This document shows positions 1-64,000 of a DNA stretch of 64,000 nucleotides, piece by piece. Each line of letters opens with the position of its first letter. The stretch's first letter is position 1. This DNA comes from Myxacorys almedinensis A (GTDB lineage: Bacteria; Cyanobacteriota; Cyanobacteriia; Leptolyngbyales; Leptolyngbyaceae). The notes under the pieces were generated by a model. The model did not search any database and was not told where the DNA came from. It saw nothing but the letters and a program-made list of their open reading frames with translations. Where the stretch lies: positions 1 to 64,000 of the forward strand of contig NZ_WVIE01000009.1 of the NCBI RefSeq assembly GCF_010091945.1, read 5' to 3'. A program made the translations under genes and the position numbers.

Positions 1-34
<34 letters not shown>

Positions 35-648
35 ATGGATATTGTTCTTTAAGCTCTATCTCATTTGTTTCCCTAACCGCAAACTTCCCATTCCCTCCGC
101 TCTAAAGCTCGGACAATGCTTAGTTCCTCAAGTTGGAAACTCCCTAATCATTTGCTTTGACCAAAATTAAGTGCTATTCTGGCTTCTAAACTATATCGTT
201 GTCTTGGTTCGGCACCGGCTCAGAACCCCCGCTTTCGCTTGGCTCCCTCACCCGCTTGACTAATATAGCCCTTGCTTTTCTATCCTGTCAAGCACGTTGG
301 GTAAAATCTTTTCTGAGGGTGCCAACAGGGGTAAGCAGAATCCTCGAAAGTCTTTGTGGGACGGGCATAAAAGGCTTTCTAGGTCTGCTGTAGTGATAAG
401 CAGGACGATATTATAGCTAGAAAAAATATTTGCGATCGCAGATTGGGGCGTTGAGAAACTTGCGCTTTTTATTGTAAGTCGTTGACCGATTTTTGGTTTT
501 GGGCATCTATCCTCCCGAATAATCCTTCTCATGCCAGAGACGTTGGATTGATAGAAGCAGTTCAATAGAGAATGAGAGTTAGCTTTGCTGAGCAGCCTTC
601 CTTAGATAAAGTAGCGCTTTATATTATTGACAATTTGATTTTTTGGAC
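35..648. other. rRNA operon leader and spacer to the response regulator
   Basis: About 610 bases without a convincing gene. Two small reading frames here (199-393 plus, 260-565 minus) have no recognisable content. The part next to base 34 must be the 16S leader, transcribed leftward. I found no tRNA. A possible minus-strand -10 box lies at 410-415. The right end must carry the promoter of the rightward response regulator, but I could not place it. Confidence 0.7.
410..415 (-). promoter_or_regulatory. candidate -10 box of the rRNA operon
   Basis: On the minus strand the sequence is TATAAT, a perfect -10 hexamer about 375 bases upstream of the mature 16S 5' end, a plausible distance for an rrn leader. 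The bases 17-18 upstream do not match a -35 box; a HIP1 octamer lies there instead. This is a candidate only. Confidence 0.3.
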
Positions 649-1014
649 ATGACTCGTATTTTGGTTGTAGACGATGTAGCTGATAACTCCTTTTTACTTC
701 AAGCCCTTTTGGAGTTTGAAGGTTATCAAGTAGATACGGCTGATAATGGTCAAGCAGCATTAGCTAAGATAGAGTCTGCACCTCCAGATTTAGTGTTGCT
801 TGATGTGATGATGCCGGAAATGGATGGGTATGAAGTTGCTTGCCGGATTCGCCAAAACCACCAACTTGATTCCGTCCCAATCTTGTTTGTCACAGGGTAT
901 GATGCTGTTGCAACTGAGGTTAAAGCTCCTGTTCAGGTTGCTGGAATCATTCGCAAGCCTGTAGAGATAGACAATTTAATGGTGCAAGTGCAAACTGCGT
1001 TGGATTTGGAATGA
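649..1014 (+). CDS. single-domain response regulator (CheY-like)
   Basis: A receiver domain with nothing attached. The acidic pair (VVDD), the phospho-acceptor Asp in LVLLDVMMPEMDG, the Thr in FVTGYD and the conserved Lys in IRKPVE are all present, so phosphotransfer looks intact. Such stand-alone receivers act through protein partners rather than DNA. I chose the ATG at 649; an in-frame TTG two codons upstream is possible. The stop overlaps the start of malQ by four bases (ATGA), so the two are translationally coupled, an unusual pairing of a receiver with a glucan enzyme. The cognate kinase is unknown. Confidence 0.9.
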   Translation: MTRILVVDDVADNSFLLQALLEFEGYQVDTADNGQAALAKIESAPPDLVLLDVMMPEMDGYEVACRIRQNHQLDSVPILFVTGYDAVATEVKAPVQVAGIIRKPVEIDNLMVQVQTALDLE

Positions 1015-2534
1015 GCAATATTGAAACGGCAGTGCCCAAGACAACGTTTAAGCGAAGTAGCGGAGTGTTACTACACCCAACTAGCCTGCCTAGCCAGTTT
1101 GGGATTGGGGATATGGGCAGATCGGCTTATCAGTTTATTGATTTCTTGGCTCAGAGTGGTCAAGCTTGGTGGCAAGTTTTGCCATTAGCACCGACTGGAT
1201 ACGAGCATTCTCCTTACACGATGAATTTCAGCGCTTTTGCAGGAAATCCTTTGCTGATTAGCTTGGAGCAGTTAGAAAAGGAGGGCTTGCTTGAGAACGA
1301 CGAACTGAAGACGTTGCCTGATAGCGATCGCATTAATTTTGAGCGTGTTGTTCCTCATAAGACCCAATTACTGGAACTCGCCTATTCTCGCTTCGTGCCT
1401 GACGAATCGTTTGAGCAGTTTTGCCACGAACAAGCCTACTGGCTCAAAGATTTTGCGTTGTTTATGGCGCTTTTAGAAGCGCATGGCGGCGCGACTTGGA
1501 CGACTTGGGAACCTGCGATCGCGCGGCGAGAAGCTGATGCGATCGCGAAACACGAAGAAAAGTTGCACTCTAAAATTCAGTTTCATCAGTTCTCACAGTT
1601 CAAGTTTTTTCAGCAGTGGTCTGCGCTGCGAGACTATGCCCACCAGAAAAACATCAGCATTATTGGGGATGTTTCTATTTATGTGTGCCACAATAGCTCT
1701 GATGTTTGGGCAAATCCTCAGCTATTTAAGCTTGACCCAGAAACATTAGAGCCTGCCTTTATTGCTGGAGTCCCACCAGATTATTTTAGTGAGACGGGTC
1801 AATTGTGGGGAAACCCAGTGTATGACTGGGCGCGATCGCAAGCTACAAACTTTGAGTGGTGGATCAAACGGTTTCGAGCAACACTGCAATATGTCGATGT
1901 GGTTCGAGTCGATCATTTCCGGGGCTTTGAAGCGTACTGGCAAGTTCCGGCTGGGGAGCCTACAGCCATGAATGGAGAGTGGATAAAAGCACCCGGAGTG
2001 GAATTTTTTGAAACCTTAAAAACTCAACTTGGAACGCTGCCGATTATGGCGGAGGACTTAGGCATTATTACTCCAGAAGTGGAAGAATTGCGCGATCGCT
2101 TCGAGTTTCCGGGAATGCGAATTTTGATGTTTGCCTTTGATGGCGATCCAAACAATATTCACCTCCCAACGCATTACGTGCCTAACTCGATTGTTTACCC
2201 CGGAACTCACGATAACGACACCGCGATCGGATGGTGGACAACGGCAAGCGATCAGGAAAAGCAGAACGTTTTGCAATATTTGGGATGTGATGCAACAGAG
2301 GAAATTTTAGATATTCATTGGCAAATGATTCGCCTTGCGATGGAATCGAGGGCGAGTTTAGCGATCGTACCGTTGCAAGATATTTTAGGGCTTGATCACC
2401 GTGCCAGAATGAATGACCCAAGCCAAAACGCAGGAAATTGGCGTTGGCGGTATCTCAGTTCTGACTTGCTGACACCAGAACTATCCAGGCAGCTTTTGGA
2501 AATGACCGAGGCTACCCATCGGATCGTAGCCTAG
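1011..2534 (+). CDS. malQ: 4-alpha-glucanotransferase (amylomaltase, GH77)
   Basis: Cytosolic disproportionating enzyme that transfers alpha-1,4-glucan segments between maltodextrins, serving glycogen turnover. The 507-residue length fits the family. GH77 landmarks are visible: LLHPTSLPS near residue 22, the nucleophile region VRVDHFRGFEAYW, the acid/base Glu in MAEDLG and the third carboxylate in GTHDND. It starts inside the stop codon of the upstream response regulator (ATGA overlap). It is followed by a HIP1-based hairpin terminator and converges with argZ. Confidence 0.96.
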   Translation: MSNIETAVPKTTFKRSSGVLLHPTSLPSQFGIGDMGRSAYQFIDFLAQSGQAWWQVLPLAPTGYEHSPYTMNFSAFAGNPLLISLEQLEKEGLLENDELKTLPDSDRINFERVVPHKTQLLELAYSRFVPDESFEQFCHEQAYWLKDFALFMALLEAHGGATWTTWEPAIARREADAIAKHEEKLHSKIQFHQFSQFKFFQQWSALRDYAHQKNISIIGDVSIYVCHNSSDVWANPQLFKLDPETLEPAFIAGVPPDYFSETGQLWGNPVYDWARSQATNFEWWIKRFRATLQYVDVVRVDHFRGFEAYWQVPAGEPTAMNGEWIKAPGVEFFETLKTQLGTLPIMAEDLGIITPEVEELRDRFEFPGMRILMFAFDGDPNNIHLPTHYVPNSIVYPGTHDNDTAIGWWTTASDQEKQNVLQYLGCDATEEILDIHWQMIRLAMESRASLAIVPLQDILGLDHRARMNDPSQNAGNWRWRYLSSDLLTPELSRQLLEMTEATHRIVA

Positions 2535-2558
2535 CCTATTCATTTTGAGAGAATGCAC

Positions 2559-2598
2559 AGCGCGATCGCAGTTTACTCCATCTGCGATCGCGCTTTTA
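2559..2598 (+). terminator. intrinsic terminator of malQ built from two HIP1 octamers
   Basis: Perfect 13-bp inverted repeat, arms 2559-2571 and 2582-2594, each containing GCGATCGC, with a 10-base loop. It is followed on the plus strand by TTTAGTTTGACTTTT. It lies 25 bases after the malQ stop. Confidence 0.8.
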
Positions 2599-2628
2599 GT
2601 TTGACTTTTCCAAGCAGAAAAAATTCAA

Positions 2629-4737
2629 TCAAACACTCTGAGCAACCTGATAAGCGTGAGTTAATTTATCTAACTGCTGAACGAGCAAACTCAAGAACAA
2701 GCCCACATCGGTCACGACGCCAACAGATTCGACTGAGCCGCGATCGCTGAGCTTCGTCACAACCGCAGGATTAATATCGACGCACACCATTTTCACCCCC
2801 GCAGGGGTCATATTGCCAACACCAATCGAGTGCAACATAGAAGACAACATCAAAATCATGTCAGCCCCAGCAATCAGACGCGCATACTCTTCTTGCGCCT
2901 GAATCAGATCCATCTGCGTATCGGGCAACGGTCCATCATCTCGAATTGATCCCGCTAACGAAAACGGAATATGGTGACGAACGCATTCATACAAAATACC
3001 TTTTTTGAGAACACCTGCTTCAACGGTTTTGGCAATACTGCCGTACCTACGAACCATATTGATCACCTTTAAGTGATGGCGATGACCCCCGCGAACCGAA
3101 ACCCCTCGCTTCATATCTACACCAAGCGATGTGCCCATCAGCGATTGCTCCATGTCATGAACTGCGATCGCATTCCCCCCCAGCAACGCCTGCACATAAC
3201 CTTCGCGCACAAGATGAGCAAGGTGTTCACCGCCCCCTGTATGAATCACAACCGGACCTGCACTGACCACAACTCGTCCACCTTGATCACGAATTTGCCG
3301 CAGTTCCCATGCAATTTGTTCAACCACAAGCTCCACTCGCCGTTCGCTCGATACCCCTGCGCCCATGAAGCTAAATTCTTGAGTATTGCGCTGTTCACGA
3401 GATTCAGTTTTGCGAACCGTCCGAATTCCTTCGACGCCGACTACGACACGATCGCTGGTTTTTAAATCCCTCAACAGCTTACATTCGGCAGTTTCAGAAT
3501 CGGCAGACAGCGCGATCGCAGCATCCATGCGCTGCTTGTCTACAGTCACCCACTCATTATTCATCCGAATTTGGGTCGGGTAAATTGTAGTCACATAAAA
3601 ATCATCTGGCGCTACGCCATCTTGAACCACCGTTTCTAAATGGCAGTCGCACACCTCTTGTGGGGGTGGCAATGCACCCAAGTCAATCAACTGAGACATG
3701 ATCGTTTCCATCACATCGTGGGATGGAGCCGTCACTTTAACCTCTGCCGAAGAGGTGCTTTGCCGTTGCACACCCAGATTAAAATTGAGGACTTGAAAAC
3801 TTCCCCCCGCTTCAACCACAATATCTAGGGCACGGTTGATCAGACCCGAATCGAGCAAATGCCCATCCAGGCGAATCATACGGCTTTCGATGGCGGCGCT
3901 GCCATGAAGCTCTACCCGCACAGGCTCTGTCACTCTAAGCGTGAGGCATTTTGCTGCACCACCCGCTTTTAGAAATTCTGTTAAAGGGGTCTCAATCACT
4001 CGAAACCCGGCATCAGAAATGCGTTTTTTGAGGTCATCACTTGCTTTGTTCATGATGACAATATCATCAATGTTGACCGAATTGCAGGCGAAATTTGCTG
4101 CATCGGCTTCTGCAACAACGAGGCGTTTTTCAGGCGGAATTCGCAGTTCAATCAAGCGATTGGAATAGGCATCAAAAGCGGGTGGATAATAGAGCAAATA
4201 CCCGTCTTGTAGCGGACAGAAGCATGTATCTAAGTGATAAAATCGCTCGTCCATCAACCGCAGTGACAATACCTCTACATCCAGCCATTTCGCCAAATAG
4301 GGATGAGAATCTAGTTCAGAGCGAAATCCATACCCTGCCCACAGGCAGCGACCCTCGCGATCGAACAAGGCATCTCCCGCCCCTTCAAACGGCAACTCTG
4401 AGGGCAATTCATGCACTGTGAAGCCGTTCTCTTCAAACCACTGCTTAAAGAAAGGTTCTTCCCCCTGCCGTTCTTTATGAAAAAAGCGACTGAGAACAGC
4501 AATATCGCCCAAAACCAGCCCGGCATTGGCCGTAAAAACCATATCTGGAACCCCGATCTGAGGCGTCACCAAATCTACGATCGCATGGTCTTTAATCACA
4601 TTGTGCAGTTTTCGCCACTGGTCAACGGCGCGATCGCGCGATGATTTATGAATGTTGCCTTCCATCCAAGGATTAATGACATAATCCACGTCGTAATGGT
4701 CAGGTGAGCACATGAGGAAGCGAAGGGATGAAGTCAT
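2629..4737 (-). CDS. argZ: arginine dihydrolase / LOR-SDH fusion (ArgZ/AgrE type)
   Basis: A 702-residue two-part protein. The N-terminal amidinotransferase-fold domain (about 1-285) carries the residues known to be catalytic in cyanobacterial ArgZ/AgrE at exactly matching positions: Asn71 in FTANAG, His168 in FYHLD and Cys264 in AAKCLTLRV. These convert arginine to ornithine, CO2 and two ammonia. The rest is the TIGR00300 LOR/SDH region, with a nucleotide-binding part at the C-terminus. In Anabaena AgrE this half is linked to proline formation from ornithine. It thus serves arginine and cyanophycin nitrogen mobilisation. It is not a recent fusion; the architecture is standard in cyanobacteria. 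It is convergent with malQ. Confidence 0.93.
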   Translation of the reverse strand: MTSSLRFLMCSPDHYDVDYVINPWMEGNIHKSSRDRAVDQWRKLHNVIKDHAIVDLVTPQIGVPDMVFTANAGLVLGDIAVLSRFFHKERQGEEPFFKQWFEENGFTVHELPSELPFEGAGDALFDREGRCLWAGYGFRSELDSHPYLAKWLDVEVLSLRLMDERFYHLDTCFCPLQDGYLLYYPPAFDAYSNRLIELRIPPEKRLVVAEADAANFACNSVNIDDIVIMNKASDDLKKRISDAGFRVIETPLTEFLKAGGAAKCLTLRVTEPVRVELHGSAAIESRMIRLDGHLLDSGLINRALDIVVEAGGSFQVLNFNLGVQRQSTSSAEVKVTAPSHDVMETIMSQLIDLGALPPPQEVCDCHLETVVQDGVAPDDFYVTTIYPTQIRMNNEWVTVDKQRMDAAIALSADSETAECKLLRDLKTSDRVVVGVEGIRTVRKTESREQRNTQEFSFMGAGVSSERRVELVVEQIAWELRQIRDQGGRVVVSAGPVVIHTGGGEHLAHLVREGYVQALLGGNAIAVHDMEQSLMGTSLGVDMKRGVSVRGGHRHHLKVINMVRRYGSIAKTVEAGVLKKGILYECVRHHIPFSLAGSIRDDGPLPDTQMDLIQAQEEYARLIAGADMILMLSSMLHSIGVGNMTPAGVKMVCVDINPAVVTKLSDRGSVESVGVVTDVGLFLSLLVQQLDKLTHAYQVAQSV

Positions 4738-5095
4738 AGAAATCTTGGGGAGTTGTGGAATGAACGCGACATAGCATTATAAGACGCTACAAGCAGCATT
4801 CTTGCAGTGAGCGACACTATATGTCAGGAGAACATTAGACTTCTGTATAAATGATTAGCGAGAAGGATTTGGCTCAACCCCGATCGGGAAACCTAGCACT
4901 ATTTGTTCTAGCATCTAAACCCCTCACCCTGGTCGATTGTCAACGTTAAGTAGAGGGGTAGATGGGCTGGATTACTGCGCGACCCATCCACCCATCGACT
5001 CTCTAACCCATCCACTTTTAGTCCCTCATTTCGATTTTGATAGACTACTAGCCTACTTTAGCCATTTTCAAGGCGCATTGACTAAAGATAAGGGA
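4738..5095. other. intergenic region between argZ and the M23 gene
   Basis: About 360 bases holding the argZ upstream region and the 3' side of the M23 gene. It has a cluster of related CCCATC(C) words at about 4961-5014 that could pair with the nearby GATGGG, and a 14-bp tandem repeat at its right end. I see no gene. Confidence 0.6.
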
Positions 5096-5107
5096 CTAAA
5101 GATAAGG
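5080..5107. repeat. 14-bp perfect tandem duplication across a stop codon
   Basis: Two adjacent copies of GACTAAAGATAAGG (5080-5093 and 5094-5107). The stop codon of the leftward M23 peptidase gene (5096-5098) and its last codons lie in the right copy. The duplication therefore fixes the C-terminus of that protein. Confidence 0.85.
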
Positions 5108-6289
5108 GGCTGGATCAACGGGTTCACCGTCTTTTCTGACCTCAAAGTGGAGATGAGGTCCGGTTGAAAGCCCAGTAGAGCCAATGGCTGCGATCGCTTG
5201 TCCGCGCTCAACAGTTTGCCCATCTGCAACATAAAGTTCGCTAGAGTGTGCGTACAAAGTCGTGATGCCACTGCCATGATCCACGATCACCGCATTGCCA
5301 TAGCCACCATACCATCCTGCAAAAATCACGGTGCCGCGATCGGCAGATCGAATCGTCCCCCCATAGTCGGCAGCAAAATCGATGCCAGAATGAAATTTTT
5401 GATACCCCAAAATTGGATGCATTCGCCAACCGAAGGAACTGCTAACAGGCGCAGCACTCGGAAGAACAAACTGCCCCGTTCCAGAGATAACAATGACTTC
5501 ACCATTTCTAGCGCGTTCTGCGGCGAGGCGTCTTTGATTTTCTGCCACCCGACGTTGAATCAAAGCTCCAATGCTCTGGGAATCCTTTGCTAGTTGTGCT
5601 TCTGCGGCTTCGAGGGCACGGCGATCGTTTTTCAGACGATTGACAATGTGGGTTTGATAGGTTGCCTGTTGCTCATAGTCTGATTTTTGAGCATGAAGCT
5701 CTTGCCTCAGCAAATCAATATCATTCTTGGCTTGCTCAACCTGGTTGCGCCGACCTTCCAAGCGATCGGCATCTACTTTTAATTGGCTTAAAATATTACG
5801 ATCTTTTTGATACAACCGTTTCAATTGGTAACGGCGATCCAAAAAATCATTTAAACTCTGACTTTCTAATAGCACTGCCCAGCCATGCGCGCCTTGCTGC
5901 TGTTGCAAAAACCGCAAGCGTGAAACCGTAGCAGATTGGCGCTTTCGGTAGGTTTTCTCTGCTTCATTTAGCGATCGCTCTAGTGATTTTAAAACTTGGG
6001 TGGTGTGCTTAAGTTTTGCTTCACTCGCTTGAATTTGGCTGCTCGTTGCTTGAATGGTTTTACGAATGCTTTTGAGATCACCTTGGGCTTTGGTTTCGAG
6101 TTTCTGCACGCGATCGCGCTCTTTTTGCACAGCCGATCGCTGCTGATCTAACGAGTGTTTTTTTTGTTTTAGCGTATCAATTGTTTCTTGTGATCCTGCG
6201 GGAAGTGCGGGTGCAATCATCAAGATTCCGAGGCAGCAAATAAGGCTCCAAATCAGACGTTTGAACTGTTTTGATGAGTGATTCAGCAT
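5096..6289 (-). CDS. murein hydrolase activator EnvC-like, M23 peptidase domain
   Basis: Exported cell-wall protein of 397 residues. A hydrophobic signal segment spans about 12-31 (LIWSLICCLGILMIAPALPA). A long coiled coil follows (about 35-255, rich in K/E/Q/R), then a C-terminal LytM/M23 domain (about 285-397). The domain contains HSGIDFAADYGG, YAHSS and GPHLHFEV, the usual zinc-ligand motifs, so it may be an active endopeptidase rather than a degenerate EnvC. The coiled-coil-plus-LytM layout is that of EnvC, which acts at the septum by activating amidases. The gene ends inside a 14-bp tandem repeat. It stands alone on the minus strand. Confidence 0.88.
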   Translation of the reverse strand: MLNHSSKQFKRLIWSLICCLGILMIAPALPAGSQETIDTLKQKKHSLDQQRSAVQKERDRVQKLETKAQGDLKSIRKTIQATSSQIQASEAKLKHTTQVLKSLERSLNEAEKTYRKRQSATVSRLRFLQQQQGAHGWAVLLESQSLNDFLDRRYQLKRLYQKDRNILSQLKVDADRLEGRRNQVEQAKNDIDLLRQELHAQKSDYEQQATYQTHIVNRLKNDRRALEAAEAQLAKDSQSIGALIQRRVAENQRRLAAERARNGEVIVISGTGQFVLPSAAPVSSSFGWRMHPILGYQKFHSGIDFAADYGGTIRSADRGTVIFAGWYGGYGNAVIVDHGSGITTLYAHSSELYVADGQTVERGQAIAAIGSTGLSTGPHLHFEVRKDGEPVDPAPYL

Positions 6290-6691
6290 TTACACGTATC
6301 CCAATCACAGTCACAAATCAAACATCATTATGACCGCAATTTTTGGTTAGGCACGATCTTTTGCAGCCGCCCTTGCGATCGCAAAACGTGGGCAGGGAAA
6401 ATCTACCTAAAATGCTGGATTGAAATCCTATCAGCACAGGGTTCTTCAACGGATAACCCACACCGGAAACAGCATCTTTCTTAAGATAGATAGCTATTTG
6501 GGTAAGACTATTTGAAATTTATAAAGATAAAGGACTTTATACTTCATAAAGTTCTTGACAGCATGTTCAATCATCAAACCGTTAGATAATAAACCGATAG
6601 GCAATCCCATAGATAATTCGCCAGATGAAACCCTGCATAGCCGTGGTAAGACCCTGCAAGCAAAATATTTTTTACGAAGAGAAACGAAAGC
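6290..6691. other. divergent intergenic region upstream of the hybrid kinase
   Basis: About 400 bases between divergent genes, so it should carry both promoters. A TTGACA at 6555-6560 looks like a -35 box, but no good -10 follows at 16-18 bases. ACCCTGCA occurs twice at about 6632-6658, just before the kinase. No gene or RNA was recognised. Confidence 0.5.
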
Positions 6692-9600
6692 ATGAGTGTA
6701 GAGCAACAAGAGGCAATTTCTGAAAGGCTTTTTGCAGGCGGCGGCGAGATGGGCGCGCTGATGCAAGCTCAGGATTGGTCGCAAACCCGGCTTGGTGCTG
6801 TTGAGCACTGGTCGCAGAGTTTGAGAACAGCAGTGCGAATTATGCTGACCTCTCAACAAGCCATGTTTGTTTGGTGGGGCGAAGACCTAATCAATCTTTA
6901 CAACGATGCCTATCGAGCCATTCTCGGTGGCAAACATCCAAAAGCGCTCGGTCAGCCTGCGGCTGAGGTATGGCGAGAGATTTGGGATCAGGTTGGTCCT
7001 CGTGCAGAATCGGCACTGCGTCAGAACGAAGGCACCTACGACGAATCGTTGCTGCTGATTATGGAGCGCAACGGCTACCCAGAGGAAACCTACTATACGT
7101 TCTCGTACAGCCCTATCCCAGATGATGATGGCAGCACAGGCGGCATCTTCTGTGCCAACACCGACGATACTCAACGCATTATTGGAGAGCGTCAGCTAGC
7201 GCTGTTAACAGAACTGGCAACCAAGACAGCCGATGCACGCACCTTTGATGAAGCTTGCACCCTGAGCGCAACCTGTCTGGCAACCAATCCTTACGATCTG
7301 CCGTTTGCCATGATTTATCTGGTTGACCCAGATCAGCAAATCATTTCTCTGGCAGGAACCTCTGGCATTACGCAGGACGCTGCGGCAGTTCCTGAAACCG
7401 TTGCTTTTAATCAGCCTTCAGCTTGGCGGTTTGGGGAGGTGCTTAGCACCCATCAACCCTGTTTGATCTCTGATTTAGAGGCGCAATTTAGCCATCTGCC
7501 AACCGGGGCTTGGCATCAATCGCCGCATCAAGCGATCGCAGTGCCGATTGCGCCATCTGGGGAGACGGGGAAAGCAGGCATCCTTGTGGCGGGTCTAAAC
7601 CCATTTCGGCTATTCGATCATAGCTATCAACAGTTTATCGATCTGGTTGCGGCTCAAACCGCAGCGAGTGTCGCCAATGCCCAGGCGTATGAAGAAGAAC
7701 GCAAACGAACCAAGGCACTCGCAGAACTCGATCGCGCCAAAACTGCATTTTTTAGCAATATCAGCCACGAATTTCGTACCCCCCTAACGTTGATGCTAGA
7801 TCCCCTAGCTGAGACGTTGAGCCGACTAGATGGGCAACTTCCGCCATCCGAGCGGGAGCAGTTGCAGATGGTGCAGCGCAATGGGCAACGGTTGCTAAAG
7901 CTCGTCAACACCTTGCTCGACTTTTCCCGCATCGAAGCAGGGCGCATTCAGGCAACGTATCAGCCCACCGATTTAGCAACGTATACGATCGAACTTGCCA
8001 GCGTCTTTCGTTCGGCGATCGAACGGGCAAATCTGCGCCTCGTGGTCGATTGCTCACCGCTTTCGTCACCCGCCTGGGTCGATCGCGAGATGTGGGAAAA
8101 AATTGTGCTGAATCTCCTCTCCAATGCGTTTAAATTTACGATCGCAGGAGAGATTGCAGTAATTTTGCGAGAAGGCAATAACCAGATTGAGTTAGAGGTA
8201 CGAGACACGGGCACGGGCATTCCCGCCGCAGAGCTACCCCGCATTTTTGAGCGGTTTCATCGAGTGCGAGGAGCCAAGGGACGCACCTACGAAGGCTCTG
8301 GCATTGGGCTATCGCTGGTTCGAGAATTGGTGCTGCTGCATGGAGGAACGATCGAGGTCAGGAGCGTTGTAGATCAGGGATCGCGTTTCATCGTCTCCAT
8401 TCCGGCAGGATCTGCCCACTTGTCCCCAGAGCGGCTCGACGCCACCCGTGCCCTTGTCCCGGTGGCAACAGGGACTGTTCCTTATGTAGAAGAAGCCTTA
8501 CGCTGGCTGCCAGAGGAGGATTTTGGAGCGCCGATTTTAGATTTTAGAGTAGAGCCTACGAGGGCAATCACCGATCCGGCTCACCTGAGGCGACAGCCTG
8601 ATCCCTCCCAACCTGAGAGCCGACCTCCAACATCAAAAATTCTTTTGGTCGATGACAACACCGATATGCGCGATTATGTGAGGCGGTTGTTGGTGGATCA
8701 AGGACATACAGTAGAAACGGCAGCCAATGGCAGGGCTGCGATCGCACTTCTCAAACACCTGCCCGACCCCCACCACCTGCCGGATCTGATTCTCACTGAC
8801 GTGATGATGCCTCACCTCGATGGCTTTGGGCTATTGCGGGCGTTGCGGGCAGATGCAGCCACCAGAGATCTGCCGATTATCTTGCTGTCTGCCCGGGCAG
8901 GAGAAGAAGCCCGGATTGAGGGGTTGTCAGCCGGAGCCGACGACTACTTGACCAAGCCATTTTCTGCCCGTGAACTGCTAGCACGAGTAGAAGCCAACCT
9001 GAAACTGGCGCAAGTGCGGCGCGCCGCCATGCAGCAAGAGCAAGCCCTGCGCCTAGAAGCCGAAACCGCACAGCAGACGGTCGAAATGATTTTGTCGAGC
9101 ATCAGCGACAGTTTTGTCGTGCTCGATCGCGACTGGAATTTTACCTACGTCAACGATCGCTACTGCAAAACTGTTGAGATGGAGCGAGACGCGCTGCTGG
9201 GGCATAGCGTTTGGGAACTCTTTCCCGATGCCGCCAACACCGACGTTCATATTCAACTTCAGCGATCGCTAGACGAGCAAACCCCCGTGCAGTTTGAGTG
9301 GTTTTTCCACGCTTGGAATCGCTGGTTTGAGTACCGGGTTTACCCATCACCTAGTGGATTAACCATTTTTCTGTGTGAAATTACCGATCGTGTGCAGGTC
9401 GAGCACGAACGCCGCCAAACAGAGTCAGCCTTGCATGAAAGCGAGGAACGCCTACGCTTGACGCTAGCAGCCGCCAACCAGGGCTGGTATGACCTGAATG
9501 TGCAAACGGGCGATACGATCGTCAGCCCCGAATACGCCCAAATGCTGGGCTACGACCCCGCCACCTTTCAAGAAACAAACGCCAAGTGGCAAGAACGGTT

Positions 9601-11848
9601 ACATCCCGACGATAGGGAAAGAGTCAGCCAGACTTACAACGATTACATCGCTGGCATCCATAGCGAATACCGCGTGGAATTTCGGCAGCGCACCCAATCT
9701 GGTGATTGGAAATGGATTTTGTCTCTGGGCAACTTCGTAGCGTGGGACGCCGCCGGGCAACCGCTCCGGATGCTGGGAACCCATACCGAGATCACAGAGC
9801 GGAAACAGGCAGAAGAAGCCATCCGCCAGAGCGAGTCGCGCCTCCGTTTGATGATCGAAAGCGCAAAAGATTACGCGATCTTTACCCTTGATCTTAACGG
9901 CACGATCGCGAGTTGGAATTCTGGGGCAGAACGGCTGTTGGGCTATTTAGAAATCGAAGCGATCGGCTGTTCTGGTCAAATGATCTTCACGCCCGAAGAT
10001 AACGAACAACGACGCCCTGAGTATGAAATGCAAACTGCCCTTACTCAAGGACGGGCAGAAAACGAACGCTGGCATGTCCGCAAAGATGGGAGCCGCTTTT
10101 GGGCAAGTGGGTTGATGATGCCCCTGCTCGATGACGCGGATCAGCCACAAGGATTTGTAAAAATCTTGCAAGACAAAACCACGCAGCGCCAAGCGGGTGA
10201 ACGCCTGCGTTTGCTCTACGAAACCACCAGCGATTTACTCTCGACAGACCAGCCCCTAGCGCTGATGCATACTCTCTTTAGCAAACTCTCTGGTCAACTA
10301 GAGTTGGATTATTACTACAACTTTATGCTGGAAGAGAAAGACGGTCAGCAACGGCTGCATCTGAAAAACCATGAGGGCATCTCCGAGGAAACAGCACAGG
10401 CGCTAGAGTGGATTGGCTTGGGTGAGTATCTCTGTGGGTTAGTGGCACAAGAGCGACGGCAACTGATCTTTGATCAAGCCCAGCTTGCCAGCCATCCCAA
10501 CGCTCAAGGCATTTGTGCCCTGGGCGTCACGGCTTATGCGGGTCAACCGCTCATCGCTCAAGGGCGGCTCCTGGGAACGCTCTCCTTTGCCAGCCGCACC
10601 CGGACGCACTTTACGCCTGAAGAAGTTGAGGTGTTGCAATCTACCTGCGATCAGGTCGCGATCGCGCTAGAGCGAAGCAATCTGATTACCTCCATTCAGC
10701 AGCAAGCCGAACAGTTGCGCCACGCAAATCGCATCAAAGACGAATTTTTAGCCGTGTTATCCCATGAACTGCGATCGCCTCTCAATCCCATTCTCGGATG
10801 GACAAAGATGCTGCAATCGGGCAAGCTAGATGCAGCCAAAACGACACAGGCGTTAGCCACCATTGAACGGAACGCCAAATTGCAAGCTGAACTGATTGAA
10901 GACCTGCTAGATGTCTCTCGAATTTTGCAGGGCAAACTCCGCCTCACCATTCGCCCAGTCGATTTAAGATTGACAGTTGAATCAGCGATCGAAACCGTCA
11001 GTTTGGCAGCAGAAGCCAAAGCGATTGAGATTCAAACCCTATTAGAGGCTGAGGTCGGAGACGTTTCAGGAGATCCTAGCCGCTTGCAGCAGATCGTCTG
11101 GAATCTCGTTTCCAATGCGGTGAAATTTACGCCGTCTGGGGGGCGAGTTGAGGTGCGCTTAAGCCGGGTTGACCATCAGGCTCAAATCACGGTGATAGAC
11201 ACTGGCAAAGGCATCAGCCCAGAGTTTTTGCCCCATGTCTTCGACTATTTCCGCCAAGCCGACAGTGCCACCACCCGCAAGTTTGGTGGGCTGGGATTGG
11301 GGCTAGCGATCGTGCGTCATCTCGTCGAGCTTCATGGCGGCACGGTGGGGGTAGACAGCCAGGGTGAGGGGCAAGGTGCTACGTTTACCGTCAGGCTGCC
11401 CCTGTTAGCCACGGGCGATCGACAGGGCAACCGGGCGCAACAATCCTTGTCATCTGCTGCTGCCGAGGAACCCCTCGCGGGGATGCGGGTGCTGGTTGTA
11501 GATGACGAAATTGATATGCGAGACGTGATTGCCTTTTCCCTAGAGCAAGCAGGTGCAGAGGTGATTGCCGTTGCCACCGCCGCCGAGGCACTGGTGGTCT
11601 TAGCTCAGGAGCGCCCCAATATCTTGTTGAGCGATATTGGAATGCCAGACATGGATGGGTATATGCTGCTGCGCCAAGTCAGAGCTTTACCACTAGCACA
11701 AGGTGGACAAACACCCGCGATCGCGCTGACTGCCTACGCAGGCGAGGTTGACCAGCAACAAGCCCTCCACGCTGGATTTCAGCAGCATTTGGCAAAACCT
11801 GTGGAGCCAGATGTGTTGGTAAGAGCGATCGCGCAAGCCCTGGCTTAG
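6692..11848 (+). CDS. hybrid sensor histidine kinase with two HK-receiver modules
   Basis: A 1718-residue soluble-looking signalling protein. In order: PAS-like (about 20-165), GAF (170-335), HisKA with phospho-acceptor His359 in ISHEFRTP, HATPase_c (G boxes DTGTG and GSGIGLSLV), receiver 1 (about 648-770, Asp703 in LTDVMMP). Then three PAS/PAC domains (about 795-915, 925-1050, 1055-1175), a second GAF (about 1185-1335), a second HisKA with His1358 in LSHELRSP, HATPase_c (DTGKG, GGLGLGLAIV) and receiver 2 (about 1598-1718, Asp1648 in LSDIGMP). No transmembrane segment is evident, so the inputs are cytosolic. Both transmitters and both receivers keep their key residues. There is no DNA-binding output, so an external phosphotransfer partner is expected. 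Confidence 0.93.
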   Translation: MSVEQQEAISERLFAGGGEMGALMQAQDWSQTRLGAVEHWSQSLRTAVRIMLTSQQAMFVWWGEDLINLYNDAYRAILGGKHPKALGQPAAEVWREIWDQVGPRAESALRQNEGTYDESLLLIMERNGYPEETYYTFSYSPIPDDDGSTGGIFCANTDDTQRIIGERQLALLTELATKTADARTFDEACTLSATCLATNPYDLPFAMIYLVDPDQQIISLAGTSGITQDAAAVPETVAFNQPSAWRFGEVLSTHQPCLISDLEAQFSHLPTGAWHQSPHQAIAVPIAPSGETGKAGILVAGLNPFRLFDHSYQQFIDLVAAQTAASVANAQAYEEERKRTKALAELDRAKTAFFSNISHEFRTPLTLMLDPLAETLSRLDGQLPPSEREQLQMVQRNGQRLLKLVNTLLDFSRIEAGRIQATYQPTDLATYTIELASVFRSAIERANLRLVVDCSPLSSPAWVDREMWEKIVLNLLSNAFKFTIAGEIAVILREGNNQIELEVRDTGTGIPAAELPRIFERFHRVRGAKGRTYEGSGIGLSLVRELVLLHGGTIEVRSVVDQGSRFIVSIPAGSAHLSPERLDATRALVPVATGTVPYVEEALRWLPEEDFGAPILDFRVEPTRAITDPAHLRRQPDPSQPESRPPTSKILLVDDNTDMRDYVRRLLVDQGHTVETAANGRAAIALLKHLPDPHHLPDLILTDVMMPHLDGFGLLRALRADAATRDLPIILLSARAGEEARIEGLSAGADDYLTKPFSARELLARVEANLKLAQVRRAAMQQEQALRLEAETAQQTVEMILSSISDSFVVLDRDWNFTYVNDRYCKTVEMERDALLGHSVWELFPDAANTDVHIQLQRSLDEQTPVQFEWFFHAWNRWFEYRVYPSPSGLTIFLCEITDRVQVEHERRQTESALHESEERLRLTLAAANQGWYDLNVQTGDTIVSPEYAQMLGYDPATFQETNAKWQERLHPDDRERVSQTYNDYIAGIHSEYRVEFRQRTQSGDWKWILSLGNFVAWDAAGQPLRMLGTHTEITERKQAEEAIRQSESRLRLMIESAKDYAIFTLDLNGTIASWNSGAERLLGYLEIEAIGCSGQMIFTPEDNEQRRPEYEMQTALTQGRAENERWHVRKDGSRFWASGLMMPLLDDADQPQGFVKILQDKTTQRQAGERLRLLYETTSDLLSTDQPLALMHTLFSKLSGQLELDYYYNFMLEEKDGQQRLHLKNHEGISEETAQALEWIGLGEYLCGLVAQERRQLIFDQAQLASHPNAQGICALGVTAYAGQPLIAQGRLLGTLSFASRTRTHFTPEEVEVLQSTCDQVAIALERSNLITSIQQQAEQLRHANRIKDEFLAVLSHELRSPLNPILGWTKMLQSGKLDAAKTTQALATIERNAKLQAELIEDLLDVSRILQGKLRLTIRPVDLRLTVESAIETVSLAAEAKAIEIQTLLEAEVGDVSGDPSRLQQIVWNLVSNAVKFTPSGGRVEVRLSRVDHQAQITVIDTGKGISPEFLPHVFDYFRQADSATTRKFGGLGLGLAIVRHLVELHGGTVGVDSQGEGQGATFTVRLPLLATGDRQGNRAQQSLSSAAAEEPLAGMRVLVVDDEIDMRDVIAFSLEQAGAEVIAVATAAEALVVLAQERPNILLSDIGMPDMDGYMLLRQVRALPLAQGGQTPAIALTAYAGEVDQQQALHAGFQQHLAKPVEPDVLVRAIAQALA

Positions 11849-11933
11849 CCCCTATCGCTTTGGCTATCTCTGCTGCCAAATGGTGGACGCTAGCCTGTAC
11901 ACCCCGCTTGAGCCATCCTGCTATCTCATGCCA

Positions 11934-12350
11934 TCACGAACTTGCTTCCACTTTGCGCTGCTCTAAATAGACCGCACTTCGATCCTGTCCCCCAACTTCA
12001 ATCTTCTGCAAGCGCACCGTTCCCTGAACCACGATCGGGGTGCCCTGAGTCGGAATTTGATCCGTTGTCACAATCCAGATGCTGCCGGTTTCATCTTTCA
12101 ACTCATACGCTCGGACGCCGCCCATCAACGGAGCCTGCGCCCCAACTTTTCCGCGCACATGCACCGAAAAATGATTTTTGTTTTTCTGAATATCACGAAC
12201 TTTTGTAATGCTGCCAAAATCAAGCACCGATAAAACCCGTTCTCCCGTAGAAACTGTTCCAGGAGCCGTAGAACCCGTACAACTGACCAAACTCACAAAG
12301 AAAAGAAAGCCAAAACTTTGACCCAGAATCGCAGAAAGGAGACGCATCAT
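11934..12350 (-). CDS. putative lipoprotein with an OB-fold-like domain
   Basis: A 138-residue protein beginning with a lipoprotein signal: a hydrophobic run ending in LVSC, with the Cys near residue 24, then a Ser/Thr/Gly-rich linker. The body (about 38-135) has alternating beta-type segments such as HFSVHVRGKV, SIWIVTTDQ and TPIVVQGTVRL. These resemble the small secreted OB-fold domains found in bacteria, but I assign no function. The start is ATG 12350; GTG or ATG one codon either side is possible. It sits on the minus strand between the hybrid kinase and folD, with no evident operon partner. Confidence 0.7.
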   Translation of the reverse strand: MMRLLSAILGQSFGFLFFVSLVSCTGSTAPGTVSTGERVLSVLDFGSITKVRDIQKNKNHFSVHVRGKVGAQAPLMGGVRAYELKDETGSIWIVTTDQIPTQGTPIVVQGTVRLQKIEVGGQDRSAVYLEQRKVEASS

Positions 12351-12567
12351 CACTGAGGGGGGTAGGAGGATTGAACACGAGCTTCTGTCGTCTTTTTGCC
12401 ATCAGGTCGCCCGAATCTGCGAAACTAAAAAGAGTTTGTCAAATTCAAGGGCAAACCGCATCAAAACTGTTGCACACTCATTGTAAGAAAAGTCTTTCGA
12501 GTGTCAATTGTGTCTCAGCGATTTTTGCGAGTGGGTCGTTTATTGTGCCGTCGTAGTCTTACTATTT

Positions 12568-13437
12568 ATGTCTTCTATCGCTCAATTACTGGATGGAAAA
12601 GCCCTAGCTCAGCGCATGCAGGCAGAGCTAGCAGAGCAAGTGAAAGCCTTGCAGAAACAGCATGGGCGCGCTCCGGGCTTAGCCGTTTTGATGGTGGGAG
12701 ACAACCCAGCAAGTGCTGCCTATGTTCGTAATAAGGAACGAGCCTGCCAAACCGTAGGCATTGTATCTTTTGGCACTCATTTCCCAGCGGAGACGACCCA
12801 AGCCGAACTGGAGCAGACGATCTGGAATCTCAATCACGACGATCGCGTTGATGGCATTCTCGTTCAGCTACCGTTGCCCGACCACCTCGATAGCGTCGCC
12901 CTGCTCAATCAGATTCACCCAGATAAAGATGCCGATGGCTTGCATCCTACCAATCTAGGGCGGCTTGTGCGAGGAGAACCCGGTTTACGAAGCTGCACCC
13001 CGGCAGGAGTCATGCGACTTTTAGCAGAATATAAGATTGATGTCAGCGGCAGGCAAGCCGTGGTGGTGGGTCGCAGCATTTTGGTGGGGAAACCGATCGC
13101 CATGCTGCTGCTAGAAGCCGATGCTACCGTCACGATCGCGCACTCGCGATCGCCCGATCTCTCTGCCCTCACCTGCCGCGCCGACATCTTAATCGCCGCC
13201 GTGGGTCGCCAAAACCTGATCACTGCTGAAATGGTCAAACCCGGATCGGTGGTAGTAGATGTGGGCATCAACCGGGTCACCGATGGGACGGGCAAAAGTC
13301 GCCTGGTTGGAGATGTTGATTTCAGCGCAGTGCAGCCCATCGCTGCGTACCTCACTCCGGTACCGGGCGGAGTTGGTGCGATGACTGTGACCATGCTGTT
13401 GCACAATACTGTATGGAGTTATTCTCAAAAATTTTAA
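12568..13437 (+). CDS. folD: bifunctional methylenetetrahydrofolate dehydrogenase/cyclohydrolase
   Basis: Interconverts 5,10-methylene-THF and 10-formyl-THF with NADP+, feeding one-carbon units to purines and formyl-Met. With the ATG at 12568 the protein is 289 residues, the usual length, and begins [14 protein letters not shown]. The upstream 20 codons in frame have no family match and were dropped. Family signatures are present: the YVRNKERAC substrate loop with its Lys, the QLPLP motif, [10 protein letters not shown] for NADP and the C-terminal [15 protein letters not shown]. It is followed on the same strand by crtE and a DUF212 gene. Confidence 0.96.
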
Positions 13438-13604
13438 GGATGTTGGCTTCCGGGGCAAGGCTTTGCCAAGAGAGATTCTTTGAAAGCGCGATCGCAACGA
13501 GAAACAACCGTTGACGCTGAGCCATGATTCATGCAACAACGCTCTGACTCAACCCTCATCCTTCATCCCCTATCCCTTTTTAAAGATATCGGAGGCGACT
13601 GCAT

Positions 13605-14528
13605 ATGATGGCGACTGGCGAGACCCAAACAAACCCAACAAAACCGTTTGATTTGAAGGCATATTTAGCAGCGCGGCAGCAGCTTGTAGAAGCGGCGCTC
13701 GATCGCAGTCTCCCGGTGACCTATCCTGAACGCATCTATGAGTCAATGCGCTATTCCCTTTTGGCTGGCGGAAAGCGCCTCCGCCCCATTCTCTGTCTCG
13801 CCACGTGTGAACTGGCAGGGGGCACGGTCGAGATGGCAATGCCCACCGCGTGCGCCCTTGAAATGATTCACACCATGTCTCTGATTCATGATGACTTGCC
13901 CGCCATGGACAACGACGACTATCGGCGCGGCAAATTGACCAACCACAAGGTCTTTAACGAAGCCGTGGCAATCTTGGCAGGAGATGGCTTGCTGGCGTAC
14001 GCCTTTGAGCATATTGCCGAAGAAACTCAAAATGTACCTGCTGAGCGCTTAATGAAAGTTATTGCGCGCCTGGGTCGGGCCGTCGGGGCGGCGGGTTTGG
14101 TGGGCGGTCAAGTCGTTGATCTTGACTGTGAAGGGGCAAAAGACGTTACGATAGAAACCCTGAATTTCATTCACACTCACAAAACGGCAGCGCTATTGGA
14201 AACTTCTGTGGTCAGTGGTGCGATCGTAGCTGGTGCTTCTGAGGAAGATGTGCAACGATTATCCCGGTATTCTCAGGCGATCGGGCTTGCCTTCCAAATT
14301 GTGGATGATGTGTTAGACATCACAGCATCCTCGGAAGAGCTAGGGAAAACGGCTGGCAAAGATGCCTGCGCTGAAAAAGCAACCTATCCCAAGCTTTGGG
14401 GCATGGAAGAGTCGTGTAAACAAGCGAAACTGCTTGTAGAACAAGCGAAATCGGAAGTGTCTCTCTATGGCGAAGCCGCGCTACCCCTGATGGCGATCGC
14501 AGACTTTATCACCGCCCGTACCCACTAA
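13605..14528 (+). CDS. crtE: geranylgeranyl diphosphate synthase
   Basis: Chain-elongating prenyltransferase making C20 GGPP for carotenoids, phytol and quinone tails. The first Asp-rich motif (DDLPAMDND, from Asp96) and the second (DDVLD near residue 234) that bind Mg-diphosphate are intact, as are GGKRLRP for IPP binding and GGQVVD. The 307-residue length is typical. The start at 13605 is supported by GGAGG at 13591-13595; a second ATG follows immediately. Gene order folD-crtE-DUF212 on one strand is compatible with co-transcription, with a gap of about 170 bases after folD. Confidence 0.96.
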
Positions 14529-14619
14529 AGGACGGATGAGCGATCAAGCTACTCGCGCTGGTTTCAATGGCTGCTCCCCGTTATCTGCTGTTCTCTGTTC
14601 ATCTCCCCTCCTCTCTCTT

Positions 14620-15108
14620 ATGCAGGACTTTGGCGACATTTTAAACAATCAGGTGCTGGTGGTAGCCCTTGTTGCGTGCCTCTTGACCCAAGCCGCGAAG
14701 TTGGTGATCGAACTGATTCGCCACCGCAAGATCAATTTTCGGGTGTTGGTCGAAACCGGGGGAATGCCTAGCTCCCATTCTGCGCTGGTGACAGCGTTGG
14801 CAGCAGGGGTTGGGCTAACCGATGGTTGGGCGAGCACAGAGTTTGCGATCGCAACGATTCTGGCGTTTATCGTCATGTACGATGCGGCTGGGGTGCGGCA
14901 AGCCGCAGGCAAGCAGGCTCGCATTTTGAACCAAATTATTGACGAATTTTTCCAGGGTGAACATCAATTTACCGAAGATCGCCTCAAAGAGCTATTAGGA
15001 CACACGCCATTTCAGGTGATCGTGGGTTCGATTTTAGGAGTGGCGATTTCGGTTGTGGGTCAATGGTGGTTTAGTGGTCGCTGGGTGACGATGGGCGGCT
15101 TGTCCTAA
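14620..15108 (+). CDS. divergent PAP2 family membrane protein (DUF212, YuiD-like)
   Basis: A 162-residue membrane protein related to the acid phosphatase/vanadium haloperoxidase superfamily. Family hallmarks are the early helix LVVALVACLLTQAAKLVIEL, then GGMPSSHSALVTALAAGVG (Ser-His motif) and MYDAAGVRQAAGKQA. I chose the ATG at 14620 because the family normally begins about MQDFG. An in-frame ATG at 14536 would add 28 unrelated residues, though it has GGACGG just before it. It lies directly after crtE, which suggests, by inference only, action on a prenyl diphosphate. Confidence 0.88.
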   Translation: MQDFGDILNNQVLVVALVACLLTQAAKLVIELIRHRKINFRVLVETGGMPSSHSALVTALAAGVGLTDGWASTEFAIATILAFIVMYDAAGVRQAAGKQARILNQIIDEFFQGEHQFTEDRLKELLGHTPFQVIVGSILGVAISVVGQWWFSGRWVTMGGLS

Positions 15109-15156
15109 CCTTTATCTGGCGATATTCCAGGCGATGCGATCGCAGTATGCCTGCCC

Positions 15157-15870
15157 TCACTGCCCCCCAATTCTCGGTAAATTAACCGGCGACTTTAGCA
15201 GCACTACTTGGCGACTGTCTACCATGGTTGCGGTAAACCCGCGATCGCTCAGCGATCGCAACACCGAGTCGGCAATTCTTCGGTCTGTGGTGTGCGCTGC
15301 CAGCAAAAACGGGCGCTGCCCATAGGACGCCAGCCCAATCTGGCGATTTAAAATTTGGCTCACCTGTGCCGCGATTTCCGGGCGGTTGTTGTACTGTACA
15401 ATCACCGCGTAGCCGCTGCCCAGCAGTTGGGGGTTATAGCTTGCATTGGTTGCAGTGGTTGGATAGCCCTCCGGAAGGGTTCCCCCCGGCTGCTGAGCGG
15501 TAATTCCTCCATTCGGCGGACGGGTAACAAACGCCGACAACCCCACCGTTCCACTGAAATAATTTGCCCAAGAAGTCGCCGATTCGGAGCTTTGGAAGCC
15601 CCCTACCCGCGTCACCGTATCTTGAAAGTAGGTACAAAGGGTGGCATCTGCATTGGTGGGCAGAGTGCTGCGAACCCTTGCCTGAGCATCGGGAGTTTGG
15701 CTCACCACAAGTAACAAATACTCGCCCGATCGCGGCGGCTGACAGGCAGCATATTGAGCAAGCCCACTTCGAGCGGTGATCAACACTCCAGCAATCGCAG
15801 GAAGAACACTCAGCGATAGAGGAGACAGGGCAAGTCGCTTTATGGTATTCCGGCAGGTAATCTGGCTCAT
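15157..15870 (-). CDS. exported protein with two SPOR-like repeats
   Basis: A 237-residue secreted protein. It has a signal-like hydrophobic stretch (about 14-36, LALSPLSLSVLPAIAGVLIT). Two related segments then follow: residues about 47-115 (GEYLLLVVSQ ... WANYF) and about 150-230 (GYAVIVQYNNRPEIA ... VVLLKSP). Each has the beta-alpha-beta pattern of SPOR-type peptidoglycan-binding modules. Between them lies a short Gly/Pro/Thr linker. The assignment is by pattern rather than strong identity. It is convergent with the DUF212 gene and has no operon partner. Confidence 0.65.
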   Translation of the reverse strand: MSQITCRNTIKRLALSPLSLSVLPAIAGVLITARSGLAQYAACQPPRSGEYLLLVVSQTPDAQARVRSTLPTNADATLCTYFQDTVTRVGGFQSSESATSWANYFSGTVGLSAFVTRPPNGGITAQQPGGTLPEGYPTTATNASYNPQLLGSGYAVIVQYNNRPEIAAQVSQILNRQIGLASYGQRPFLLAAHTTDRRIADSVLRSLSDRGFTATMVDSRQVVLLKSPVNLPRIGGQ

Positions 15871-15891
15871 AGCAGTTTTAAGAAGGACAAG

Positions 15892-16218
15892 TTAGGAAAC
15901 AGCTTCTAGAGACGCCAGAGGCTGCGGAATTGTCTCCGAAGCCTGGAATTCTCCAACGATGACATATTCTAGCCGCAGCTTGAGCCAAGTGATAAATGTT
16001 TTATTGGTAGAGATGATAGCGGCTGAGGGTTTAGGGCATTCGGCATTGATCTGTGCCATTTCTGGTGCGGCTAAGAAGGCGGGTTGCTTGACGAGCCAAA
16101 AATCAATGTCTTTGTTTTGCTCTCCATAATGCCGCGATCGCTCTTTCAGAACTTCATCGGTCGGTTCGTCTTCGAGCATAAATTTCTGGCTGGCTAACAC
16201 GTAATAGTAAGTGGTCAT
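15892..16218 (-). CDS. ycf54: Ycf54, Mg-protoporphyrin IX monomethyl ester cyclase subunit
   Basis: A 108-residue protein starting MTTYYYVLASQKF and containing DFWLVKQPAFL, STNKTFITWLKLRLEYV and a C-terminal ETIPQPLASL, the characteristic Ycf54 sequence. Ycf54 supports the aerobic cyclase (AcsF/CycI) that forms ring E of chlorophyll. The start at 16218 is preferred over an upstream in-frame codon at 16242 because homologues begin there. A GAGGAGAG ribosome site lies within the last pdxJ codons. Its ATG begins one base after the pdxJ stop, so the pair is co-transcribed. Confidence 0.93.
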   Translation of the reverse strand: MTTYYYVLASQKFMLEDEPTDEVLKERSRHYGEQNKDIDFWLVKQPAFLAAPEMAQINAECPKPSAAIISTNKTFITWLKLRLEYVIVGEFQASETIPQPLASLEAVS

Positions 16219-16219
16219 T

Positions 16220-16942
16220 TTATCGCTCTCCTCGAATGGCATGTTTCATTTCTCGTACGGCGCGCTCTACCCCAACCAGGACGGCACGGCTGATGATCGT
16301 GTGTCCAATATTCAATTCTTCCATGCCAGGGAGATCTGCGACAGGGGAAACGTTCCAGTAGGTAAGCCCGTGTCCAGCGTTGACTTGTAGCCCGGCTTGC
16401 AGTGCGCGATCGCAGCCTTCTGCCAAAATGTTCAATTCGTTCTGGCGATCGGCTTCACAGGTGGCTTCGGCATACTGCCCGGTGTGCAACTCAATAAACC
16501 TTGCGCCGCTTGCGGCAGAGGCGGCGATCTGCGCTGGGTCAGCATCAATAAACAGGCTAACCGGAATGTTGGCATCTTGCAGTTGATGGACAATTGCTGT
16601 CATGCGATCGCGCTGTCCTACAACATCTAACCCGCCCTCGGTAGTAATCTCAGCGCGGTTTTCAGGAACAAGCGTGACATAATCGGGCTGGATATCGAGG
16701 GCGATCGCCACCATTTCATCGGTCGCTGCCATCTCTAAATTGAGGTGGGTACGCACGGTTTGCCGCAAAAGCCGCACATCCCGATCTTGAATATGTCGCC
16801 GATCTTCGCGCAAATGCACGGTAATGCCATCGGCTCCTGCAAGTTCGGCAAGCACGGCAGCAGCAACAGGGTCAGGTTCGACGGCTCGACGGGCTTGGCG
16901 GATAGTGGCGATGTGGTCAATATTGACACCAAGAGTAGGCAA
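16220..16942 (-). CDS. pdxJ: pyridoxine 5'-phosphate synthase
   Basis: Condenses 1-deoxyxylulose 5-phosphate with 3-amino-2-oxopropyl phosphate to form pyridoxine 5'-phosphate. The 240-residue version begins at a TTG at 16942 ([19 protein letters not shown]), where family members begin. A GGAG lies ten bases upstream. The open frame continues to 17125, but those 61 residues have no pdxJ character. Conserved parts are [39 protein letters not shown] and GHGLTYWNV. It ends one base before ycf54, a two-gene operon. Confidence 0.94.
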
Positions 16943-17173
16943 GGCTAGAGTTCTCCGACGCTTCAGATTCTGATTGTATCGTTTCTGCGTTTCAAAGCTC
17001 CTGGTGCACACTGGGAAACCTCGCTGATTTTTGACGGGTGTTTGGCCCTTACTTTGGATGAAAGCAGTGTTATGACAGCACTTCTGAGAAATGAGATCTG
17101 AGTGGAATAGTGTTTGTAAATACATAAAAGACGGCTTGCGATCGCAGAACTGCCTGTAGTTTTACAATTTTTA

Positions 17174-17203
17174 TTGACAGTACTTCTCAACCAATGTGAT
17201 ATT
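17174..17203 (+). promoter_or_regulatory. sigma70-type promoter of the porin gene
   Basis: TTGACA at 17174-17179 and GATATT at 17198-17203 with an 18-base spacer, about 70 bases before the porin start. This is the best -35/-10 pair seen in the window. Confidence 0.6.
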
Positions 17204-17213
17204 CTCTAATTGG

Positions 17214-17239
17214 TTTTATTGAAAACAAAATCAATAAAA
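17214..17239. repeat. 9-bp inverted repeat in the porin leader
   Basis: TTTTATTGA (17214-17222) and TCAATAAAA (17231-17239) are perfect inverted copies eight bases apart. They start about 10 bases after the -10 box, where an operator or a 5' UTR hairpin would act. The stem is AT-rich and has no known cyanobacterial regulator consensus. Confidence 0.55.
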
Positions 17240-17271
17240 TTCAGCAAGCTAATTGGTGTGAGTATCAAGTA

Positions 17272-18909
17272 ATGATGATCCAGTTTCTTCGTCCCCTCTC
17301 GTATTTATCGTTATCATCCGTAGTTTTTAGTGCGATTTTGCTTGCACCGAACGCAACTTTTGCCACTGAGCCGCCACGGCTGGAGTTGTCGCCTTCCGCG
17401 TCAGACTCTGATGTGAGCCAAGCTACCTCTGTTTCTCAGCAATCAGAATCAGAAAGTGAGGTAAGCCAAGTCACCTCTGTTTCCCAGCTATCAGATGTGC
17501 GCCCAACAGACTGGGCATTTCAGGCGTTGCAGTCGCTAGTTGAGCGCTATGGTTGCATTGCAGGATACCCTGACCGCACCTATCGGGGAAACCGGGCACT
17601 GACTCGGTATGAGTTTGCGGCGGGTCTCAATGCCTGCCTCGATCGCGTGAATGAACTCATTGCAGCATCAACGGCTGACTTGGTTAAAAAAGAAGATCTT
17701 GCAACCCTGCAAAAGCTACAAGAAGAGTTTGCATCAGAGTTAGCGACCTTGCGCGGTCGAGTTGATGCGCTAGAAGCAAGAACAACAACCTTAGAAAGAC
17801 AGCAATTCTCAACAACAACAAGACTGCGAGGAGAGACCATCTTCTCTGTTGCGAATGTATTTGGGGATGAAAGAGCCGGAGGCGGCGACCTACAAGATAA
17901 CGCCACCTTGTCCTATCGTGTTCGGCTAAACTTTGAATCCAGCTTCACCGGGAAAGATCTGCTACGCATCCGGTTGCAGGGTCGAAATGTTCCATCCTTG
18001 AGTGGAGCCGTGACTGGCACCAGCATGACGCGCCTCTCCTACGACGGAAACGAAGGTGGGCAAGTTGGGATCGATGATCTATTTTACCGCTTTCCCTTGG
18101 GCGACAACACACGAGTATGGCTGATTGCCAATGGCTACGGTTCAGAAAATATTGCCAACCCGCTCAATCCATTTCTTCAAAGTGGCGGTTCTGGGGCGTT
18201 GTCTCGGTTTGGTCGATATAGCCCACTCTATCGAACGGTGGAAGGACCTGGCGTTGCCGTTGAGCAAAAGTTGGGAGATGCCTTAACCTTGTCTCTCGCC
18301 TATCGTGCCCGCAATGCCAGTGATCCGGCTGAGAAAGCTGGATTGTTTGATGGCAATCATAGTGCCTTAGCACAATTGTTATTTTCACCGAGCCAAAACT
18401 TGAGCCTGGGTTTAACGTACACTCGTGCCTACTATACAGGAACGGCGGTCAACGCAACCGGGGGAACAGGGAGCGCCTTTGCCCAACGACCTTTTGGCAC
18501 AGTTGCCACCCTAACCAACTCCTATGGTGCGATCGCAAGCTTTCGGGTGAGTCCCCAGTTTAATATTTCGGGTTGGGCAGGCTTGACCAATGCAGAGGCA
18601 AAAGCAGGGGCAAATCAGGGCGCGAATGCAGATATTTTCAACTGGTCAGTTGCGCTGGCGTTTCCCGATTTAGGCAAGAAAGGCAATTTAGGCGGGATTA
18701 TCGTCGGAATGCCGCCTAAAGCCACGAGCAATGATATTGCGGCTCGTGAGGATAGCGACACATCATTGCATATAGAAGCCCTTTACCGATATCAATTGAA
18801 TAACAAAGTGTCGATTACCCCAGGCGTGATTGTTATTCTCAATCCTGAACATAACAGAGCAAACGATACCCAGTTTGTTGGCGTTGTTCGGACAACATTT
18901 GCCTTCTAG
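17272..18909 (+). CDS. SLH-domain outer-membrane porin (OprB/iron-uptake porin family)
   Basis: A 545-residue cyanobacterial porin. It has a signal peptide (about 1-31), then a low-complexity Ser/Gln/Val linker with the repeated SQ(V/A)TSVSQ. One SLH domain follows (about 78-130, RPTDWAFQALQSLVERYGCIAGYPD), which binds peptidoglycan-linked polymer. A coiled coil (about 140-182) precedes a beta-barrel of the OprB type to a C-terminal aromatic (FAF). Family members pass small solutes or inorganic ions; the substrate cannot be deduced here. A TTGACA/GATATT promoter and an inverted repeat precede it, and a strong hairpin terminator follows. Confidence 0.9.
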   Translation: MMIQFLRPLSYLSLSSVVFSAILLAPNATFATEPPRLELSPSASDSDVSQATSVSQQSESESEVSQVTSVSQLSDVRPTDWAFQALQSLVERYGCIAGYPDRTYRGNRALTRYEFAAGLNACLDRVNELIAASTADLVKKEDLATLQKLQEEFASELATLRGRVDALEARTTTLERQQFSTTTRLRGETIFSVANVFGDERAGGGDLQDNATLSYRVRLNFESSFTGKDLLRIRLQGRNVPSLSGAVTGTSMTRLSYDGNEGGQVGIDDLFYRFPLGDNTRVWLIANGYGSENIANPLNPFLQSGGSGALSRFGRYSPLYRTVEGPGVAVEQKLGDALTLSLAYRARNASDPAEKAGLFDGNHSALAQLLFSPSQNLSLGLTYTRAYYTGTAVNATGGTGSAFAQRPFGTVATLTNSYGAIASFRVSPQFNISGWAGLTNAEAKAGANQGANADIFNWSVALAFPDLGKKGNLGGIIVGMPPKATSNDIAAREDSDTSLHIEALYRYQLNNKVSITPGVIVILNPEHNRANDTQFVGVVRTTFAF

Positions 18910-18959
18910 CCCAAGCATCGAATAAGCGAGGGTAATATTTAGTTCTCTTCACGCCATTT

Positions 18960-18998
18960 CCTCTCCAGGTTCTAATCGAACTTTGGAGAGGCTTTTTG
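18960..18998 (+). terminator. intrinsic terminator after the porin
   Basis: Hairpin with arms 18960-18972 and 18978-18991 (CCTCTCC-GGTTC against GAAC-TTGGAGAGG, one bulge) and a five-base loop. It is followed by CTTTTTG and lies 50 bases after the porin stop. Confidence 0.85.
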
Positions 18999-19006
18999 TG
19001 GGTGAA

Positions 19007-19867
19007 TCACGCGCACCCGTCAGTTCGTCGAGCCTCAACTACAACAACAGGAATTGAACTCGATTCTAAAACTGCCTGAGACACCGAACCAACCAGCACA
19101 TTCTGCCAAGGCTGGTATCCCCGCTTGCCCATCACAATTTCTGTAACCTGATAGGCGTGAGCCGCCTGGAGAATTTGCTCTGGCACCGTCCCACTCGCTG
19201 TTATAAACTGATGACGAATATCAGACAGAAGGCGGTGCGATCGCGCTTGAAGCTGCTCGATCGAGTCTATTTGGTCAGTGTTCGCAACATGTAGAACAAT
19301 TACTTCTGCATCACTGCGGCGAGCCAGTTCAGCCACCTTTGTTAGCACATGAGTTGCCAGCAAAGAAGTATCGATCGCCGCCAACAAAACAACACGGCTC
19401 GTGACAGACACCTTGGTAGGATCGATCTCTCCGCGCTGCAATAAACGAGGCGCAAACGCTGGAATTGCCCACGCTCCCAGAGGGGCAGTAACCAAAATTG
19501 ACAGTGCTGCCACTGCCAAAATCGATCCTGTTGAGAAGTCAAACCCAAAAATCCAAATTGCGGTTAGTGCGATCGCAACTGCTTCTAACGACGCTGGCAG
19601 AAACCCAAGCCGTAGAGCAACTGTTCCTTGTTGTGCCAGCTTTTCGCGATCAAGACCTAACCCTGCCTTCATCAAAATGATCATGACCGCCGCTATCCGC
19701 AAATCGCCTGCCGCGTTCAGCACGGTTGGGCTAAGTGTGTTGCTCATGTGGGAGCCTAACCCGATGCCGACCAAAATCATGCCCACTAAGGCAGGAACCT
19801 TCAAACGGCGAACCAATTGACCAACAAAAAAGCCGAGTAACAAAATCCAAATAATGCTTTCTAACAT
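19007..19867 (-). CDS. shortened cation:proton antiporter fused to a USP domain
   Basis: The first about 148 residues match the ends of a CPA-type antiporter. The N-terminal part has LLLGFFVGQLVRRLKVPALVGMILVG, MKAGLGLDREKL and LFGFD-like WIFGFDF. Directly after this comes ILVTAPLGAWAIPAFAPRLL, normally the end of the membrane domain. A membrane domain of this family is usually near 380 residues, so the central helices with the ion-binding acidic residues appear to be missing in frame. The C-terminal universal stress protein domain (about 158-283) is intact, with the ATP motif GKRG-x9-GS. The start is ATG 19867; upstream codons lack family similarity. It lies downstream of a DUF190 gene on the same strand. 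It may be a pseudogene-like relic or a USP carrier tethered to the membrane. Confidence 0.8.
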   Translation of the reverse strand: MLESIIWILLLGFFVGQLVRRLKVPALVGMILVGIGLGSHMSNTLSPTVLNAAGDLRIAAVMIILMKAGLGLDREKLAQQGTVALRLGFLPASLEAVAIALTAIWIFGFDFSTGSILAVAALSILVTAPLGAWAIPAFAPRLLQRGEIDPTKVSVTSRVVLLAAIDTSLLATHVLTKVAELARRSDAEVIVLHVANTDQIDSIEQLQARSHRLLSDIRHQFITASGTVPEQILQAAHAYQVTEIVMGKRGYQPWQNVLVGSVSQAVLESSSIPVVVVEARRTDGCA

Positions 19868-20109
19868 CACGCCGCAGATCAACGAGTTACGTGGGGTAGC
19901 GTGACCTGCTGACAGAGAAGAATTTAGACAAGCTCCCCTCTCCCGCAGCAGGTCGGAAAAGGAGGAGCCATCAGCCTTTGAGATAGGATGATTTTCTTGT
20001 CTCAAACGGTGGTTATGGCAAGCCCCATTGCCTCAAATCCACTAAAATTATGCCACAGATTGGCATAATAACAGGGCATTGAATACTCAGACAGTTAGAA
20101 AATTGCTAT

Positions 20110-20439
20110 CTAGTTCAAAACATTCGATTTAAGCACCGTCATTGGCTGAAGCGTGATCAAGCCTGAATGAACCATTGCTCGGATAGCAGGAATAAACTCA
20201 GTTAGTACATCTTCGCGATCGATGATTGTAATCACAATAGGTACATCAATTGAGAGTGCCAGAATATTTGCTGTGCGAATTTTTCCCTTTTCACCAAATC
20301 CTGCCATTCCTCGTGTTACCGTTGCGCCTGCAAGCCCATGTTCACGAGCCAGAGTTACGATCGCACTATAAAGCGGCTGATGCTTCCACTGGTCTGTTTC
20401 CCCAATATAGATGGTTAACTGTTGCCACCGACTCATCAT
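20110..20439 (-). CDS. DUF190 family PII-like protein
   Basis: A 109-residue protein with the ferredoxin-like pattern of DUF190 (LTIYIGETDQ, AIVTLAREHGLAGATVTRGMAGFG, VPIVITIIDRE). These belong to the PII-like group that often accompany transporters, such as CrcB channels and antiporters, and are thought to regulate them. It is upstream of the antiporter-USP gene on the same strand, 242 bases away, consistent with a regulator-transporter unit. GGAGG precedes two adjacent ATGs. The ligand is unknown. Confidence 0.85.
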   Translation of the reverse strand: MMSRWQQLTIYIGETDQWKHQPLYSAIVTLAREHGLAGATVTRGMAGFGEKGKIRTANILALSIDVPIVITIIDREDVLTEFIPAIRAMVHSGLITLQPMTVLKSNVLN

Positions 20440-20959
20440 CGCCTCCGATCATTTCCTCAAGTTAAGTAAAGCTCGTTACTAAACCGATTGATATGCAACG
20501 TTGAGCTTAATGCAGTTTGATTTTTTCAGCCAGTTTTATAAGCACAACAGTGCTTGCGATCGCGCATCTTTTATAGCTTGGGACTAGTACATTTTCCTAA
20601 AGGGCTAGAGAACATCGATGTACAGCCAGTTTTTTTAGCACGTTATTTGATTAAAATTAACCTCGCCTTGCTACACGGAAACAGAGATCCCTGCACTAAA
20701 CTATGCGATCGCTGAGTAGATTGGTCTGTTCTATCCTCAACCGTGGAAAGAAAATGTGACAAGAAAGTGACACAACCTTTAGAGCAACGTTTGAAAAGCA
20801 ACCAGAAGCAAATGACAGAGCAAAACCAGATGATGAAGACCCCTCTTTGAGCAGAGTCGCGATCACAACTAGATTCCCCTCCTGATAGAGTCTCGTCTGC
20901 TTTAACTTTCTTAACCTAGAAGCAACATCAAGTTCTAAAACTAAAGTTGGAGCGTGACT
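20440..20959. other. divergent intergenic region, DUF190 / PAP-like gene
   Basis: About 520 bases that must hold two divergent promoters. It has a small AAGCAC/GTGCTT hairpin near 20540, two HIP1-like sites, and GTGACA twice in direct orientation (20756-20761 and 20767-20772, one helical turn apart), a possible regulator site. No gene or structured RNA was recognised. Confidence 0.5.
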
Positions 20960-21709
20960 ATGGTAGCCAACGTTGTAAAGCTAAATCAGTCAAATAGACT
21001 TAGCAACCTGAGCACAGAAGACCTTAAAGCTGAGGTTCTAGCACTCACCAATGGGCGCGATGGTGAGCCATTGAAGGAGAAAGTCGCGTTCCACAAGCGT
21101 GAACTAGCGCCATATTTCGAGGAACTACAGAGCCGCAATCCATATCCAACTGTAGAAGACCAAATTCCTGTTGTCTTGGGCGTGTGGACGCCTGTGTGGT
21201 CTACGATTCCATTTCACGATGCGTTACCTGGTCGCCTTCACGAGTGCTCTTATCAAATTTTTCAAGACAACGGCTACTATGCCAACATCGCACGCTATGC
21301 TCCAGGCAACCGCTACGGTCTGCTCAAGAAGCTTTCTATGTTTCTTGCTGCCTACGATTTTATGGTGATGCAAAGCTTCGAAGTGCGTGATGGAGAATGG
21401 TTTATTCAGAATGTTGCGATCGAGCAAAAACTCAGACGACGAATTGTCCCCCTTACCATTGAGCGCGCAGAAAGCTGGTTTGATGCAGTTCTACACTCTC
21501 GGTGGAAAGAGTTTACGGAAAAGACCAAACTCCCTAAGGAACTCAAACTAGATAACCTTGATAGAAACACGGTCAAAAAATTTGAGAAGACTTATTTGGC
21601 GATTCCAAAATTTGAGCATTTGTATGTCGATCACGATTTGCGCGTTGTGAAGACGCAACGGGAAGCAAAGCAACGCCCCTCCTATACGATCGCTGTTCGC
21701 CGGAAATAA
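20960..21709 (+). CDS. PAP/fibrillin-like protein
   Basis: A 249-residue soluble protein. Residues about 60-160 (VLGVWTPVWSTIPFHDALPG, SYQIFQDNGYYANIARY) resemble the lipocalin-like plastid-lipid-associated/fibrillin domain that cyanobacteria use around thylakoid lipids. The C-terminal third is basic (ELKLDNLDRNTVKKFEKTYL) and ends RRK. No signal or membrane segment is seen. The start ATG at 20960 is favoured over GTG 20954 because GGAG at 20949-20952 is correctly spaced only for the ATG. The family call is from pattern memory and moderate; a general conserved hypothetical is the alternative. Confidence 0.6.
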   Translation: MVANVVKLNQSNRLSNLSTEDLKAEVLALTNGRDGEPLKEKVAFHKRELAPYFEELQSRNPYPTVEDQIPVVLGVWTPVWSTIPFHDALPGRLHECSYQIFQDNGYYANIARYAPGNRYGLLKKLSMFLAAYDFMVMQSFEVRDGEWFIQNVAIEQKLRRRIVPLTIERAESWFDAVLHSRWKEFTEKTKLPKELKLDNLDRNTVKKFEKTYLAIPKFEHLYVDHDLRVVKTQREAKQRPSYTIAVRRK

Positions 21710-21770
21710 ATTCATCAGATCTAATAGAAGATGCAATTTGAAACCGTGTCCCTTTTTGTACGGGTTCACC

Positions 21771-21849
21771 ATTGTCTGAAGCGCACTATTGTCTGAAGCA
21801 TTGCTTCGTACAACTATATTGTCTTGAGCCAGAATTGTCTTGAGTCAGA
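21771..21849. repeat. short degenerate tandem repeats (ATTGTCT...)
   Basis: ATTGTCTGAAGC occurs at 21771 and 21788. Two adjacent 16-base copies of ATTGTCTTGAGYCAGA follow at 21818-21833 and 21834-21849, with one mismatch. They lie between the 3' ends of two convergent genes. Confidence 0.7.
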
Positions 21850-21865
21850 ACAGCATCGCTTAGAG

Positions 21866-22852
21866 TTAGCGAACTTCTGGTTCAGGGGGTTGCGGATCGC
21901 TTTCCGCTTCTTCATTAGCAGATAGGACAGGTTGCACTGGGTTTGGCGTTTGTTGAGTCTGCGGAGGAGCTACATTCGCTGATGTCAATGGAGGCTGCGG
22001 AGCCAAAAAAGGCTCGGAGTTGACCACTGGTAACGCTTGATTTGTCTCGCCAAGTTCCAAAGGATCACTCTGTCTTGGCTGCTTTACCTTCGGCTCTTTC
22101 TCTACCCTAGCTGCGATTTCAGGAGCACCCTTTGCGTGGTTCGGCAACTTAGCGGTAACTGCTTGTGGTTGCAGCCATGGCTGGTGGGTTGCAAGTTCAG
22201 CAGAAGGTGTTACAGGTTGCCTTCTATTACGGATCTTGGGTTCCACGATATTCTTCAGTTGCCAATCCCGATCTTCGCGATCGGCTTGGATCTGATGCAT
22301 CAATGTTGCATGTCTTTCGGTTGCCCAATATTCGCTTTTGATTTGCTGCAACTGATTCGCTGTTTGAAAGGCTTGCCCCCATAAGCTCTCCCTCATCTGA
22401 CGGGTTGCATGGTGCGTAATCGCTGCTGCTATTTTGTCAGTCGTTTTCCATTTTGTTATACGATCGCGGGATTGCTCATAAATCGGAGAACTTTCTGTGA
22501 TCATCTGTGCGATCGCTAGCGCTTCACTCAAGTCTCCCGCTTGAAATTTGGCTTCTCCTAGTGCTAGTAGCTGCTCGCTCCAAGACCTCACCAATCGATC
22601 ACCAACATCATGCAATGGGTCATCTGGTGAAATGTTCCCCACAAGGCGAATTGCCATTGCCAATCCCAACGGGGTTTGCTGATTTGCCTTAGCCTGAGCA
22701 CACGACAATCGCGCTGTTAGCGGGGAATGTCGATCAATCGTCTCACAGCGAAAGGTAGGCAGCGTAATTAAAACTTGAAATGCAATCAATGCCATTCCCC
22801 ACGGCGCGGCAATTAGCCCAACCCAAATATGTCTTATCCAATAGGGTCTCAT
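21866..22852 (-). CDS. membrane-anchored protein, TPR-like with Pro-rich tail
   Basis: Conserved-looking cyanobacterial hypothetical of 328 residues. A single N-terminal membrane segment (about 9-32, VGLIAAPWGMALIAFQVLITL) anchors it. Residues about 60-190 are helical with a TPR-like stretch (LLALGEAKFQAGDLSEALAIAQMI). The last about 100 residues are Pro/Gln/Glu-rich and probably disordered. Homologues are sometimes named chromosome segregation ATPase, but no ATP-binding motif is present, so I would not use that name. The start ATG 22852 is chosen over one at 22894 because the anchor follows it closely. Confidence 0.65.
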   Translation of the reverse strand: MRPYWIRHIWVGLIAAPWGMALIAFQVLITLPTFRCETIDRHSPLTARLSCAQAKANQQTPLGLAMAIRLVGNISPDDPLHDVGDRLVRSWSEQLLALGEAKFQAGDLSEALAIAQMITESSPIYEQSRDRITKWKTTDKIAAAITHHATRQMRESLWGQAFQTANQLQQIKSEYWATERHATLMHQIQADREDRDWQLKNIVEPKIRNRRQPVTPSAELATHQPWLQPQAVTAKLPNHAKGAPEIAARVEKEPKVKQPRQSDPLELGETNQALPVVNSEPFLAPQPPLTSANVAPPQTQQTPNPVQPVLSANEEAESDPQPPEPEVR

Positions 22853-23162
22853 CTTGCGTACTCTCCGCGTTCTGCACGATTCAAAATCGCCCAATATCTG
22901 ACGGAAGATGCTGTTTGAAACACACGTTTGGCGCGATAAGGTTAGAGTGCCCAGATGGGCGTAAAAAAGCCAATTGTTCCACAGAAGAGAGCTACGCCAC
23001 TACCAAAGTTTGCAAGCAAATTAGAGTTGCGCTCAGATTGTCGTAACACCTGATTGCTATGACATCAGATGGTCATGGCAACTTGTTCTGCTAGGCGATC
23101 GCAGTCAATGTTCCTTGCATAAGTTTGCAGATTTGGAAGGTGCTACTTTTTTGTTGTGCTTA

Positions 23163-25871
23163 CTACCGTGCTTGCTGAATCGGAACTTCAATCCAAAATT
23201 CAGTCCCTTCTGTAGAGTCAGAGTCGCATTTAAAAACACCGCCGTGTTTTCCAACCACAATTTCGTAACTGATCGACAGCCCCATTCCAGTTCCTTTGCC
23301 AATGGGTTTGGTCGTGAAAAATGGTTCAAAGATTTTTGCTTTCACGTTAGGTGGAATACCCAAACCATTATCTTTAATACAAATAGCAATGCGATCGCTG
23401 CTCAAACGTTCAGTGTGAATCGAAATCATAGGAGCGCGATCGCATCCCTCTTTCACCCCAATCTCTAAAGCATCGATCGCGTTACTAAGCACATTCATAA
23501 ACACTTGGTTAAGCTGGCTTGCATAGCACTCAACCAAGGGTAAGTCGCCATATTCTTTGTGCAATTCAATACTGCAACTGTTGCCATCTAGCTTAAACCG
23601 ATGTTTGAGAATAAGCAGCGTGCTATCAATTCCTTCATGAATGTCAACCGCCTTAAACTCAGCCTGATCGAGGCGAGAAAAATTCCGCAGCGACAGCACA
23701 ATTTGACGGATACGTTCGGTTCCTATCTGCATTGAAGAAACAGTTTTAGGTAAATCTTCTATTACAAACTCTAAGTCGATCTGTTCGATTTGTTCTAAAA
23801 TATCCGAGCCTGGATTTGAATAGCATGTTTGATAAATTTCAATCAGAGCGAGTAAGTCATCAACATAGCGTTTGACATGATTCAAATTCCCCGCAATAAA
23901 ATTAACAGGATTATTAATTTCGTGAGCAACCCCTGCAACAAGATGCCCTAGACTCGACATTTTTTCCGTCTGAATCAGTTGACCTTGAGTCTTTTTTAGG
24001 GTTTGTAGAGTCTGGGCTAACTGCTCAGCCTGAAGCTGAGTTTGAGCCAGCAATTCAGCCTGTTCTAGCCCAATGCCAAGTTGAGCGGCAACTTGCGTCA
24101 CAAACTGGATCTCGGTTTGCTCCCAGCAACGTGGTTTGTCGCACTGATGAATACACAGCAACCCCCACAACGCTTCGCCTTTAATCAGGGGCGCAACAAT
24201 CTTTGCTTTAATTGCAAATTGATCAAGAACAGCAACATAACATTGTTTGAGTTTTGCCTTGTGAATGTTTTCGAGGGCGCTCACTCGTCCATGCTGATAG
24301 AGAGATGCATATTCTTCAGCAAAGCAATGATCTTGAATCTTTTGATTGATTGCAGATGGAAATTCGGGTAGAACATCTTCAGCAACAACTTCGCCATAGT
24401 TAAATTTAGACACTGGATCAAAACTATAAACGATAACGCGATCGGCATTAAGCGTTTGACGTAACTCTTGAGTTACAGTTGTGAAAATAGTTTGAAAGTC
24501 GAGCGATCTGCGAATTTTAGCCACAACCTCAAACAAAATTCTTTGCTGTTCGGTGACTTGTTTGATCTGGGCTGTTCGCTGCTCAACTTGAGCTTCTAAA
24601 CTAAAATTTAGGACTTGCAACTGCTGATGGGTTTCATATTGCTGAATTGCAGTTGCAAATTGTTGCCCTAACGCCTGTGCTAACTCGATCTCGCCAATTG
24701 TCCATTCTGATGGCTGCCCGCGTTTTGTCTCTTTCCAGACATCAAACGACTGACGCGGATAGAGTTGTCGAGCATCTATTGAAAGCTCTCCTGCCCACAA
24801 AATTTCTGTGTCTATTTCATCGCGAAACACGCTCAAGTAGCCCAACAACTGGCGGCGATACCAAAGCGGAATCATTAGCACTCCGCGAATCTTGGTGGGG
24901 CGAAACGAAGCTTGTAAATTACGTAAACCAGGCTCTTTATATAAATCAGCGATCGCCCACACAGGCTTTTGCGTAGACTTAAAATATGCTTGCCAGACAT
25001 TGTATTGTTCCATCAAAGCGTGGGGCGCGTTTTCCAACACAATTGGCTGGGTTCCCGTTTGATAAAGTCTCAAATAACAGCTAGGCGATTGTGTGCGAGT
25101 CTCTTTCATCTCGAAGGCATCTGCGTGTAGCCACAGCCGCCCTCCAGACCCGCCAAATGCTGAAACAGATGCTTCTAAAGCGGCTTGGGGTTCAATAGTG
25201 GAAAACGAGTGGAGAAATTGACTAATTTGATTGATTGTTGCCTCTCGGCAAGCTTGTTCGCGGGCTTGGGTTGTTAGCGTGGATTGTGCGATCGCAACTG
25301 AAAGGAGATCGACAACCTGCTGCACCGTTTGCACATCTGACTCTGAGATATCTTTCGGCTCTGCATGGTGAGACACAAACAGACCCCAAAGCTGATCGTG
25401 ATGCAGAATCGGAATGACAAGCGACGACTGAACGCCCATGGCTGTGAGATACTCAGCATGGCACGGATCAATAGGGCGGTAACGAATCTGTTCGTAATCT
25501 ACGGTGTCACCGTTCTCGCGCTCAATACTCTGACCAATTCTTTGATGTGCCACATCTACAACCGAGCGGGCCCGCGCTTGAGTGAAGAGATCGCGCGCAT
25601 GGGGGGGAATATCGTCGGCAGGAAAATTCATCCCTAGCAGAGACGGTAAGCGATCGCATCTCAGCCACTCTGAGGTAACCTGACCATGACCATCAGGCTG
25701 AAATCGGTAAATCTTGATCCGATCAGTATTTAGAAAAGCCCCAACCTCTGCCGTGGCAACATCAAAAATACTGCTAAGCTCATCAGAGCGGCGTAGGCAA
25801 TCGGTGATTCGGCTCAACAATACATCATCACTGGTTGCTGCACTAGCAACTTCCCCAGACTCTAGGCTCAT
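23163..25871 (-). CDS. multi-GAF sensor histidine kinase with a bilin-type GAF
   Basis: A 902-residue soluble kinase. GAF1 (about 15-200) has the phytochrome/cyanobacteriochrome layout: [27 protein letters not shown], then the Cys-His pair of DPCHAEYL (Cys137) where linear tetrapyrroles attach, followed by [11 protein letters not shown] and [12 protein letters not shown]2 (about 205-395) and GAF3 (about 450-610) follow, then a coiled coil, HisKA with His650 in [10 protein letters not shown] and HATPase_c to the end ([13 protein letters not shown]). No receiver or PHY domain is apparent. The start is ATG 25871; a GTG at 25886 adds five residues. Light sensing is inferred from the Cys-His pair. 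Confidence 0.9.
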
Positions 25872-26008
25872 CAATTTATTTCCCACCCATACAAAGACAG
25901 CAAGAGACCGTTTTGAGCAGTTAGCTAAGGTCTCTAGCTATGAGTATGGGCAGCGTTGGGTAAAAACTCACCACTAGTTTGGGCTTGGTTATTTACTATT
26001 TCTCGTAG

Positions 26009-26410
26009 TTATTTATTGCCTTTTGCAGAGGGAGTTTTGCGATCGCGCTGGCGAAACTCTGAGCAATCTGCTGCCTCTGGGGTCAAGGCAAGATGAGGAT
26101 TGACTGCACACTTAATATAAGGATTATTGTGAAAAAATTGACACTTTTTACACGGAAGCTGAACCGCCTGCTTTGAGGAAGGCGCGTTTCTTCTGAGCTT
26201 CCAGGTATCAGAGATAACACAAACGACGGTCGCCCACATTGCCACAAATCCAAGCGGAAGCAAAAGGAGGGCGGCATCGTAGATGAATGCACTCGTTGAA
26301 GATGAGTCAAAACGCTCAGCAGGCGGTTCACCAACTGACGTTTGAGCATGAATAGAGGGAGATGTGAGGGTGAAAAACCTTGACTCAGAAGACTGCATAA
26401 GACACTTCAA
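26009..26410 (-). CDS. small membrane protein with a Cys-rich tail
   Basis: A 133-residue protein with one membrane helix (about 45-67, DAALLLLPLGFVAMWATVVCVI). The C-terminal cytosolic or periplasmic part contains CKKCQFFHNNPYIKCAVNP and a later DCS, spacing reminiscent of a four-Cys metal or cluster site (C-x2-C-x10-C-x18-C). I recognise it as a cyanobacterial conserved hypothetical without known function. The start could also be the Met four codons in. It is transcribed away from the DUF4168 gene. Confidence 0.6.
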   Translation of the reverse strand: MKCLMQSSESRFFTLTSPSIHAQTSVGEPPAERFDSSSTSAFIYDAALLLLPLGFVAMWATVVCVISDTWKLRRNAPSSKQAVQLPCKKCQFFHNNPYIKCAVNPHLALTPEAADCSEFRQRDRKTPSAKGNK

Positions 26411-26748
26411 AAATTAAGGACAGGAACCGCAGTAGCTTCTGCCTACCAGGGAACTGAAATAACGCCCTGTGTGGGCTGATCTTGCCTCTAGTTGTAGCGA
26501 TCGCACGGCTAGATTATCTCTGTCGGGGGAGTTGGCTTACAAATTTTCTGGGTATATCTACAGAGGGAATCGAGCAGTCTCAAAACGTGCCCTCGCTAAT
26601 TTATAACGGATGTGAATCCTCGGCAAGATCGGTAGGATGATGCAGAGTTAAGTCGTATGAACCTCAAGCCTGTTCAAAAACAAGGGTCAAGTTCTGATGG
26701 CAAGCTTAGTCAAACCAGTTCGGTTAAATCAGCCGTGGAGGATGAATC
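26411..26748. other. divergent intergenic region
   Basis: About 340 bases upstream of two divergent genes. The only clear signal is GGAGGA at 26737-26742, six bases before the DUF4168 ATG. No promoter pair, gene or RNA was recognised. Confidence 0.5.
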
Positions 26749-27231
26749 ATGTTAAAGCATATTCTGATTGGGGGTTGTGTCATAGCACTCGGATTCGGAG
26801 GGGCATTGCCGACGCAGGCTCAAACTGCGCCCACCCCTCAAGCTGCGCCTGCTCCTTCTGTTAGCGCGGCAGATATGCAGAAGTTTGCCAGTGCTGTCAA
26901 ACAAATTTTATCAATTAGCCGTGCATCAGAAATGGCGGCAGGGCAAGCCATTCAGGGGGAAGGTCTGTCTGCCCAACGATTTGATGAGATTTACAAGTCT
27001 CAAAACGAGCCAAAGCAGAAGCCCAAAACCGAAATCCAGCCGAAAGAACGTCAAAGCTACGATCGGGCGATCGCAAAACTCGTTCAAATTCAGCAAGACA
27101 ACGAGACTAAAGCGGCAAAAGCAGTTCAGGAGCAAGGATTGAATCCTCAACAGTTCAATCAGATTTTTCAAGCGGTGAGAAGCAACCCTCAGTTACGTCA
27201 GCAAGTTCAAGACATGATCCGCGCAAAGTAG
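26749..27231 (+). CDS. DUF4168 secreted protein
   Basis: A 160-residue exported protein. It has a signal peptide (about 1-25, ending PTQAQ), an Ala/Pro linker, then two related halves. One half has DMQKFASAVKQILSISR ... GLSAQRFDEIYKSQ and the other has YDRAIAKLVQIQQDNE ... GLNPQQFNQIFQAVR, each ending in the L-x-x-Q-x-F-(D/N)-x-I motif typical of DUF4168. The function of the family is unknown. A strong GGAGGA ribosome site sets the start. It is followed by a small inverted-repeat element. Confidence 0.88.
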   Translation: MLKHILIGGCVIALGFGGALPTQAQTAPTPQAAPAPSVSAADMQKFASAVKQILSISRASEMAAGQAIQGEGLSAQRFDEIYKSQNEPKQKPKTEIQPKERQSYDRAIAKLVQIQQDNETKAAKAVQEQGLNPQQFNQIFQAVRSNPQLRQQVQDMIRAK

Positions 27232-27274
27232 AACCCCTGGCTGGTTCTGCGGGGTGAACATCTTGTACACCCCC

Positions 27275-27461
27275 CTTCTTGCTTTGGTGCCCGCAGGGTG
27301 GGTTCATACAACAGGTGAGTTCATACAACAAAAGAATAGTTTGAACGTTCGGTTCTTGCGTTGAAGCTTTCTAAAAACCGCGATCGCAGCAACCAAAACA
27401 TCAAGCTTCTAGTTTGTCCTTCTGGTGTATGAACCCACCCTACTTCTTGCTTTGGTGCCCG
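27275..27461. mobile_element. 147-bp TIR-bounded element between 19-bp direct repeats
   Basis: A 15-bp perfect inverted repeat (AGGGTGGGTTCATAC at 27295-27309, its complement at 27427-27441) bounds 147 bases. Outside it, one base away on each side, is the 19-bp perfect direct repeat CTTCTTGCTTTGGTGCCCG (27275-27293 and 27443-27461). A degenerate extra copy of the left end (GGTGAGTTCATACAAC) follows it. There is no reading frame inside. The layout is that of a MITE with a long target duplication. Alternatives are a duplicated intergenic repeat or a hairpin terminator. Confidence 0.6.
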
Positions 27462-27465
27462 TGGG

Positions 27466-28392
27466 CTAACGCCCTTTAGACAGATATTTCTCCAAAAACG
27501 GCAAAATTCCTTCGGCTAGCTGATTGGGATACTCTTCATGCAAGCCTAACGAACCCGGCATCCGATACACCTGTACACCAGAAAAATGCGCCAAAATTTC
27601 GACTTCCTGACGAGACTTTGGCGGCATGTTCTCGCCAATGACCATCAGGATAGGAACTCGGATAGGCTGAAACCAGTTAAGCCAGTCGTCGCGCTTTTTC
27701 ACCACATCCAACCCGCCTGTTACAAAAGCAGCCGGAGCAAATCGCGCCCCTTTTTCCTGCGTCACTTGCCACTTACGCTGGATAAACTCCGCTGTCAGAT
27801 TTCTTTCTTCGACAAAAACATGGCGGCGATACATAGCTGTGAGGAATTTTGGCTTGGTGTTGAGCGAGTACAAAAATTGACCCAAAATCGGCAAATTGAT
27901 TAACCGTTGCACCAGTCGATATGCCCAACGGCGATCACCTAGCATAGTGGGGAGAGGGCCGCGCCAAGTTGGAGCCACAAGCACAATCCACTTCCAGGGA
28001 ATGGGTTGCCTCTGCGCTAGCTCCATCACATAGCCTGCGGCATGTCCAGCCGCAATTACCACAACTGGCTCCCTAAAGGTAGCTTGCACAAAATTTCGGA
28101 GACAGGCTTCTAAAAGGACAGGAGTAATAGCGATCGCAGGACGAGACGATTCACCAAACCCCACCCAGTCCAGTACAAACACCTGATATCGATGCGCCAA
28201 TCGCTCTGCTAAGCCGCGCATTTCCAGTCGGCTCGAAACCGTACTCAACGAGGGTAGCAGCAGAATCGGCTTTCCGTCGCCCAGTACCTCATAAACCGTC
28301 GTGATTGGCTTTCCTTTCCAACTCCAGTGATGCTCGTGCACACTGCCACCTATGCTAAACGGAGAAAATTCGGCGGCAGGAATGTTGCTCAT
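27466..28392 (-). CDS. alpha/beta hydrolase fold protein, nucleophile Ser replaced
   Basis: A 308-residue soluble protein with the alpha/beta hydrolase order: ILLLPSLSTVSSR (oxyanion region), VFVLDWVGFGESSRP after strand 4, then the elbow AAGHAAGYV. A typical member reads G-x-S-x-G there; here the third residue is Ala (codon GCC at about 28047). The late Asp/Glu strand (PILMVIGENMP) and a His in GSLGLHEEYP remain. It may therefore be a non-catalytic member or use another mechanism. It is on the minus strand downstream of the PEP-CTERM gene, and its 3' end abuts the right repeat of the TIR element. Confidence 0.85.
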   Translation of the reverse strand: MSNIPAAEFSPFSIGGSVHEHHWSWKGKPITTVYEVLGDGKPILLLPSLSTVSSRLEMRGLAERLAHRYQVFVLDWVGFGESSRPAIAITPVLLEACLRNFVQATFREPVVVIAAGHAAGYVMELAQRQPIPWKWIVLVAPTWRGPLPTMLGDRRWAYRLVQRLINLPILGQFLYSLNTKPKFLTAMYRRHVFVEERNLTAEFIQRKWQVTQEKGARFAPAAFVTGGLDVVKKRDDWLNWFQPIRVPILMVIGENMPPKSRQEVEILAHFSGVQVYRMPGSLGLHEEYPNQLAEGILPFLEKYLSKGR

Positions 28393-28442
28393 GAATATAC
28401 CCTCAGACTGTGAGTAACAAAGTTGAAATCTTATTTTCCAAC

Positions 28443-28479
28443 AAAAAGGTAGCCCGTAGCTAAATGCTATGGACTACCT
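28443..28479 (-). terminator. intrinsic terminator after the PEP-CTERM gene
   Basis: On the minus strand AGGTAG...GCTACGGGCTACCT forms a long imperfect stem (outer arms 28474-28479 and 28447-28452). It is followed by TTTTTGTT. It lies 39 bases after the stop of the DUF4114 gene. Confidence 0.75.
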
Positions 28480-28517
28480 ACAATCAAAGGCTAGTCAGAC
28501 CAAGTGAAATGAAAGGC

Positions 28518-29327
28518 TTAATCAGTCGCTTTGTTCTGCCGACGACGGCGCACTACTACACCAGCCGCACCGAGACCCAGCAGAGAAAGCGTCACCGACG
28601 GCTCCGGTACTTTCTGACCCGTTAAATGCTTGAAGTTCTTTTCGCCAATATCAACCACGAAGACCGTATCATTAAAGTCGCGATCGGAGTTCTCATTTTT
28701 GCCGCCCGTCGCGCCTTTCGCACCATAAAGATCTTCAAAACCAAGCAACAAATAGCGCTCACCTACCGCATAAGCCACAACGTGCTGTAAACCATCGGCG
28801 TTCATCGAGGTTTGGGTACCAAAAATATTGGCGTTATTGCCTCTGTTAAGCCCATCTGCTCTCAAAAAGAAATCGAGTTGAGAACCGCCTTTGATAGCAC
28901 CAGCACTCACTGTATCACCTAGCTTTAGGGCATTTCCACCCCAGGCTCCGACGCAACCTGCACCCGCGCAAGAAATATCATTAAATAGAAGCCCAGATGT
29001 TGCTGTTGCCCCGGTTGATTCAAAGGCAAGTTGGTTGCGGTAGCCCGCTCCTTCGTTGATGAAACTAACCGTTACATTATGGTCATACTTAAGAAATAGC
29101 TGGGACGGGTCAATTTTGTACTGACCACTACCTGGAATTTCGACGCTCTCTTTCTGGACATATTTTTGGTAGGGCACATCGTCAAAACCAGTTTCAGCTT
29201 TGCCAGAGATCGTGGGCTGTGTCCAAGAATTATTCCAGGTGAAGGCATGGGCAGAAGCAGCGTTGGAGAATGCGCCAGTAACCGTGGCAGCAGCTATTAC
29301 TAAACCAGTCAGAAGTTGCGTTTTCAT
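28518..29327 (-). CDS. PEP-CTERM protein with DUF4114
   Basis: A 269-residue exported protein. It has a signal peptide (about 1-28, LLTGLVIAAATVTGAFS). The body ends in the DUF4114 signature GFEDLYGAKG ... NSDRDFNDTVFVVD, an acidic, probably calcium-binding motif. The C-terminus has VPEPSVTLSLLGLGAAGVVV-RRRR, a PEP-CTERM sorting signal for exosortase processing. Such proteins go to the cell surface or extracellular matrix. The exosortase is not in this window. The start is the Met of MKTQLL at 29327; 15 upstream codons are non-signal sequence. A hairpin terminator follows. Confidence 0.88.
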   Translation of the reverse strand: MKTQLLTGLVIAAATVTGAFSNAASAHAFTWNNSWTQPTISGKAETGFDDVPYQKYVQKESVEIPGSGQYKIDPSQLFLKYDHNVTVSFINEGAGYRNQLAFESTGATATSGLLFNDISCAGAGCVGAWGGNALKLGDTVSAGAIKGGSQLDFFLRADGLNRGNNANIFGTQTSMNADGLQHVVAYAVGERYLLLGFEDLYGAKGATGGKNENSDRDFNDTVFVVDIGEKNFKHLTGQKVPEPSVTLSLLGLGAAGVVVRRRRQNKATD

Positions 29328-29732
29328 GGGCGATACAGATTTCAGATAAAGTGCAGCTAACTCTATAAACAAACAGCGCTCTTAAACCGTCAGTTTTGGT
29401 GATGCGCTGTGTGACTTCTAATACTTCTAACAGATTCTTTTACGGAGCATCCAGCTTTTAAGGCAGTCTTGCTTGACTCTTCATTGCAAAATGGCTCAAA
29501 TGCTATATCTACTTAGGAATAAGCGATTTTAGTAGTCAGTCTGAGGGAGGAGAATCCCCTCTATTTTGAGTAGTGCTACTGACAAAACGGATCGGTTTCC
29601 CCGTATTACTTAGACAAGTCTGTAAGTTTTTGAACAAGCTTTAAACCTCTTTTTCTGGCGAGGGTTAAGCATCCCGTAGAAAAGGTAAACACTTCAATCA
29701 AAAATGCAACTATTGAACGTAGAAATGAAGGG
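29328..29732. other. intergenic region, K+ channel to PEP-CTERM gene
   Basis: About 405 bases between two leftward genes. It should carry the promoter of the PEP-CTERM gene. AT-rich runs are present but no convincing -35/-10 pair, gene or RNA. A small frame at 29606-29818 overlaps the channel gene and looks like noise. Confidence 0.5.
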
Positions 29733-30800
29733 TTAATGCCTTTCTCTAACACGAGAACCTCTGTAAAGCATTTTGTCTTTGACAACAAATTTTTTGACAA
29801 ATTGAGGAGTATCGCCACGATGCCCTAACACAATGACAACATCGCCTTCGATCAGCAGAGCAGACTGAGGAGGATGGGTAATTGTTGTGCCATCGGCTCG
29901 ACGGATTGCCACGATGATGAATGTGCCTTTACTGCGGACTTCAACATCGCCAATGGTTGAGCCGACCATCGGTGAGTTAGGCGCGATCGCAACTTCATCA
30001 ACCTGAATATCTAGCTGTGAAAGTAACTCGTTTAATGTAGTGCGTCCATCATCTTGGTTGAAAAAGTCTAAGGTTGCAGGATGCGTAATCATATGCGCCA
30101 TTCGCAATCCACTGATAGTAGCCGGTAGCACGACTTGATCGGCTCCTGCTAATCGAAGTTTCTTTTCTGTGGAAGGCAATTCCCCACGAGCTAAAATCAT
30201 CAAATTTGGGTTCATTTCACGGGCAGTGAGCGTGATAAATACATTGGCAGCATCATCCGGTAGAACCGTTGATAAAACTTTGGCGCGATCGATGCCTACA
30301 GCCTGAAGAACGGTTTCATCTGTTGCATTTCCTAAGCGGACGAGGCAGCCCATTTCTTCTGCTTTTTCGAGCCGAATGGGATCAGCATCAATCACAATAA
30401 ACGGAATTTTTGAATCGATGAGTTGACGTGCTAAAATCTGCCCCATGCGCCCAAATCCACAAATAATAATGTGATTGGTCAACGTTTCAATAGTGCGTGT
30501 CATGCGTCGTTTTCCTAATACATGATTGATTTCACCCTCGGTAATCATTTGGACGAAGCCGCCAACTAGGTAAATAGTCGAAGATGTGCCACCGATAATC
30601 ACGAGCATGGTAAAGATTTTGAGGGCAGGCGTATTGATCGGACGGACTTCACCATAACCGACCCCAAAGGTAGTGATAACGACCATGTAAAGTGAGTCTA
30701 GTAGCGACCAGCCTGCAAGCCGATAACCCGCGACTGCAATGATCACTGTAGCAACTAAAAAAAGTACTCCGGTCAGAATCCGTTTAAGTGGTGATTGCAT
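29733..30800 (-). CDS. TrkA-domain potassium channel (MthK-like)
   Basis: A 355-residue inner-membrane channel subunit. It has two membrane helices (about 8-28 and 62-86) around a pore loop with the filter TTFGVGYGE, a variant of the K+ signature TVGYG. A RCK/TrkA-N domain (about 105-225, Rossmann motif GFGRMGQILARQL and acidic D after strand 2) and a TrkA-C domain (about 255-340) follow. Ligand binding to the RCK ring gates such channels. K+ selectivity is inferred from GYG. It is transcribed alone on the minus strand. Confidence 0.9.
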   Translation of the reverse strand: MQSPLKRILTGVLFLVATVIIAVAGYRLAGWSLLDSLYMVVITTFGVGYGEVRPINTPALKIFTMLVIIGGTSSTIYLVGGFVQMITEGEINHVLGKRRMTRTIETLTNHIIICGFGRMGQILARQLIDSKIPFIVIDADPIRLEKAEEMGCLVRLGNATDETVLQAVGIDRAKVLSTVLPDDAANVFITLTAREMNPNLMILARGELPSTEKKLRLAGADQVVLPATISGLRMAHMITHPATLDFFNQDDGRTTLNELLSQLDIQVDEVAIAPNSPMVGSTIGDVEVRSKGTFIIVAIRRADGTTITHPPQSALLIEGDVVIVLGHRGDTPQFVKKFVVKDKMLYRGSRVRERH

Positions 30801-31429
30801 GGTCGCTGTTCTGAACCTATAGGAGTCGATCTAAAATTTTAGGTGGTTAAAAGTATACTTATGTCTAACAAAACTTCTTGGATGCCATAAACACCCCTGA
30901 GCATTTTATCCACGTAAATCTAATTGCTTTAGTTGCTCTGACTACTTTATGGCTCATCAAAACCGCTGCGAGAGCCATTTCACCTGTTTCGTAGTTAGGT
31001 CTGAGTTTTACTAGAAGCTCTAAAAGCTACTAGATAAGATCTAACAAATAAGTTAGTTTCTCACAACCTAGAACGGCTAACCTTTAATGCTATTCACTTT
31101 AGTATAAGGTGCTAGAAAAATCGTAGCATTCAATTTTACCCTGCACACCGAAGCGCAGGGTAGCTAAAGTTTGGACTTCTTTCCTATTCACACATTTTGG
31201 AGAACTTCATAGCGAATGATAAGCAAAGCATAGAGTTAGAAGAGATACCTAAGTAACCCAACTCTTTTACAACAACACTAGTCGATGAATATGAGTTGTC
31301 AGAGATTTAGGGAATTATTTAGAGAATTATTTAGGCTTGCGATCGCGCCCAGTCCCTTAATTTTAAGTCTCTTAATTTATTGACAAATTTATTTACCTCT
31401 TTTCTTCTATAAAAATCCTCTAATGTCAT
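30801..31429. other. AT-rich intergenic region downstream of rep
   Basis: About 630 bases between two leftward genes, visibly AT-rich toward the rep stop. It has a perfect 7-bp hairpin ACCCTGC/GCAGGGT (31138-31144 and 31155-31161) without a T-run. GAATTATTTAG occurs twice in tandem near 31313-31335. A single DnaA-box-like TTATCCACG lies at 30906-30914. No gene was found. Confidence 0.5.
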
Positions 31430-34400
31430 TTAGGTATCGTCTTCTGCCTGTTGAATCCAGTCATCCATTTCAGAAAACGAACTGCATCCTGTAACCTCCA
31501 TCAAGGTTTGTAGCAGCGATTGATCCCGCTTTTCCCATTCTGCAAAGATCGCGTTTCGCCCGTCTTGGGGTGGAAAATATTTGTAGACACGCGGACCACC
31601 ACGACGCCCATCTGCCGCTACATCTCGCCCAGTACAGGTTAGTTTGACACCAATTTTACCGAGTAACGCTTGCGAGAGTGCCATGGGCGCTTGTTTTTTG
31701 GTGACTGTGATGCCGAAGAGCGTTTTTATATCTTCTCGGCACTCTAAGGCTTGGGCAGCAATAAATTGAACCAGTTCATCGGTTGCCCGAATTTTTTCAC
31801 CAGGTGTGAGAAATTCGAGCACTCGAAATAGTTTCAAGGCTTCTACCTGAGCCGTTAGCAGTTTCACATCTTGCAGTGCAATCTTGCCGTTACCGCGTTC
31901 AAGATGTTCTTCTAACTCTTGCATGTCGTGTAGCCTTACAAAATCTGGATCATGCGTCAGATAGTAATGCAATCGTAATTGCGTATACCACCCATTGTCA
32001 TCTTTAAGTTTTAGTTCGGGAGTAACGTTGGTTGTAGCATAACGTTTTTGCAACTCATGCTTGTATTTACTGTTGCGATGTTGAGTTGATTGATTGATTT
32101 GCTTCTTGATTTCGTCGTATTCTTCGGAAGTAATTTCTGGGGAATCAGACACTGCGATCGCTTCTGCGGTTTGGTTACGAGTCCGAATCGCGGCAACCAA
32201 TTGAGCAATTTGCTCTGCGGCTTGAGCGTCGTGCCGCCAGCCCAAAAATTCAAATCCTGCAACCTGCAACGTTCCGGATGTCAAATCGTGATGCATCTGT
32301 TCAGTGACGGGCTGACCCAATATTTTTTCTGCGTCATCTGTGATCGTCGTAACGTCGTGACCTTCGAGCAGCAAGCCATTTCGCAATTCTTGGCGGTAGC
32401 GCCACAGTGAGGCATTGACTCGTGCCGCCATTTTTGCCCAGGTTCGCAGCGCGATCGGATCGCTTTGTTCATCTAAATCAAAATCAACGTCCTTGAGCAA
32501 TGAGACATTGTATCGCACCGCTTTTGTCATAGATTGAGCAACATCGCGGTAGTAACAGCTTCCATTGCCAATTTTTCCGTGCCCAAAATGGGCAGCCCAC
32601 ACGTATCGCGGAACCGCTTCTCGGACGCGCGCCAAGGCTTGACGAGACTCACAATCAGGGGTTACGCCTTGAAAGATTCCGAATACAGCTTTGAAATGCC
32701 CACGCACATCAATGGAAACACCAGTGCCAATGGTGGGAGTTGCTAACACTACATCATATTGAGTAACAACATCGTTAATGCGATCAGCAATTCGATAAGC
32801 AGCATGATGAGGATCAGAAACTGTCTCGCTATCAATTCTGAGAATACGCTTCTGAGGAAATTGGAGTTTCAAATACGTTTCTAAATTTCTAGAACTCCAG
32901 CGCCCTCGAACCTTCTGAGAATCGAGACAAACAAAGGCTGCCCCTGTTGCTAAGACTTGCTCCATTCGAGTGAGCAGTGGGGAAGGGTTTCTCGTGTCGT
33001 AAAGCGATACATCCCACGCCACATCCGGTTTCCAGTCGTTGACCACGAGCCAAGGTACAATTGGCAGATCGGATAAGCCTTGAAGATAGTCAATGCTAAC
33101 ATCCGACAAATCAGCATCTTGTGCAACGATCAGCCCCCCTGTTGACAACACAATTTCTACCAGTTCCTTCAGCGTTTCTAAAATTTTGACGCGCTGAGTG
33201 TAGCAGGTGGCGCTGTTGAGGGCATGCCATAATACTTGTTCAACTTCGTCGAGAATAACGATCGCACCTTCCCATTCTTCAGGGTTAAACCGTGCTTTCG
33301 AGTGAGGATGCAACGAATCAACGCACAGCCCATAGCCTCGTACGCCTTGGCTCTCCTGAAGTTCTTCGAGCCAGCCTAGCCCTAAGCTTTGACAGATCGA
33401 TTTGCCAAGCTGAATACGGTGAGTGATCACCAAAACTTTTCGATTTTGGGTGATGGCAGTTTGAAGCAGTTGCTCTAGGGCTGTCGTTTTGCCTGTTCCC
33501 TTAGCGCTCTTGATACACGCCAATCCTGACTCTGGATACGACAATTTACCTAGAAACGATTGATTCAACGTCATGCTAGGAACATGGGTGAGTGACCAAA
33601 GCCGTGACGCTTGCCAAAACTCTAACTCGATCGCCGTATCGTAGAGGTTACTAAAGTCAGTTGAATGGCGAGCAACAACGAAGTCGTCAACGCCTTTTTC
33701 AGGTCCTGGTAACGTGATGACTTTAACGGCGCAACCTGAATGAGTCAGCAATTGCCCAAAGCGCGATATTGCTAAAAAGATATTTTTTAAGGTTCTCGGC
33801 TTTGTTTCATAGTCAAAACAGATGTTGACCGATCGCCCTTCGGTTGCAAAAAAGGCGAGTTCTGCGATCAGGTGGCGAGTCTCACGACGATAACCACTAA
33901 AAATGCCAGGCAGCGCGATCGCAGCATAGCCCAAGCTCAGCAAGCATCCTGCCTTCTTTTCCCCCTCAGTTATGGTAATGGGGATATTCGTTTTCCAAAC
34001 CCACTCCCAAAAATTGGCGCAGTCTTGTTCTGCCGTTTGAATATTCATCCCGTAGCGATTTGCCACTTGCTCCCATGTGTGACGGGGCACAGCCAACAAC
34101 ACTAACCGGCTTGATCCTTTGCCCAAAGACGGACTGAGATATTTTGCTGGCTTCTGTTTCTGCCGATCCAACACAGGGGTATCAGCATCGGGTTTAAATC
34201 GTCCCCAACTCATGCGCTGCCAGTTGTCGAACGGATCAAGCCCACTGACCCACCAGCCCCGCACGGTTTTTCGGGCTTGCTGCCCAAATCGGGTGATGTT
34301 CCAATTTAGAGCTTGAGCGATCGGGTAGGACACTTCACGAGTACAGGGATCAACCTCTGTATCGTGCAGGGTTCGCACGTTTAGACCTACGATCGCAGGA

Positions 34401-34552
34401 TCTACGCCGCTTGCTCGCCATTCTTGTTCATGATCGGCATCTAGAAAAAAGGGGTCTGTCTGAGGGGTTGATGAGCTAAGAGTTTGAGATAAATTAAGAG
34501 TTTGAATCGATGAAGCCGCTCCCGCAGGAGCAGTTCTGAGGCTAGAAACCAT
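31430..34552 (-). CDS. plasmid-type replication protein, CyRepA1-like (DUF3854 + helicase)
   Basis: A 1040-residue protein. The N-terminal part (about 45-310) has the DUF3854 Toprim/primase-like region (ITITEGEKKAGCLLSLGY, NICFDYETKP). A P-loop motor follows (Walker A KGTGKTTALEQ near 351, Walker B AIVILDEVEQVL near 432, TPTIGTGVSID and an arginine-rich QALARVRE motif later), then a basic C-terminal domain. This is the layout of cyanobacterial CyRepA1 plasmid initiators, such as the pSYSA type. The ATG at 34552 has AAGGAG eight bases upstream. It diverges from a second possible initiator across an iteron-bearing gap. Finding it amid chromosomal housekeeping genes is unusual. Confidence 0.85.
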   Translation of the reverse strand: MVSSLRTAPAGAASSIQTLNLSQTLSSSTPQTDPFFLDADHEQEWRASGVDPAIVGLNVRTLHDTEVDPCTREVSYPIAQALNWNITRFGQQARKTVRGWWVSGLDPFDNWQRMSWGRFKPDADTPVLDRQKQKPAKYLSPSLGKGSSRLVLLAVPRHTWEQVANRYGMNIQTAEQDCANFWEWVWKTNIPITITEGEKKAGCLLSLGYAAIALPGIFSGYRRETRHLIAELAFFATEGRSVNICFDYETKPRTLKNIFLAISRFGQLLTHSGCAVKVITLPGPEKGVDDFVVARHSTDFSNLYDTAIELEFWQASRLWSLTHVPSMTLNQSFLGKLSYPESGLACIKSAKGTGKTTALEQLLQTAITQNRKVLVITHRIQLGKSICQSLGLGWLEELQESQGVRGYGLCVDSLHPHSKARFNPEEWEGAIVILDEVEQVLWHALNSATCYTQRVKILETLKELVEIVLSTGGLIVAQDADLSDVSIDYLQGLSDLPIVPWLVVNDWKPDVAWDVSLYDTRNPSPLLTRMEQVLATGAAFVCLDSQKVRGRWSSRNLETYLKLQFPQKRILRIDSETVSDPHHAAYRIADRINDVVTQYDVVLATPTIGTGVSIDVRGHFKAVFGIFQGVTPDCESRQALARVREAVPRYVWAAHFGHGKIGNGSCYYRDVAQSMTKAVRYNVSLLKDVDFDLDEQSDPIALRTWAKMAARVNASLWRYRQELRNGLLLEGHDVTTITDDAEKILGQPVTEQMHHDLTSGTLQVAGFEFLGWRHDAQAAEQIAQLVAAIRTRNQTAEAIAVSDSPEITSEEYDEIKKQINQSTQHRNSKYKHELQKRYATTNVTPELKLKDDNGWYTQLRLHYYLTHDPDFVRLHDMQELEEHLERGNGKIALQDVKLLTAQVEALKLFRVLEFLTPGEKIRATDELVQFIAAQALECREDIKTLFGITVTKKQAPMALSQALLGKIGVKLTCTGRDVAADGRRGGPRVYKYFPPQDGRNAIFAEWEKRDQSLLQTLMEVTGCSSFSEMDDWIQQAEDDT

Positions 34553-34686
34553 CAGGTTGTCTCCTTGGGGTTAGGCGTAAAATTGGTAGAAAAAATATGG
34601 GACTGGCACAGAACCAGAACACTTGATACAATTTTTGAACATAGAAATGTATCCCAATGACGTTGGGAGATTAAGGTTGTTTATGA

Positions 34687-34730
34687 CCCCTTGAGCCGAC
34701 TGTGGTAGGAACGCTCAGGGGGTTTTGCTT
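34687..34730 (+). terminator. rightward intrinsic terminator with no gene upstream
   Basis: Stem CCCCTTGAGC (34687-34696) against GCTCAGGGGG (34713-34722), about 10 bp with one mismatch, then TTTTGCTT. The only upstream sequence on this strand is the complement of the rep gene and its leader. The terminator therefore implies a short plus-strand RNA antisense to the rep 5' end. Confidence 0.65.
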
Positions 34731-35010
34731 ATGCCGTAGTCAATGGAGCTAAGGAATGAAACTATAGACGATGGAAAAGGTGCAGCTTAGAGGCAACCTG
34801 ATCTGAACTTGTGGTAGAAAGCTCAGACTGCTGTTTGCTCTGGGTAAATGGCTGCCTGTTCAACTCCATGAGCCAACTCAATGGCTTAGCTCCGGTGGTT
34901 TAACCAAATCCAATTAGGATTGATGCGCCTCGAATGGTGGTAGACATCTTCGACGTTGTGAGAGATTAACACTGCAAATTAGCGATCGACAAGGGGGCTA
35001 ATTTAGCTAT

Positions 35011-35302
35011 ACGCAAAAGTTATAGGACAAGCATCCGCCAGCGTTACAGGGAAATGATGAACGCTAGAGTTACGGCGTCAGAAGCTTTTTTCTTAAAGTA
35101 TTCATTCACGCCGCCACAAGTCAAATCCACCGAAAAACCTGCGGGTGCACTGAGAAAGGATGCGCGATCGCACCCCCATTCCACGGTAAGATAAGACGCT
35201 CGTGTTACAGGTTGAGCGACATCTCCGCCGCCAAAGTTACAGCCTAAAAATAGCCGCGAAAGTTACAGGTAGCCAAGCAAAAATCGTACGCTGGCGTTAC
35301 AG
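35011..35302 (+). repeat. seven iterons, consensus MCGC-N4-GTTACAG
   Basis: Fifteen-base repeats begin at 35011, 35035, 35061, 35196, 35228, 35254 and 35288, all in the same orientation. The left half ACGC or CCGC is invariant apart from the first base. The right half is GTTACAG in five copies, GTTATAG in the first and GTTACGG in the third. Start-to-start distances within clusters are 24, 26, 32, 26 and 34 bases, with 135 bases between the two clusters. Such arrays are Rep-binding sites in iteron plasmids. Confidence 0.8.
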
Positions 35303-35358
35303 CAAAATAAGATTTATTTCCTACATCTAGCGAGTAGCACAGAAATTTAGACAAGTGG

Positions 35359-35422
35359 GACCCCAGATATAGCGTTTCACCTCTGGACAAATCAGGGAAG
35401 GTAAGGCACTATATGTGGGGTC
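35359..35422. repeat. 14-bp inverted repeat next to the iterons
   Basis: GACCCCAGATATAG (35359-35372) and CTATATGTGGGGTC (35409-35422) are inverted copies with one mismatch, separated by 36 bases. They lie between the iterons and the rightward initiator gene. They may form a cruciform or bind the initiator as an operator. Confidence 0.65.
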
Positions 35423-35437
35423 TTCAATTAATCAGCA

Positions 35438-35518
35438 ACCCCCATTCTTCACTCCTCTTACTTGTTTGCGTTTTCTAAAACTGTTTTAAGATTGACACCC
35501 CCATTCTTCACCCCTCTT
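35438..35518. repeat. 22-bp direct repeat upstream of the initiator gene
   Basis: ACCCCCATTCTTCACYCCTCTT occurs at 35438-35459 and 35497-35518 with one mismatch. The second copy ends 17 bases before the ATG. A third partial word (CACTCTTCACCC) follows it. These may be leader or operator repeats. Confidence 0.7.
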
Positions 35519-35535
35519 CACTCTTCACCCGATTA

Positions 35536-36639
35536 ATGCGTTACCCTAGCCGAGCCATGAACAACGTAGAGGCAACTTTTCCGGTTGATAGCCAACTCCT
35601 GATGGTCTTGCCCCGCGCCAGTGCATCGCTTCGCCATCCTGACGCTCAACCCCCCATCTTGCGATCGGATGCTGACGGCTACTACTTGGAGATGCGTGTC
35701 GAGGCAGACGCCACGGAAGAGAGCGAACTGGCACTCACCCGGCGCGTTCCGCTCGATCATCTATCGGCAGAAGCGTGGGAAGAACTCAAAACCGAATACG
35801 CCAAACTGGATTGGTCTGTCTGTGCAACCAAAGGCATGAGTAACGGCTTAGAAAACGTTCAGGATCGCAAAATTCAGCGTTTATTCATAGCACTGATAAC
35901 CTTCCTCAATCCACGTCAGGTGTCGATTGTTTTATATCTTTATAAATTAGCTGCCGAGCAGGGGACAGGGGCAACCGTAACGTTTCGCTCAAACGATTTG
36001 CTAGAACGGTTAGGATATACCCGTACCAAAGATGGCGGATTTGCCTCGAAGCTGCGATCGCAACTCCATTGTGATTTGGTTAACCTTCATCGCACCGAAT
36101 TAGTATTAGCTCAATCGTTTAGAAACCGTGATCAAAATCGTGCAGCTAAAGTCATGATCAAAAGCGTTTTACGCATCAAAGATTATGAAATTGACCACGT
36201 TCCGCGAGATTTTGATCTTGTTAAAGCCGCAGATTACACTTACGAGTTAGCCGATTCTTACACCCTTTCCCTAGAATTTTTCGACGGTCCAGCCCGGACT
36301 GGAGATTGTGTGTTTTTCTCGACTAGCTTTGATATCACTCAAAAACTGGGAAGCAATGCAAAGTCAGACTACAAAACAAAGCTGTTAGTGTATCTCGCGA
36401 GCCGCATGAAGTGGGATAGGCTACAAGAAGGGCAGTTTGTTTCGATTTCTAAGAAATATTTATTTAAAAACTTAGACTTGTTTGGTAGCAATTCTTCTCG
36501 AAACAACCAAATCTTTTGGCGTACGATCAACACTCTGAAACACGATGGTTACCTTCTGGGCGCGCAAGAGTTACCTGGAAAAAATAAGACTCCGACGATT
36601 CAGTTTCAGATTAATTTAGCCAAGCTGAAAGGAGCCTAA
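35536..36639 (+). CDS. putative winged-helix plasmid replication initiator
   Basis: A 367-residue basic protein, not firmly assigned. Residues about 105-240 (RKIQRLFIALITFL, FRSNDLLERLGYTRTKDGGFASKLRSQL) and about 255-350 (TKLLVYLASRMKWDR, FWRTINTLKHDGYLLG) look like two winged-helix units. That is the architecture of iteron-binding Rep proteins (Rep_3/TrfA type). Its position beside seven iterons supports that role. ATG 35536 is taken; ATG 35557 is possible. A HIP1-based terminator follows. The alternative is an accessory DNA-binding regulator of the neighbouring CyRepA1-like gene. Confidence 0.6.
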   Translation: MRYPSRAMNNVEATFPVDSQLLMVLPRASASLRHPDAQPPILRSDADGYYLEMRVEADATEESELALTRRVPLDHLSAEAWEELKTEYAKLDWSVCATKGMSNGLENVQDRKIQRLFIALITFLNPRQVSIVLYLYKLAAEQGTGATVTFRSNDLLERLGYTRTKDGGFASKLRSQLHCDLVNLHRTELVLAQSFRNRDQNRAAKVMIKSVLRIKDYEIDHVPRDFDLVKAADYTYELADSYTLSLEFFDGPARTGDCVFFSTSFDITQKLGSNAKSDYKTKLLVYLASRMKWDRLQEGQFVSISKKYLFKNLDLFGSNSSRNNQIFWRTINTLKHDGYLLGAQELPGKNKTPTIQFQINLAKLKGA

Positions 36640-36687
36640 ATCTAACTAGATATTCTGAATACTATCAGATATACAGACAGATACACA

Positions 36688-36727
36688 GATGCGATCGCCC
36701 TCTTTTCTGGTGCGATCGCATCTTTTT
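36688..36727 (+). terminator. HIP1-based intrinsic terminator after the initiator gene
   Basis: Perfect 11-bp inverted repeat GATGCGATCGC (36688-36698) and GCGATCGCATC (36712-36722), each arm containing HIP1. It is followed directly by TTTTT. It lies 48 bases after the stop. Confidence 0.85.
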
Positions 36728-36768
36728 AATCTCAGCAACAATCTTAACGATCCGATCGATCTCAATCC

Positions 36769-36960
36769 TTAACCGCGCGATCCACCGCGCTTTCTCTGCT
36801 TGTGTTTTGCTAACGCTTTGCGCTTCCGCTTCTCGATCGGGGTCTCAAAAAAGCGATGCTTTCGCATGTCGGGAAAAATTTCTGCTTTAGAAACTTCGCG
36901 CTTAAATCGACGTAAAACAGAATCAATTCTTTCGTCTTCACCTGGAATAACTTGCGGCAT
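36769..36960 (-). CDS. rpsU: 30S ribosomal protein bS21
   Basis: A 63-residue highly basic protein ([31 protein letters not shown]) with the full bS21 pattern. It binds the 30S platform near the anti-Shine-Dalgarno region. It lies downstream of an RNA-binding protein gene on the same strand, an arrangement known in cyanobacteria (rbp-rpsU), and an attenuator-like hairpin separates the two. Confidence 0.96.
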
Positions 36961-37028
36961 TCTTTTCTCCTTACGAATCGACGTAGGCTAAGGCTAGAGC
37001 TTGGATCTAGCAAAACCTATTAACAAGA

Positions 37029-37052
37029 AAGGCAGACTTACCTTGTCTGCCC
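37029..37052 (-). terminator. terminator/attenuator between rbp and rpsU
   Basis: On the minus strand GGCAGAC (complement of 37046-37052), a seven-base loop and GTCTGCC (complement of 37032-37038) form a perfect 7-bp stem followed by TTTCTTGTT. It sits about 110 bases after rbp and 70 before rpsU, so it could terminate rbp transcripts or attenuate read-through into rpsU. Confidence 0.7.
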
Positions 37053-37163
37053 TCAAATCTTTGTAAATGGACGGTCGGCAGGGCTAAAACATTCCTAGAA
37101 ACTTAAGGCTCCATCCATAAAACCTCTCACTGAGCAGCTTTATGGACGGTTTCAGCCAAGTTC

Positions 37164-37484
37164 TTAGTAGCGCCGTCCGCCACCACCGCCACCGCCACGG
37201 TTGTTCGACCAACCGCCGCCACCACCGCCAGAAGGTCTTTCTTCACGGGGCTTTGCTTTATTCACTTTGAGATCGCGACCCATCCATTCTGCACCATCTA
37301 GTGCTTCAATGGCAGCCGCTTCTTCTGCATCGGTCTCCATCTCGACAAACGCAAAGCCGCGCATGCGACCTGTTTCGCGATCAGTTGGAACTTGAACCCG
37401 TTTGACGGTTCCGTATTCTGCAAATGTCTGACTCAAATCATCTTGAGTGACTTCGTAAGACAAATTGCCCACATAAATTGACAT
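37164..37484 (-). CDS. rbp: RRM-type RNA-binding protein (cyanobacterial Rbp)
   Basis: A 106-residue protein with one RRM: RNP2 IYVGNL near the N-terminus and RNP1 RGFAFVEM around residue 44. A C-terminal Gly-rich tail follows (GGGGGGW and a second Gly run). This matches the cold-inducible Rbp proteins of cyanobacteria, which bind RNA and also help localise photosynthetic mRNAs. The tail class (Gly-rich) is the cold-responsive type. The 5' side is a long non-coding stretch, compatible with a regulated leader, and rpsU lies downstream behind a hairpin. Confidence 0.93.
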
Positions 37485-37884
37485 GAAATGGCTCCAGAAT
37501 CAGAGGTGTGGAGAGTTAGATTCGGAGAGACGCCTATAAAACGAATTACACAGCCGAAAATAATCCTTCACTCCAACCCTAGCACAAATGAAGGGGAATA
37601 CAATTTGGCTAAAACTTTTTGTAACATTCTCGGTTTCTGCCACCGCACGGTTGCACTAGGCGCTGGCATAGTGCAAGTACTTTGCGCCCTTATTTAAGTA
37701 TCATAGTGCGATCTAGGCAATTCTTCCTATTTTGACCTGAAAAATGATCCAGAAAATAGCTGCAAGATGAGAAGCGATCGCTGCTGTCAGATGCCGAAAT
37801 TGGCAACGCAGGTAGGAGGCGGTTATCTGGAAGCTTGACCAAAAGGGCAACCCCTGACAACCATTGTTACCCTTCAAACGAGTG
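37485..37884. other. upstream region of rbp
   Basis: Four hundred bases between two leftward genes. A long 5' leader for rbp is likely, as in other cold-responsive rbp genes. I see several short direct words but no clear promoter pair. Frames inside it are shadows. Confidence 0.4.
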
Positions 37885-38094
37885 TTACCTTCCCTGCACA
37901 AGTTGCCACAAAAATTGACCGATTTGACCAATTTCTTGGGTAATTTTCTCAGGACCAATGCCAATAAACTGAAAGCCAAACAGCACGATCGCTACTAAAA
38001 AAGCCGTCTTAACGGTGGCTTTAACAACTTTAACCAGCCAGGTAAAGACCAAAAATGTAACGACGATTGCAGCACCAAGCAGTAGCAGATCCAT
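37885..38094 (-). CDS. small two-helix membrane protein
   Basis: A 69-residue protein with two hydrophobic stretches (about 3-22 and 28-48) joined by a short basic turn (VVKATVK), then an amphipathic tail (EKITQEIGQIGQFLWQL). No family was recognised. The coding call rests on clean membrane topology and its place 34 bases downstream of the pentapeptide-repeat gene on the same strand, which suggests co-transcription. Confidence 0.65.
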   Translation of the reverse strand: MDLLLLGAAIVVTFLVFTWLVKVVKATVKTAFLVAIVLFGFQFIGIGPEKITQEIGQIGQFLWQLVQGR

Positions 38095-38128
38095 AATGCA
38101 AAGGCGGTCGAGTATAGTTGACTTTACC

Positions 38129-39049
38129 TTAAATTGAACGGGAAGTGGGCGAGAGGTAGCCGATCGCGTTAGAAAAGTCTGTGTGGCGTAGCTCTACATT
38201 TTCAAACGTTGCCTCTGTTAAATCGGCTCCGCGAAATGAGGTGCCAGTGGCATTGTTCCACTCGTAGCTCAGGCATGAAAGCGATCGCGTTGTGCACCAT
38301 AAGTAGAGTAGCGCCACACTGCCAATTATCAGTCCAAGCCCAAGCTCATGGGTGCTGAGAAAGGCTCCTGCGGTTGTGCCCCAGAAAAACGTAGCCCCAT
38401 AACTCACAACTGTTCCGGCAAGCGAGATTGCCGCTCTAAACGCTGTGGTATGTCTAAATCGGGTCAATAGCAAAACTGCGATCGCGCCGAGCAACATTCC
38501 TTGTTTCGCCAGCATGAGGCGTTGAGTCGCATGGCGTTGAGTCGCAGGATAAAGCGCTAGGAGGCTCGTAGTTGGGTGGTGGAGCAGATAGATCGTGAGG
38601 CTGTCGCGCCATGCCGACCCGTAGAAAAATCCAGCCGTGAATCCTATCAATGTGCCCCATAGAATGGCGGTGATGATTCGGCTAATTTGCCCACGTTTGG
38701 AGTTGCGCCACACTGCACTGAGGGCAGAACTGATGCCCGTCGCGCTGAGAATGGCTGCCAAAACAGGAACGTGAGCGGCGGTTGCGTCTAGGGGCGACTG
38801 CGAGATTGTATTAGATACCAGCCGACTAATCGTATCTATACTGATAACTGCAACACCTAGCATGAGCAAACCTAAGCCGATCTTTTGCCGTCTACTTTGC
38901 CCGACCTTGGCTCCAGTAAAGTTTGCACCGTGTAACTGAGCATTCTTAAAATTACACCCTCGAATATCAGCGCTTTGAAAGTCAGATCCAGCTAGATTTT
39001 GACCTCGAAAGGAGCGATTTTGAAGATTTTGGTTAGCGAAGTTCAGCAT
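38129..39049 (-). CDS. pentapeptide-repeat membrane protein
   Basis: A 306-residue protein. The first 50 residues are pentapeptide repeats (A-N-L/F type: QNLAGSDFQSADIRG, AQLHGANFTGAKV). A central block of about six membrane helices follows (about 58-260). A second short run of pentapeptides ends the protein (GTSFRGADLTEATFENVELRHTDFSNA). The split of one repeat solenoid by an inserted membrane domain is notable. The function is unknown. The short membrane gene downstream is probably in the same transcript. Confidence 0.82.
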   Translation of the reverse strand: MLNFANQNLQNRSFRGQNLAGSDFQSADIRGCNFKNAQLHGANFTGAKVGQSRRQKIGLGLLMLGVAVISIDTISRLVSNTISQSPLDATAAHVPVLAAILSATGISSALSAVWRNSKRGQISRIITAILWGTLIGFTAGFFYGSAWRDSLTIYLLHHPTTSLLALYPATQRHATQRLMLAKQGMLLGAIAVLLLTRFRHTTAFRAAISLAGTVVSYGATFFWGTTAGAFLSTHELGLGLIIGSVALLYLWCTTRSLSCLSYEWNNATGTSFRGADLTEATFENVELRHTDFSNAIGYLSPTSRSI

Positions 39050-39134
39050 TTCGGAAAGGAAGAATTCACACTGAATAAACTAGAGTACAAACGCACGATG
39101 TGTAAATTATCACCACCAGTCTCTATAAACAAGC

Positions 39135-40052
39135 ATGAAACTGCAATTTCCGGGACATCCTAAACTGATTTTCAGCATCTTAACGGCAGGATTGCTCAGT
39201 ATGCCAATTTTTCTCTACGTTTTAGGGCAGTTTTCTCGTCCACCTCGAACTGATGAGACGCGATCGCTGTTTCCAGGGGTGACCTACCAACGAGCCGCAA
39301 GCTCTGTTCCTCGCCCGGTGATGATTCATGTGGTGAGTTTGGATTTATCGGCTCCAGGGGTGAGGGCAATGGTGACGCCAGGGCGACAGGCGGGTCAGCG
39401 CCAAGCAGAAGCAACGGCTCGAACAGTTTCGGAGTTTCTCAACGAATTTCGCGTTCAGGTTGCGATGAATGCGAACTTTTTCTACCCGTTTCGAGACGAG
39501 ACGCCGTGGGATGTTTATCCTCGCAGTGGAGATTTAGTCAATAATGTAGGGCAAGTTACGTCCAACGGAACGACCTATTCTTTGCCTAAAAATGATTGGT
39601 CGGCGCTTTGTTTCTTAGCCCAAAATCGTGCTCAAATTGAGGAACGAGGAACTTGCCCAGTGGGAACCGTACACGCGATCGCTGGCAATGATGTGTTGGT
39701 CAAACAAGGAACCCCTGTTGATCTCTCGCCCGAAGCTGCAAAGCAAGATAAACCGTATCCGCGTACAGCAGTTGCCCTTGACAAGACGGGTCAAAAAATT
39801 TGGCTAGTGGTGGTAGATGGCAGACAGTTTCGTTACAGCGAAGGGCTGACCATAGCAGAACTCTCCAACTATATTGCAACTCAGTTGAACGCAGATACCG
39901 CCCTGAATTTAGATGGCGGCGGCTCGGCAACGCTGGCAGTTGAGACACCGACGGGAGCGCAAGTTTTGAATGCGCCGATTCAGACCCGACTGCCCCTGCG
40001 AGAACGCCCGGTCGCGAGCCATTTAGGATTTTATGTTGGGCAGGGTAAGTGA
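39135..40052 (+). CDS. phosphodiester glycosidase family protein (NAGPA/DUF2233)
   Basis: A 305-residue protein with an N-terminal membrane or signal segment (about 12-33). A NAGPA-like domain follows (about 75-300), with AMNANFF, YPRTAVALDKTG, LWLVVVDGR-like KIWLVVVDGRQ and NLDGGGSATL as family motifs. Relatives hydrolyse phosphodiester-linked sugars such as N-acetylglucosamine-1-phosphodiesters. In bacteria they act in the envelope, possibly on teichoic-acid-like or peptidoglycan-linked substrates. It is probably exported. The exact substrate is unknown. Confidence 0.88.
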   Translation: MKLQFPGHPKLIFSILTAGLLSMPIFLYVLGQFSRPPRTDETRSLFPGVTYQRAASSVPRPVMIHVVSLDLSAPGVRAMVTPGRQAGQRQAEATARTVSEFLNEFRVQVAMNANFFYPFRDETPWDVYPRSGDLVNNVGQVTSNGTTYSLPKNDWSALCFLAQNRAQIEERGTCPVGTVHAIAGNDVLVKQGTPVDLSPEAAKQDKPYPRTAVALDKTGQKIWLVVVDGRQFRYSEGLTIAELSNYIATQLNADTALNLDGGGSATLAVETPTGAQVLNAPIQTRLPLRERPVASHLGFYVGQGK

Positions 40053-40075
40053 GGGTTGTTTGAGGTGAGGACGGG

Positions 40076-41278
40076 TTATTGCAACGTCTGAGCTAGAAAC
40101 CGCTCTACGTAGTAAAGGGCAAGTTGATTGCTCACTCCGTTGAAGACGGTATCAAATGCATGATCTGCCCATGGAATTTCGATGAATACAGCCGTGTTGT
40201 TGTTTTGGTTGAGTTTCTCATAAAGTGCGCGTCCATATTTCGATTGAACAATGCGATCGCGGTTGCCGTAGATCAGCAGCGTAGGCGGCAATCCCGGTTT
40301 GACATACTCATAGGGAGACGCCTGCCGATACAACGCTGGTAGTTCTTGAGATGTGCCCCCCAGGAACGATCGCAAAATGGCTCGTGTATCTAATGGATCA
40401 GGGGAGGGAGGATTTTCATAGCCAAGGGTGAGGTCAACAGGGCTGTAATAACTGACGATCGCCCGAATTGGCAGCACCTGAGACTGAAATCCGGCTAATG
40501 TGGCGAGGTGTCCTCCTGCGGAGCGTCCTACCAGGGCAATCCTATTGAGATCAATATCGTATTCACTAGCGTGTTGTTGAATGAAGGTAAATGCCGTTTT
40601 AATATCAGTAATTTGAGTTGGAAACTTGTATTGAGGAGCGTGGCGATAATCAATCGCAATGACTGTATATCCCTGCGCTGCCATATATTGACTAAAGTTC
40701 TCATTGGCGGATGGATTTCCGGTTTGCCACGAGCCGCCATAGATCATCACAATGGTTGGATTTTTACCCGCCAAAAGGGGACGGTAGACATTCATCGTCA
40801 GCGAGACACCATCGGGACTTGCAACACGAATTCCTGTCGTTTGGCGAGTTGCTTGGGTAGGAATGCCGCGAAAGGCATCGATCATCACAAACGGAGCAGG
40901 GCGCATTTCGGTTTGAGAAATTTGAGCAGCGTAAGCCTCACCCAGGGCTGTTTTCATCGCGATCGCGGCTCTCTCGTTTGCTTCTGAAAACTGAATAAGT
41001 GGGGATGCACTCACTGCCAGTGCCACCACACTGATGGCTAGGAAAGCGCGAGATCCCCAGCCTGAGGTTAGGGTTTTGAGCGCCACCAACGCCGCGATCG
41101 CATTTAGCCCAACCAACCAAGGGCTGACCTCTGCTGCGCCCACAGCTAAGGGCAGAAATGCCGCCGTGGGCGCAGGAAGAACAACCCAACTTGCTAGAAA
41201 AAGTCCTCCTAAACTTAAGAACGGTACAAAAAATGATGCATACCGAATGTTAAGCAGATTCTTTGAAAGGCGATTCAT
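40076..41278 (-). CDS. membrane-anchored alpha/beta hydrolase (esterase-like)
   Basis: A 400-residue protein. The first about 115 residues contain three or four membrane helices (for example FVPFLSLGGLFLASWVVL and AFLAISVVALAVSAS). The catalytic domain (about 150-398) is of the carboxylesterase/BD-FAE type: oxyanion motif YGGSWQTG, nucleophile elbow GRSAGGHLA with Ser, Asp in GNRDRIV and His in DHAFD. All three catalytic residues are present, unlike the hydrolase at 27466-28392. The substrate is unknown. It is convergent with the phosphodiester glycosidase gene. Confidence 0.87.
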   Translation of the reverse strand: MNRLSKNLLNIRYASFFVPFLSLGGLFLASWVVLPAPTAAFLPLAVGAAEVSPWLVGLNAIAALVALKTLTSGWGSRAFLAISVVALAVSASPLIQFSEANERAAIAMKTALGEAYAAQISQTEMRPAPFVMIDAFRGIPTQATRQTTGIRVASPDGVSLTMNVYRPLLAGKNPTIVMIYGGSWQTGNPSANENFSQYMAAQGYTVIAIDYRHAPQYKFPTQITDIKTAFTFIQQHASEYDIDLNRIALVGRSAGGHLATLAGFQSQVLPIRAIVSYYSPVDLTLGYENPPSPDPLDTRAILRSFLGGTSQELPALYRQASPYEYVKPGLPPTLLIYGNRDRIVQSKYGRALYEKLNQNNNTAVFIEIPWADHAFDTVFNGVSNQLALYYVERFLAQTLQ

Positions 41279-41349
41279 ACGGGATGATATTGTTTTAGCG
41301 ATTGTCCTTGCATTAGTTTATCTTGGTAGACAATCTACCCTCCTTTGCG

Positions 41350-41856
41350 ATGCATAGCCGCACTTACTACACAACACTGGCTGAGTACAATCACTGGATG
41401 AATCAGAAACTCTATGCAACCTGTGCACAGATTCCAGATGCCAAACGGAAAGAAGATTTGGGAGCTTTTTTTCAGTCGATTCATGGAACGCTCAATCATA
41501 TTTTGGTCGGCGATCGCATCTGGATGGGGCGCTTCACCCATCAGCCGTTTTGCGCTAGCCTCAATGCCGAACTGTATGCTGACTTTGACCAATTGCGACA
41601 AGAGCGAGAGCAAACCGATCGAGACATTCTTGCTTGGGCACACCAGTTGTCTCCAGAGTGGCTCAATGCGCCGTTTGCGTTCACTAGCATTCAATCTCCG
41701 GTGAAGACACGCACCCGCCCAGCTTGGCTAGTTGTCACTCACCTGTTTAACCATCAAACCCATCACAGAGGGCAGCTAACTACACTGCTGACCCAGCTTG
41801 GATATGATTTAGGGAGAACGGATCTCCCCTATCTGCCGAGCTTTGAAGACTCATGA
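41350..41856 (+). CDS. DinB family protein
   Basis: A four-helix metalloprotein of the DinB/YfiT superfamily, 168 residues from the ATG at 41350 (HSRTYYTTLAEYNHWMNQ). The likely metal-binding His residues are in HGTLNHILVGDRIW and HLFNHQTHHRGQL. Members act as thiol-dependent transferases or hydrolases; bacterial versions are often DNA-damage-inducible. The in-frame TTG at 41323 was not used. It overlaps the following ybaK gene by four bases (ATGA). Confidence 0.9.
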   Translation: MHSRTYYTTLAEYNHWMNQKLYATCAQIPDAKRKEDLGAFFQSIHGTLNHILVGDRIWMGRFTHQPFCASLNAELYADFDQLRQEREQTDRDILAWAHQLSPEWLNAPFAFTSIQSPVKTRTRPAWLVVTHLFNHQTHHRGQLTTLLTQLGYDLGRTDLPYLPSFEDS

Positions 41857-42332
41857 AGACCAATGCTGTTCGTGTTTTAGACACGCTGGGGATCGTTTAC
41901 GAACTGCGGGAATACGAGGTAGACCCTGATGATTTGGCAGCCGAAAGCGTTGCACACAAGATCGGATTGCCATCTGAACAAGTTTTCAAAACGTTGGTTG
42001 TACGGGGCGACAAGCACGGGATTGCGATCGCAGTGATTCCAGGCAATACTCAGTTAGATCTTAAAGCGATCGCGCAATTATCCCAAAACCGAAAGATCGA
42101 AACAGTTGCGCTCAAAGAAGTTCAGCCGCTCACAGGATACATTCGCGGCGGGGTAACGGCGCTAGCCTGTAAAAAGAAGTATCCAATTTATGTTGATGAA
42201 CTGATTGAACTTTTCGATATCATTTCTGTTTCTGCTGGTCTTCGAGGGTTGCAAATTGTGCTTCACCCTAGCGATTACATTAGCGCTGTTGAAGGCATTG
42301 TTGGTGCAATTTCTCAAGATAAAACGGATTGA
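41853..42332 (+). CDS. ybaK: Cys-tRNA(Pro)/Cys-tRNA(Cys) deacylase YbaK/EbsC
   Basis: A 159-residue trans-editing enzyme that clears mischarged Cys from tRNA(Pro). The YbaK/ProX fold is clear: KIGLPSEQVFKTLVV, GIAIAVIPGNTQLDLK, IRGGVTALACKKKYPIYVDE and the terminal ISAGLRG-like SVSAGLRGLQIVLHP. The start ATG lies in the DinB stop (ATGA), so the two are coupled. The coupling with DinB is positional only; no shared pathway is obvious. Confidence 0.92.
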   Translation: MKTNAVRVLDTLGIVYELREYEVDPDDLAAESVAHKIGLPSEQVFKTLVVRGDKHGIAIAVIPGNTQLDLKAIAQLSQNRKIETVALKEVQPLTGYIRGGVTALACKKKYPIYVDELIELFDIISVSAGLRGLQIVLHPSDYISAVEGIVGAISQDKTD

Positions 42333-42412
42333 TTGCTTCTGATGAATTACTTCTGCTTGATCGGTTCTACCCAACCCAATATTTGATAGGTTGAGCACGT
42401 CTGAGACGTTGA

Positions 42413-43039
42413 TCATAGTTCGCTTTCTTTGGCTAAAGCATTGACCGATGCCGCCGCGATCGCGCTTCCCCCTCGCCGCCCGTGCAGTGTTATAAACGGC
42501 ACACCACGACTGTTTGCTGCCAGTTCTGCTTTTGATTCTGCTGCCCCCACAAACCCGACGGGAAACCCCAAAATTAGGGCAGGTTTTGGTGCTCCTTCGT
42601 CTAGCAGTTCCAACAAATGAAATAGGGCGGTTGGGGCATTGCCAATGACGACCACGGCTCCTGCTAAATTGGGTCGCCACAGTTCTAGGGCAGCAGCCGA
42701 TCGGGTATTGCTAAGTTGCGCGGCGATCGTGGGCACTTCTGGCTGATTGAGCGTGCAGATCACTTGATTTGCTGCTGGCAACCGAGGGCGGGTAATGCCA
42801 TTGGCAACCATCTGAGCGTCGCAAAGAAGGGGTGCGCCGTTTGCGATCGCGGCGCGTCCAATCGCTACGGCATCCGAGGAAGCGTCTAAATCTTTTACAA
42901 TGTCAGTCATTCCGCACGCATGAATGAGCCGGACGGCAACGAGCGCCAACTCTGTCGGCAACTCTTCTAAATGGGCTTCTGCACGGATGATGGCAAAAGA
43001 CTGGCGATAAATCTCGTCACCGTTGCGAAGGTAGTTCAT
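42413..43039 (-). CDS. cobH: precorrin-8X methylmutase
   Basis: Moves the methyl group from C11 to C12 to form hydrogenobyrinic acid (or its cobalt form) in cobalamin synthesis. It is 208 residues long, typical. Motifs include IYRQSFAIIRAE, the active-site region LIHACGMTDI with His, GAPLLCDAQMV and the signature GFPVGFVGAAESK. It is divergent from cobL, about 250 bases apart. No cobalamin riboswitch was recognised in that gap. Confidence 0.95.
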   Translation of the reverse strand: MNYLRNGDEIYRQSFAIIRAEAHLEELPTELALVAVRLIHACGMTDIVKDLDASSDAVAIGRAAIANGAPLLCDAQMVANGITRPRLPAANQVICTLNQPEVPTIAAQLSNTRSAAALELWRPNLAGAVVVIGNAPTALFHLLELLDEGAPKPALILGFPVGFVGAAESKAELAANSRGVPFITLHGRRGGSAIAAASVNALAKESEL

Positions 43040-43292
43040 AGCGTAGGGATCGTTAATTGCACTCTATTTAAGCTTAAGATCGGGGCAGCATCACTTGGAG
43101 TTTTAGAGTTGTATTCAAGTCTCAAAGAACAAATAGCTGCTTTATTTAACCCCCGTGATGCAAGACCTCCAGCTTTTTGGAAACATTGGAAACATTGGCA
43201 ATCTAGGCATCTCAGCATTCGTTCCTAGATTCAACAACGCGGAGCATTATTGATCTCATTACTAATCTCATTACTGATCATTGTTCTTAGAC

Positions 43293-44525
43293 ATGGTAAA
43301 CAACAATTTCAGCCCCAAATGGCTTTCCATTGTGGGGATTGGTGAAGAAGGGCTAGACGGACTCGGAATGAGGGCGCGATCGCTGATCAACCACTCAGAA
43401 CTGCTGGTCGGGGGCGAACGGCATCTCGCAATGTTGGCTGAGGGCGATCTCCGGGAAAAACTCGTTTGGGCATCGCCTATCGAAGCATCAATCCAGGAGA
43501 TTGTGCAGCGTCGAGGGCACTCTGTTTGTGTTTTGGCAAGTGGCGATCCCATGTGTTATGGCATTGGCGTTACCCTGACCCGCCATATTCCCATCACCGA
43601 GATCACCATTGTTCCATCGCCATCAGCCTTTAGCCTTGCCTGTGCCCGTCTAGGCTGGTCGCTCACCGATGTAAAAACCCTCAGCCTCTGCGGTCGCGAT
43701 CCGGCGTTGTTGAATGCGGTGCTGCATCCGGGAGGGCGGCTCCTCGTCTTGAGTGCTGATCAAAAAACGCCTGCGATCGCTGCCCATTTACTCACCCAAG
43801 CTGGATTTGGCAACAGTCAAATGACAGTTCTAGAACACATGGGTAGCCCGCACGAACGCATCATCGAAACCGTCGCCTCAGGTTGGAGTGCCACCGATAT
43901 TGCCCCCCTAAACACGATCGCCATCACCTGCATTCCCTCCACACCTCGATCTCATCACCCTGCCAGCCGCCTTCCCGGTCTCCCCGACATCGCTTACCAC
44001 CACGACGGACAACTAACCAAGCAAGAAATTCGGGCTATAACAGTGACCGCCCTTGCCCCCTCCCCTGGGCACCTGCTGTGGGATGTCGGCGCAGGCTGTG
44101 GCTCGATTGGCATCGAATGGATGCGAAGCGATGCAACCTGCCGTGCGATCGCCATTGAATCTCACCCCGCCCGGCTTCAGTACATTGCCGACAATGCCAC
44201 GGCTCTGGGCACTCCTAACCTCGAAATCGTTGCCGGTGCCGCCCCTGCGGCTCTAAAAAATCTTCCCCAACCCAACGCCATTTTTATCGGGGGCGGCTTA
44301 ACTACCCCTGACCTACTTGAAACCTGCTGGCAAGCGTTGCTGCCGGGGGGGCGGCTCGTTGCCAATGTCGTTACGGTAGAAGGAGAAGAGCAGGTTTTTC
44401 GATGGCAACGCGAGCTAGGCGGCGACCTGACTCGAATTGCCATTCAACGAGCGGCACCTGTGGGTAAGTTTTTGGGCTGGAAAGCGATCGCGCCCGTCAC
44501 CCAGTGGAGGGTCATGAAAACGTAG
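43293..44525 (+). CDS. cobL: precorrin-6Y C5,15-methyltransferase (CbiE-CbiT fusion)
   Basis: A 410-residue fusion. The N-terminal CbiE-type tetrapyrrole methylase (about 1-205: VGIGEEGLDGLG, ASGDPMCYGIG, PSPSAFSLACARLGW) methylates C5. The C-terminal CbiT-type SAM methyltransferase/decarboxylase (about 215-408: DVGAGCGSIGIEW, IFIGGGL, GGRLVANVVTVEGE) methylates C15 with loss of the C12 acetate carboxyl. The start ATG 43293 is chosen over an in-frame TTG four codons upstream. It is divergent from cobH, the next step but one of the pathway. Confidence 0.95.
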   Translation: MVNNNFSPKWLSIVGIGEEGLDGLGMRARSLINHSELLVGGERHLAMLAEGDLREKLVWASPIEASIQEIVQRRGHSVCVLASGDPMCYGIGVTLTRHIPITEITIVPSPSAFSLACARLGWSLTDVKTLSLCGRDPALLNAVLHPGGRLLVLSADQKTPAIAAHLLTQAGFGNSQMTVLEHMGSPHERIIETVASGWSATDIAPLNTIAITCIPSTPRSHHPASRLPGLPDIAYHHDGQLTKQEIRAITVTALAPSPGHLLWDVGAGCGSIGIEWMRSDATCRAIAIESHPARLQYIADNATALGTPNLEIVAGAAPAALKNLPQPNAIFIGGGLTTPDLLETCWQALLPGGRLVANVVTVEGEEQVFRWQRELGGDLTRIAIQRAAPVGKFLGWKAIAPVTQWRVMKT

Positions 44526-44599
44526 CCCCTCTGAAGGTGGCGACTGTCACAACTCCTGCATGATGGTAATATCCCCCTAGAATCGTGGCACACAGCGCA

Positions 44600-45880
44600 A
44601 TGAATCCTATCTGGCAACCGTTTACGCAAATGAAAACCTCTCCGCCGCCGCTCAAGGTGCATCGCGGAAAAGGGGTGTGGCTAGAACTCGAAGATGGACA
44701 GAAAATTTTAGACTGCATCTCAAGCTGGTGGGTGACGATTCACGGGCATAGCCATCCTGCGATCGCAGATGCCCTTTACCAACAAGCTCAGCAGCTAGAA
44801 CATGTGATTTTTGCCGGATTTACCCATCGCCCCGCCGAACAACTCGCTCAAAAACTGCTGACTCATCTTCCCCCCCAACTCACACGAGTCTTCTTTTCAG
44901 ACAATGGCTCGACTGCGGTTGAAGTGGCTTTAAAAATGGCATTTCAATATTGGCGCAACCAGGGAGAGCCACAGCGAACCACGTTCATCACGTTTGAGGG
45001 AGGCTATCACGGTGACACGATCGGGGCAATGTCGATCGGGGCTGGCTCGACGTGGTGGCAACCCTTTTGCCCCCTGATGTTTCCCACCAAACAGGTTCCC
45101 TTTCCTGCCACGTTTGATGACGATCCCAGCGTGGATGCCAAAGAAGCCCAGGTATTAGAGCAGATCGCGCAGTTGCTCAACCATGAGCGCGATCGCATCA
45201 TTGGCATTTTTGTTGAGCCGCTGATCCAAGGCGCAGGCGGAATGCGGATGTGCCGTCCTCAGTTTCTCCAAGCATTGGCAGCGTTAGCTCGCCAGTCTCA
45301 TGTGCTGTTGATTTATGACGAAGTGATGACGGGCTTTGGTCGCACGGGCGAACTGTTTGCCTGCCTCAAGTCGGCGACCACACCAGACTTGATCTGCCTG
45401 TCAAAAGGGCTATCGGGGGGGTGTCTGCCGCTTGCTGTCACCGTTGCCACCGAGGCAATCTATCAGGCATTTTACAGCGATGAGGCAACGCACGCTTTTT
45501 ACCACGGGCATTCTTATACGGGCAACCCGCTTGCTTGTGCCACGGGGGTTGTGTCGCTCGAACTGTTAGAGCAAGATCCGCAAGCTTACCGCAATCTAGA
45601 AGCCCTGCATCGCCAGTACCTCGATCAATGGTTGCGAGACCATCCCAGGCTAGAGCAGTTTCGGGTCTGTGGAACGATCGCGGCAATGGAGATTAAAACC
45701 GAAGATGAAAGTGGCTATTTTAATGCGATCGCGCCGCTACTCAAAGCCCGCTTTCTAGCTGCTGGGTTTCTGCTGCGTCCTCTGGGTAATACGCTTTATA
45801 TCATGCCGCCTTACTGCATCACAGCCCACGAGTTAGAAACGATCTATCAAGTTATTCATGAGGTTCTCAGCCAAGTTTGA
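44600..45880 (+). CDS. bioA: adenosylmethionine-8-amino-7-oxononanoate aminotransferase
   Basis: PLP-dependent biotin pathway enzyme that makes DAPA from KAPA using SAM as amino donor. The 426-residue protein starts MNPIWQPFTQMK, typical of BioA, with SSWWVTIHGHSHP near 45 and SDNGSTAVEVALKMA for PLP phosphate binding. YDEVMTGFGRTG follows, then the Schiff-base Lys in LICLSKGLSGG. A GTG five codons upstream is less likely. It follows cobL by about 75 bases on the same strand, possibly one transcript. No other bio gene is in the window. Confidence 0.93.
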   Translation: MNPIWQPFTQMKTSPPPLKVHRGKGVWLELEDGQKILDCISSWWVTIHGHSHPAIADALYQQAQQLEHVIFAGFTHRPAEQLAQKLLTHLPPQLTRVFFSDNGSTAVEVALKMAFQYWRNQGEPQRTTFITFEGGYHGDTIGAMSIGAGSTWWQPFCPLMFPTKQVPFPATFDDDPSVDAKEAQVLEQIAQLLNHERDRIIGIFVEPLIQGAGGMRMCRPQFLQALAALARQSHVLLIYDEVMTGFGRTGELFACLKSATTPDLICLSKGLSGGCLPLAVTVATEAIYQAFYSDEATHAFYHGHSYTGNPLACATGVVSLELLEQDPQAYRNLEALHRQYLDQWLRDHPRLEQFRVCGTIAAMEIKTEDESGYFNAIAPLLKARFLAAGFLLRPLGNTLYIMPPYCITAHELETIYQVIHEVLSQV

Positions 45881-45981
45881 GCAGAGAAAAGGGTAGGAAT
45901 GACGGGTAAAGAAGCTACGATTTATGCGCTATTTTTTAACCAAACCATGGGCACTGTCGTCTAGTCTTTAGATTGGTCTCT

Positions 45982-48900
45982 TTACATGGGTAGAGTGATG
46001 ATAAATTCTGCACCTTCGCCCAGTGTGGACTTGATCTGAAGACTGCCGCCATGAGTCTGTTCTACAATTTGGCGGGCGATCGAGAGTCCTAATCCTGTAC
46101 CTTTTCCTACCCCTTTTGTGGTGAAGAGATGATCAAAAATTCGCGCCTGCACTGCCTCAGACATTCCAGGTCCAGTATCGCGAATATGAATGGCAATCGC
46201 CTTTTGCGTTAACGATCGCACCGTTTGGATCTGCACCTGTGGCGCTTGCGTGGCTTCTGGCGATAAGGTTCCGGCTCGAATCGCCTCGTCGATCGCATCG
46301 ATCGCATTTGCCACAATATTCATGAAAACTTGATTGAGTTGCCCAGGGAAGCACTCAATGGGCGGCACATCGCCATAGTTTTTGATCACCGCGATCGCAG
46401 AGCGAAGATCATTTCCCTTGAGCCGATACTTGAGAATTAGCAGTGTGCTGTCGATGCCTTCGTGAATATTTGCCATAACCTTGTGTTCGGTATCGGCTCT
46501 AGAGAAGATTCGCAGGCTCATGCTAATTCCCTTCAACGTATCCGTTGCCCCTTTCATCGATTGAGTGAGTTTCGGCAAATCTTCGGTAAGAAACTTTAGG
46601 CTAATCTCTTCAGCATGAGCCTGAATGGCAGGATCTTGATCGCTGTAGCGTTGCTGATAGCATTGCAAATGCTCTAACAAATCTTTTGTATATTCTTGAA
46701 CATTTTTAACACTGCCGTTGAGAAATCCAATCGGGTTATTAATTTCGTGAGCAACCCCAGCGACCAAATTTCCGAGCGCCGACATTTTTTCGTTTTGCAC
46801 CAGTTGCAGTTGCACTTGCTTGAGTTGTTGGAGCGATCGCTCCAAATCAAGGGCACGATCGCGCTCACGAGTTTCAGAGGCTTGCAAGGCAGTGTTTGCC
46901 GATTGCAGGGTTTGGTAGAGGGTCGCGTTCTCAATAGAGATGGCAATTTGAGACGACAACAACGACAAAACTGTGATGCGATCGCGGGTAAATGCCTGCG
47001 TAGTTTGGTTGTTTTCTAAGTAAAAAATTCCGTATAGATTTCCCTGATACAAAATGGGGAAACACAAAATCGATTTTGGCTGACACCTGAGAATATAGGG
47101 ATCATTCGCGCACAAAGGCTCAGTCGTACCATTGTGAATAATCAGCGGTTTTTGCGTCCGAGCCACATAGTGAATCAACGAGAGGGGTAACGTTTGATCG
47201 CTGCTCGAATCAGCACTAGTCAGCAAACATAGGTTGCTGGTCTGGTTGACTCCGTGGCTTAAAATTGTCCATTCTCCTTGCTGCTGCTTGAGAAAGATGC
47301 CCTGCTGTGCCCCAGCATTTTCTAGCACAACACTGATCAGCGTTGACAGCAATTTATCAAGTTCGATCGCTTGAGAAATCGCTTGCGAGGCTTTGATTAC
47401 GGTAGCAAGGTCAAGCACCTGAGCATGGCTGATGCTACTCGAACTATGACTGATCGAGAAGGTTTGATCGATAGAGTCACCGTGAGTAGACTCCTGCACC
47501 GCATTGGCAAGGTAAGGATAGCGAGAGTGTAGGTCTGCAAGTTTTGCCTCAGCCCCCCACCGTTGATAGCCATAGTAGGCTTCTAGAAGATACGCCTGAG
47601 CCATTTTCTCCTTGCCCTGTTTCAGCCAAAACTGCGCCGCCAACTCATTGGCAAACGCTGCATCTTGAATAAATCCGTTTGCTTCGGCTGCCGCGATCGC
47701 TTGGTCATACAGCGCGATCGCATCCCACGGATTTGCCGAGCGGCGGGCGAGTTCTGCTTCAACCAGCAAAACATGATGCAAAAAATTTTCTGGACAAAGC
47801 GTTGCCCACCTCTGCATCTGCTGCTGATTTTCCGCAATTTGCTGACGATAAAGCGCTTGAGTAGACGCACTGACCTGATAAAGCTGAGCCACCAAGCTCA
47901 GAGAGTGACACACATTAAATGCCGCTAGCGAAATGCAGCCCGGAAAATAGTGCCGCAACGCTTCAGCCTGCTGGATCGACTGGAGCGCGGCGGCAGGCTG
48001 ATCGTAAAGCAGCAAAATTTGGGCTTTGAAAATCAAGTACATGCCGACGGCGGCTAAGCTGCCATGGGTTCGACTGTGTTCAAGATATTGTGCTTCTGTA
48101 AGATGTTCTGTGCTAAACCTGAGTTCTCTAGCGTTGCCAACCCGAAGCGAACGAATAGCTAAATCGCAAGCCAGCAGCATGTCTTCGACCAACTGATTTT
48201 GCGTTTGTCGAGCAAACTGAAGATAGTCAGGCAGCTTTGCCGCTAGCGATTCTAAATCTACTCCTTGATAAAACGTGTTGACCATCTGGTGGGCAATGTT
48301 GTACCCCGCAAACTGGAGTTCTCCGGACTCTAAACCTGCCTGATAGCCTTCTGTGAAGGTGATGGCATCTTCCTTGAGCGGTCTAACCCAGTGGTTAATA
48401 GAGCCTCCAATCACCAAACACACTTGGCACTTTTCTGCCAGAGCATTCAGCTTTTCGCTAATGTTGAGGCTGAGTTGACCAAATTCATAGCCTGTTTCGT
48501 AGTCACCCAGCATTGAGCCGAGGATTAAACCATACTCGGAGTAGCCATAGGTTGATTCGGGCAATTGCCCATATTGCAGAGACAGATTCACAATCTGCAT
48601 GACCACAATCAGCCAAAGATCATACTGGGAAAAGTAGGTGGGCGCGCCCAGTGCCATGAGTAATTTGGCGGCAGTCTTTTTTTCGGGCGAGGTCATTTCT
48701 GGAGCGTTTAACAGATCCGCGATCGCGGGAAGATTGGCAACGCTGCCCTTGGTCTCTGCGCGCTGCGATGGGTGCCCAGCACCGAAAGATTGCGCCTGAG
48801 CGAGTTCTGCCTCAAAGGCAGCAGGCAACTCGGTAGAGGGCAGTTGGATATCAAGCAAGGCTAGAGCCGCTCGACCCGCTGCGATCGCGGCGGCATAGTC

Positions 48901-51462
48901 TGCTTGCAGCGTGTGTACCACGATCAACAGGCGATAGATTTCTGCTTGCTCAAGGGGGGTTTTGGCATGAGCCAAGGTCTGCCTAATCAGGCAGTGCGAT
49001 CGCTCTGCATCGCCCACAAGGTAGGAATTTTCTGCAAGTTCTTGATGCAAGATGAAACTGGTCTCATAATCTGTCTCCCACGCATCTCCAAGGTCATCAT
49101 AGGCATGGCTGAGATAATCTTGGGCAACGTCATAGGCAGCCGCGCTTTTTGCTTTTTGCCCTGCCTGAAGGTTTAGCTGGGCGAGGTGATGCTGTTCTTC
49201 GGCATCGGTGATCAAGGCTTGCCCCAAGTTGAGATGCCCCACCACTTCAAATAGCCGATTGGCAGAGAGAGCAAGGTCGTTAGCATCGCTCTGTGCACAG
49301 TTGGCAAGCAGCAACCGCCCAATTTTGAGGTGTACAGCCTGCTGCTGCTCCGGGTCGATCAGAGCGTAGGCGGCTTGCTGCACGCGATCGTGCAAAAATT
49401 TGTACTGAATCTGGATCAAGCAGTTTGTGGTGAGGCTAATCTCTGGCTCCGAAGTCGGTAGAATCATACCCTCTTGAATGACGGGGGCGAGAGTTTGAGC
49501 GATCGCCTCGACCGAGCTAGACTGAATCACTGACAACGTGGTGAGATCAAATCGGTTGCCGATGCAGGCAGCACGCTGTAAAAGCTGCTGTGCCGGTTCC
49601 GAGAGTTTTCTAAACTTGCCCAGCATCAGATCGACCACATTATCTGCAATGGCGATCGCTTGCATGCCGTTGAGATCCCACTGCCACCGATGAGTCTGGC
49701 GATCAAACCTGAGCAACTTTTCTTGATGTAGCGTTTTCAGGAACTCATTGACAAAAAACGGGTTGCCTTCGGTTTTTTGCATCACCCGTTCGGCTAGAGG
49801 AGATACCGTCGCTGGGGCGCTTCTCAACGTGTCAGCAATCAGTTGCGTCACATGAGGCAAGGACAACGGAGCCAGCCTGATTTGATGAAAGGCAATTCCA
49901 CAGTTGGGGGTTTCTGGGCTAGTTGCGCCTTGCTTGAGATCGTCTAACAGCATCATCAACGGATGGGCGGCGTTGACTTCGTTATCGCGGTAGGCTCCGA
50001 TTAAAAATAAGTGGTGGGTCTGGTCGTCTGAAAGCAGGACGTGGATCAGCTTGAGGGTGGCCGAATCTGCCCACTGCAAATCGTCTAAAAAAAGAACTAA
50101 CGGGTGTTCTGTCTGGCAAAAGACCCGGATAAAGCTTTGAAACACCCGATTAAATCGATGTTGTGCTTCGGTGGGGGGCAACGCCGCGATCGCAGGCTGT
50201 TTACCCAAAATCTGCTCAACTTCGGGAATGACATCGATGATCACTTGTCCATGGTTTCCCACCGCTGCCAACAGCTTGTCTTGCCACTGCTGGAGATGGG
50301 TTTCGCTTTCGGTGAGCAGTTGTTGCATCAGCGATCGCAGGGCTACCACGATCGCCGAGTACGGAATATTTCGCTGGAGTTGATCAAATTTTCCGGCGAT
50401 AAAATAGCCGCGTCGCTGCACGATCGGTTTGTACACTTCTTGCACCAGCGACGACTTTCCCACGCCAGAGTAGCCCGTCACCAGCATCAATTCGCGACTA
50501 GACTGGGGAGAGGCGACCCGATCAAAGGCTTGCAGCAACGTGTCAACCTCGTGATCGCGCCCGTAGAGTTTTTCTGGAATTTGAAAGCGATCGCTGCAAT
50601 CGTTTTGCCCTAACGCAAACGGTATAATCTGTCCGTGCTGTTGCCATTGCTGGGAGCAGTGTTCGAGATCGTGCTGCAAGCCCGTCGCACTTTGGTAGCG
50701 ATCTTCTGCCATTTTTGCCATGAGCTTGAGCACAATCTCGGAGAGCACTTTGGGAAGGGTGGGATCGCGATCGCACGGAGCAACGGGGGAGCGGGCAAGA
50801 TGGCAGTGAACCAGTTCTAGCGGGTCGTTGGAGCTAAAGGGCAACTGGTGAGTCAGCAGTTGATAGAAGGTGACACCGAGGGAATACAGGTCAGTGCGGT
50901 AGTCGATGCCCCGATTCATGCGCCCGGTTTGTTCGGGGGACATGTAGGGCAGCGTGCCTTCGAGACCGTCAGGGCTGATGAGTTGCTGTGTCTCTTTGAG
51001 TAGCTGAGAGGCAATGCTAAAGTCGGTAATTTTGACCTGCCCTGTGGTTGGGTTAAACAGCACATTGGCTGGCTTAATGTCTTTATGAATAATGCGATGG
51101 TGATGGAGTTCTGCCAGCGTTTTAGAAATTTGAATCGCGATCGCAAAAAACTCGTCTAACCTCAGCGTCGCCGTTTTGCCATACTCCTTTAGCGAGAGCG
51201 CCCCAAAGTCTTCCATCACCAAGGCCAAGCCGTTACCGCAAGGTTCTAAGCTGTAGGGGCGCACCACTCCCACGGAGTTGATCTCGTGCATCAAGCTATA
51301 TTGTTTGCGGAATAGAGCCAGTTCTCTCGGTGTGGGATAGGTGCCTTTGAGCAGCTTGATTGCTACAGGCTTATCGTCGTGCGATCGCCACCCGCGACAC
51401 ACCACTGTTTTGGAGCTTTCGTAGAGAGTTTCTGCAATTTCGTATCCCGGCAGAACAAACAT
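45982..51462 (-). CDS. Ser/Thr kinase-ATPase-GAF-histidine kinase hybrid
   Basis: An 1826-residue multi-kinase of the type known in filamentous cyanobacteria (HstK-like). The order is: an N-terminal Ser/Thr kinase (about 1-270; Lys36 in VAIK, HKDIKPAN with Asp128, DFS instead of DFG at 147-149, APE-like MSPEQ). Next is an AAA-type/signalling ATPase (about 295-600; Walker A GYSGVGKSSLV near 332, Walker B VLFLDDLQWAD). A long helical, TPR-like region (about 680-1340) and a GAF domain (about 1360-1520) follow. HisKA with His1572 in [10 protein letters not shown] and HATPase_c (GTGLGLSIA) end the protein. No receiver is attached. The HisKA part is close in sequence to that of the GAF kinase at 23163-25871. 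Confidence 0.93.
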   Translation of the reverse strand: MFVLPGYEIAETLYESSKTVVCRGWRSHDDKPVAIKLLKGTYPTPRELALFRKQYSLMHEINSVGVVRPYSLEPCGNGLALVMEDFGALSLKEYGKTATLRLDEFFAIAIQISKTLAELHHHRIIHKDIKPANVLFNPTTGQVKITDFSIASQLLKETQQLISPDGLEGTLPYMSPEQTGRMNRGIDYRTDLYSLGVTFYQLLTHQLPFSSNDPLELVHCHLARSPVAPCDRDPTLPKVLSEIVLKLMAKMAEDRYQSATGLQHDLEHCSQQWQQHGQIIPFALGQNDCSDRFQIPEKLYGRDHEVDTLLQAFDRVASPQSSRELMLVTGYSGVGKSSLVQEVYKPIVQRRGYFIAGKFDQLQRNIPYSAIVVALRSLMQQLLTESETHLQQWQDKLLAAVGNHGQVIIDVIPEVEQILGKQPAIAALPPTEAQHRFNRVFQSFIRVFCQTEHPLVLFLDDLQWADSATLKLIHVLLSDDQTHHLFLIGAYRDNEVNAAHPLMMLLDDLKQGATSPETPNCGIAFHQIRLAPLSLPHVTQLIADTLRSAPATVSPLAERVMQKTEGNPFFVNEFLKTLHQEKLLRFDRQTHRWQWDLNGMQAIAIADNVVDLMLGKFRKLSEPAQQLLQRAACIGNRFDLTTLSVIQSSSVEAIAQTLAPVIQEGMILPTSEPEISLTTNCLIQIQYKFLHDRVQQAAYALIDPEQQQAVHLKIGRLLLANCAQSDANDLALSANRLFEVVGHLNLGQALITDAEEQHHLAQLNLQAGQKAKSAAAYDVAQDYLSHAYDDLGDAWETDYETSFILHQELAENSYLVGDAERSHCLIRQTLAHAKTPLEQAEIYRLLIVVHTLQADYAAAIAAGRAALALLDIQLPSTELPAAFEAELAQAQSFGAGHPSQRAETKGSVANLPAIADLLNAPEMTSPEKKTAAKLLMALGAPTYFSQYDLWLIVVMQIVNLSLQYGQLPESTYGYSEYGLILGSMLGDYETGYEFGQLSLNISEKLNALAEKCQVCLVIGGSINHWVRPLKEDAITFTEGYQAGLESGELQFAGYNIAHQMVNTFYQGVDLESLAAKLPDYLQFARQTQNQLVEDMLLACDLAIRSLRVGNARELRFSTEHLTEAQYLEHSRTHGSLAAVGMYLIFKAQILLLYDQPAAALQSIQQAEALRHYFPGCISLAAFNVCHSLSLVAQLYQVSASTQALYRQQIAENQQQMQRWATLCPENFLHHVLLVEAELARRSANPWDAIALYDQAIAAAEANGFIQDAAFANELAAQFWLKQGKEKMAQAYLLEAYYGYQRWGAEAKLADLHSRYPYLANAVQESTHGDSIDQTFSISHSSSSISHAQVLDLATVIKASQAISQAIELDKLLSTLISVVLENAGAQQGIFLKQQQGEWTILSHGVNQTSNLCLLTSADSSSDQTLPLSLIHYVARTQKPLIIHNGTTEPLCANDPYILRCQPKSILCFPILYQGNLYGIFYLENNQTTQAFTRDRITVLSLLSSQIAISIENATLYQTLQSANTALQASETRERDRALDLERSLQQLKQVQLQLVQNEKMSALGNLVAGVAHEINNPIGFLNGSVKNVQEYTKDLLEHLQCYQQRYSDQDPAIQAHAEEISLKFLTEDLPKLTQSMKGATDTLKGISMSLRIFSRADTEHKVMANIHEGIDSTLLILKYRLKGNDLRSAIAVIKNYGDVPPIECFPGQLNQVFMNIVANAIDAIDEAIRAGTLSPEATQAPQVQIQTVRSLTQKAIAIHIRDTGPGMSEAVQARIFDHLFTTKGVGKGTGLGLSIARQIVEQTHGGSLQIKSTLGEGAEFIITLPM

Positions 51463-51624
51463 AGGGTCGCTTCATGTGATGGAGGTATGGCTCTAGCCTT
51501 CCCGTTGTGCTTTGATGAACAACAGATGAAGTTGACTTTCATCGCGAAAAATCTTCTGCAAAAAAGCCTTTTGCCCAACCATCCGCCCGACCCGATGTTT
51601 AGGAAATTATTCTTTAGAAAACAA

Positions 51625-52656
51625 TTAAGGGATCGCGCCGTAGGTCAAGCCCAACTGCTTGAGCCATTTACGATAGGCGAGAGACGCGCGATCGCTTGGT
51701 AGGTGAAATTCTACCGCCAAGTCCAAGGGCAACCGTTTGGGATGGTGAGATTCTAGATTGCCGACATCTTGCAAAATTACCTTGTCTTGAAAAGCGATCA
51801 GGTCGGCTTCTGAAGCATCGCGGGCATAATTGAGCGCTCCCCACATCCAACTGACACACTCTTCTTCGCTCACCGGAGTGACGCAATAGAGCAAGATCAT
51901 CGCGTTGCCATTGCCAACGTCCTTTCGCAGAGCGGCGGTAAACGGGCGCAGCGCCCAATAATCGTAACTGACAACGCCCCCTTGCCCAGTGCTATCGGGA
52001 TCAGGCTGCCAGATCCGAACATCCGAAAATTTGATGCCCTGATCGCCCATTTCCACCTGATAATCGGCAATGACGGCGTATTCAGGTTCGCCCAGAATGC
52101 CAGCGTGAACAAACGGCAGATGAGCCACATCCAGAAAATTTTCAATGGCACGCAACCCACTGCATCGACAGGCATGAGGACCGCTCAGATAGGTGCGATA
52201 GGCGGGATCATCCCACTCTGGAAACGGCACAACGGGTTTGGTAGGAGTGCCCAGGGCCACAAAAATCACCCCATAGTGTTCTTGCACCTGGAACGATCGC
52301 GCCCGGGCTTGTTTGGGCGGCACATAATCGGGATGGGCAGGAACCTGGACGCAGTATCCCGTGGCATCGAATGCCAACCCGTGATAGGGGCACACCAGGG
52401 TATTTTCAACGATCTTCCCCCCCGATAGCTGCACACTGCGATGAGGACAGCGATCTTCCCACGCCTGCACACCGGTATCCATGCCGCGCCAGAGCACCAG
52501 ACTAACGCCAAGCAAGCGCGATCGCATCAGCGCCCCTGGCAAGAGATCGCCCGATCGCGCCACCGGATGCCAGTCATCCGCCGCGATCGGATCGATGGCT
52601 CGCCCCTCAAGGTCATACACGGGAGTTGGCGGCACAGCAGTAGACTCTCTCATCAT
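51625..52656 (-). CDS. Rieske non-heme iron oxygenase
   Basis: A 343-residue ring-hydroxylating-type oxygenase subunit. The Rieske cluster ligands Cys70-x-His72 (RCPHRS) and Cys89-x2-His92 (VCPYHG) and the mononuclear iron motif Asn173...Asp176-x2-His179-x4-His184 (ENFLDVAHLPFVHAG) are intact. The start at 52656 is preceded by AAGGAAG; an in-frame extension to 52752 overlaps the upstream gene and was rejected. It is the last gene of the bmp operon, 19 bases after the second permease. Oxidation or N-demethylation of an imported purine-like compound is an inference from this position. A chlorophyll- or lipid-related Rieske enzyme is the alternative. Confidence 0.9.
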   Translation of the reverse strand: MMRESTAVPPTPVYDLEGRAIDPIAADDWHPVARSGDLLPGALMRSRLLGVSLVLWRGMDTGVQAWEDRCPHRSVQLSGGKIVENTLVCPYHGLAFDATGYCVQVPAHPDYVPPKQARARSFQVQEHYGVIFVALGTPTKPVVPFPEWDDPAYRTYLSGPHACRCSGLRAIENFLDVAHLPFVHAGILGEPEYAVIADYQVEMGDQGIKFSDVRIWQPDPDSTGQGGVVSYDYWALRPFTAALRKDVGNGNAMILLYCVTPVSEEECVSWMWGALNYARDASEADLIAFQDKVILQDVGNLESHHPKRLPLDLAVEFHLPSDRASLAYRKWLKQLGLTYGAIP

Positions 52657-52675
52657 CGATTCTTCCTTTCTAAAA

Positions 52676-53644
52676 CTACCCCTTTCCCTTACTGTAAGGG
52701 ATTCCCAAGGCAGCAGGAGTATTGCTCTGCCGCGAACCCCAAACCAGAACAACCAGCGTTAGCACGTAGGGCAACATCAGCAAAAATTCGTAGGGTAAAG
52801 CTTTGAAGCCAAGGGCTTGAATTCGATATTGCAAGGCATCGGCAATGCCAAACAACAGTGCCCCAACCAGCGCTCCGCCAGGGTGCCAGCGCGAGAAAAA
52901 GACCAGTGCGATCGCAATCCAGCCGCGCCCTGCCATAATGCCCTCAGTGAAAATATTTAACTGCACCACCGTCAGCACCGCCCCCCCTAGCCCCGCCAAT
53001 GCCGCCCCCACCATCACCGCCAGATAGCGAATGGTCTGCACCCGCAAACCGGAGGTGTCTGCCGCCGCCGGATTTTCTCCCACCGCGCGGAGTTCTAGCC
53101 CCCAGTGTGTGCGAAACAGCAACAGCCAGCACAAAACAACTAGTGCAACGGTCAGGTATACGATCGCGTTGTGGTTGAACAAGATGTCTCCTGCCACTGG
53201 AAGGGTTGACAGTCCGGGAACTGCCCAACTTTGCAACCCAGTCACTCGTGCGCCGAGTAGCCCCGTGGCGCGGCGAAAAATGTAAGACGTTAAGCCTTGA
53301 CCCAGCAACACAAAGGTCACCCCCGTGACGACCTGATCGGTTTTGAGGGTGACAGTCAGCACCGCCATTAGCAACCCCATGGCGGCTCCGGTCAGCAACC
53401 CGATCAGCAAGCCAACCCAAGCAGCAAGACTGGCAATGCCCGTGGCTTGCTCTAAGGTCTGGGCGGTGACAAAACCTGCCAAGCCGCCTACCAGCATGAT
53501 CCCTTCGATCCCTAGGTTCATCACACCCGATCGCTCGGTGATAATTTCGCCCAAAACAGCGAGTAACACGGGCACTGCCAATCGGATGCCTGCGGTCAGC
53601 AACGCGATCAAAAAGCTTCCAGTTAAGACTTGCTCCCACGGCAT
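52676..53644 (-). CDS. nucleoside ABC transporter permease, second subunit
   Basis: A 322-residue inner-membrane permease of the branched-chain/nupQ-yufQ family with about eight to ten helices. It contains ITERSGVMNLGIEGIMLVGG (family signature near the N-terminus), RAVGENPAAADTSGL and GRGWIAIALVFFSRWHP. It pairs with the permease upstream (34 bases away) to form the heterodimeric channel of a BmpA-type nucleoside importer. It is followed closely by the Rieske oxygenase gene. Confidence 0.92.
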   Translation of the reverse strand: MPWEQVLTGSFLIALLTAGIRLAVPVLLAVLGEIITERSGVMNLGIEGIMLVGGLAGFVTAQTLEQATGIASLAAWVGLLIGLLTGAAMGLLMAVLTVTLKTDQVVTGVTFVLLGQGLTSYIFRRATGLLGARVTGLQSWAVPGLSTLPVAGDILFNHNAIVYLTVALVVLCWLLLFRTHWGLELRAVGENPAAADTSGLRVQTIRYLAVMVGAALAGLGGAVLTVVQLNIFTEGIMAGRGWIAIALVFFSRWHPGGALVGALLFGIADALQYRIQALGFKALPYEFLLMLPYVLTLVVLVWGSRQSNTPAALGIPYSKGKG

Positions 53645-53678
53645 AGGTGATCTTGTTTTACGCTAAACGTCTTCATAT

Positions 53679-54758
53679 CTAACCGTCATGAGCGACCAGA
53701 GGTATCGCATCGTCGCGCTTTGCCCGTGCGATCGCTTGTCCTGCCAGCACTAGCAACACCACCAAGGCTTGAATCACTTGGGCAACCGAGGCGGGAATTT
53801 GCAGCACAACATTCAACGATTGTGCGCCGACCATTAAGCCTGAAAAGAGCACGGCAGCAATGAGCACCCCCACCGGGTGAAGCTGCCCCAACAGCGCCAC
53901 GAGAATGCCGCTAAAACCATAGCTGTCAGAAATATCGCCCTTGAGCCTCGTGTAGGTATAGCTGACTTCTAAAATTCCTGCAAGTCCGGCTAGGCCGCCG
54001 CTCATCGTCAGCGCTATCAGTATGCTGCGAGAGGTGTTGATGCCGACACACTTTGCCACACTCAGCCGCGACCCAACCGCGCGTAATTGGAAGCCTAACG
54101 GCGTATACCACAGCAAGAGGTAGACGGCTCCGACCAGCAGCAAAGCAAGACCAAAGCCCCAGTGCAAGCGGGTTCCTAGCATCGTCGGGATCTGAGCATT
54201 GTCACCAAACTGAGCCGACTCTGGCAAAAATCCATCCGGTTGTTGCAGGGGCACTCGTGCGGCATACTGCACCAGCAAAATGCCAATGTAGTTTAGCATT
54301 AAGGTGCTAATAATGAGATTGACGCCTCGGTAGAGGTGCAAGAGACCGGCGAGACCACTCCAGAGTATGCCGCCACCGATGCTTGCAGCTAGCATGAGCG
54401 GAATTAAAATCAAGCTGGGCAACGCTGGATAGGTTAGCGCGATCGCACTGCCGCACAACGCGCCGATATAATATTGTCCCTCTGCCCCAATGTTCCAAAC
54501 CCGACAGCGAAAGGCGATTGTCATGCCTAGCCCAATTAGCAGCAGAGGAGCGGCTTTGAGCAGAGTTTCGGTGAGTTGTCGCGTTCCCCCAAAGGCACCA
54601 GCAAACATCACACCATAGGCTTGGAGAGGATTTGCACCACTCACATGCAGAAGAATGCCGCCCAGCATCAGTGCGATCGCGCCGCCTGCGATCGGGGCGA
54701 GGGGCTTCAGCCGTGACCTATTCAACAAATGGAGCCATGCCGTGCTGATGTTCTTCAA
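53679..54758 (-). CDS. nucleoside ABC transporter permease, first subunit
   Basis: A 359-residue permease (nupP-yufP type). The signature regions include GGTRQLTETLLKAAPLLLIGLG, FRCRVWNIGAEGQYYIGAL and LRAVGSRLSVAKCVGINT, with about nine helices. Its start codon overlaps the stop of the ATPase gene by four bases (ATGA), so translation is coupled. With the other permease it forms the membrane part of the importer. Confidence 0.92.
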   Translation of the reverse strand: MKNISTAWLHLLNRSRLKPLAPIAGGAIALMLGGILLHVSGANPLQAYGVMFAGAFGGTRQLTETLLKAAPLLLIGLGMTIAFRCRVWNIGAEGQYYIGALCGSAIALTYPALPSLILIPLMLAASIGGGILWSGLAGLLHLYRGVNLIISTLMLNYIGILLVQYAARVPLQQPDGFLPESAQFGDNAQIPTMLGTRLHWGFGLALLLVGAVYLLLWYTPLGFQLRAVGSRLSVAKCVGINTSRSILIALTMSGGLAGLAGILEVSYTYTRLKGDISDSYGFSGILVALLGQLHPVGVLIAAVLFSGLMVGAQSLNVVLQIPASVAQVIQALVVLLVLAGQAIARAKRDDAIPLVAHDG

Positions 54759-56323
54759 TCGCGGGTTCTCCTATCTGCCTCAGCAGGGTAAAACGATGGG
54801 GTTTGATCGGCGAGTTGAGCGTGCCCTACGGCGGTTTTTCCTGCCATCATTAAGCCCAACTGATGCACATCAGCCGATGCCCCATCCATCATGCCGACGA
54901 TCCTACCTTCGTAAAGGACGGCAATGCGATCGCTGAGGCACAAAATCTCCTCTAGCTCTGTAGAAATGAGCAGCACGGCAGTTCCAGCATCTCGCCTAGC
55001 CACCATTTGGGCATGAACAAACTCGGTGGCGCTAATATCCAAGCCGCGCGTGGGTTGAGCCGCCAGCAACACCTGATGGTGGCGGGTTAGTTCTCTCGCA
55101 AACACCACCTTTTGGGCATTGCCACCTGATAGGTTTCCGGCGCGGGTCTGCACCGAGGGCGTACGAATCAGATACCGCTGAACGAGATCGACTGCGTATT
55201 TGCGAATCCAAGCCAGCCTCAGTAGCCCCCGCCACTGGAACGGTGGATGTTGCACATCTCTAAGAACGAGATTTTCAGCGATCGAAAACTCGGTGAGCAA
55301 CCCCATCGAGTAACGATCAGAAGGAATGTGAGCCAGGTTTCCGGTTCGCCAAAGTTCCCCCTGGCTAAATGGACGCAGCCCCGCGATCGCTTCTTCTAAC
55401 TCGCGTTGCCCATTGCCATCGACCCCAGCGATCCCCACAATTTCTCCTGGGTAAATTGCCAGATCGATCGCGCGTAATGCCAGATGCTGCCGATCGCCCA
55501 TGACAGAAAGCTGCTTCAAGATCAGCGCGGGTTCGGTCTGGGGTAATCGTTCGGGCGGATCGGTGCGGCGTTGTCTTTTGATAGTTCGCCCGACCATCAT
55601 CTGAGCTAACTCTTGCTCAGTAGTCTGCGGCACGGCAACCGTACCCACCCGTTGCCCATCGCGTAAAACGGTCACGCGATCGCACAGCGCCATGACTTCC
55701 TTGAGTTTGTGCGAGATGAAGATGATTGCCGTCCCTTGGGCAGCTAAGTGTCGCAGCGTTGCCATCAGATCTTGCGCTTCTTGGGGCGTCAAGACTGCCG
55801 TTGGCTCATCTAAGATCAGCACTCTAGCCCGACGATATAGCGCCTTGAGAATTTCGACTCGCTGCTGCTCTCCGACAGACAATTGCCAGATCCGAGCCGT
55901 GAAATCGAGGGTCAAACTGTACTGATGTGCCAGAGTTTGGAGGTGGGCGTGCAGCCGTTGGGGCGAGTCTCGCCACAGCCCTTTCGTCTGCCCCAAGATA
56001 ATGTTTTCTGCCACCGTAAACGACTCCACCAGCCTAAAGTGCTGATGCACCATGCCAATTCCTGCTGCGATCGCATCTTTGGGTGAGCGAAACCGCATCA
56101 GTTGCCCAAAGATGCGAATCTCACCCTCATCTGGTTCATACAATCCGCACAGCAGATTCATGAGTGTTGTTTTGCCTGCGCCATTCTCTCCTAAAAGAGC
56201 ATGAATCTCGCCTGCTTTAACGTCAAGCGCGATCGCTTGATTGGCAATTACCCCAGGAAACCGTTTGGTAATCCTGCCCATTTCCACAGCCGTTTGGTTA
56301 GAATCCTCGCGATCGTCAGACAT
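54755..56323 (-). CDS. nucleoside ABC transporter ATPase, double cassette
   Basis: A 522-residue fused ATPase. The first cassette is canonical: Walker A LLGENGAGKTTL, signature LSVGEQQRVE, Walker B VLILDEPTAVL. The second is degenerate, typical of this family: Walker A-like IAGVDGNGQREL lacks the GKT/S, but LSGGNAQKVVFAREL is kept, and Walker B reads QVLLAAQPTRGLD. It energises a BmpA-dependent importer. It lies 36 bases after bmpA and overlaps the first permease by four bases. Confidence 0.94.
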   Translation of the reverse strand: MSDDREDSNQTAVEMGRITKRFPGVIANQAIALDVKAGEIHALLGENGAGKTTLMNLLCGLYEPDEGEIRIFGQLMRFRSPKDAIAAGIGMVHQHFRLVESFTVAENIILGQTKGLWRDSPQRLHAHLQTLAHQYSLTLDFTARIWQLSVGEQQRVEILKALYRRARVLILDEPTAVLTPQEAQDLMATLRHLAAQGTAIIFISHKLKEVMALCDRVTVLRDGQRVGTVAVPQTTEQELAQMMVGRTIKRQRRTDPPERLPQTEPALILKQLSVMGDRQHLALRAIDLAIYPGEIVGIAGVDGNGQRELEEAIAGLRPFSQGELWRTGNLAHIPSDRYSMGLLTEFSIAENLVLRDVQHPPFQWRGLLRLAWIRKYAVDLVQRYLIRTPSVQTRAGNLSGGNAQKVVFARELTRHHQVLLAAQPTRGLDISATEFVHAQMVARRDAGTAVLLISTELEEILCLSDRIAVLYEGRIVGMMDGASADVHQLGLMMAGKTAVGHAQLADQTPSFYPAEADRRTRD

Positions 56324-56359
56324 CAGAGCTATGCCGATAGAGATGACCTGTCACCTAGA

Positions 56360-57421
56360 TTATTTAGGAACGAAAGGAACTTTCAGTTCACCAGAGGCAA
56401 TTTTGGCGCGGGTTGGCTCGAGCGTTGCCTTGGCATCGAGTTTGTCTTGAAAGGCGGGGGCAACCTCGACATCGATCACCCCATCTGCTACTCCCAACTT
56501 GTAAAACTGATTCGCAAATTTTCCGGCTTTGGTGTCGTCTAACATGCGGTTAAACAGGGGTTCCATATTCCAAATCAAGTTAGAGGCGACCACCTGCGGA
56601 CCGAGCGAAGACATATCTCCTACGTAGCTAGTCGTGTATCCGCCTTTCTCTTTCGCGGCTTCAATTTGCCCGATCGTTGGACCTTGTCCGCACCCAATCC
56701 AAAAATCGACCCCGGTTTCGGCTTGGGATAAGGCTGCTTCCTTTGCCTTGGCAACATCATCCCAGTTGCCCACGGCTGAGCTTGTTAATGTCGCATCGGG
56801 TCGCACGGTTTTGGCTCCGGCTAACATGGCTTCGCCCATCGCATGGCAAACCGGAATATCAAAGCCGTAGAGCGCTCCCAATTTTCCAGTTTTGCTGAGT
56901 TTGCCGCCAATCACACCAACCATGTATGCCCCTTCATAGAAGGGTTGGTCGTAGTCGGCGACGTTAGCGGCTACTTTATTGACACCCCCTGCCCAGGCGA
57001 AATTGACCTTGGGAAACTCTTTCGCAACTTTGAAAACGGCATCGCCATAGTTAAACGAGTGCGCCACGATCGTGGTGTATCCTGCTTCTGCATACTGGCG
57101 CAAAACCCGCTCTACGTCAGCCGGCGAGACTGATTCCGACACAGCAGTATCGATCCCTTTCGCCTTGAGTGCTTGCGTTGCTTCAACGGCTTTCTGGTTC
57201 CATGACTTATCGGTTGGCGGCCCATTAATAATTAGAGCAAACTTGGGAGCATTGGAGTTGACAGCAGCACTCGACACAGGAGAACTGCCAGTCGTTGTGG
57301 GCGTTTGCGTTGTGGGGGCTGAGTTGCAAGCAGCCAACAAAAGCGGAGCGGCAACCAACACACTTGCTAGCGATCGCTCAAGCGAAGCCAATACTTTAGA
57401 AACCATAGCCTTATTTTGCAT
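56360..57421 (-). CDS. BmpA/PnrA-type nucleoside-binding lipoprotein
   Basis: A 353-residue substrate-binding lipoprotein: signal with lipobox LLAAC (Cys32), a Ser/Thr/Pro linker, then the BMP fold (about 55-350). Landmarks include FALIINGPPTDKSWNQKAV, VAHSFNYGDAVFKVAKEFP, FAWAGGVN and GFDIPVCHAMGEAMLAG. Relatives bind purine nucleosides. It is the first gene of the operon bmpA-ATPase-permease-permease-Rieske. A second start at 57406 is possible. Confidence 0.92.
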   Translation of the reverse strand: MQNKAMVSKVLASLERSLASVLVAAPLLLAACNSAPTTQTPTTTGSSPVSSAAVNSNAPKFALIINGPPTDKSWNQKAVEATQALKAKGIDTAVSESVSPADVERVLRQYAEAGYTTIVAHSFNYGDAVFKVAKEFPKVNFAWAGGVNKVAANVADYDQPFYEGAYMVGVIGGKLSKTGKLGALYGFDIPVCHAMGEAMLAGAKTVRPDATLTSSAVGNWDDVAKAKEAALSQAETGVDFWIGCGQGPTIGQIEAAKEKGGYTTSYVGDMSSLGPQVVASNLIWNMEPLFNRMLDDTKAGKFANQFYKLGVADGVIDVEVAPAFQDKLDAKATLEPTRAKIASGELKVPFVPK

Positions 57422-57639
57422 AACTGCTTCAAAGCTAAGAAATAGCCGAAAAAGAATAGTCTATTATTCCCTTCTTCGATTTCAAAGTAAAGGTGTGACG
57501 ACCTCTTTTGATGGATATTGCTGAAGTTTTGCGCTTTAGCTGCGGCTCACCCTCACCCTCAAGGAAACTGGCAACGTCTTCAAGCCAAGCCTCAAGTCAC
57601 AGATTTATAGAGAAGCTCAGGTCTTGAACGATTCCCGAT

Positions 57640-58317
57640 CTAGCTTTCGTAAGGACTGCCCAACCGATCGACAAATACATTAGCGCTAAACGGTAAGCGA
57701 CCGGGATTTTTTCGAGGTTCTGCGGCATAACCCACTGGAACCAGCACCGCGATCGCAAGATTGGGGTCGGTGCCTGCACCAATCACTGCTTTCACGTTGT
57801 CTTCAATCCAGCCATTCATAAAACAGGTCGATAGCCCCAAGCTTTCGGCGGCTAATACTAAATTTGTCGCGGCGATCATGGCGTCTTTAATCGCGTATTC
57901 TCGCCGTTTATCGCCCAACTGCTCTTGAAACCCAGGAATTGCAGTTTTGAAATAGCTGACTGTTCCTTCTGTCCAGGCTCCGCTTGCTTGCCCTGCCTCT
58001 AAGATTGGGGTCAAGTCGCCATCGCCTGCCATTGCATCTGCCGCAAACACAAACGTAACAGGGGCTTGGGTAATTTGGGCTTGGTTCCAGGCGGCGTCAG
58101 CTAGGGCAGTCCGTTGAGCATCGTCTTGGACTAAAACAATTCGCCACGATTGTGTATTAAAGCTACTGGGCGCGGCAACCGTGAGTTCTACCAGTTGGCG
58201 GAGTAGCTCAGGCGCGATCGCATCGGGCTTAAAGGTTTTGATCGATCGTCGTTGAAGAATCGCGCTAGGAACGTCTAGAGGCTGAGTTTGGGGGGTGCGC
58301 TCTTGGCTCACGGTCAT
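57640..58317 (-). CDS. nitroreductase family protein (FMN)
   Basis: A 225-residue flavoprotein of the NfsB-like group. Visible motifs are RRSIKTFKPDAI for FMN phosphate binding, APSSFNTQSWRIVLV, NLVLAAESLGLSTCFM and VPVGYAAE. It reduces quinones or nitro compounds with NAD(P)H in the cytosol. The start ATG 58317 has AGGAG seven bases upstream. It is just upstream of the bmp operon on the same strand, with over 200 bases between, so it is probably a separate unit. Confidence 0.92.
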   Translation of the reverse strand: MTVSQERTPQTQPLDVPSAILQRRSIKTFKPDAIAPELLRQLVELTVAAPSSFNTQSWRIVLVQDDAQRTALADAAWNQAQITQAPVTFVFAADAMAGDGDLTPILEAGQASGAWTEGTVSYFKTAIPGFQEQLGDKRREYAIKDAMIAATNLVLAAESLGLSTCFMNGWIEDNVKAVIGAGTDPNLAIAVLVPVGYAAEPRKNPGRLPFSANVFVDRLGSPYES

Positions 58318-58515
58318 AGAGGACTCCTAATCGCTGTAGGGTAGAGTCTGAGCAAGATACCACCATTGGCTGCTCAGGTTTTAACATTTCGATAATCTTA
58401 AACACGCAAACTATACCATGATTGAATTAAGAAACTTCTCGAAAAAGAGTAGGTAAGCTTTTTTGTGCTCTGGTACTCAACCATTGGACATGAGAACTCA
58501 ATCCCCAAACTCAAT

Positions 58516-58542
58516 AAAAAGCCCCCTGCACGAGGAGGCTTT
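58516..58542 (-). terminator. intrinsic terminator after the repeat membrane protein
   Basis: On the minus strand AAAGCCTCCT (complement of 58533-58542) pairs with AGGGGGCTTT (complement of 58518-58527), one mismatch, six-base loop, followed by TTATTG. It lies 29 bases after the stop. Confidence 0.8.
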
Positions 58543-58570
58543 AGAGGGTAACTAGAGGAATCAAAACAGC

Positions 58571-61500
58571 TTAACCAACGGCAAGCGCCCCAGCGAGGGC
58601 AGCGGCTCCGGCTGAAACGATCGCAGTACCAAACAGCCACCACGCGGCTGATGCAGCGGCTTTCCGCGTCTCCTCAGCCTGCTTCATCGCCTGCCGCTTG
58701 ACCTCTTCAAGGCGACGCTGGGCATCTTCCTGCATCCGCTCTGCACGGCGCAGGACGTTATTTCGGGCATTTTCAACCTGGTCGATAATGCGATTGGCTT
58801 GGGCTTCAGAAACGTCGTCGCGGGAGGACATCACGGCTACTAACGTATCTCGGTTGAAACTGCCTAAGCGATCGCGCATGGCATCAAACCCCGCTTGGGG
58901 ATCGTGAAACATCGTGCGAACGTCGTTGCTGATGCCTTCATAGTTTAATTCCGGACGCTCTAACCCATTTAGGTAGAGGCGAATGCGTTCAAAGATACCA
59001 TCCACGATAGATTGAAGCCGATCTTGAATGGCATGAACTTGAGCCATAAACTGGTCGCGCACCGATAGCACTTGATCCACCACTCGCGCTGCCTCATCTT
59101 CGGTCATGTCTTCGCGCTGAGCCAACAGGGCGATCAGAGTAGAGCGATCCACATGAGATAAGCGATCGCTAAGATTGCCAAATCCGGCACGGGGGTCTCG
59201 GAGCAACAGTTGCAAGTCGCGCTGGATGCCATCGGGATTGAGTTCTTCTTTGTCGGTGTTGCGGAGATAGCTATCTAAAGCAGATTGGAAGTTTTCGACT
59301 CGGCGCTGAGTCCGCGCTGCCAAGCGACGGGGCGATCGCACCAGACGGCGAATCGAATGTTGCACATCGTCAATAATGCGGTTGACCTGCTCTTCAGAGA
59401 GGTCTTGGCGCTGTGCCAAAAGCTGCACCAAGGTTTCGCGATCCATCTGTGACAAGCGAGACCGGAAGCGATACATGCCTGCTTTCGGGTCATTGAGCAA
59501 CACATTCAGATCACGCTGGATGCCATCGGGATCGAGTTCATCTCTGTGGGTGTTGCGGAGATAGTCTGCGATCGCGCTGGTGACCTGATCCACCTGATCT
59601 TTGGCTTTGCTCACTGCTCGTTGTGGCGCATGCAGAATGCTATCGCGCACATCTTCTAGCTGGCTGACAATGCGATCGGCTTCTTCGGGCGTCATGTCTT
59701 GCCGTTGACTGAGAAGTTGCACAAACGTATCGTGATCGAACTGGCTCAACCGACCGCGCAAAGCAGAGGCACCGGCTTGAGGGTCATCCAGCAGGGTTCT
59801 AAAGTCGCGCTTGATGCCGTCGGGGTCAAGTTCACCTTTGTGCGTGTTTCTCAGATAGGACTCAACGCGAATCCTCAGAGCTTCAGCTTCAGAGCGCACC
59901 CGATCCTGGGTTTCTTTGGCAGAATTGAGGATGCGATCGCGGCTATGCTCAAAGCGGGAAATAATCTGATCGGCTTCATCCTGAGAAAGATCCTGCCGTT
60001 GCGACAAAAACTGCACCAACGTATCGCGATCAAAGGATCTCAGGCGAGACGAAAGCGCTTCGTAACCTGCGTCGGGGTCTTCTAGCAGCAGCGACACTTC
60101 TCGCTCGATATCATCGGGATTGAGTTGATCTTTGCCGGTTGAGCGGAGATAATTTTCTACTCTCGATCGCAGATCTTGCGATCGCTCCTGTTCATCTGCC
60201 ACACTTACCGAACCGAGAACACTAGTACGAATCGACTCAAGCTGATCGGCAATATCTGAGACTCGCGCCGCAGAAAGATCGCCCCGTTGAGTCAACAGGC
60301 GCACAAAATCAGACCGATTCAAGCGTTCCAATTCTCGCCGTACCGCCGCCGGATCGGCTTCGGGATCATACAACGCTTCGCGGAACTCGGTGTTGAGGGT
60401 TTCGCGGTTGAGATGCCAAGAATAGGTGTTGAGCAAATAGTTTTCGACATCCGAGCGAATCGGGCTAAAACCAGACGACGCACGGCTAGTTACCTCCTTT
60501 GCACCGCTCGTCAGCTTATCTTTTGCGCCTTGGAGTTGTCCTAAAATCTTCTCAACATCTAGATCAGAGAGATCAGCACGTCCTACAACGCTGCCCATCA
60601 AGGTAGACATGCCCATCTGCACAGCGCGATCGAGGAGGCTGCCTTGCTGTTCTTTCTGAGGGCGTTGTGCCATGGAGGAAATCGCAGACATCTGGTCACG
60701 CATCGCTGTTGACTGGTTTTGCTGCGTCCCCTGCATCATCTGCCCCTGCCGCCGGACTTCCTCAGCCAGTTGATCAATGCGACGGTTTAGCTCGTTTGTA
60801 TCAACTTGTCCCGATTGAACGGTTTGAAGATATTCCGTCAAGCCTTGAGTTGGGTCTTTGCGCTGGAGTCGTCCTAGGGTGTCGTTCCAAACGGCTTCAA
60901 GCTGATCGATCAACCGCTGGGATTCTTGTCTCGATAAATCTGTGCGACTGCTAACCAGGTTAACAAACGTGTTGCGATCGATATGTCTCAACCGATCAAC
61001 CACATCTGCTGGAGATCCGGCTCCGACAATATTTTGCAGTTCTGGATCATTGACCAGACCTTCCAATTCGCGGCGAATCCGCGACATGTCGAGTTGGGCA
61101 GGTCGCACCCGATCGAGATAGTCTTCGAGCGACTCCCGAATGCTGCCAGGGTCGATCGCAGAGCCGAGTTCACGACGAACTGCTGCCGCCGCCGCTTCTG
61201 CGGTAGAGACAACTTGCTGATTGACTGCCTTTGCTCCCATGGCGGCTCCCACAGTGCCAACCAATGCCTGAAACCCGGAGGTAGCAGAGTTAACCAATGA
61301 GCCGATCAGGGAGCCAACGGTGCTAGAACTGACCCAAACCAGCAGCGAAAAGTAGGTCGCCCAAATTACAAGACCTACGATCGCGCCCAAGCCAATGCTA
61401 TTGATGAGGCTAAGTCTCACCGCAAGCAGGCACGCCAGAAAGATCGCGATCGTAACGGTAACTAGCGTCCAGATTCCGACTGCCAGCCCCACCTTGCGAA

Positions 61501-61771
61501 TCGTGCCACCTGCGCTGCCAGAGCTACTACTGTGATGATGCTCAGAATCATTACTGTCCATGCGACCGAGAACAGAAATGCCAGTTGCAACAGAAAGGTT
61601 TGTTAATACTAATTGGAATGCAAATGCTAATACTACCCCTGCGATAAGAGCCACAAAAAACTGGGGACCTGAAAACACTAACGCAGCATCTTCAGGTCGA
61701 GCGACCCCTCTATTAATAGGGATTTGAGCCATTTGGCTCCATTCCCACGACATATTTGCCAATTGAATCAT
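58571..61771 (-). CDS. large membrane protein with seven ~80-residue helical repeats
   Basis: A 1066-residue protein, no known function. Membrane helices occur at about 26-50, 100-122 and 125-150 and a last hairpin at the C-terminus (AASAAWWLFGTAIVSAGAAA). Between them are seven copies of a unit starting near ..YLRNT..-(E/D)-L-(D/N)-P-(D/E)-G-I, continuing LL-x-DP-x-AG and (D/N)-R-(D/E)-T-(L/F)-V-x-(L/F)-L-(S/A)-(Q/S)-R-x-D-(L/M)-(S/T), and ending I-(I/V)-x-(Q/D)-(L/V/F)-E. They are spaced about 100 residues apart by basic coiled linkers. The start ATG 61771 has GAGGG nine bases upstream; a GTG at 61804 is possible. The repeats are nearly identical in the middle (copies 3-6) and more diverged outward. 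A scaffold role in the inner membrane is a guess. Confidence 0.75.
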   Translation of the reverse strand: MIQLANMSWEWSQMAQIPINRGVARPEDAALVFSGPQFFVALIAGVVLAFAFQLVLTNLSVATGISVLGRMDSNDSEHHHSSSSGSAGGTIRKVGLAVGIWTLVTVTIAIFLACLLAVRLSLINSIGLGAIVGLVIWATYFSLLVWVSSSTVGSLIGSLVNSATSGFQALVGTVGAAMGAKAVNQQVVSTAEAAAAAVRRELGSAIDPGSIRESLEDYLDRVRPAQLDMSRIRRELEGLVNDPELQNIVGAGSPADVVDRLRHIDRNTFVNLVSSRTDLSRQESQRLIDQLEAVWNDTLGRLQRKDPTQGLTEYLQTVQSGQVDTNELNRRIDQLAEEVRRQGQMMQGTQQNQSTAMRDQMSAISSMAQRPQKEQQGSLLDRAVQMGMSTLMGSVVGRADLSDLDVEKILGQLQGAKDKLTSGAKEVTSRASSGFSPIRSDVENYLLNTYSWHLNRETLNTEFREALYDPEADPAAVRRELERLNRSDFVRLLTQRGDLSAARVSDIADQLESIRTSVLGSVSVADEQERSQDLRSRVENYLRSTGKDQLNPDDIEREVSLLLEDPDAGYEALSSRLRSFDRDTLVQFLSQRQDLSQDEADQIISRFEHSRDRILNSAKETQDRVRSEAEALRIRVESYLRNTHKGELDPDGIKRDFRTLLDDPQAGASALRGRLSQFDHDTFVQLLSQRQDMTPEEADRIVSQLEDVRDSILHAPQRAVSKAKDQVDQVTSAIADYLRNTHRDELDPDGIQRDLNVLLNDPKAGMYRFRSRLSQMDRETLVQLLAQRQDLSEEQVNRIIDDVQHSIRRLVRSPRRLAARTQRRVENFQSALDSYLRNTDKEELNPDGIQRDLQLLLRDPRAGFGNLSDRLSHVDRSTLIALLAQREDMTEDEAARVVDQVLSVRDQFMAQVHAIQDRLQSIVDGIFERIRLYLNGLERPELNYEGISNDVRTMFHDPQAGFDAMRDRLGSFNRDTLVAVMSSRDDVSEAQANRIIDQVENARNNVLRRAERMQEDAQRRLEEVKRQAMKQAEETRKAAASAAWWLFGTAIVSAGAAALAGALAVG

Positions 61772-62149
61772 AGAATTTCCCTCATTAGACTCTGCCCGAC
61801 GCACATTGATGCGTCAGTGAGACTGCAACTTTGAACAATCTTTGTACCTAGAATCGTTGAGTTAGGGGGCTGAAATCATCGGTCATAGGAGATAGGAATT
61901 GCTCTACTAAAAGGAAGAGTAGCGAAGCAAATTTTGCCGTACGCCAACGGTTTTAGAATGAAGAGGAGGCAATAGACAGCGACTGAAACGATGGCTCTAT
62001 AGTGCTCCAAACCACTTGAAACGCGCCTGAAATCTCCAGCGTGTGTAGCTTACAATACTAATTTAAGGCAATAAATTTCCCTGATTCTACTGAGGTTTAT
62101 AGAAAATTTGTTCCATACGGTCTAGTCTTTTCGCTGCCAGTGATCACGT

Positions 62150-62194
62150 AGCGATCGCATCCACAGTATCCTATCGTCCTGTGATGCGATCGCT
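62150..62194. repeat. 16-17-bp inverted repeat built on two HIP1 octamers
   Basis: AGCGATCGCATCCACAG (62150-62166) and CTGTGATGCGATCGCT (62179-62194) are inverted copies with a single-base bulge and a 12-base loop. There is no T-run on either side, so it is not an obvious terminator. Confidence 0.75.
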
Positions 62195-62250
62195 CGTGCC
62201 CCAGGTGGAGAGACGAATTTCTAACCCGCTGGTGTCGTTCTCAGCGACTA

Positions 62251-62287
62251 TTTGATTAAAGTTGATTTGATTAAAGTTGATTAAAGT
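62251..62287 (+). repeat. 15-base tandem repeat (TTTGATTAAAGTTGA)
   Basis: Two perfect copies (62251-62265 and 62266-62280) followed by a partial third (TTAAAGT). Confidence 0.85.
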
Positions 62288-62499
62288 GCGCGATCGCGGC
62301 TCCATTTCCCGATCGCGCTTCTTCTGGCAAATACGACTATCTCTGAAGCAGCGTGTTATCAACGCAGATAAAGCCACAATGTTGTTTCTCTAGATTTTTT
62401 TGTGTATGGCAAGAAACATAAGCATCATTTCGCCCCAGACTCCATACCCCACACTCCTTTCTCCGATACACTGAAGAACGTGGGTTTAGGGCATTTTTC

Positions 62500-64000
62500 A
62501 TGACTGCTTCTCAAGTGGCGACAGAGTTTGACGTAATCGTAATCGGGTCTGGCATTGGCGGCTTGGTCACAGCCACCCAACTGGCAGCAAAAGGAGCCAG
62601 TGTCTTGGTATTGGAGCGCTACCTGATTCCGGGCGGCAGTTCAGGATATTTCGATCGGTCTGGCTATCGCTTTGATGTGGGCGCATCAATGATTTTTGGC
62701 TTTGGCGATCGCGGCACCACCAACCTCCTCACTCGCGCCTTAGATGCGGTCAATGTTAGCATCGACACAATTCCCGATCCGGTGCAGATTCACTATCACT
62801 TACCCAATGGTTTGGATCTGCAAGTCCATCGCGATTATGAAAAGTTTTTAAACGAACTAATTGAAAAATTTCCTCACGAAGCGAAAGGCGTTCGGCAATT
62901 CTACGATGAATGCTGGAAAGTATTTAACTGCCTCAACGTGATGGATCTGCTATCGCTCGAAGAACCGCGCTACCTGACGCGGGTTTTCTTTCAGCATCCC
63001 TTCGCCTGTTTAGGACTGGTGAAATACCTGCCTCAAAACGCAGGTGACATTGCCAGACGCTACATCCGCGATCGGCAATTGCTTCAGTTCATCGATATGG
63101 AGTGCTATTGCTGGTCAGTGGTTCCCGCCGATCGCACCCCGATGATTAATGCTGGGATGGTATTTAGCGATCGCCACTATGGAGGCATCAACTACCCCAA
63201 AGGCGGTGTCGGACAAATCGCCCAAACACTCGCCGAAGGATTGGAAAAAGCAGGCAGTCAGATTCAATACAAAGCACGGGTAACGGAGATTCTCACAGAG
63301 CACGGCAAAGCGGTTGGCGTCAAGCTGGCGTCTGGAGAAACCTATCGGGCAAAGCGAATTGTGTCGAATGCGACGCGATGGGACACGTTTGAGAAATTGT
63401 TGCCGCGCGATCGCCTCCCCAACTCAGAGAAGAAGTGGCAGCAGCGATACCAACAATCTCCCAGCTTTTTGAGCTTGCATTTAGGTGTCAAAGCAGACGC
63501 TTTGCCGTTGGGCACAGAATGCCATCATATTTTGCTCGAAGATTGGGACAACATGGAATCTGAGCAAGGCACAATTTTTGTCTCAATCCCAACGCTGCTT
63601 GATCCGAGTTTGGCTCCCCAAGGGCATCACATTATTCACACCTTTACCCCAAGCTGGATCAGCGAATGGCAAAATTTGACCTCCAGCGAATATGAAGCCA
63701 AAAAAGAACAGGCAGCCCATCGACTAATCGATCGCTTGTCTCAACTCTTTCCGAACCTCGATCAAGCCCTAGATTTTCAAGAAGTTGGCACACCGAGAAC
63801 CCATCGTCGGTTTTTAGGGCGCGACAACGGCACCTATGGGCCGATTCCCTCTCGCAAGCTGCTTGGGTTGTTAGGAATGCCGTTTAATCGCACCGCCGTT
63901 CCAAACTTGTACTGTGTGGGAGATAGCACCTTCCCCGGACAAGGATTAAATGCGGTGGCGTTTTCTGGGTTTGCCTGCGCCCATCGCGTCGCTGTGGATT
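62500..64000 (+). CDS. crtH: carotenoid isomerase CrtH/CRTISO (partial, runs off the end)
   Basis: Five hundred codons are open to the window edge with no stop. FAD-dependent isomerase that converts poly-cis lycopene (prolycopene) to all-trans. It has an N-terminal dinucleotide motif [19 protein letters not shown] near residue 13, then [29 protein letters not shown]. Late motifs [12 protein letters not shown] and [19 protein letters not shown], which contact FAD, are also present. Family members are about 500 residues, so only a few C-terminal residues are missing. It complements crtE in carotenoid synthesis but lies 48 kb away. Confidence 0.95.

Follow-up and report, generated by a model that had tools for sequence, protein, structure and literature searches.

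Several described replication systems share features with the locus analysed here. RepE of plasmid F and pi of R6K each have two winged helices, and their solved complexes with iteron DNA are among the best structural matches to the protein discussed below. In RSF1010, the iteron binder, the helicase, and the AEP primase are separate proteins (RepC, RepA, and RepB′). At the chromosomal scale, RctB acts at ori2 of Vibrio cholerae chromosome 2: this winged-helix initiator has its iterons arranged head to tail next to the gene that encodes it and serves a chromosome-sized replicon, and titration and handcuffing by iterons are described for this origin (PMC6090056).

In cyanobacteria, the CyRepA1 replicon pSYSA of Synechocystis has a replication protein of the same family (NF042913) as one of the two genes considered here; its copy number is under the control of two overlapping RNAs, and the word “iteron” does not occur in the paper's text. 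Of 145 cyanobacteria examined, 80 have CyRepA homologs on the chromosome, according to an article that calls for validation of their function there (PMC10899382, 2024). Chromosome replication without DnaA is reported for some cyanobacteria, and in Synechococcus elongatus from which dnaA is missing, an integrated plasmid's origin became the one used for the chromosome (both PMC7198777).

The stretch analysed (the window: 64,000 nt of the filamentous cyanobacterium Myxacorys almedinensis A, contig NZ_WVIE01000009.1) contains seven copies of a 15-mer, MCGC-N4-GTTACAG, all on the plus strand and beginning at 35011, 35035, 35061, 35196, 35228, 35254, and 35288, in the gap separating ORFs 31430–34552 (−) and 35536–36639 (+). 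A sequence-only reading had described seven copies in one orientation, with two conserved blocks separated by a four-base spacer, in a non-coding gap between replication genes. The layout stands and so does the non-coding placement, the spacings (24, 26, 135, 32, 26, and 34) keeping no constant reading frame, but the copies are not uniform: those at 35035–35049, 35196–35210, 35228–35242, 35254–35268, and 35288–35302 are exact, while iteron 1 (35011–35025, ACGC-AAAA-GTTATAG; GTTACAG at the same place in the relative L007) and iteron 3 (35061–35075, ACGC-TAGA-GTTACGG) are each off by one base. There are five exact matches in the window, all on the plus strand (shuffled sequences: mean 0.10, maximum 1), and eight with up to one mismatch, seven of them within the array (mean 1.27; 0 of 100 shuffles reached eight). 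Coding repeats and chance are rejected as sources of the array.

In the genome-wide motif search proposed in the same reading, the exact motif occurs 13 times in the whole genome (4.96 Mb, 85 contigs), five times in the array and eight times scattered over eight other contigs; a reversed control pattern occurs five times. Within 3 kb around each of the eight outside copies, seven have no further copy with up to one mismatch and one (L071) has a single one. A DnaA box, usual though not universal beside the iterons of theta origins, was not found within one mismatch of TTATCCACA or TTTTCCACA across 34553–35560. Among the open-licence literature matches listed, no title or abstract beginning describes the array, and no title listed for GTTACAG with cyanobacteria concerns a replication origin.

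The gene following the array (35536–36639, +) is presumed to encode its iteron-binding initiator, a 367-aa protein, on the basis of predicted fold and conserved linkage. The protein has no match in Pfam or NCBIfam (E up to 1) or in PHROGs (E up to 0.01), and a 63-row profile of it found no PDB sequence (E up to 10); the initiator alignment (A1) omits L056, which has an internal stop, L062, and L064. An AlphaFold2 model built from 57 rows (pLDDT 84.3, pTM 0.86) consists of an N-terminal part followed by two winged helices, at about residues 111–218 (WH1) and 278–359 (WH2). Foldseek ranks domains 2–3 of RctB first (E 8e-7) and RepE second (E 2.4e-3) against this model. In a second structure aligner RctB leads with Z 12.9, followed by two complexes with iteron DNA, RepE54 (1rep; Z 11.8) and pi (Z 10.8); the ranking then drops to 8.1, the first unrelated row. 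The predicted fold is thus a tandem winged helix near those of RctB, RepE, and pi. Having no sequence match to the known families but their predicted fold and an associated array, the protein is filed as a new sequence family that would work as they do.

The initiator was found on six plasmids by tblastn and at 59 loci in a scan of genome contigs. In homologous loci, which the earlier reading had proposed to check for conservation, the array accompanies the gene: 46 of the 65 related loci have at least three copies of the window consensus (up to one mismatch) upstream of it, and none of the 65 has a copy on the opposite strand. When the right-hand block is instead defined locus by locus (L062, a fragment, being excluded from this count), 59 of 65 rows (64 loci and the window) have 3–12 copies upstream of the gene, with one or two other-strand matches in seven rows. 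The six that fall short are L006, L012, L031 (just 163 bp of upstream sequence to scan), L048, L058, and L065. In controls, this method reaches three copies or more in 5 of 650 shuffles and, on the downstream side of the gene, in 5 of 59 flanks; because of the downstream hits a few of its 59 rows may be false, and 46 of 65 is taken as the strict count. By the locus-specific scan L048 has no recognisable array, with a protein 68% identical, and none was recognised in the distant relative L006 (pCHRO.01). The latter plasmid has an annotated iscB (6573–7847) between a DUF3987 partner gene and the initiator gene, at the expected place of the array.

Spacing within the array is irregular but fixed across loci: 24, 25–26, 31–32, 25–26, 73–75, 25–26, 31–32, 25–26, 34, and sometimes a second 34. 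The full array has up to 12 copies, and a near-complete layout is found in 29 loci. Judged by these spacings, the window array is a thinned form of it. Copies 1–3 remain, and the four that follow, 135 bp on, would be copies 7, 8, 9, and 10 (starting at 35196, 35228, 35254, and 35288), as suggested by their spacings of 32, 26, and 34; L007, the nearest relative, retains the same seven. Since it is thinner than many (seven copies, with unlike middles), decay could be involved. Mean AT content in and just around the array is 0.57–0.62, vs 0.50 over the loci as a whole (29 loci), and no sharp conserved AT-rich opener was found across the 29 loci with near-complete layout.

The divergent gene at 31430–34552 (−) encodes a CyRepA1-family plasmid replication protein with a DUF3854 domain (NF042913, E 1.9e-134, 449.8 bits against a cut-off of 200; PF12965, E 5.1e-41). 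A divergent partner enzyme gene is present in 58 of the 65 rows, though of more than one kind: the nearest is primase-type in 37, CyRepA1-type in 20, and a DUF3987 protein carrying a DnaB N-terminal domain in one (L001), with none within limits in seven. Of 32 primase-type cluster members tested, all except one have DxD-type motifs; SGG-H residues are conserved in the cluster. A model of this partner matches CRISPR-associated Prim-Pol (Z 16.7) and, more weakly, RepB′; by predicted fold this commonest substitute is an AEP primase-polymerase. The cluster itself (L020:5398–7095 and relatives, 37 rows) is an unnamed family, for whose tested members Pfam and NCBIfam gave nothing convincing, and is the initiator's usual partner. 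On a quick tree that omits L060 and L061, and in which 19 of 58 inner branches are left open for low support, partner type changes eight times. This repeated swapping leaves array and winged-helix gene as the constant core, around which the replication enzyme is exchanged.

Both flanking genes had been considered candidate readers of the array in the sequence-only reading. The 35536–36639 protein keeps that place, as the presumed reader. CyRepA1 as the main reader is rejected: the array persists where CyRepA1 is replaced by unrelated enzymes, as in most loci, and it was seen in none of ten CyRepA1 loci lacking the winged-helix gene (five plasmid loci and five from a congener, the latter with short flanks, in loci of 3.5–5.3 kb), which yielded a lone near-match (L251). 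On two plasmids, from Oscillatoria (L250:1685–2929) and Stanieria (L254:1285–2733), similar helix-turn-helix genes lie just upstream of CyRepA1, and repeated 9-mers sharing ATTCGGAA precede CyRepA1 there, possibly a different iteron-type system.

The right-hand block differs among loci. It is GTGATAG in L044, L045, L046, L049, L050, L052, and L053 (59 of 65 copies exact, layout unchanged), GTTGCAG in L004 and L054 (20 of 20 copies), GTCACGG in L002 (5 of 6), and TTCACAG in L003 (8 of 8). Spacing is kept despite these switches, and the left block starts with ACG throughout, mostly ACGC; repeats in L005, whose protein is 29% identical, also begin with ACGC. The GTGATAG rows form a single clade (support 100) nested inside the GTTACAG rows and therefore count as one event. 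At least four block-type changes are needed on the quick tree, not all independent, since L002 and L003 are sisters.

Twenty-three alignment columns split the GTGATAG rows from 42 GTTACAG rows (L061 being omitted from the GTTACAG group in residue comparisons). Sixteen of these are in WH1 and one is in WH2, beyond its recognition helix. The separating residues cluster densely at 162–173, where the predicted WH1 recognition helix (171–186) begins, and the surrounding stretch 160–176 is nearly frozen in GTTACAG loci (entropy 0.15 vs 0.57 overall). Within this stretch, chosen after the GTGATAG contrast had been seen, lie 4 of the 18 residues distinctive of GTGATAG loci (binomial p 0.0015) and 8 of the 33 distinctive of GTCACGG (p 3e-6), with no enrichment for GTTGCAG (3 of 57, p 0.22) or TTCACAG (2 of 70, p 0.60). 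For control rows, hand-picked single rows amounting to 25 of the 42 GTTACAG rows, the figure is 11 of 387. T162S and G168S are common to the GTGATAG clade and the GTCACGG locus. The WH2 recognition region varies little. We infer, as a prediction from these alignments and the model, that WH1 would read the right-hand block and WH2 the ACGC block.

A mechanism can be proposed on this basis. The initiator would bind each 15-mer through both winged helices, WH2 reading MCGC and WH1 reading GTTACAG, roughly a helical turn further along, while the bases of the N4 spacer would hardly be read. Cooperative filling of the array would then open nearby DNA, and the partner (CyRepA1 here, a primase-polymerase elsewhere) would supply unwinding or priming. 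The sequence-only reading's suggestion that these are Rep-binding iterons gains from the linkage of array and gene in 46 of 65 loci, the absence of arrays from ten loci without the gene, the initiator-like predicted fold, and the WH1 changes that accompany two of four block switches. It is probable that the array represents the cognate iterons of the downstream winged-helix protein and that, with the divergent partner, they make up a plasmid-type iteron origin module, now chromosomal.

Between the window and L007, dN/dS is 0.065 for the initiator (dS 1.09) and 0.059 for CyRepA1. The same comparison finds 70 of 77 block bases identical, against 19 of 28 N4 bases and 119 of 225 in the remaining array region. 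By these figures the module is being kept by purifying selection, the two blocks being the best-kept part of the array.

Other elements flank the array. Immediately 5′ of iteron 1 is a box (34950–35010, −) that has, by eye, the look of a minus-strand promoter for the partner gene. It is identical to L007 at 51 of 61 bases, and similar sequence is found at the equivalent place in many loci, with weak column-by-column conservation across 42 loci. It was not flagged in a promoter scan; the promoter and terminator scans gave counts near chance (2 vs 1.1 expected, and 1 vs 1.3). Nearer the partner gene start, a hairpin at 34686–34723 (+) carries GTGGTAG in its loop and has counterparts in 26 other loci with both partner types (27 sequences, alignment A4, selected by ACTGTGGTAG, so that this part is constant by choice). 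Covariation is seen in its stem, where both bases have changed in 8 of 11 pairs, a level that none of 500 shuffles reached. Further GTGGTAG elements lie in the partner-gene leader at 34811–34817 (+) and 34937–34943 (+), and the motif occurs 35 times forward and never in reverse in 15 kb of gap sequence from 20 CyRepA1-type rows, which are mutually related. An Rfam search of 34400–35600 gave one match, treated as chance (E 3.5).

Between the array and the initiator gene is an inverted repeat (35359–35422, +) with 24-nt arms, 79% complementary (z −4.6 and −5.4 on the two strands). The stretch 35355–35425 is identical to L007 at 56 of 71 bases, with similar sequence in L011, L016, and L063. This repeat may be an autoregulatory operator over a promoter, and the flanking elements in general (hairpin with GTGGTAG, inverted repeat) are possible operators, attenuators, or primase start sites. 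The left arm contains ATATAGCG. A 22-nt direct repeat, 95% identical (35438–35459 and 35497–35518), lies shortly before the initiator start codon.

The genome has one initiator copy and one CyRepA1 above the cut-off, both in this locus. Its host contig (C85, 199,669 bp) also carries rpsU, malQ, and cobalamin genes. Nine of the ten neighbouring genes tested belong to ordinary families (for example rpsU, a TrkA channel, a kinase of phytochrome type, and RRM and pentapeptide proteins) and one is unmatched; none is an integrase, relaxase, or partition gene. The initiator gene is present in 30 of 42 genomes of the family, at one locus each; the 12 without it indicate that the gene is dispensable. 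It is absent from 9 of 37 good family genomes, and a phylum-wide sample has it in 5 of 386, this genome included.

In five near-complete relatives the module is single-copy and on the dnaN-bearing contig: in G410 it is on a single contig of 6,426,061 bp and in G402–G404 on contigs of 5.7–6.3 Mb, all four with dnaA and dnaN, and in G405 it shares its contig with dnaN. The module is chromosomal in these relatives. It is very probably so in the present draft genome, where its own contig is unclosed. The plasmid location expected of a CyRepA1 plasmid replicon was not found here, on evidence that for the window's unclosed contig is strong but indirect. The module is best read as a domesticated plasmid-type iteron origin, one that presumably once drove a plasmid.

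An ordinary origin is also recognisable, as five perfect TTTTCCACA boxes between the dnaN and dnaA matches on contig C5. The genome has a second, weaker dnaN match (G000:C38:9869–11050), with two TGA codons in frame. In the five relatives, pairs of DnaA boxes lie beside dnaN, and such pairs are also found elsewhere in those genomes. Between the module and the dnaN boxes lie anywhere from about 158 kb to 3.19 Mb, and a fixed relation to the dnaA origin was dropped for this inconstancy. GC skew has no clear switch within the window; sampled along G410 it has its minimum 0.5 Mb from the module (p about 0.05), and along G404 it has no trend (p 0.86). GC skew lends no support to origin use, with no clear switch in the window and no origin placed by the sampled skew of the two relatives.

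What the domesticated module does today can be read in several ways. That it starts replication on this chromosome is possible, the chances being somewhat below even. In that case it would be an active second origin, independent of DnaA and used regularly or under stress. Its single copy on the dnaN contig in five near-complete relatives and the purifying selection on initiator, partner, and both blocks speak for it, and the takeover in S. elongatus without dnaA by an integrated plasmid origin (PMC7198777) is a precedent. One argument against it is that a DnaA-box cluster already lies between dnaN and dnaA here, as box pairs lie beside dnaN in the relatives; others are the widely varying distance from module to dnaN boxes, and a skew minimum half a megabase off in one genome and trendless skew in the other. 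Selection on the module raises a difficulty of another sort for the proposal of a titration or incompatibility device, in which iterons on the chromosome would sequester or handcuff initiators brought in by related plasmids, since an initiator and partner of its own, kept under selection, would then be needless. The same site type does occur on plasmids of other cyanobacteria, and titration and handcuffing have the ori2 precedent (PMC6090056), but such a device seems unlikely.

Relatives of the module on plasmid records, two of six typed as conjugative, and the variation of neighbouring genes between locus groups would suit the remnant of a once integrated plasmid or element, which at times excises and replicates extrachromosomally. 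The ten neighbours, none an integrase, relaxase, or partition gene and nine from ordinary families, argue against this, and it is considered improbable. Equally hard to favour is a purely local role, with the initiator solely a transcription regulator of its own and its partner's gene: an array between divergent genes, with a box judged promoter-like by eye on one side and an inverted repeat on the other, has the layout for this, but up to 12 copies in one orientation, an RctB/RepE-type fold, and partner exchange among replication enzymes fit an origin better. The fullest version of the origin reading, in which this cyanobacterial family has a second, DnaA-independent origin on its main chromosome, built of a plasmid initiator of a new family, iterons, and an interchangeable partner, long domesticated and still able to start replication, is less likely than not.

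If true, a second origin would help to explain why DnaA is dispensable in some cyanobacteria. The module offers a concrete, testable candidate for an iteron origin on a chromosome: its presumed initiator and sites are both specified, and natural variation among loci yields predictions as to the residues that would recognise particular bases. The RepE/RctB fold group would gain a new sequence family, and cyanobacterial vectors a set of differing site specificities.

By fold and layout the module stands nearest to RctB/ori2 and to the initiators RepE and pi, and by partner to the CyRepA1 replicons. RctB is the best structural match to the initiator model, yet a PDB sequence search does not find it. 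The origin ori2 serves a separate chromosome and contains, besides a DnaA box, 11/12-mers and 29/39-mers (PMC6090056); the present module has two-block 15-mers at irregular spacing, in genomes that already have a DnaA-box origin. It differs from RepE and pi in having no Pfam match (E up to 1), a divergent partner as the usual arrangement (58 of 65 rows), and no DnaA box found. In pSYSA, the array is missing from the 9.8 kb around CyRepA1, where the winged-helix profile finds no match either. The likeness to RSF1010 lies in RepB′, which the primase-type partner weakly resembles; initiator and partner architecture are otherwise different, and here helicase-type and primase-type partners replace each other beside the same winged-helix gene.
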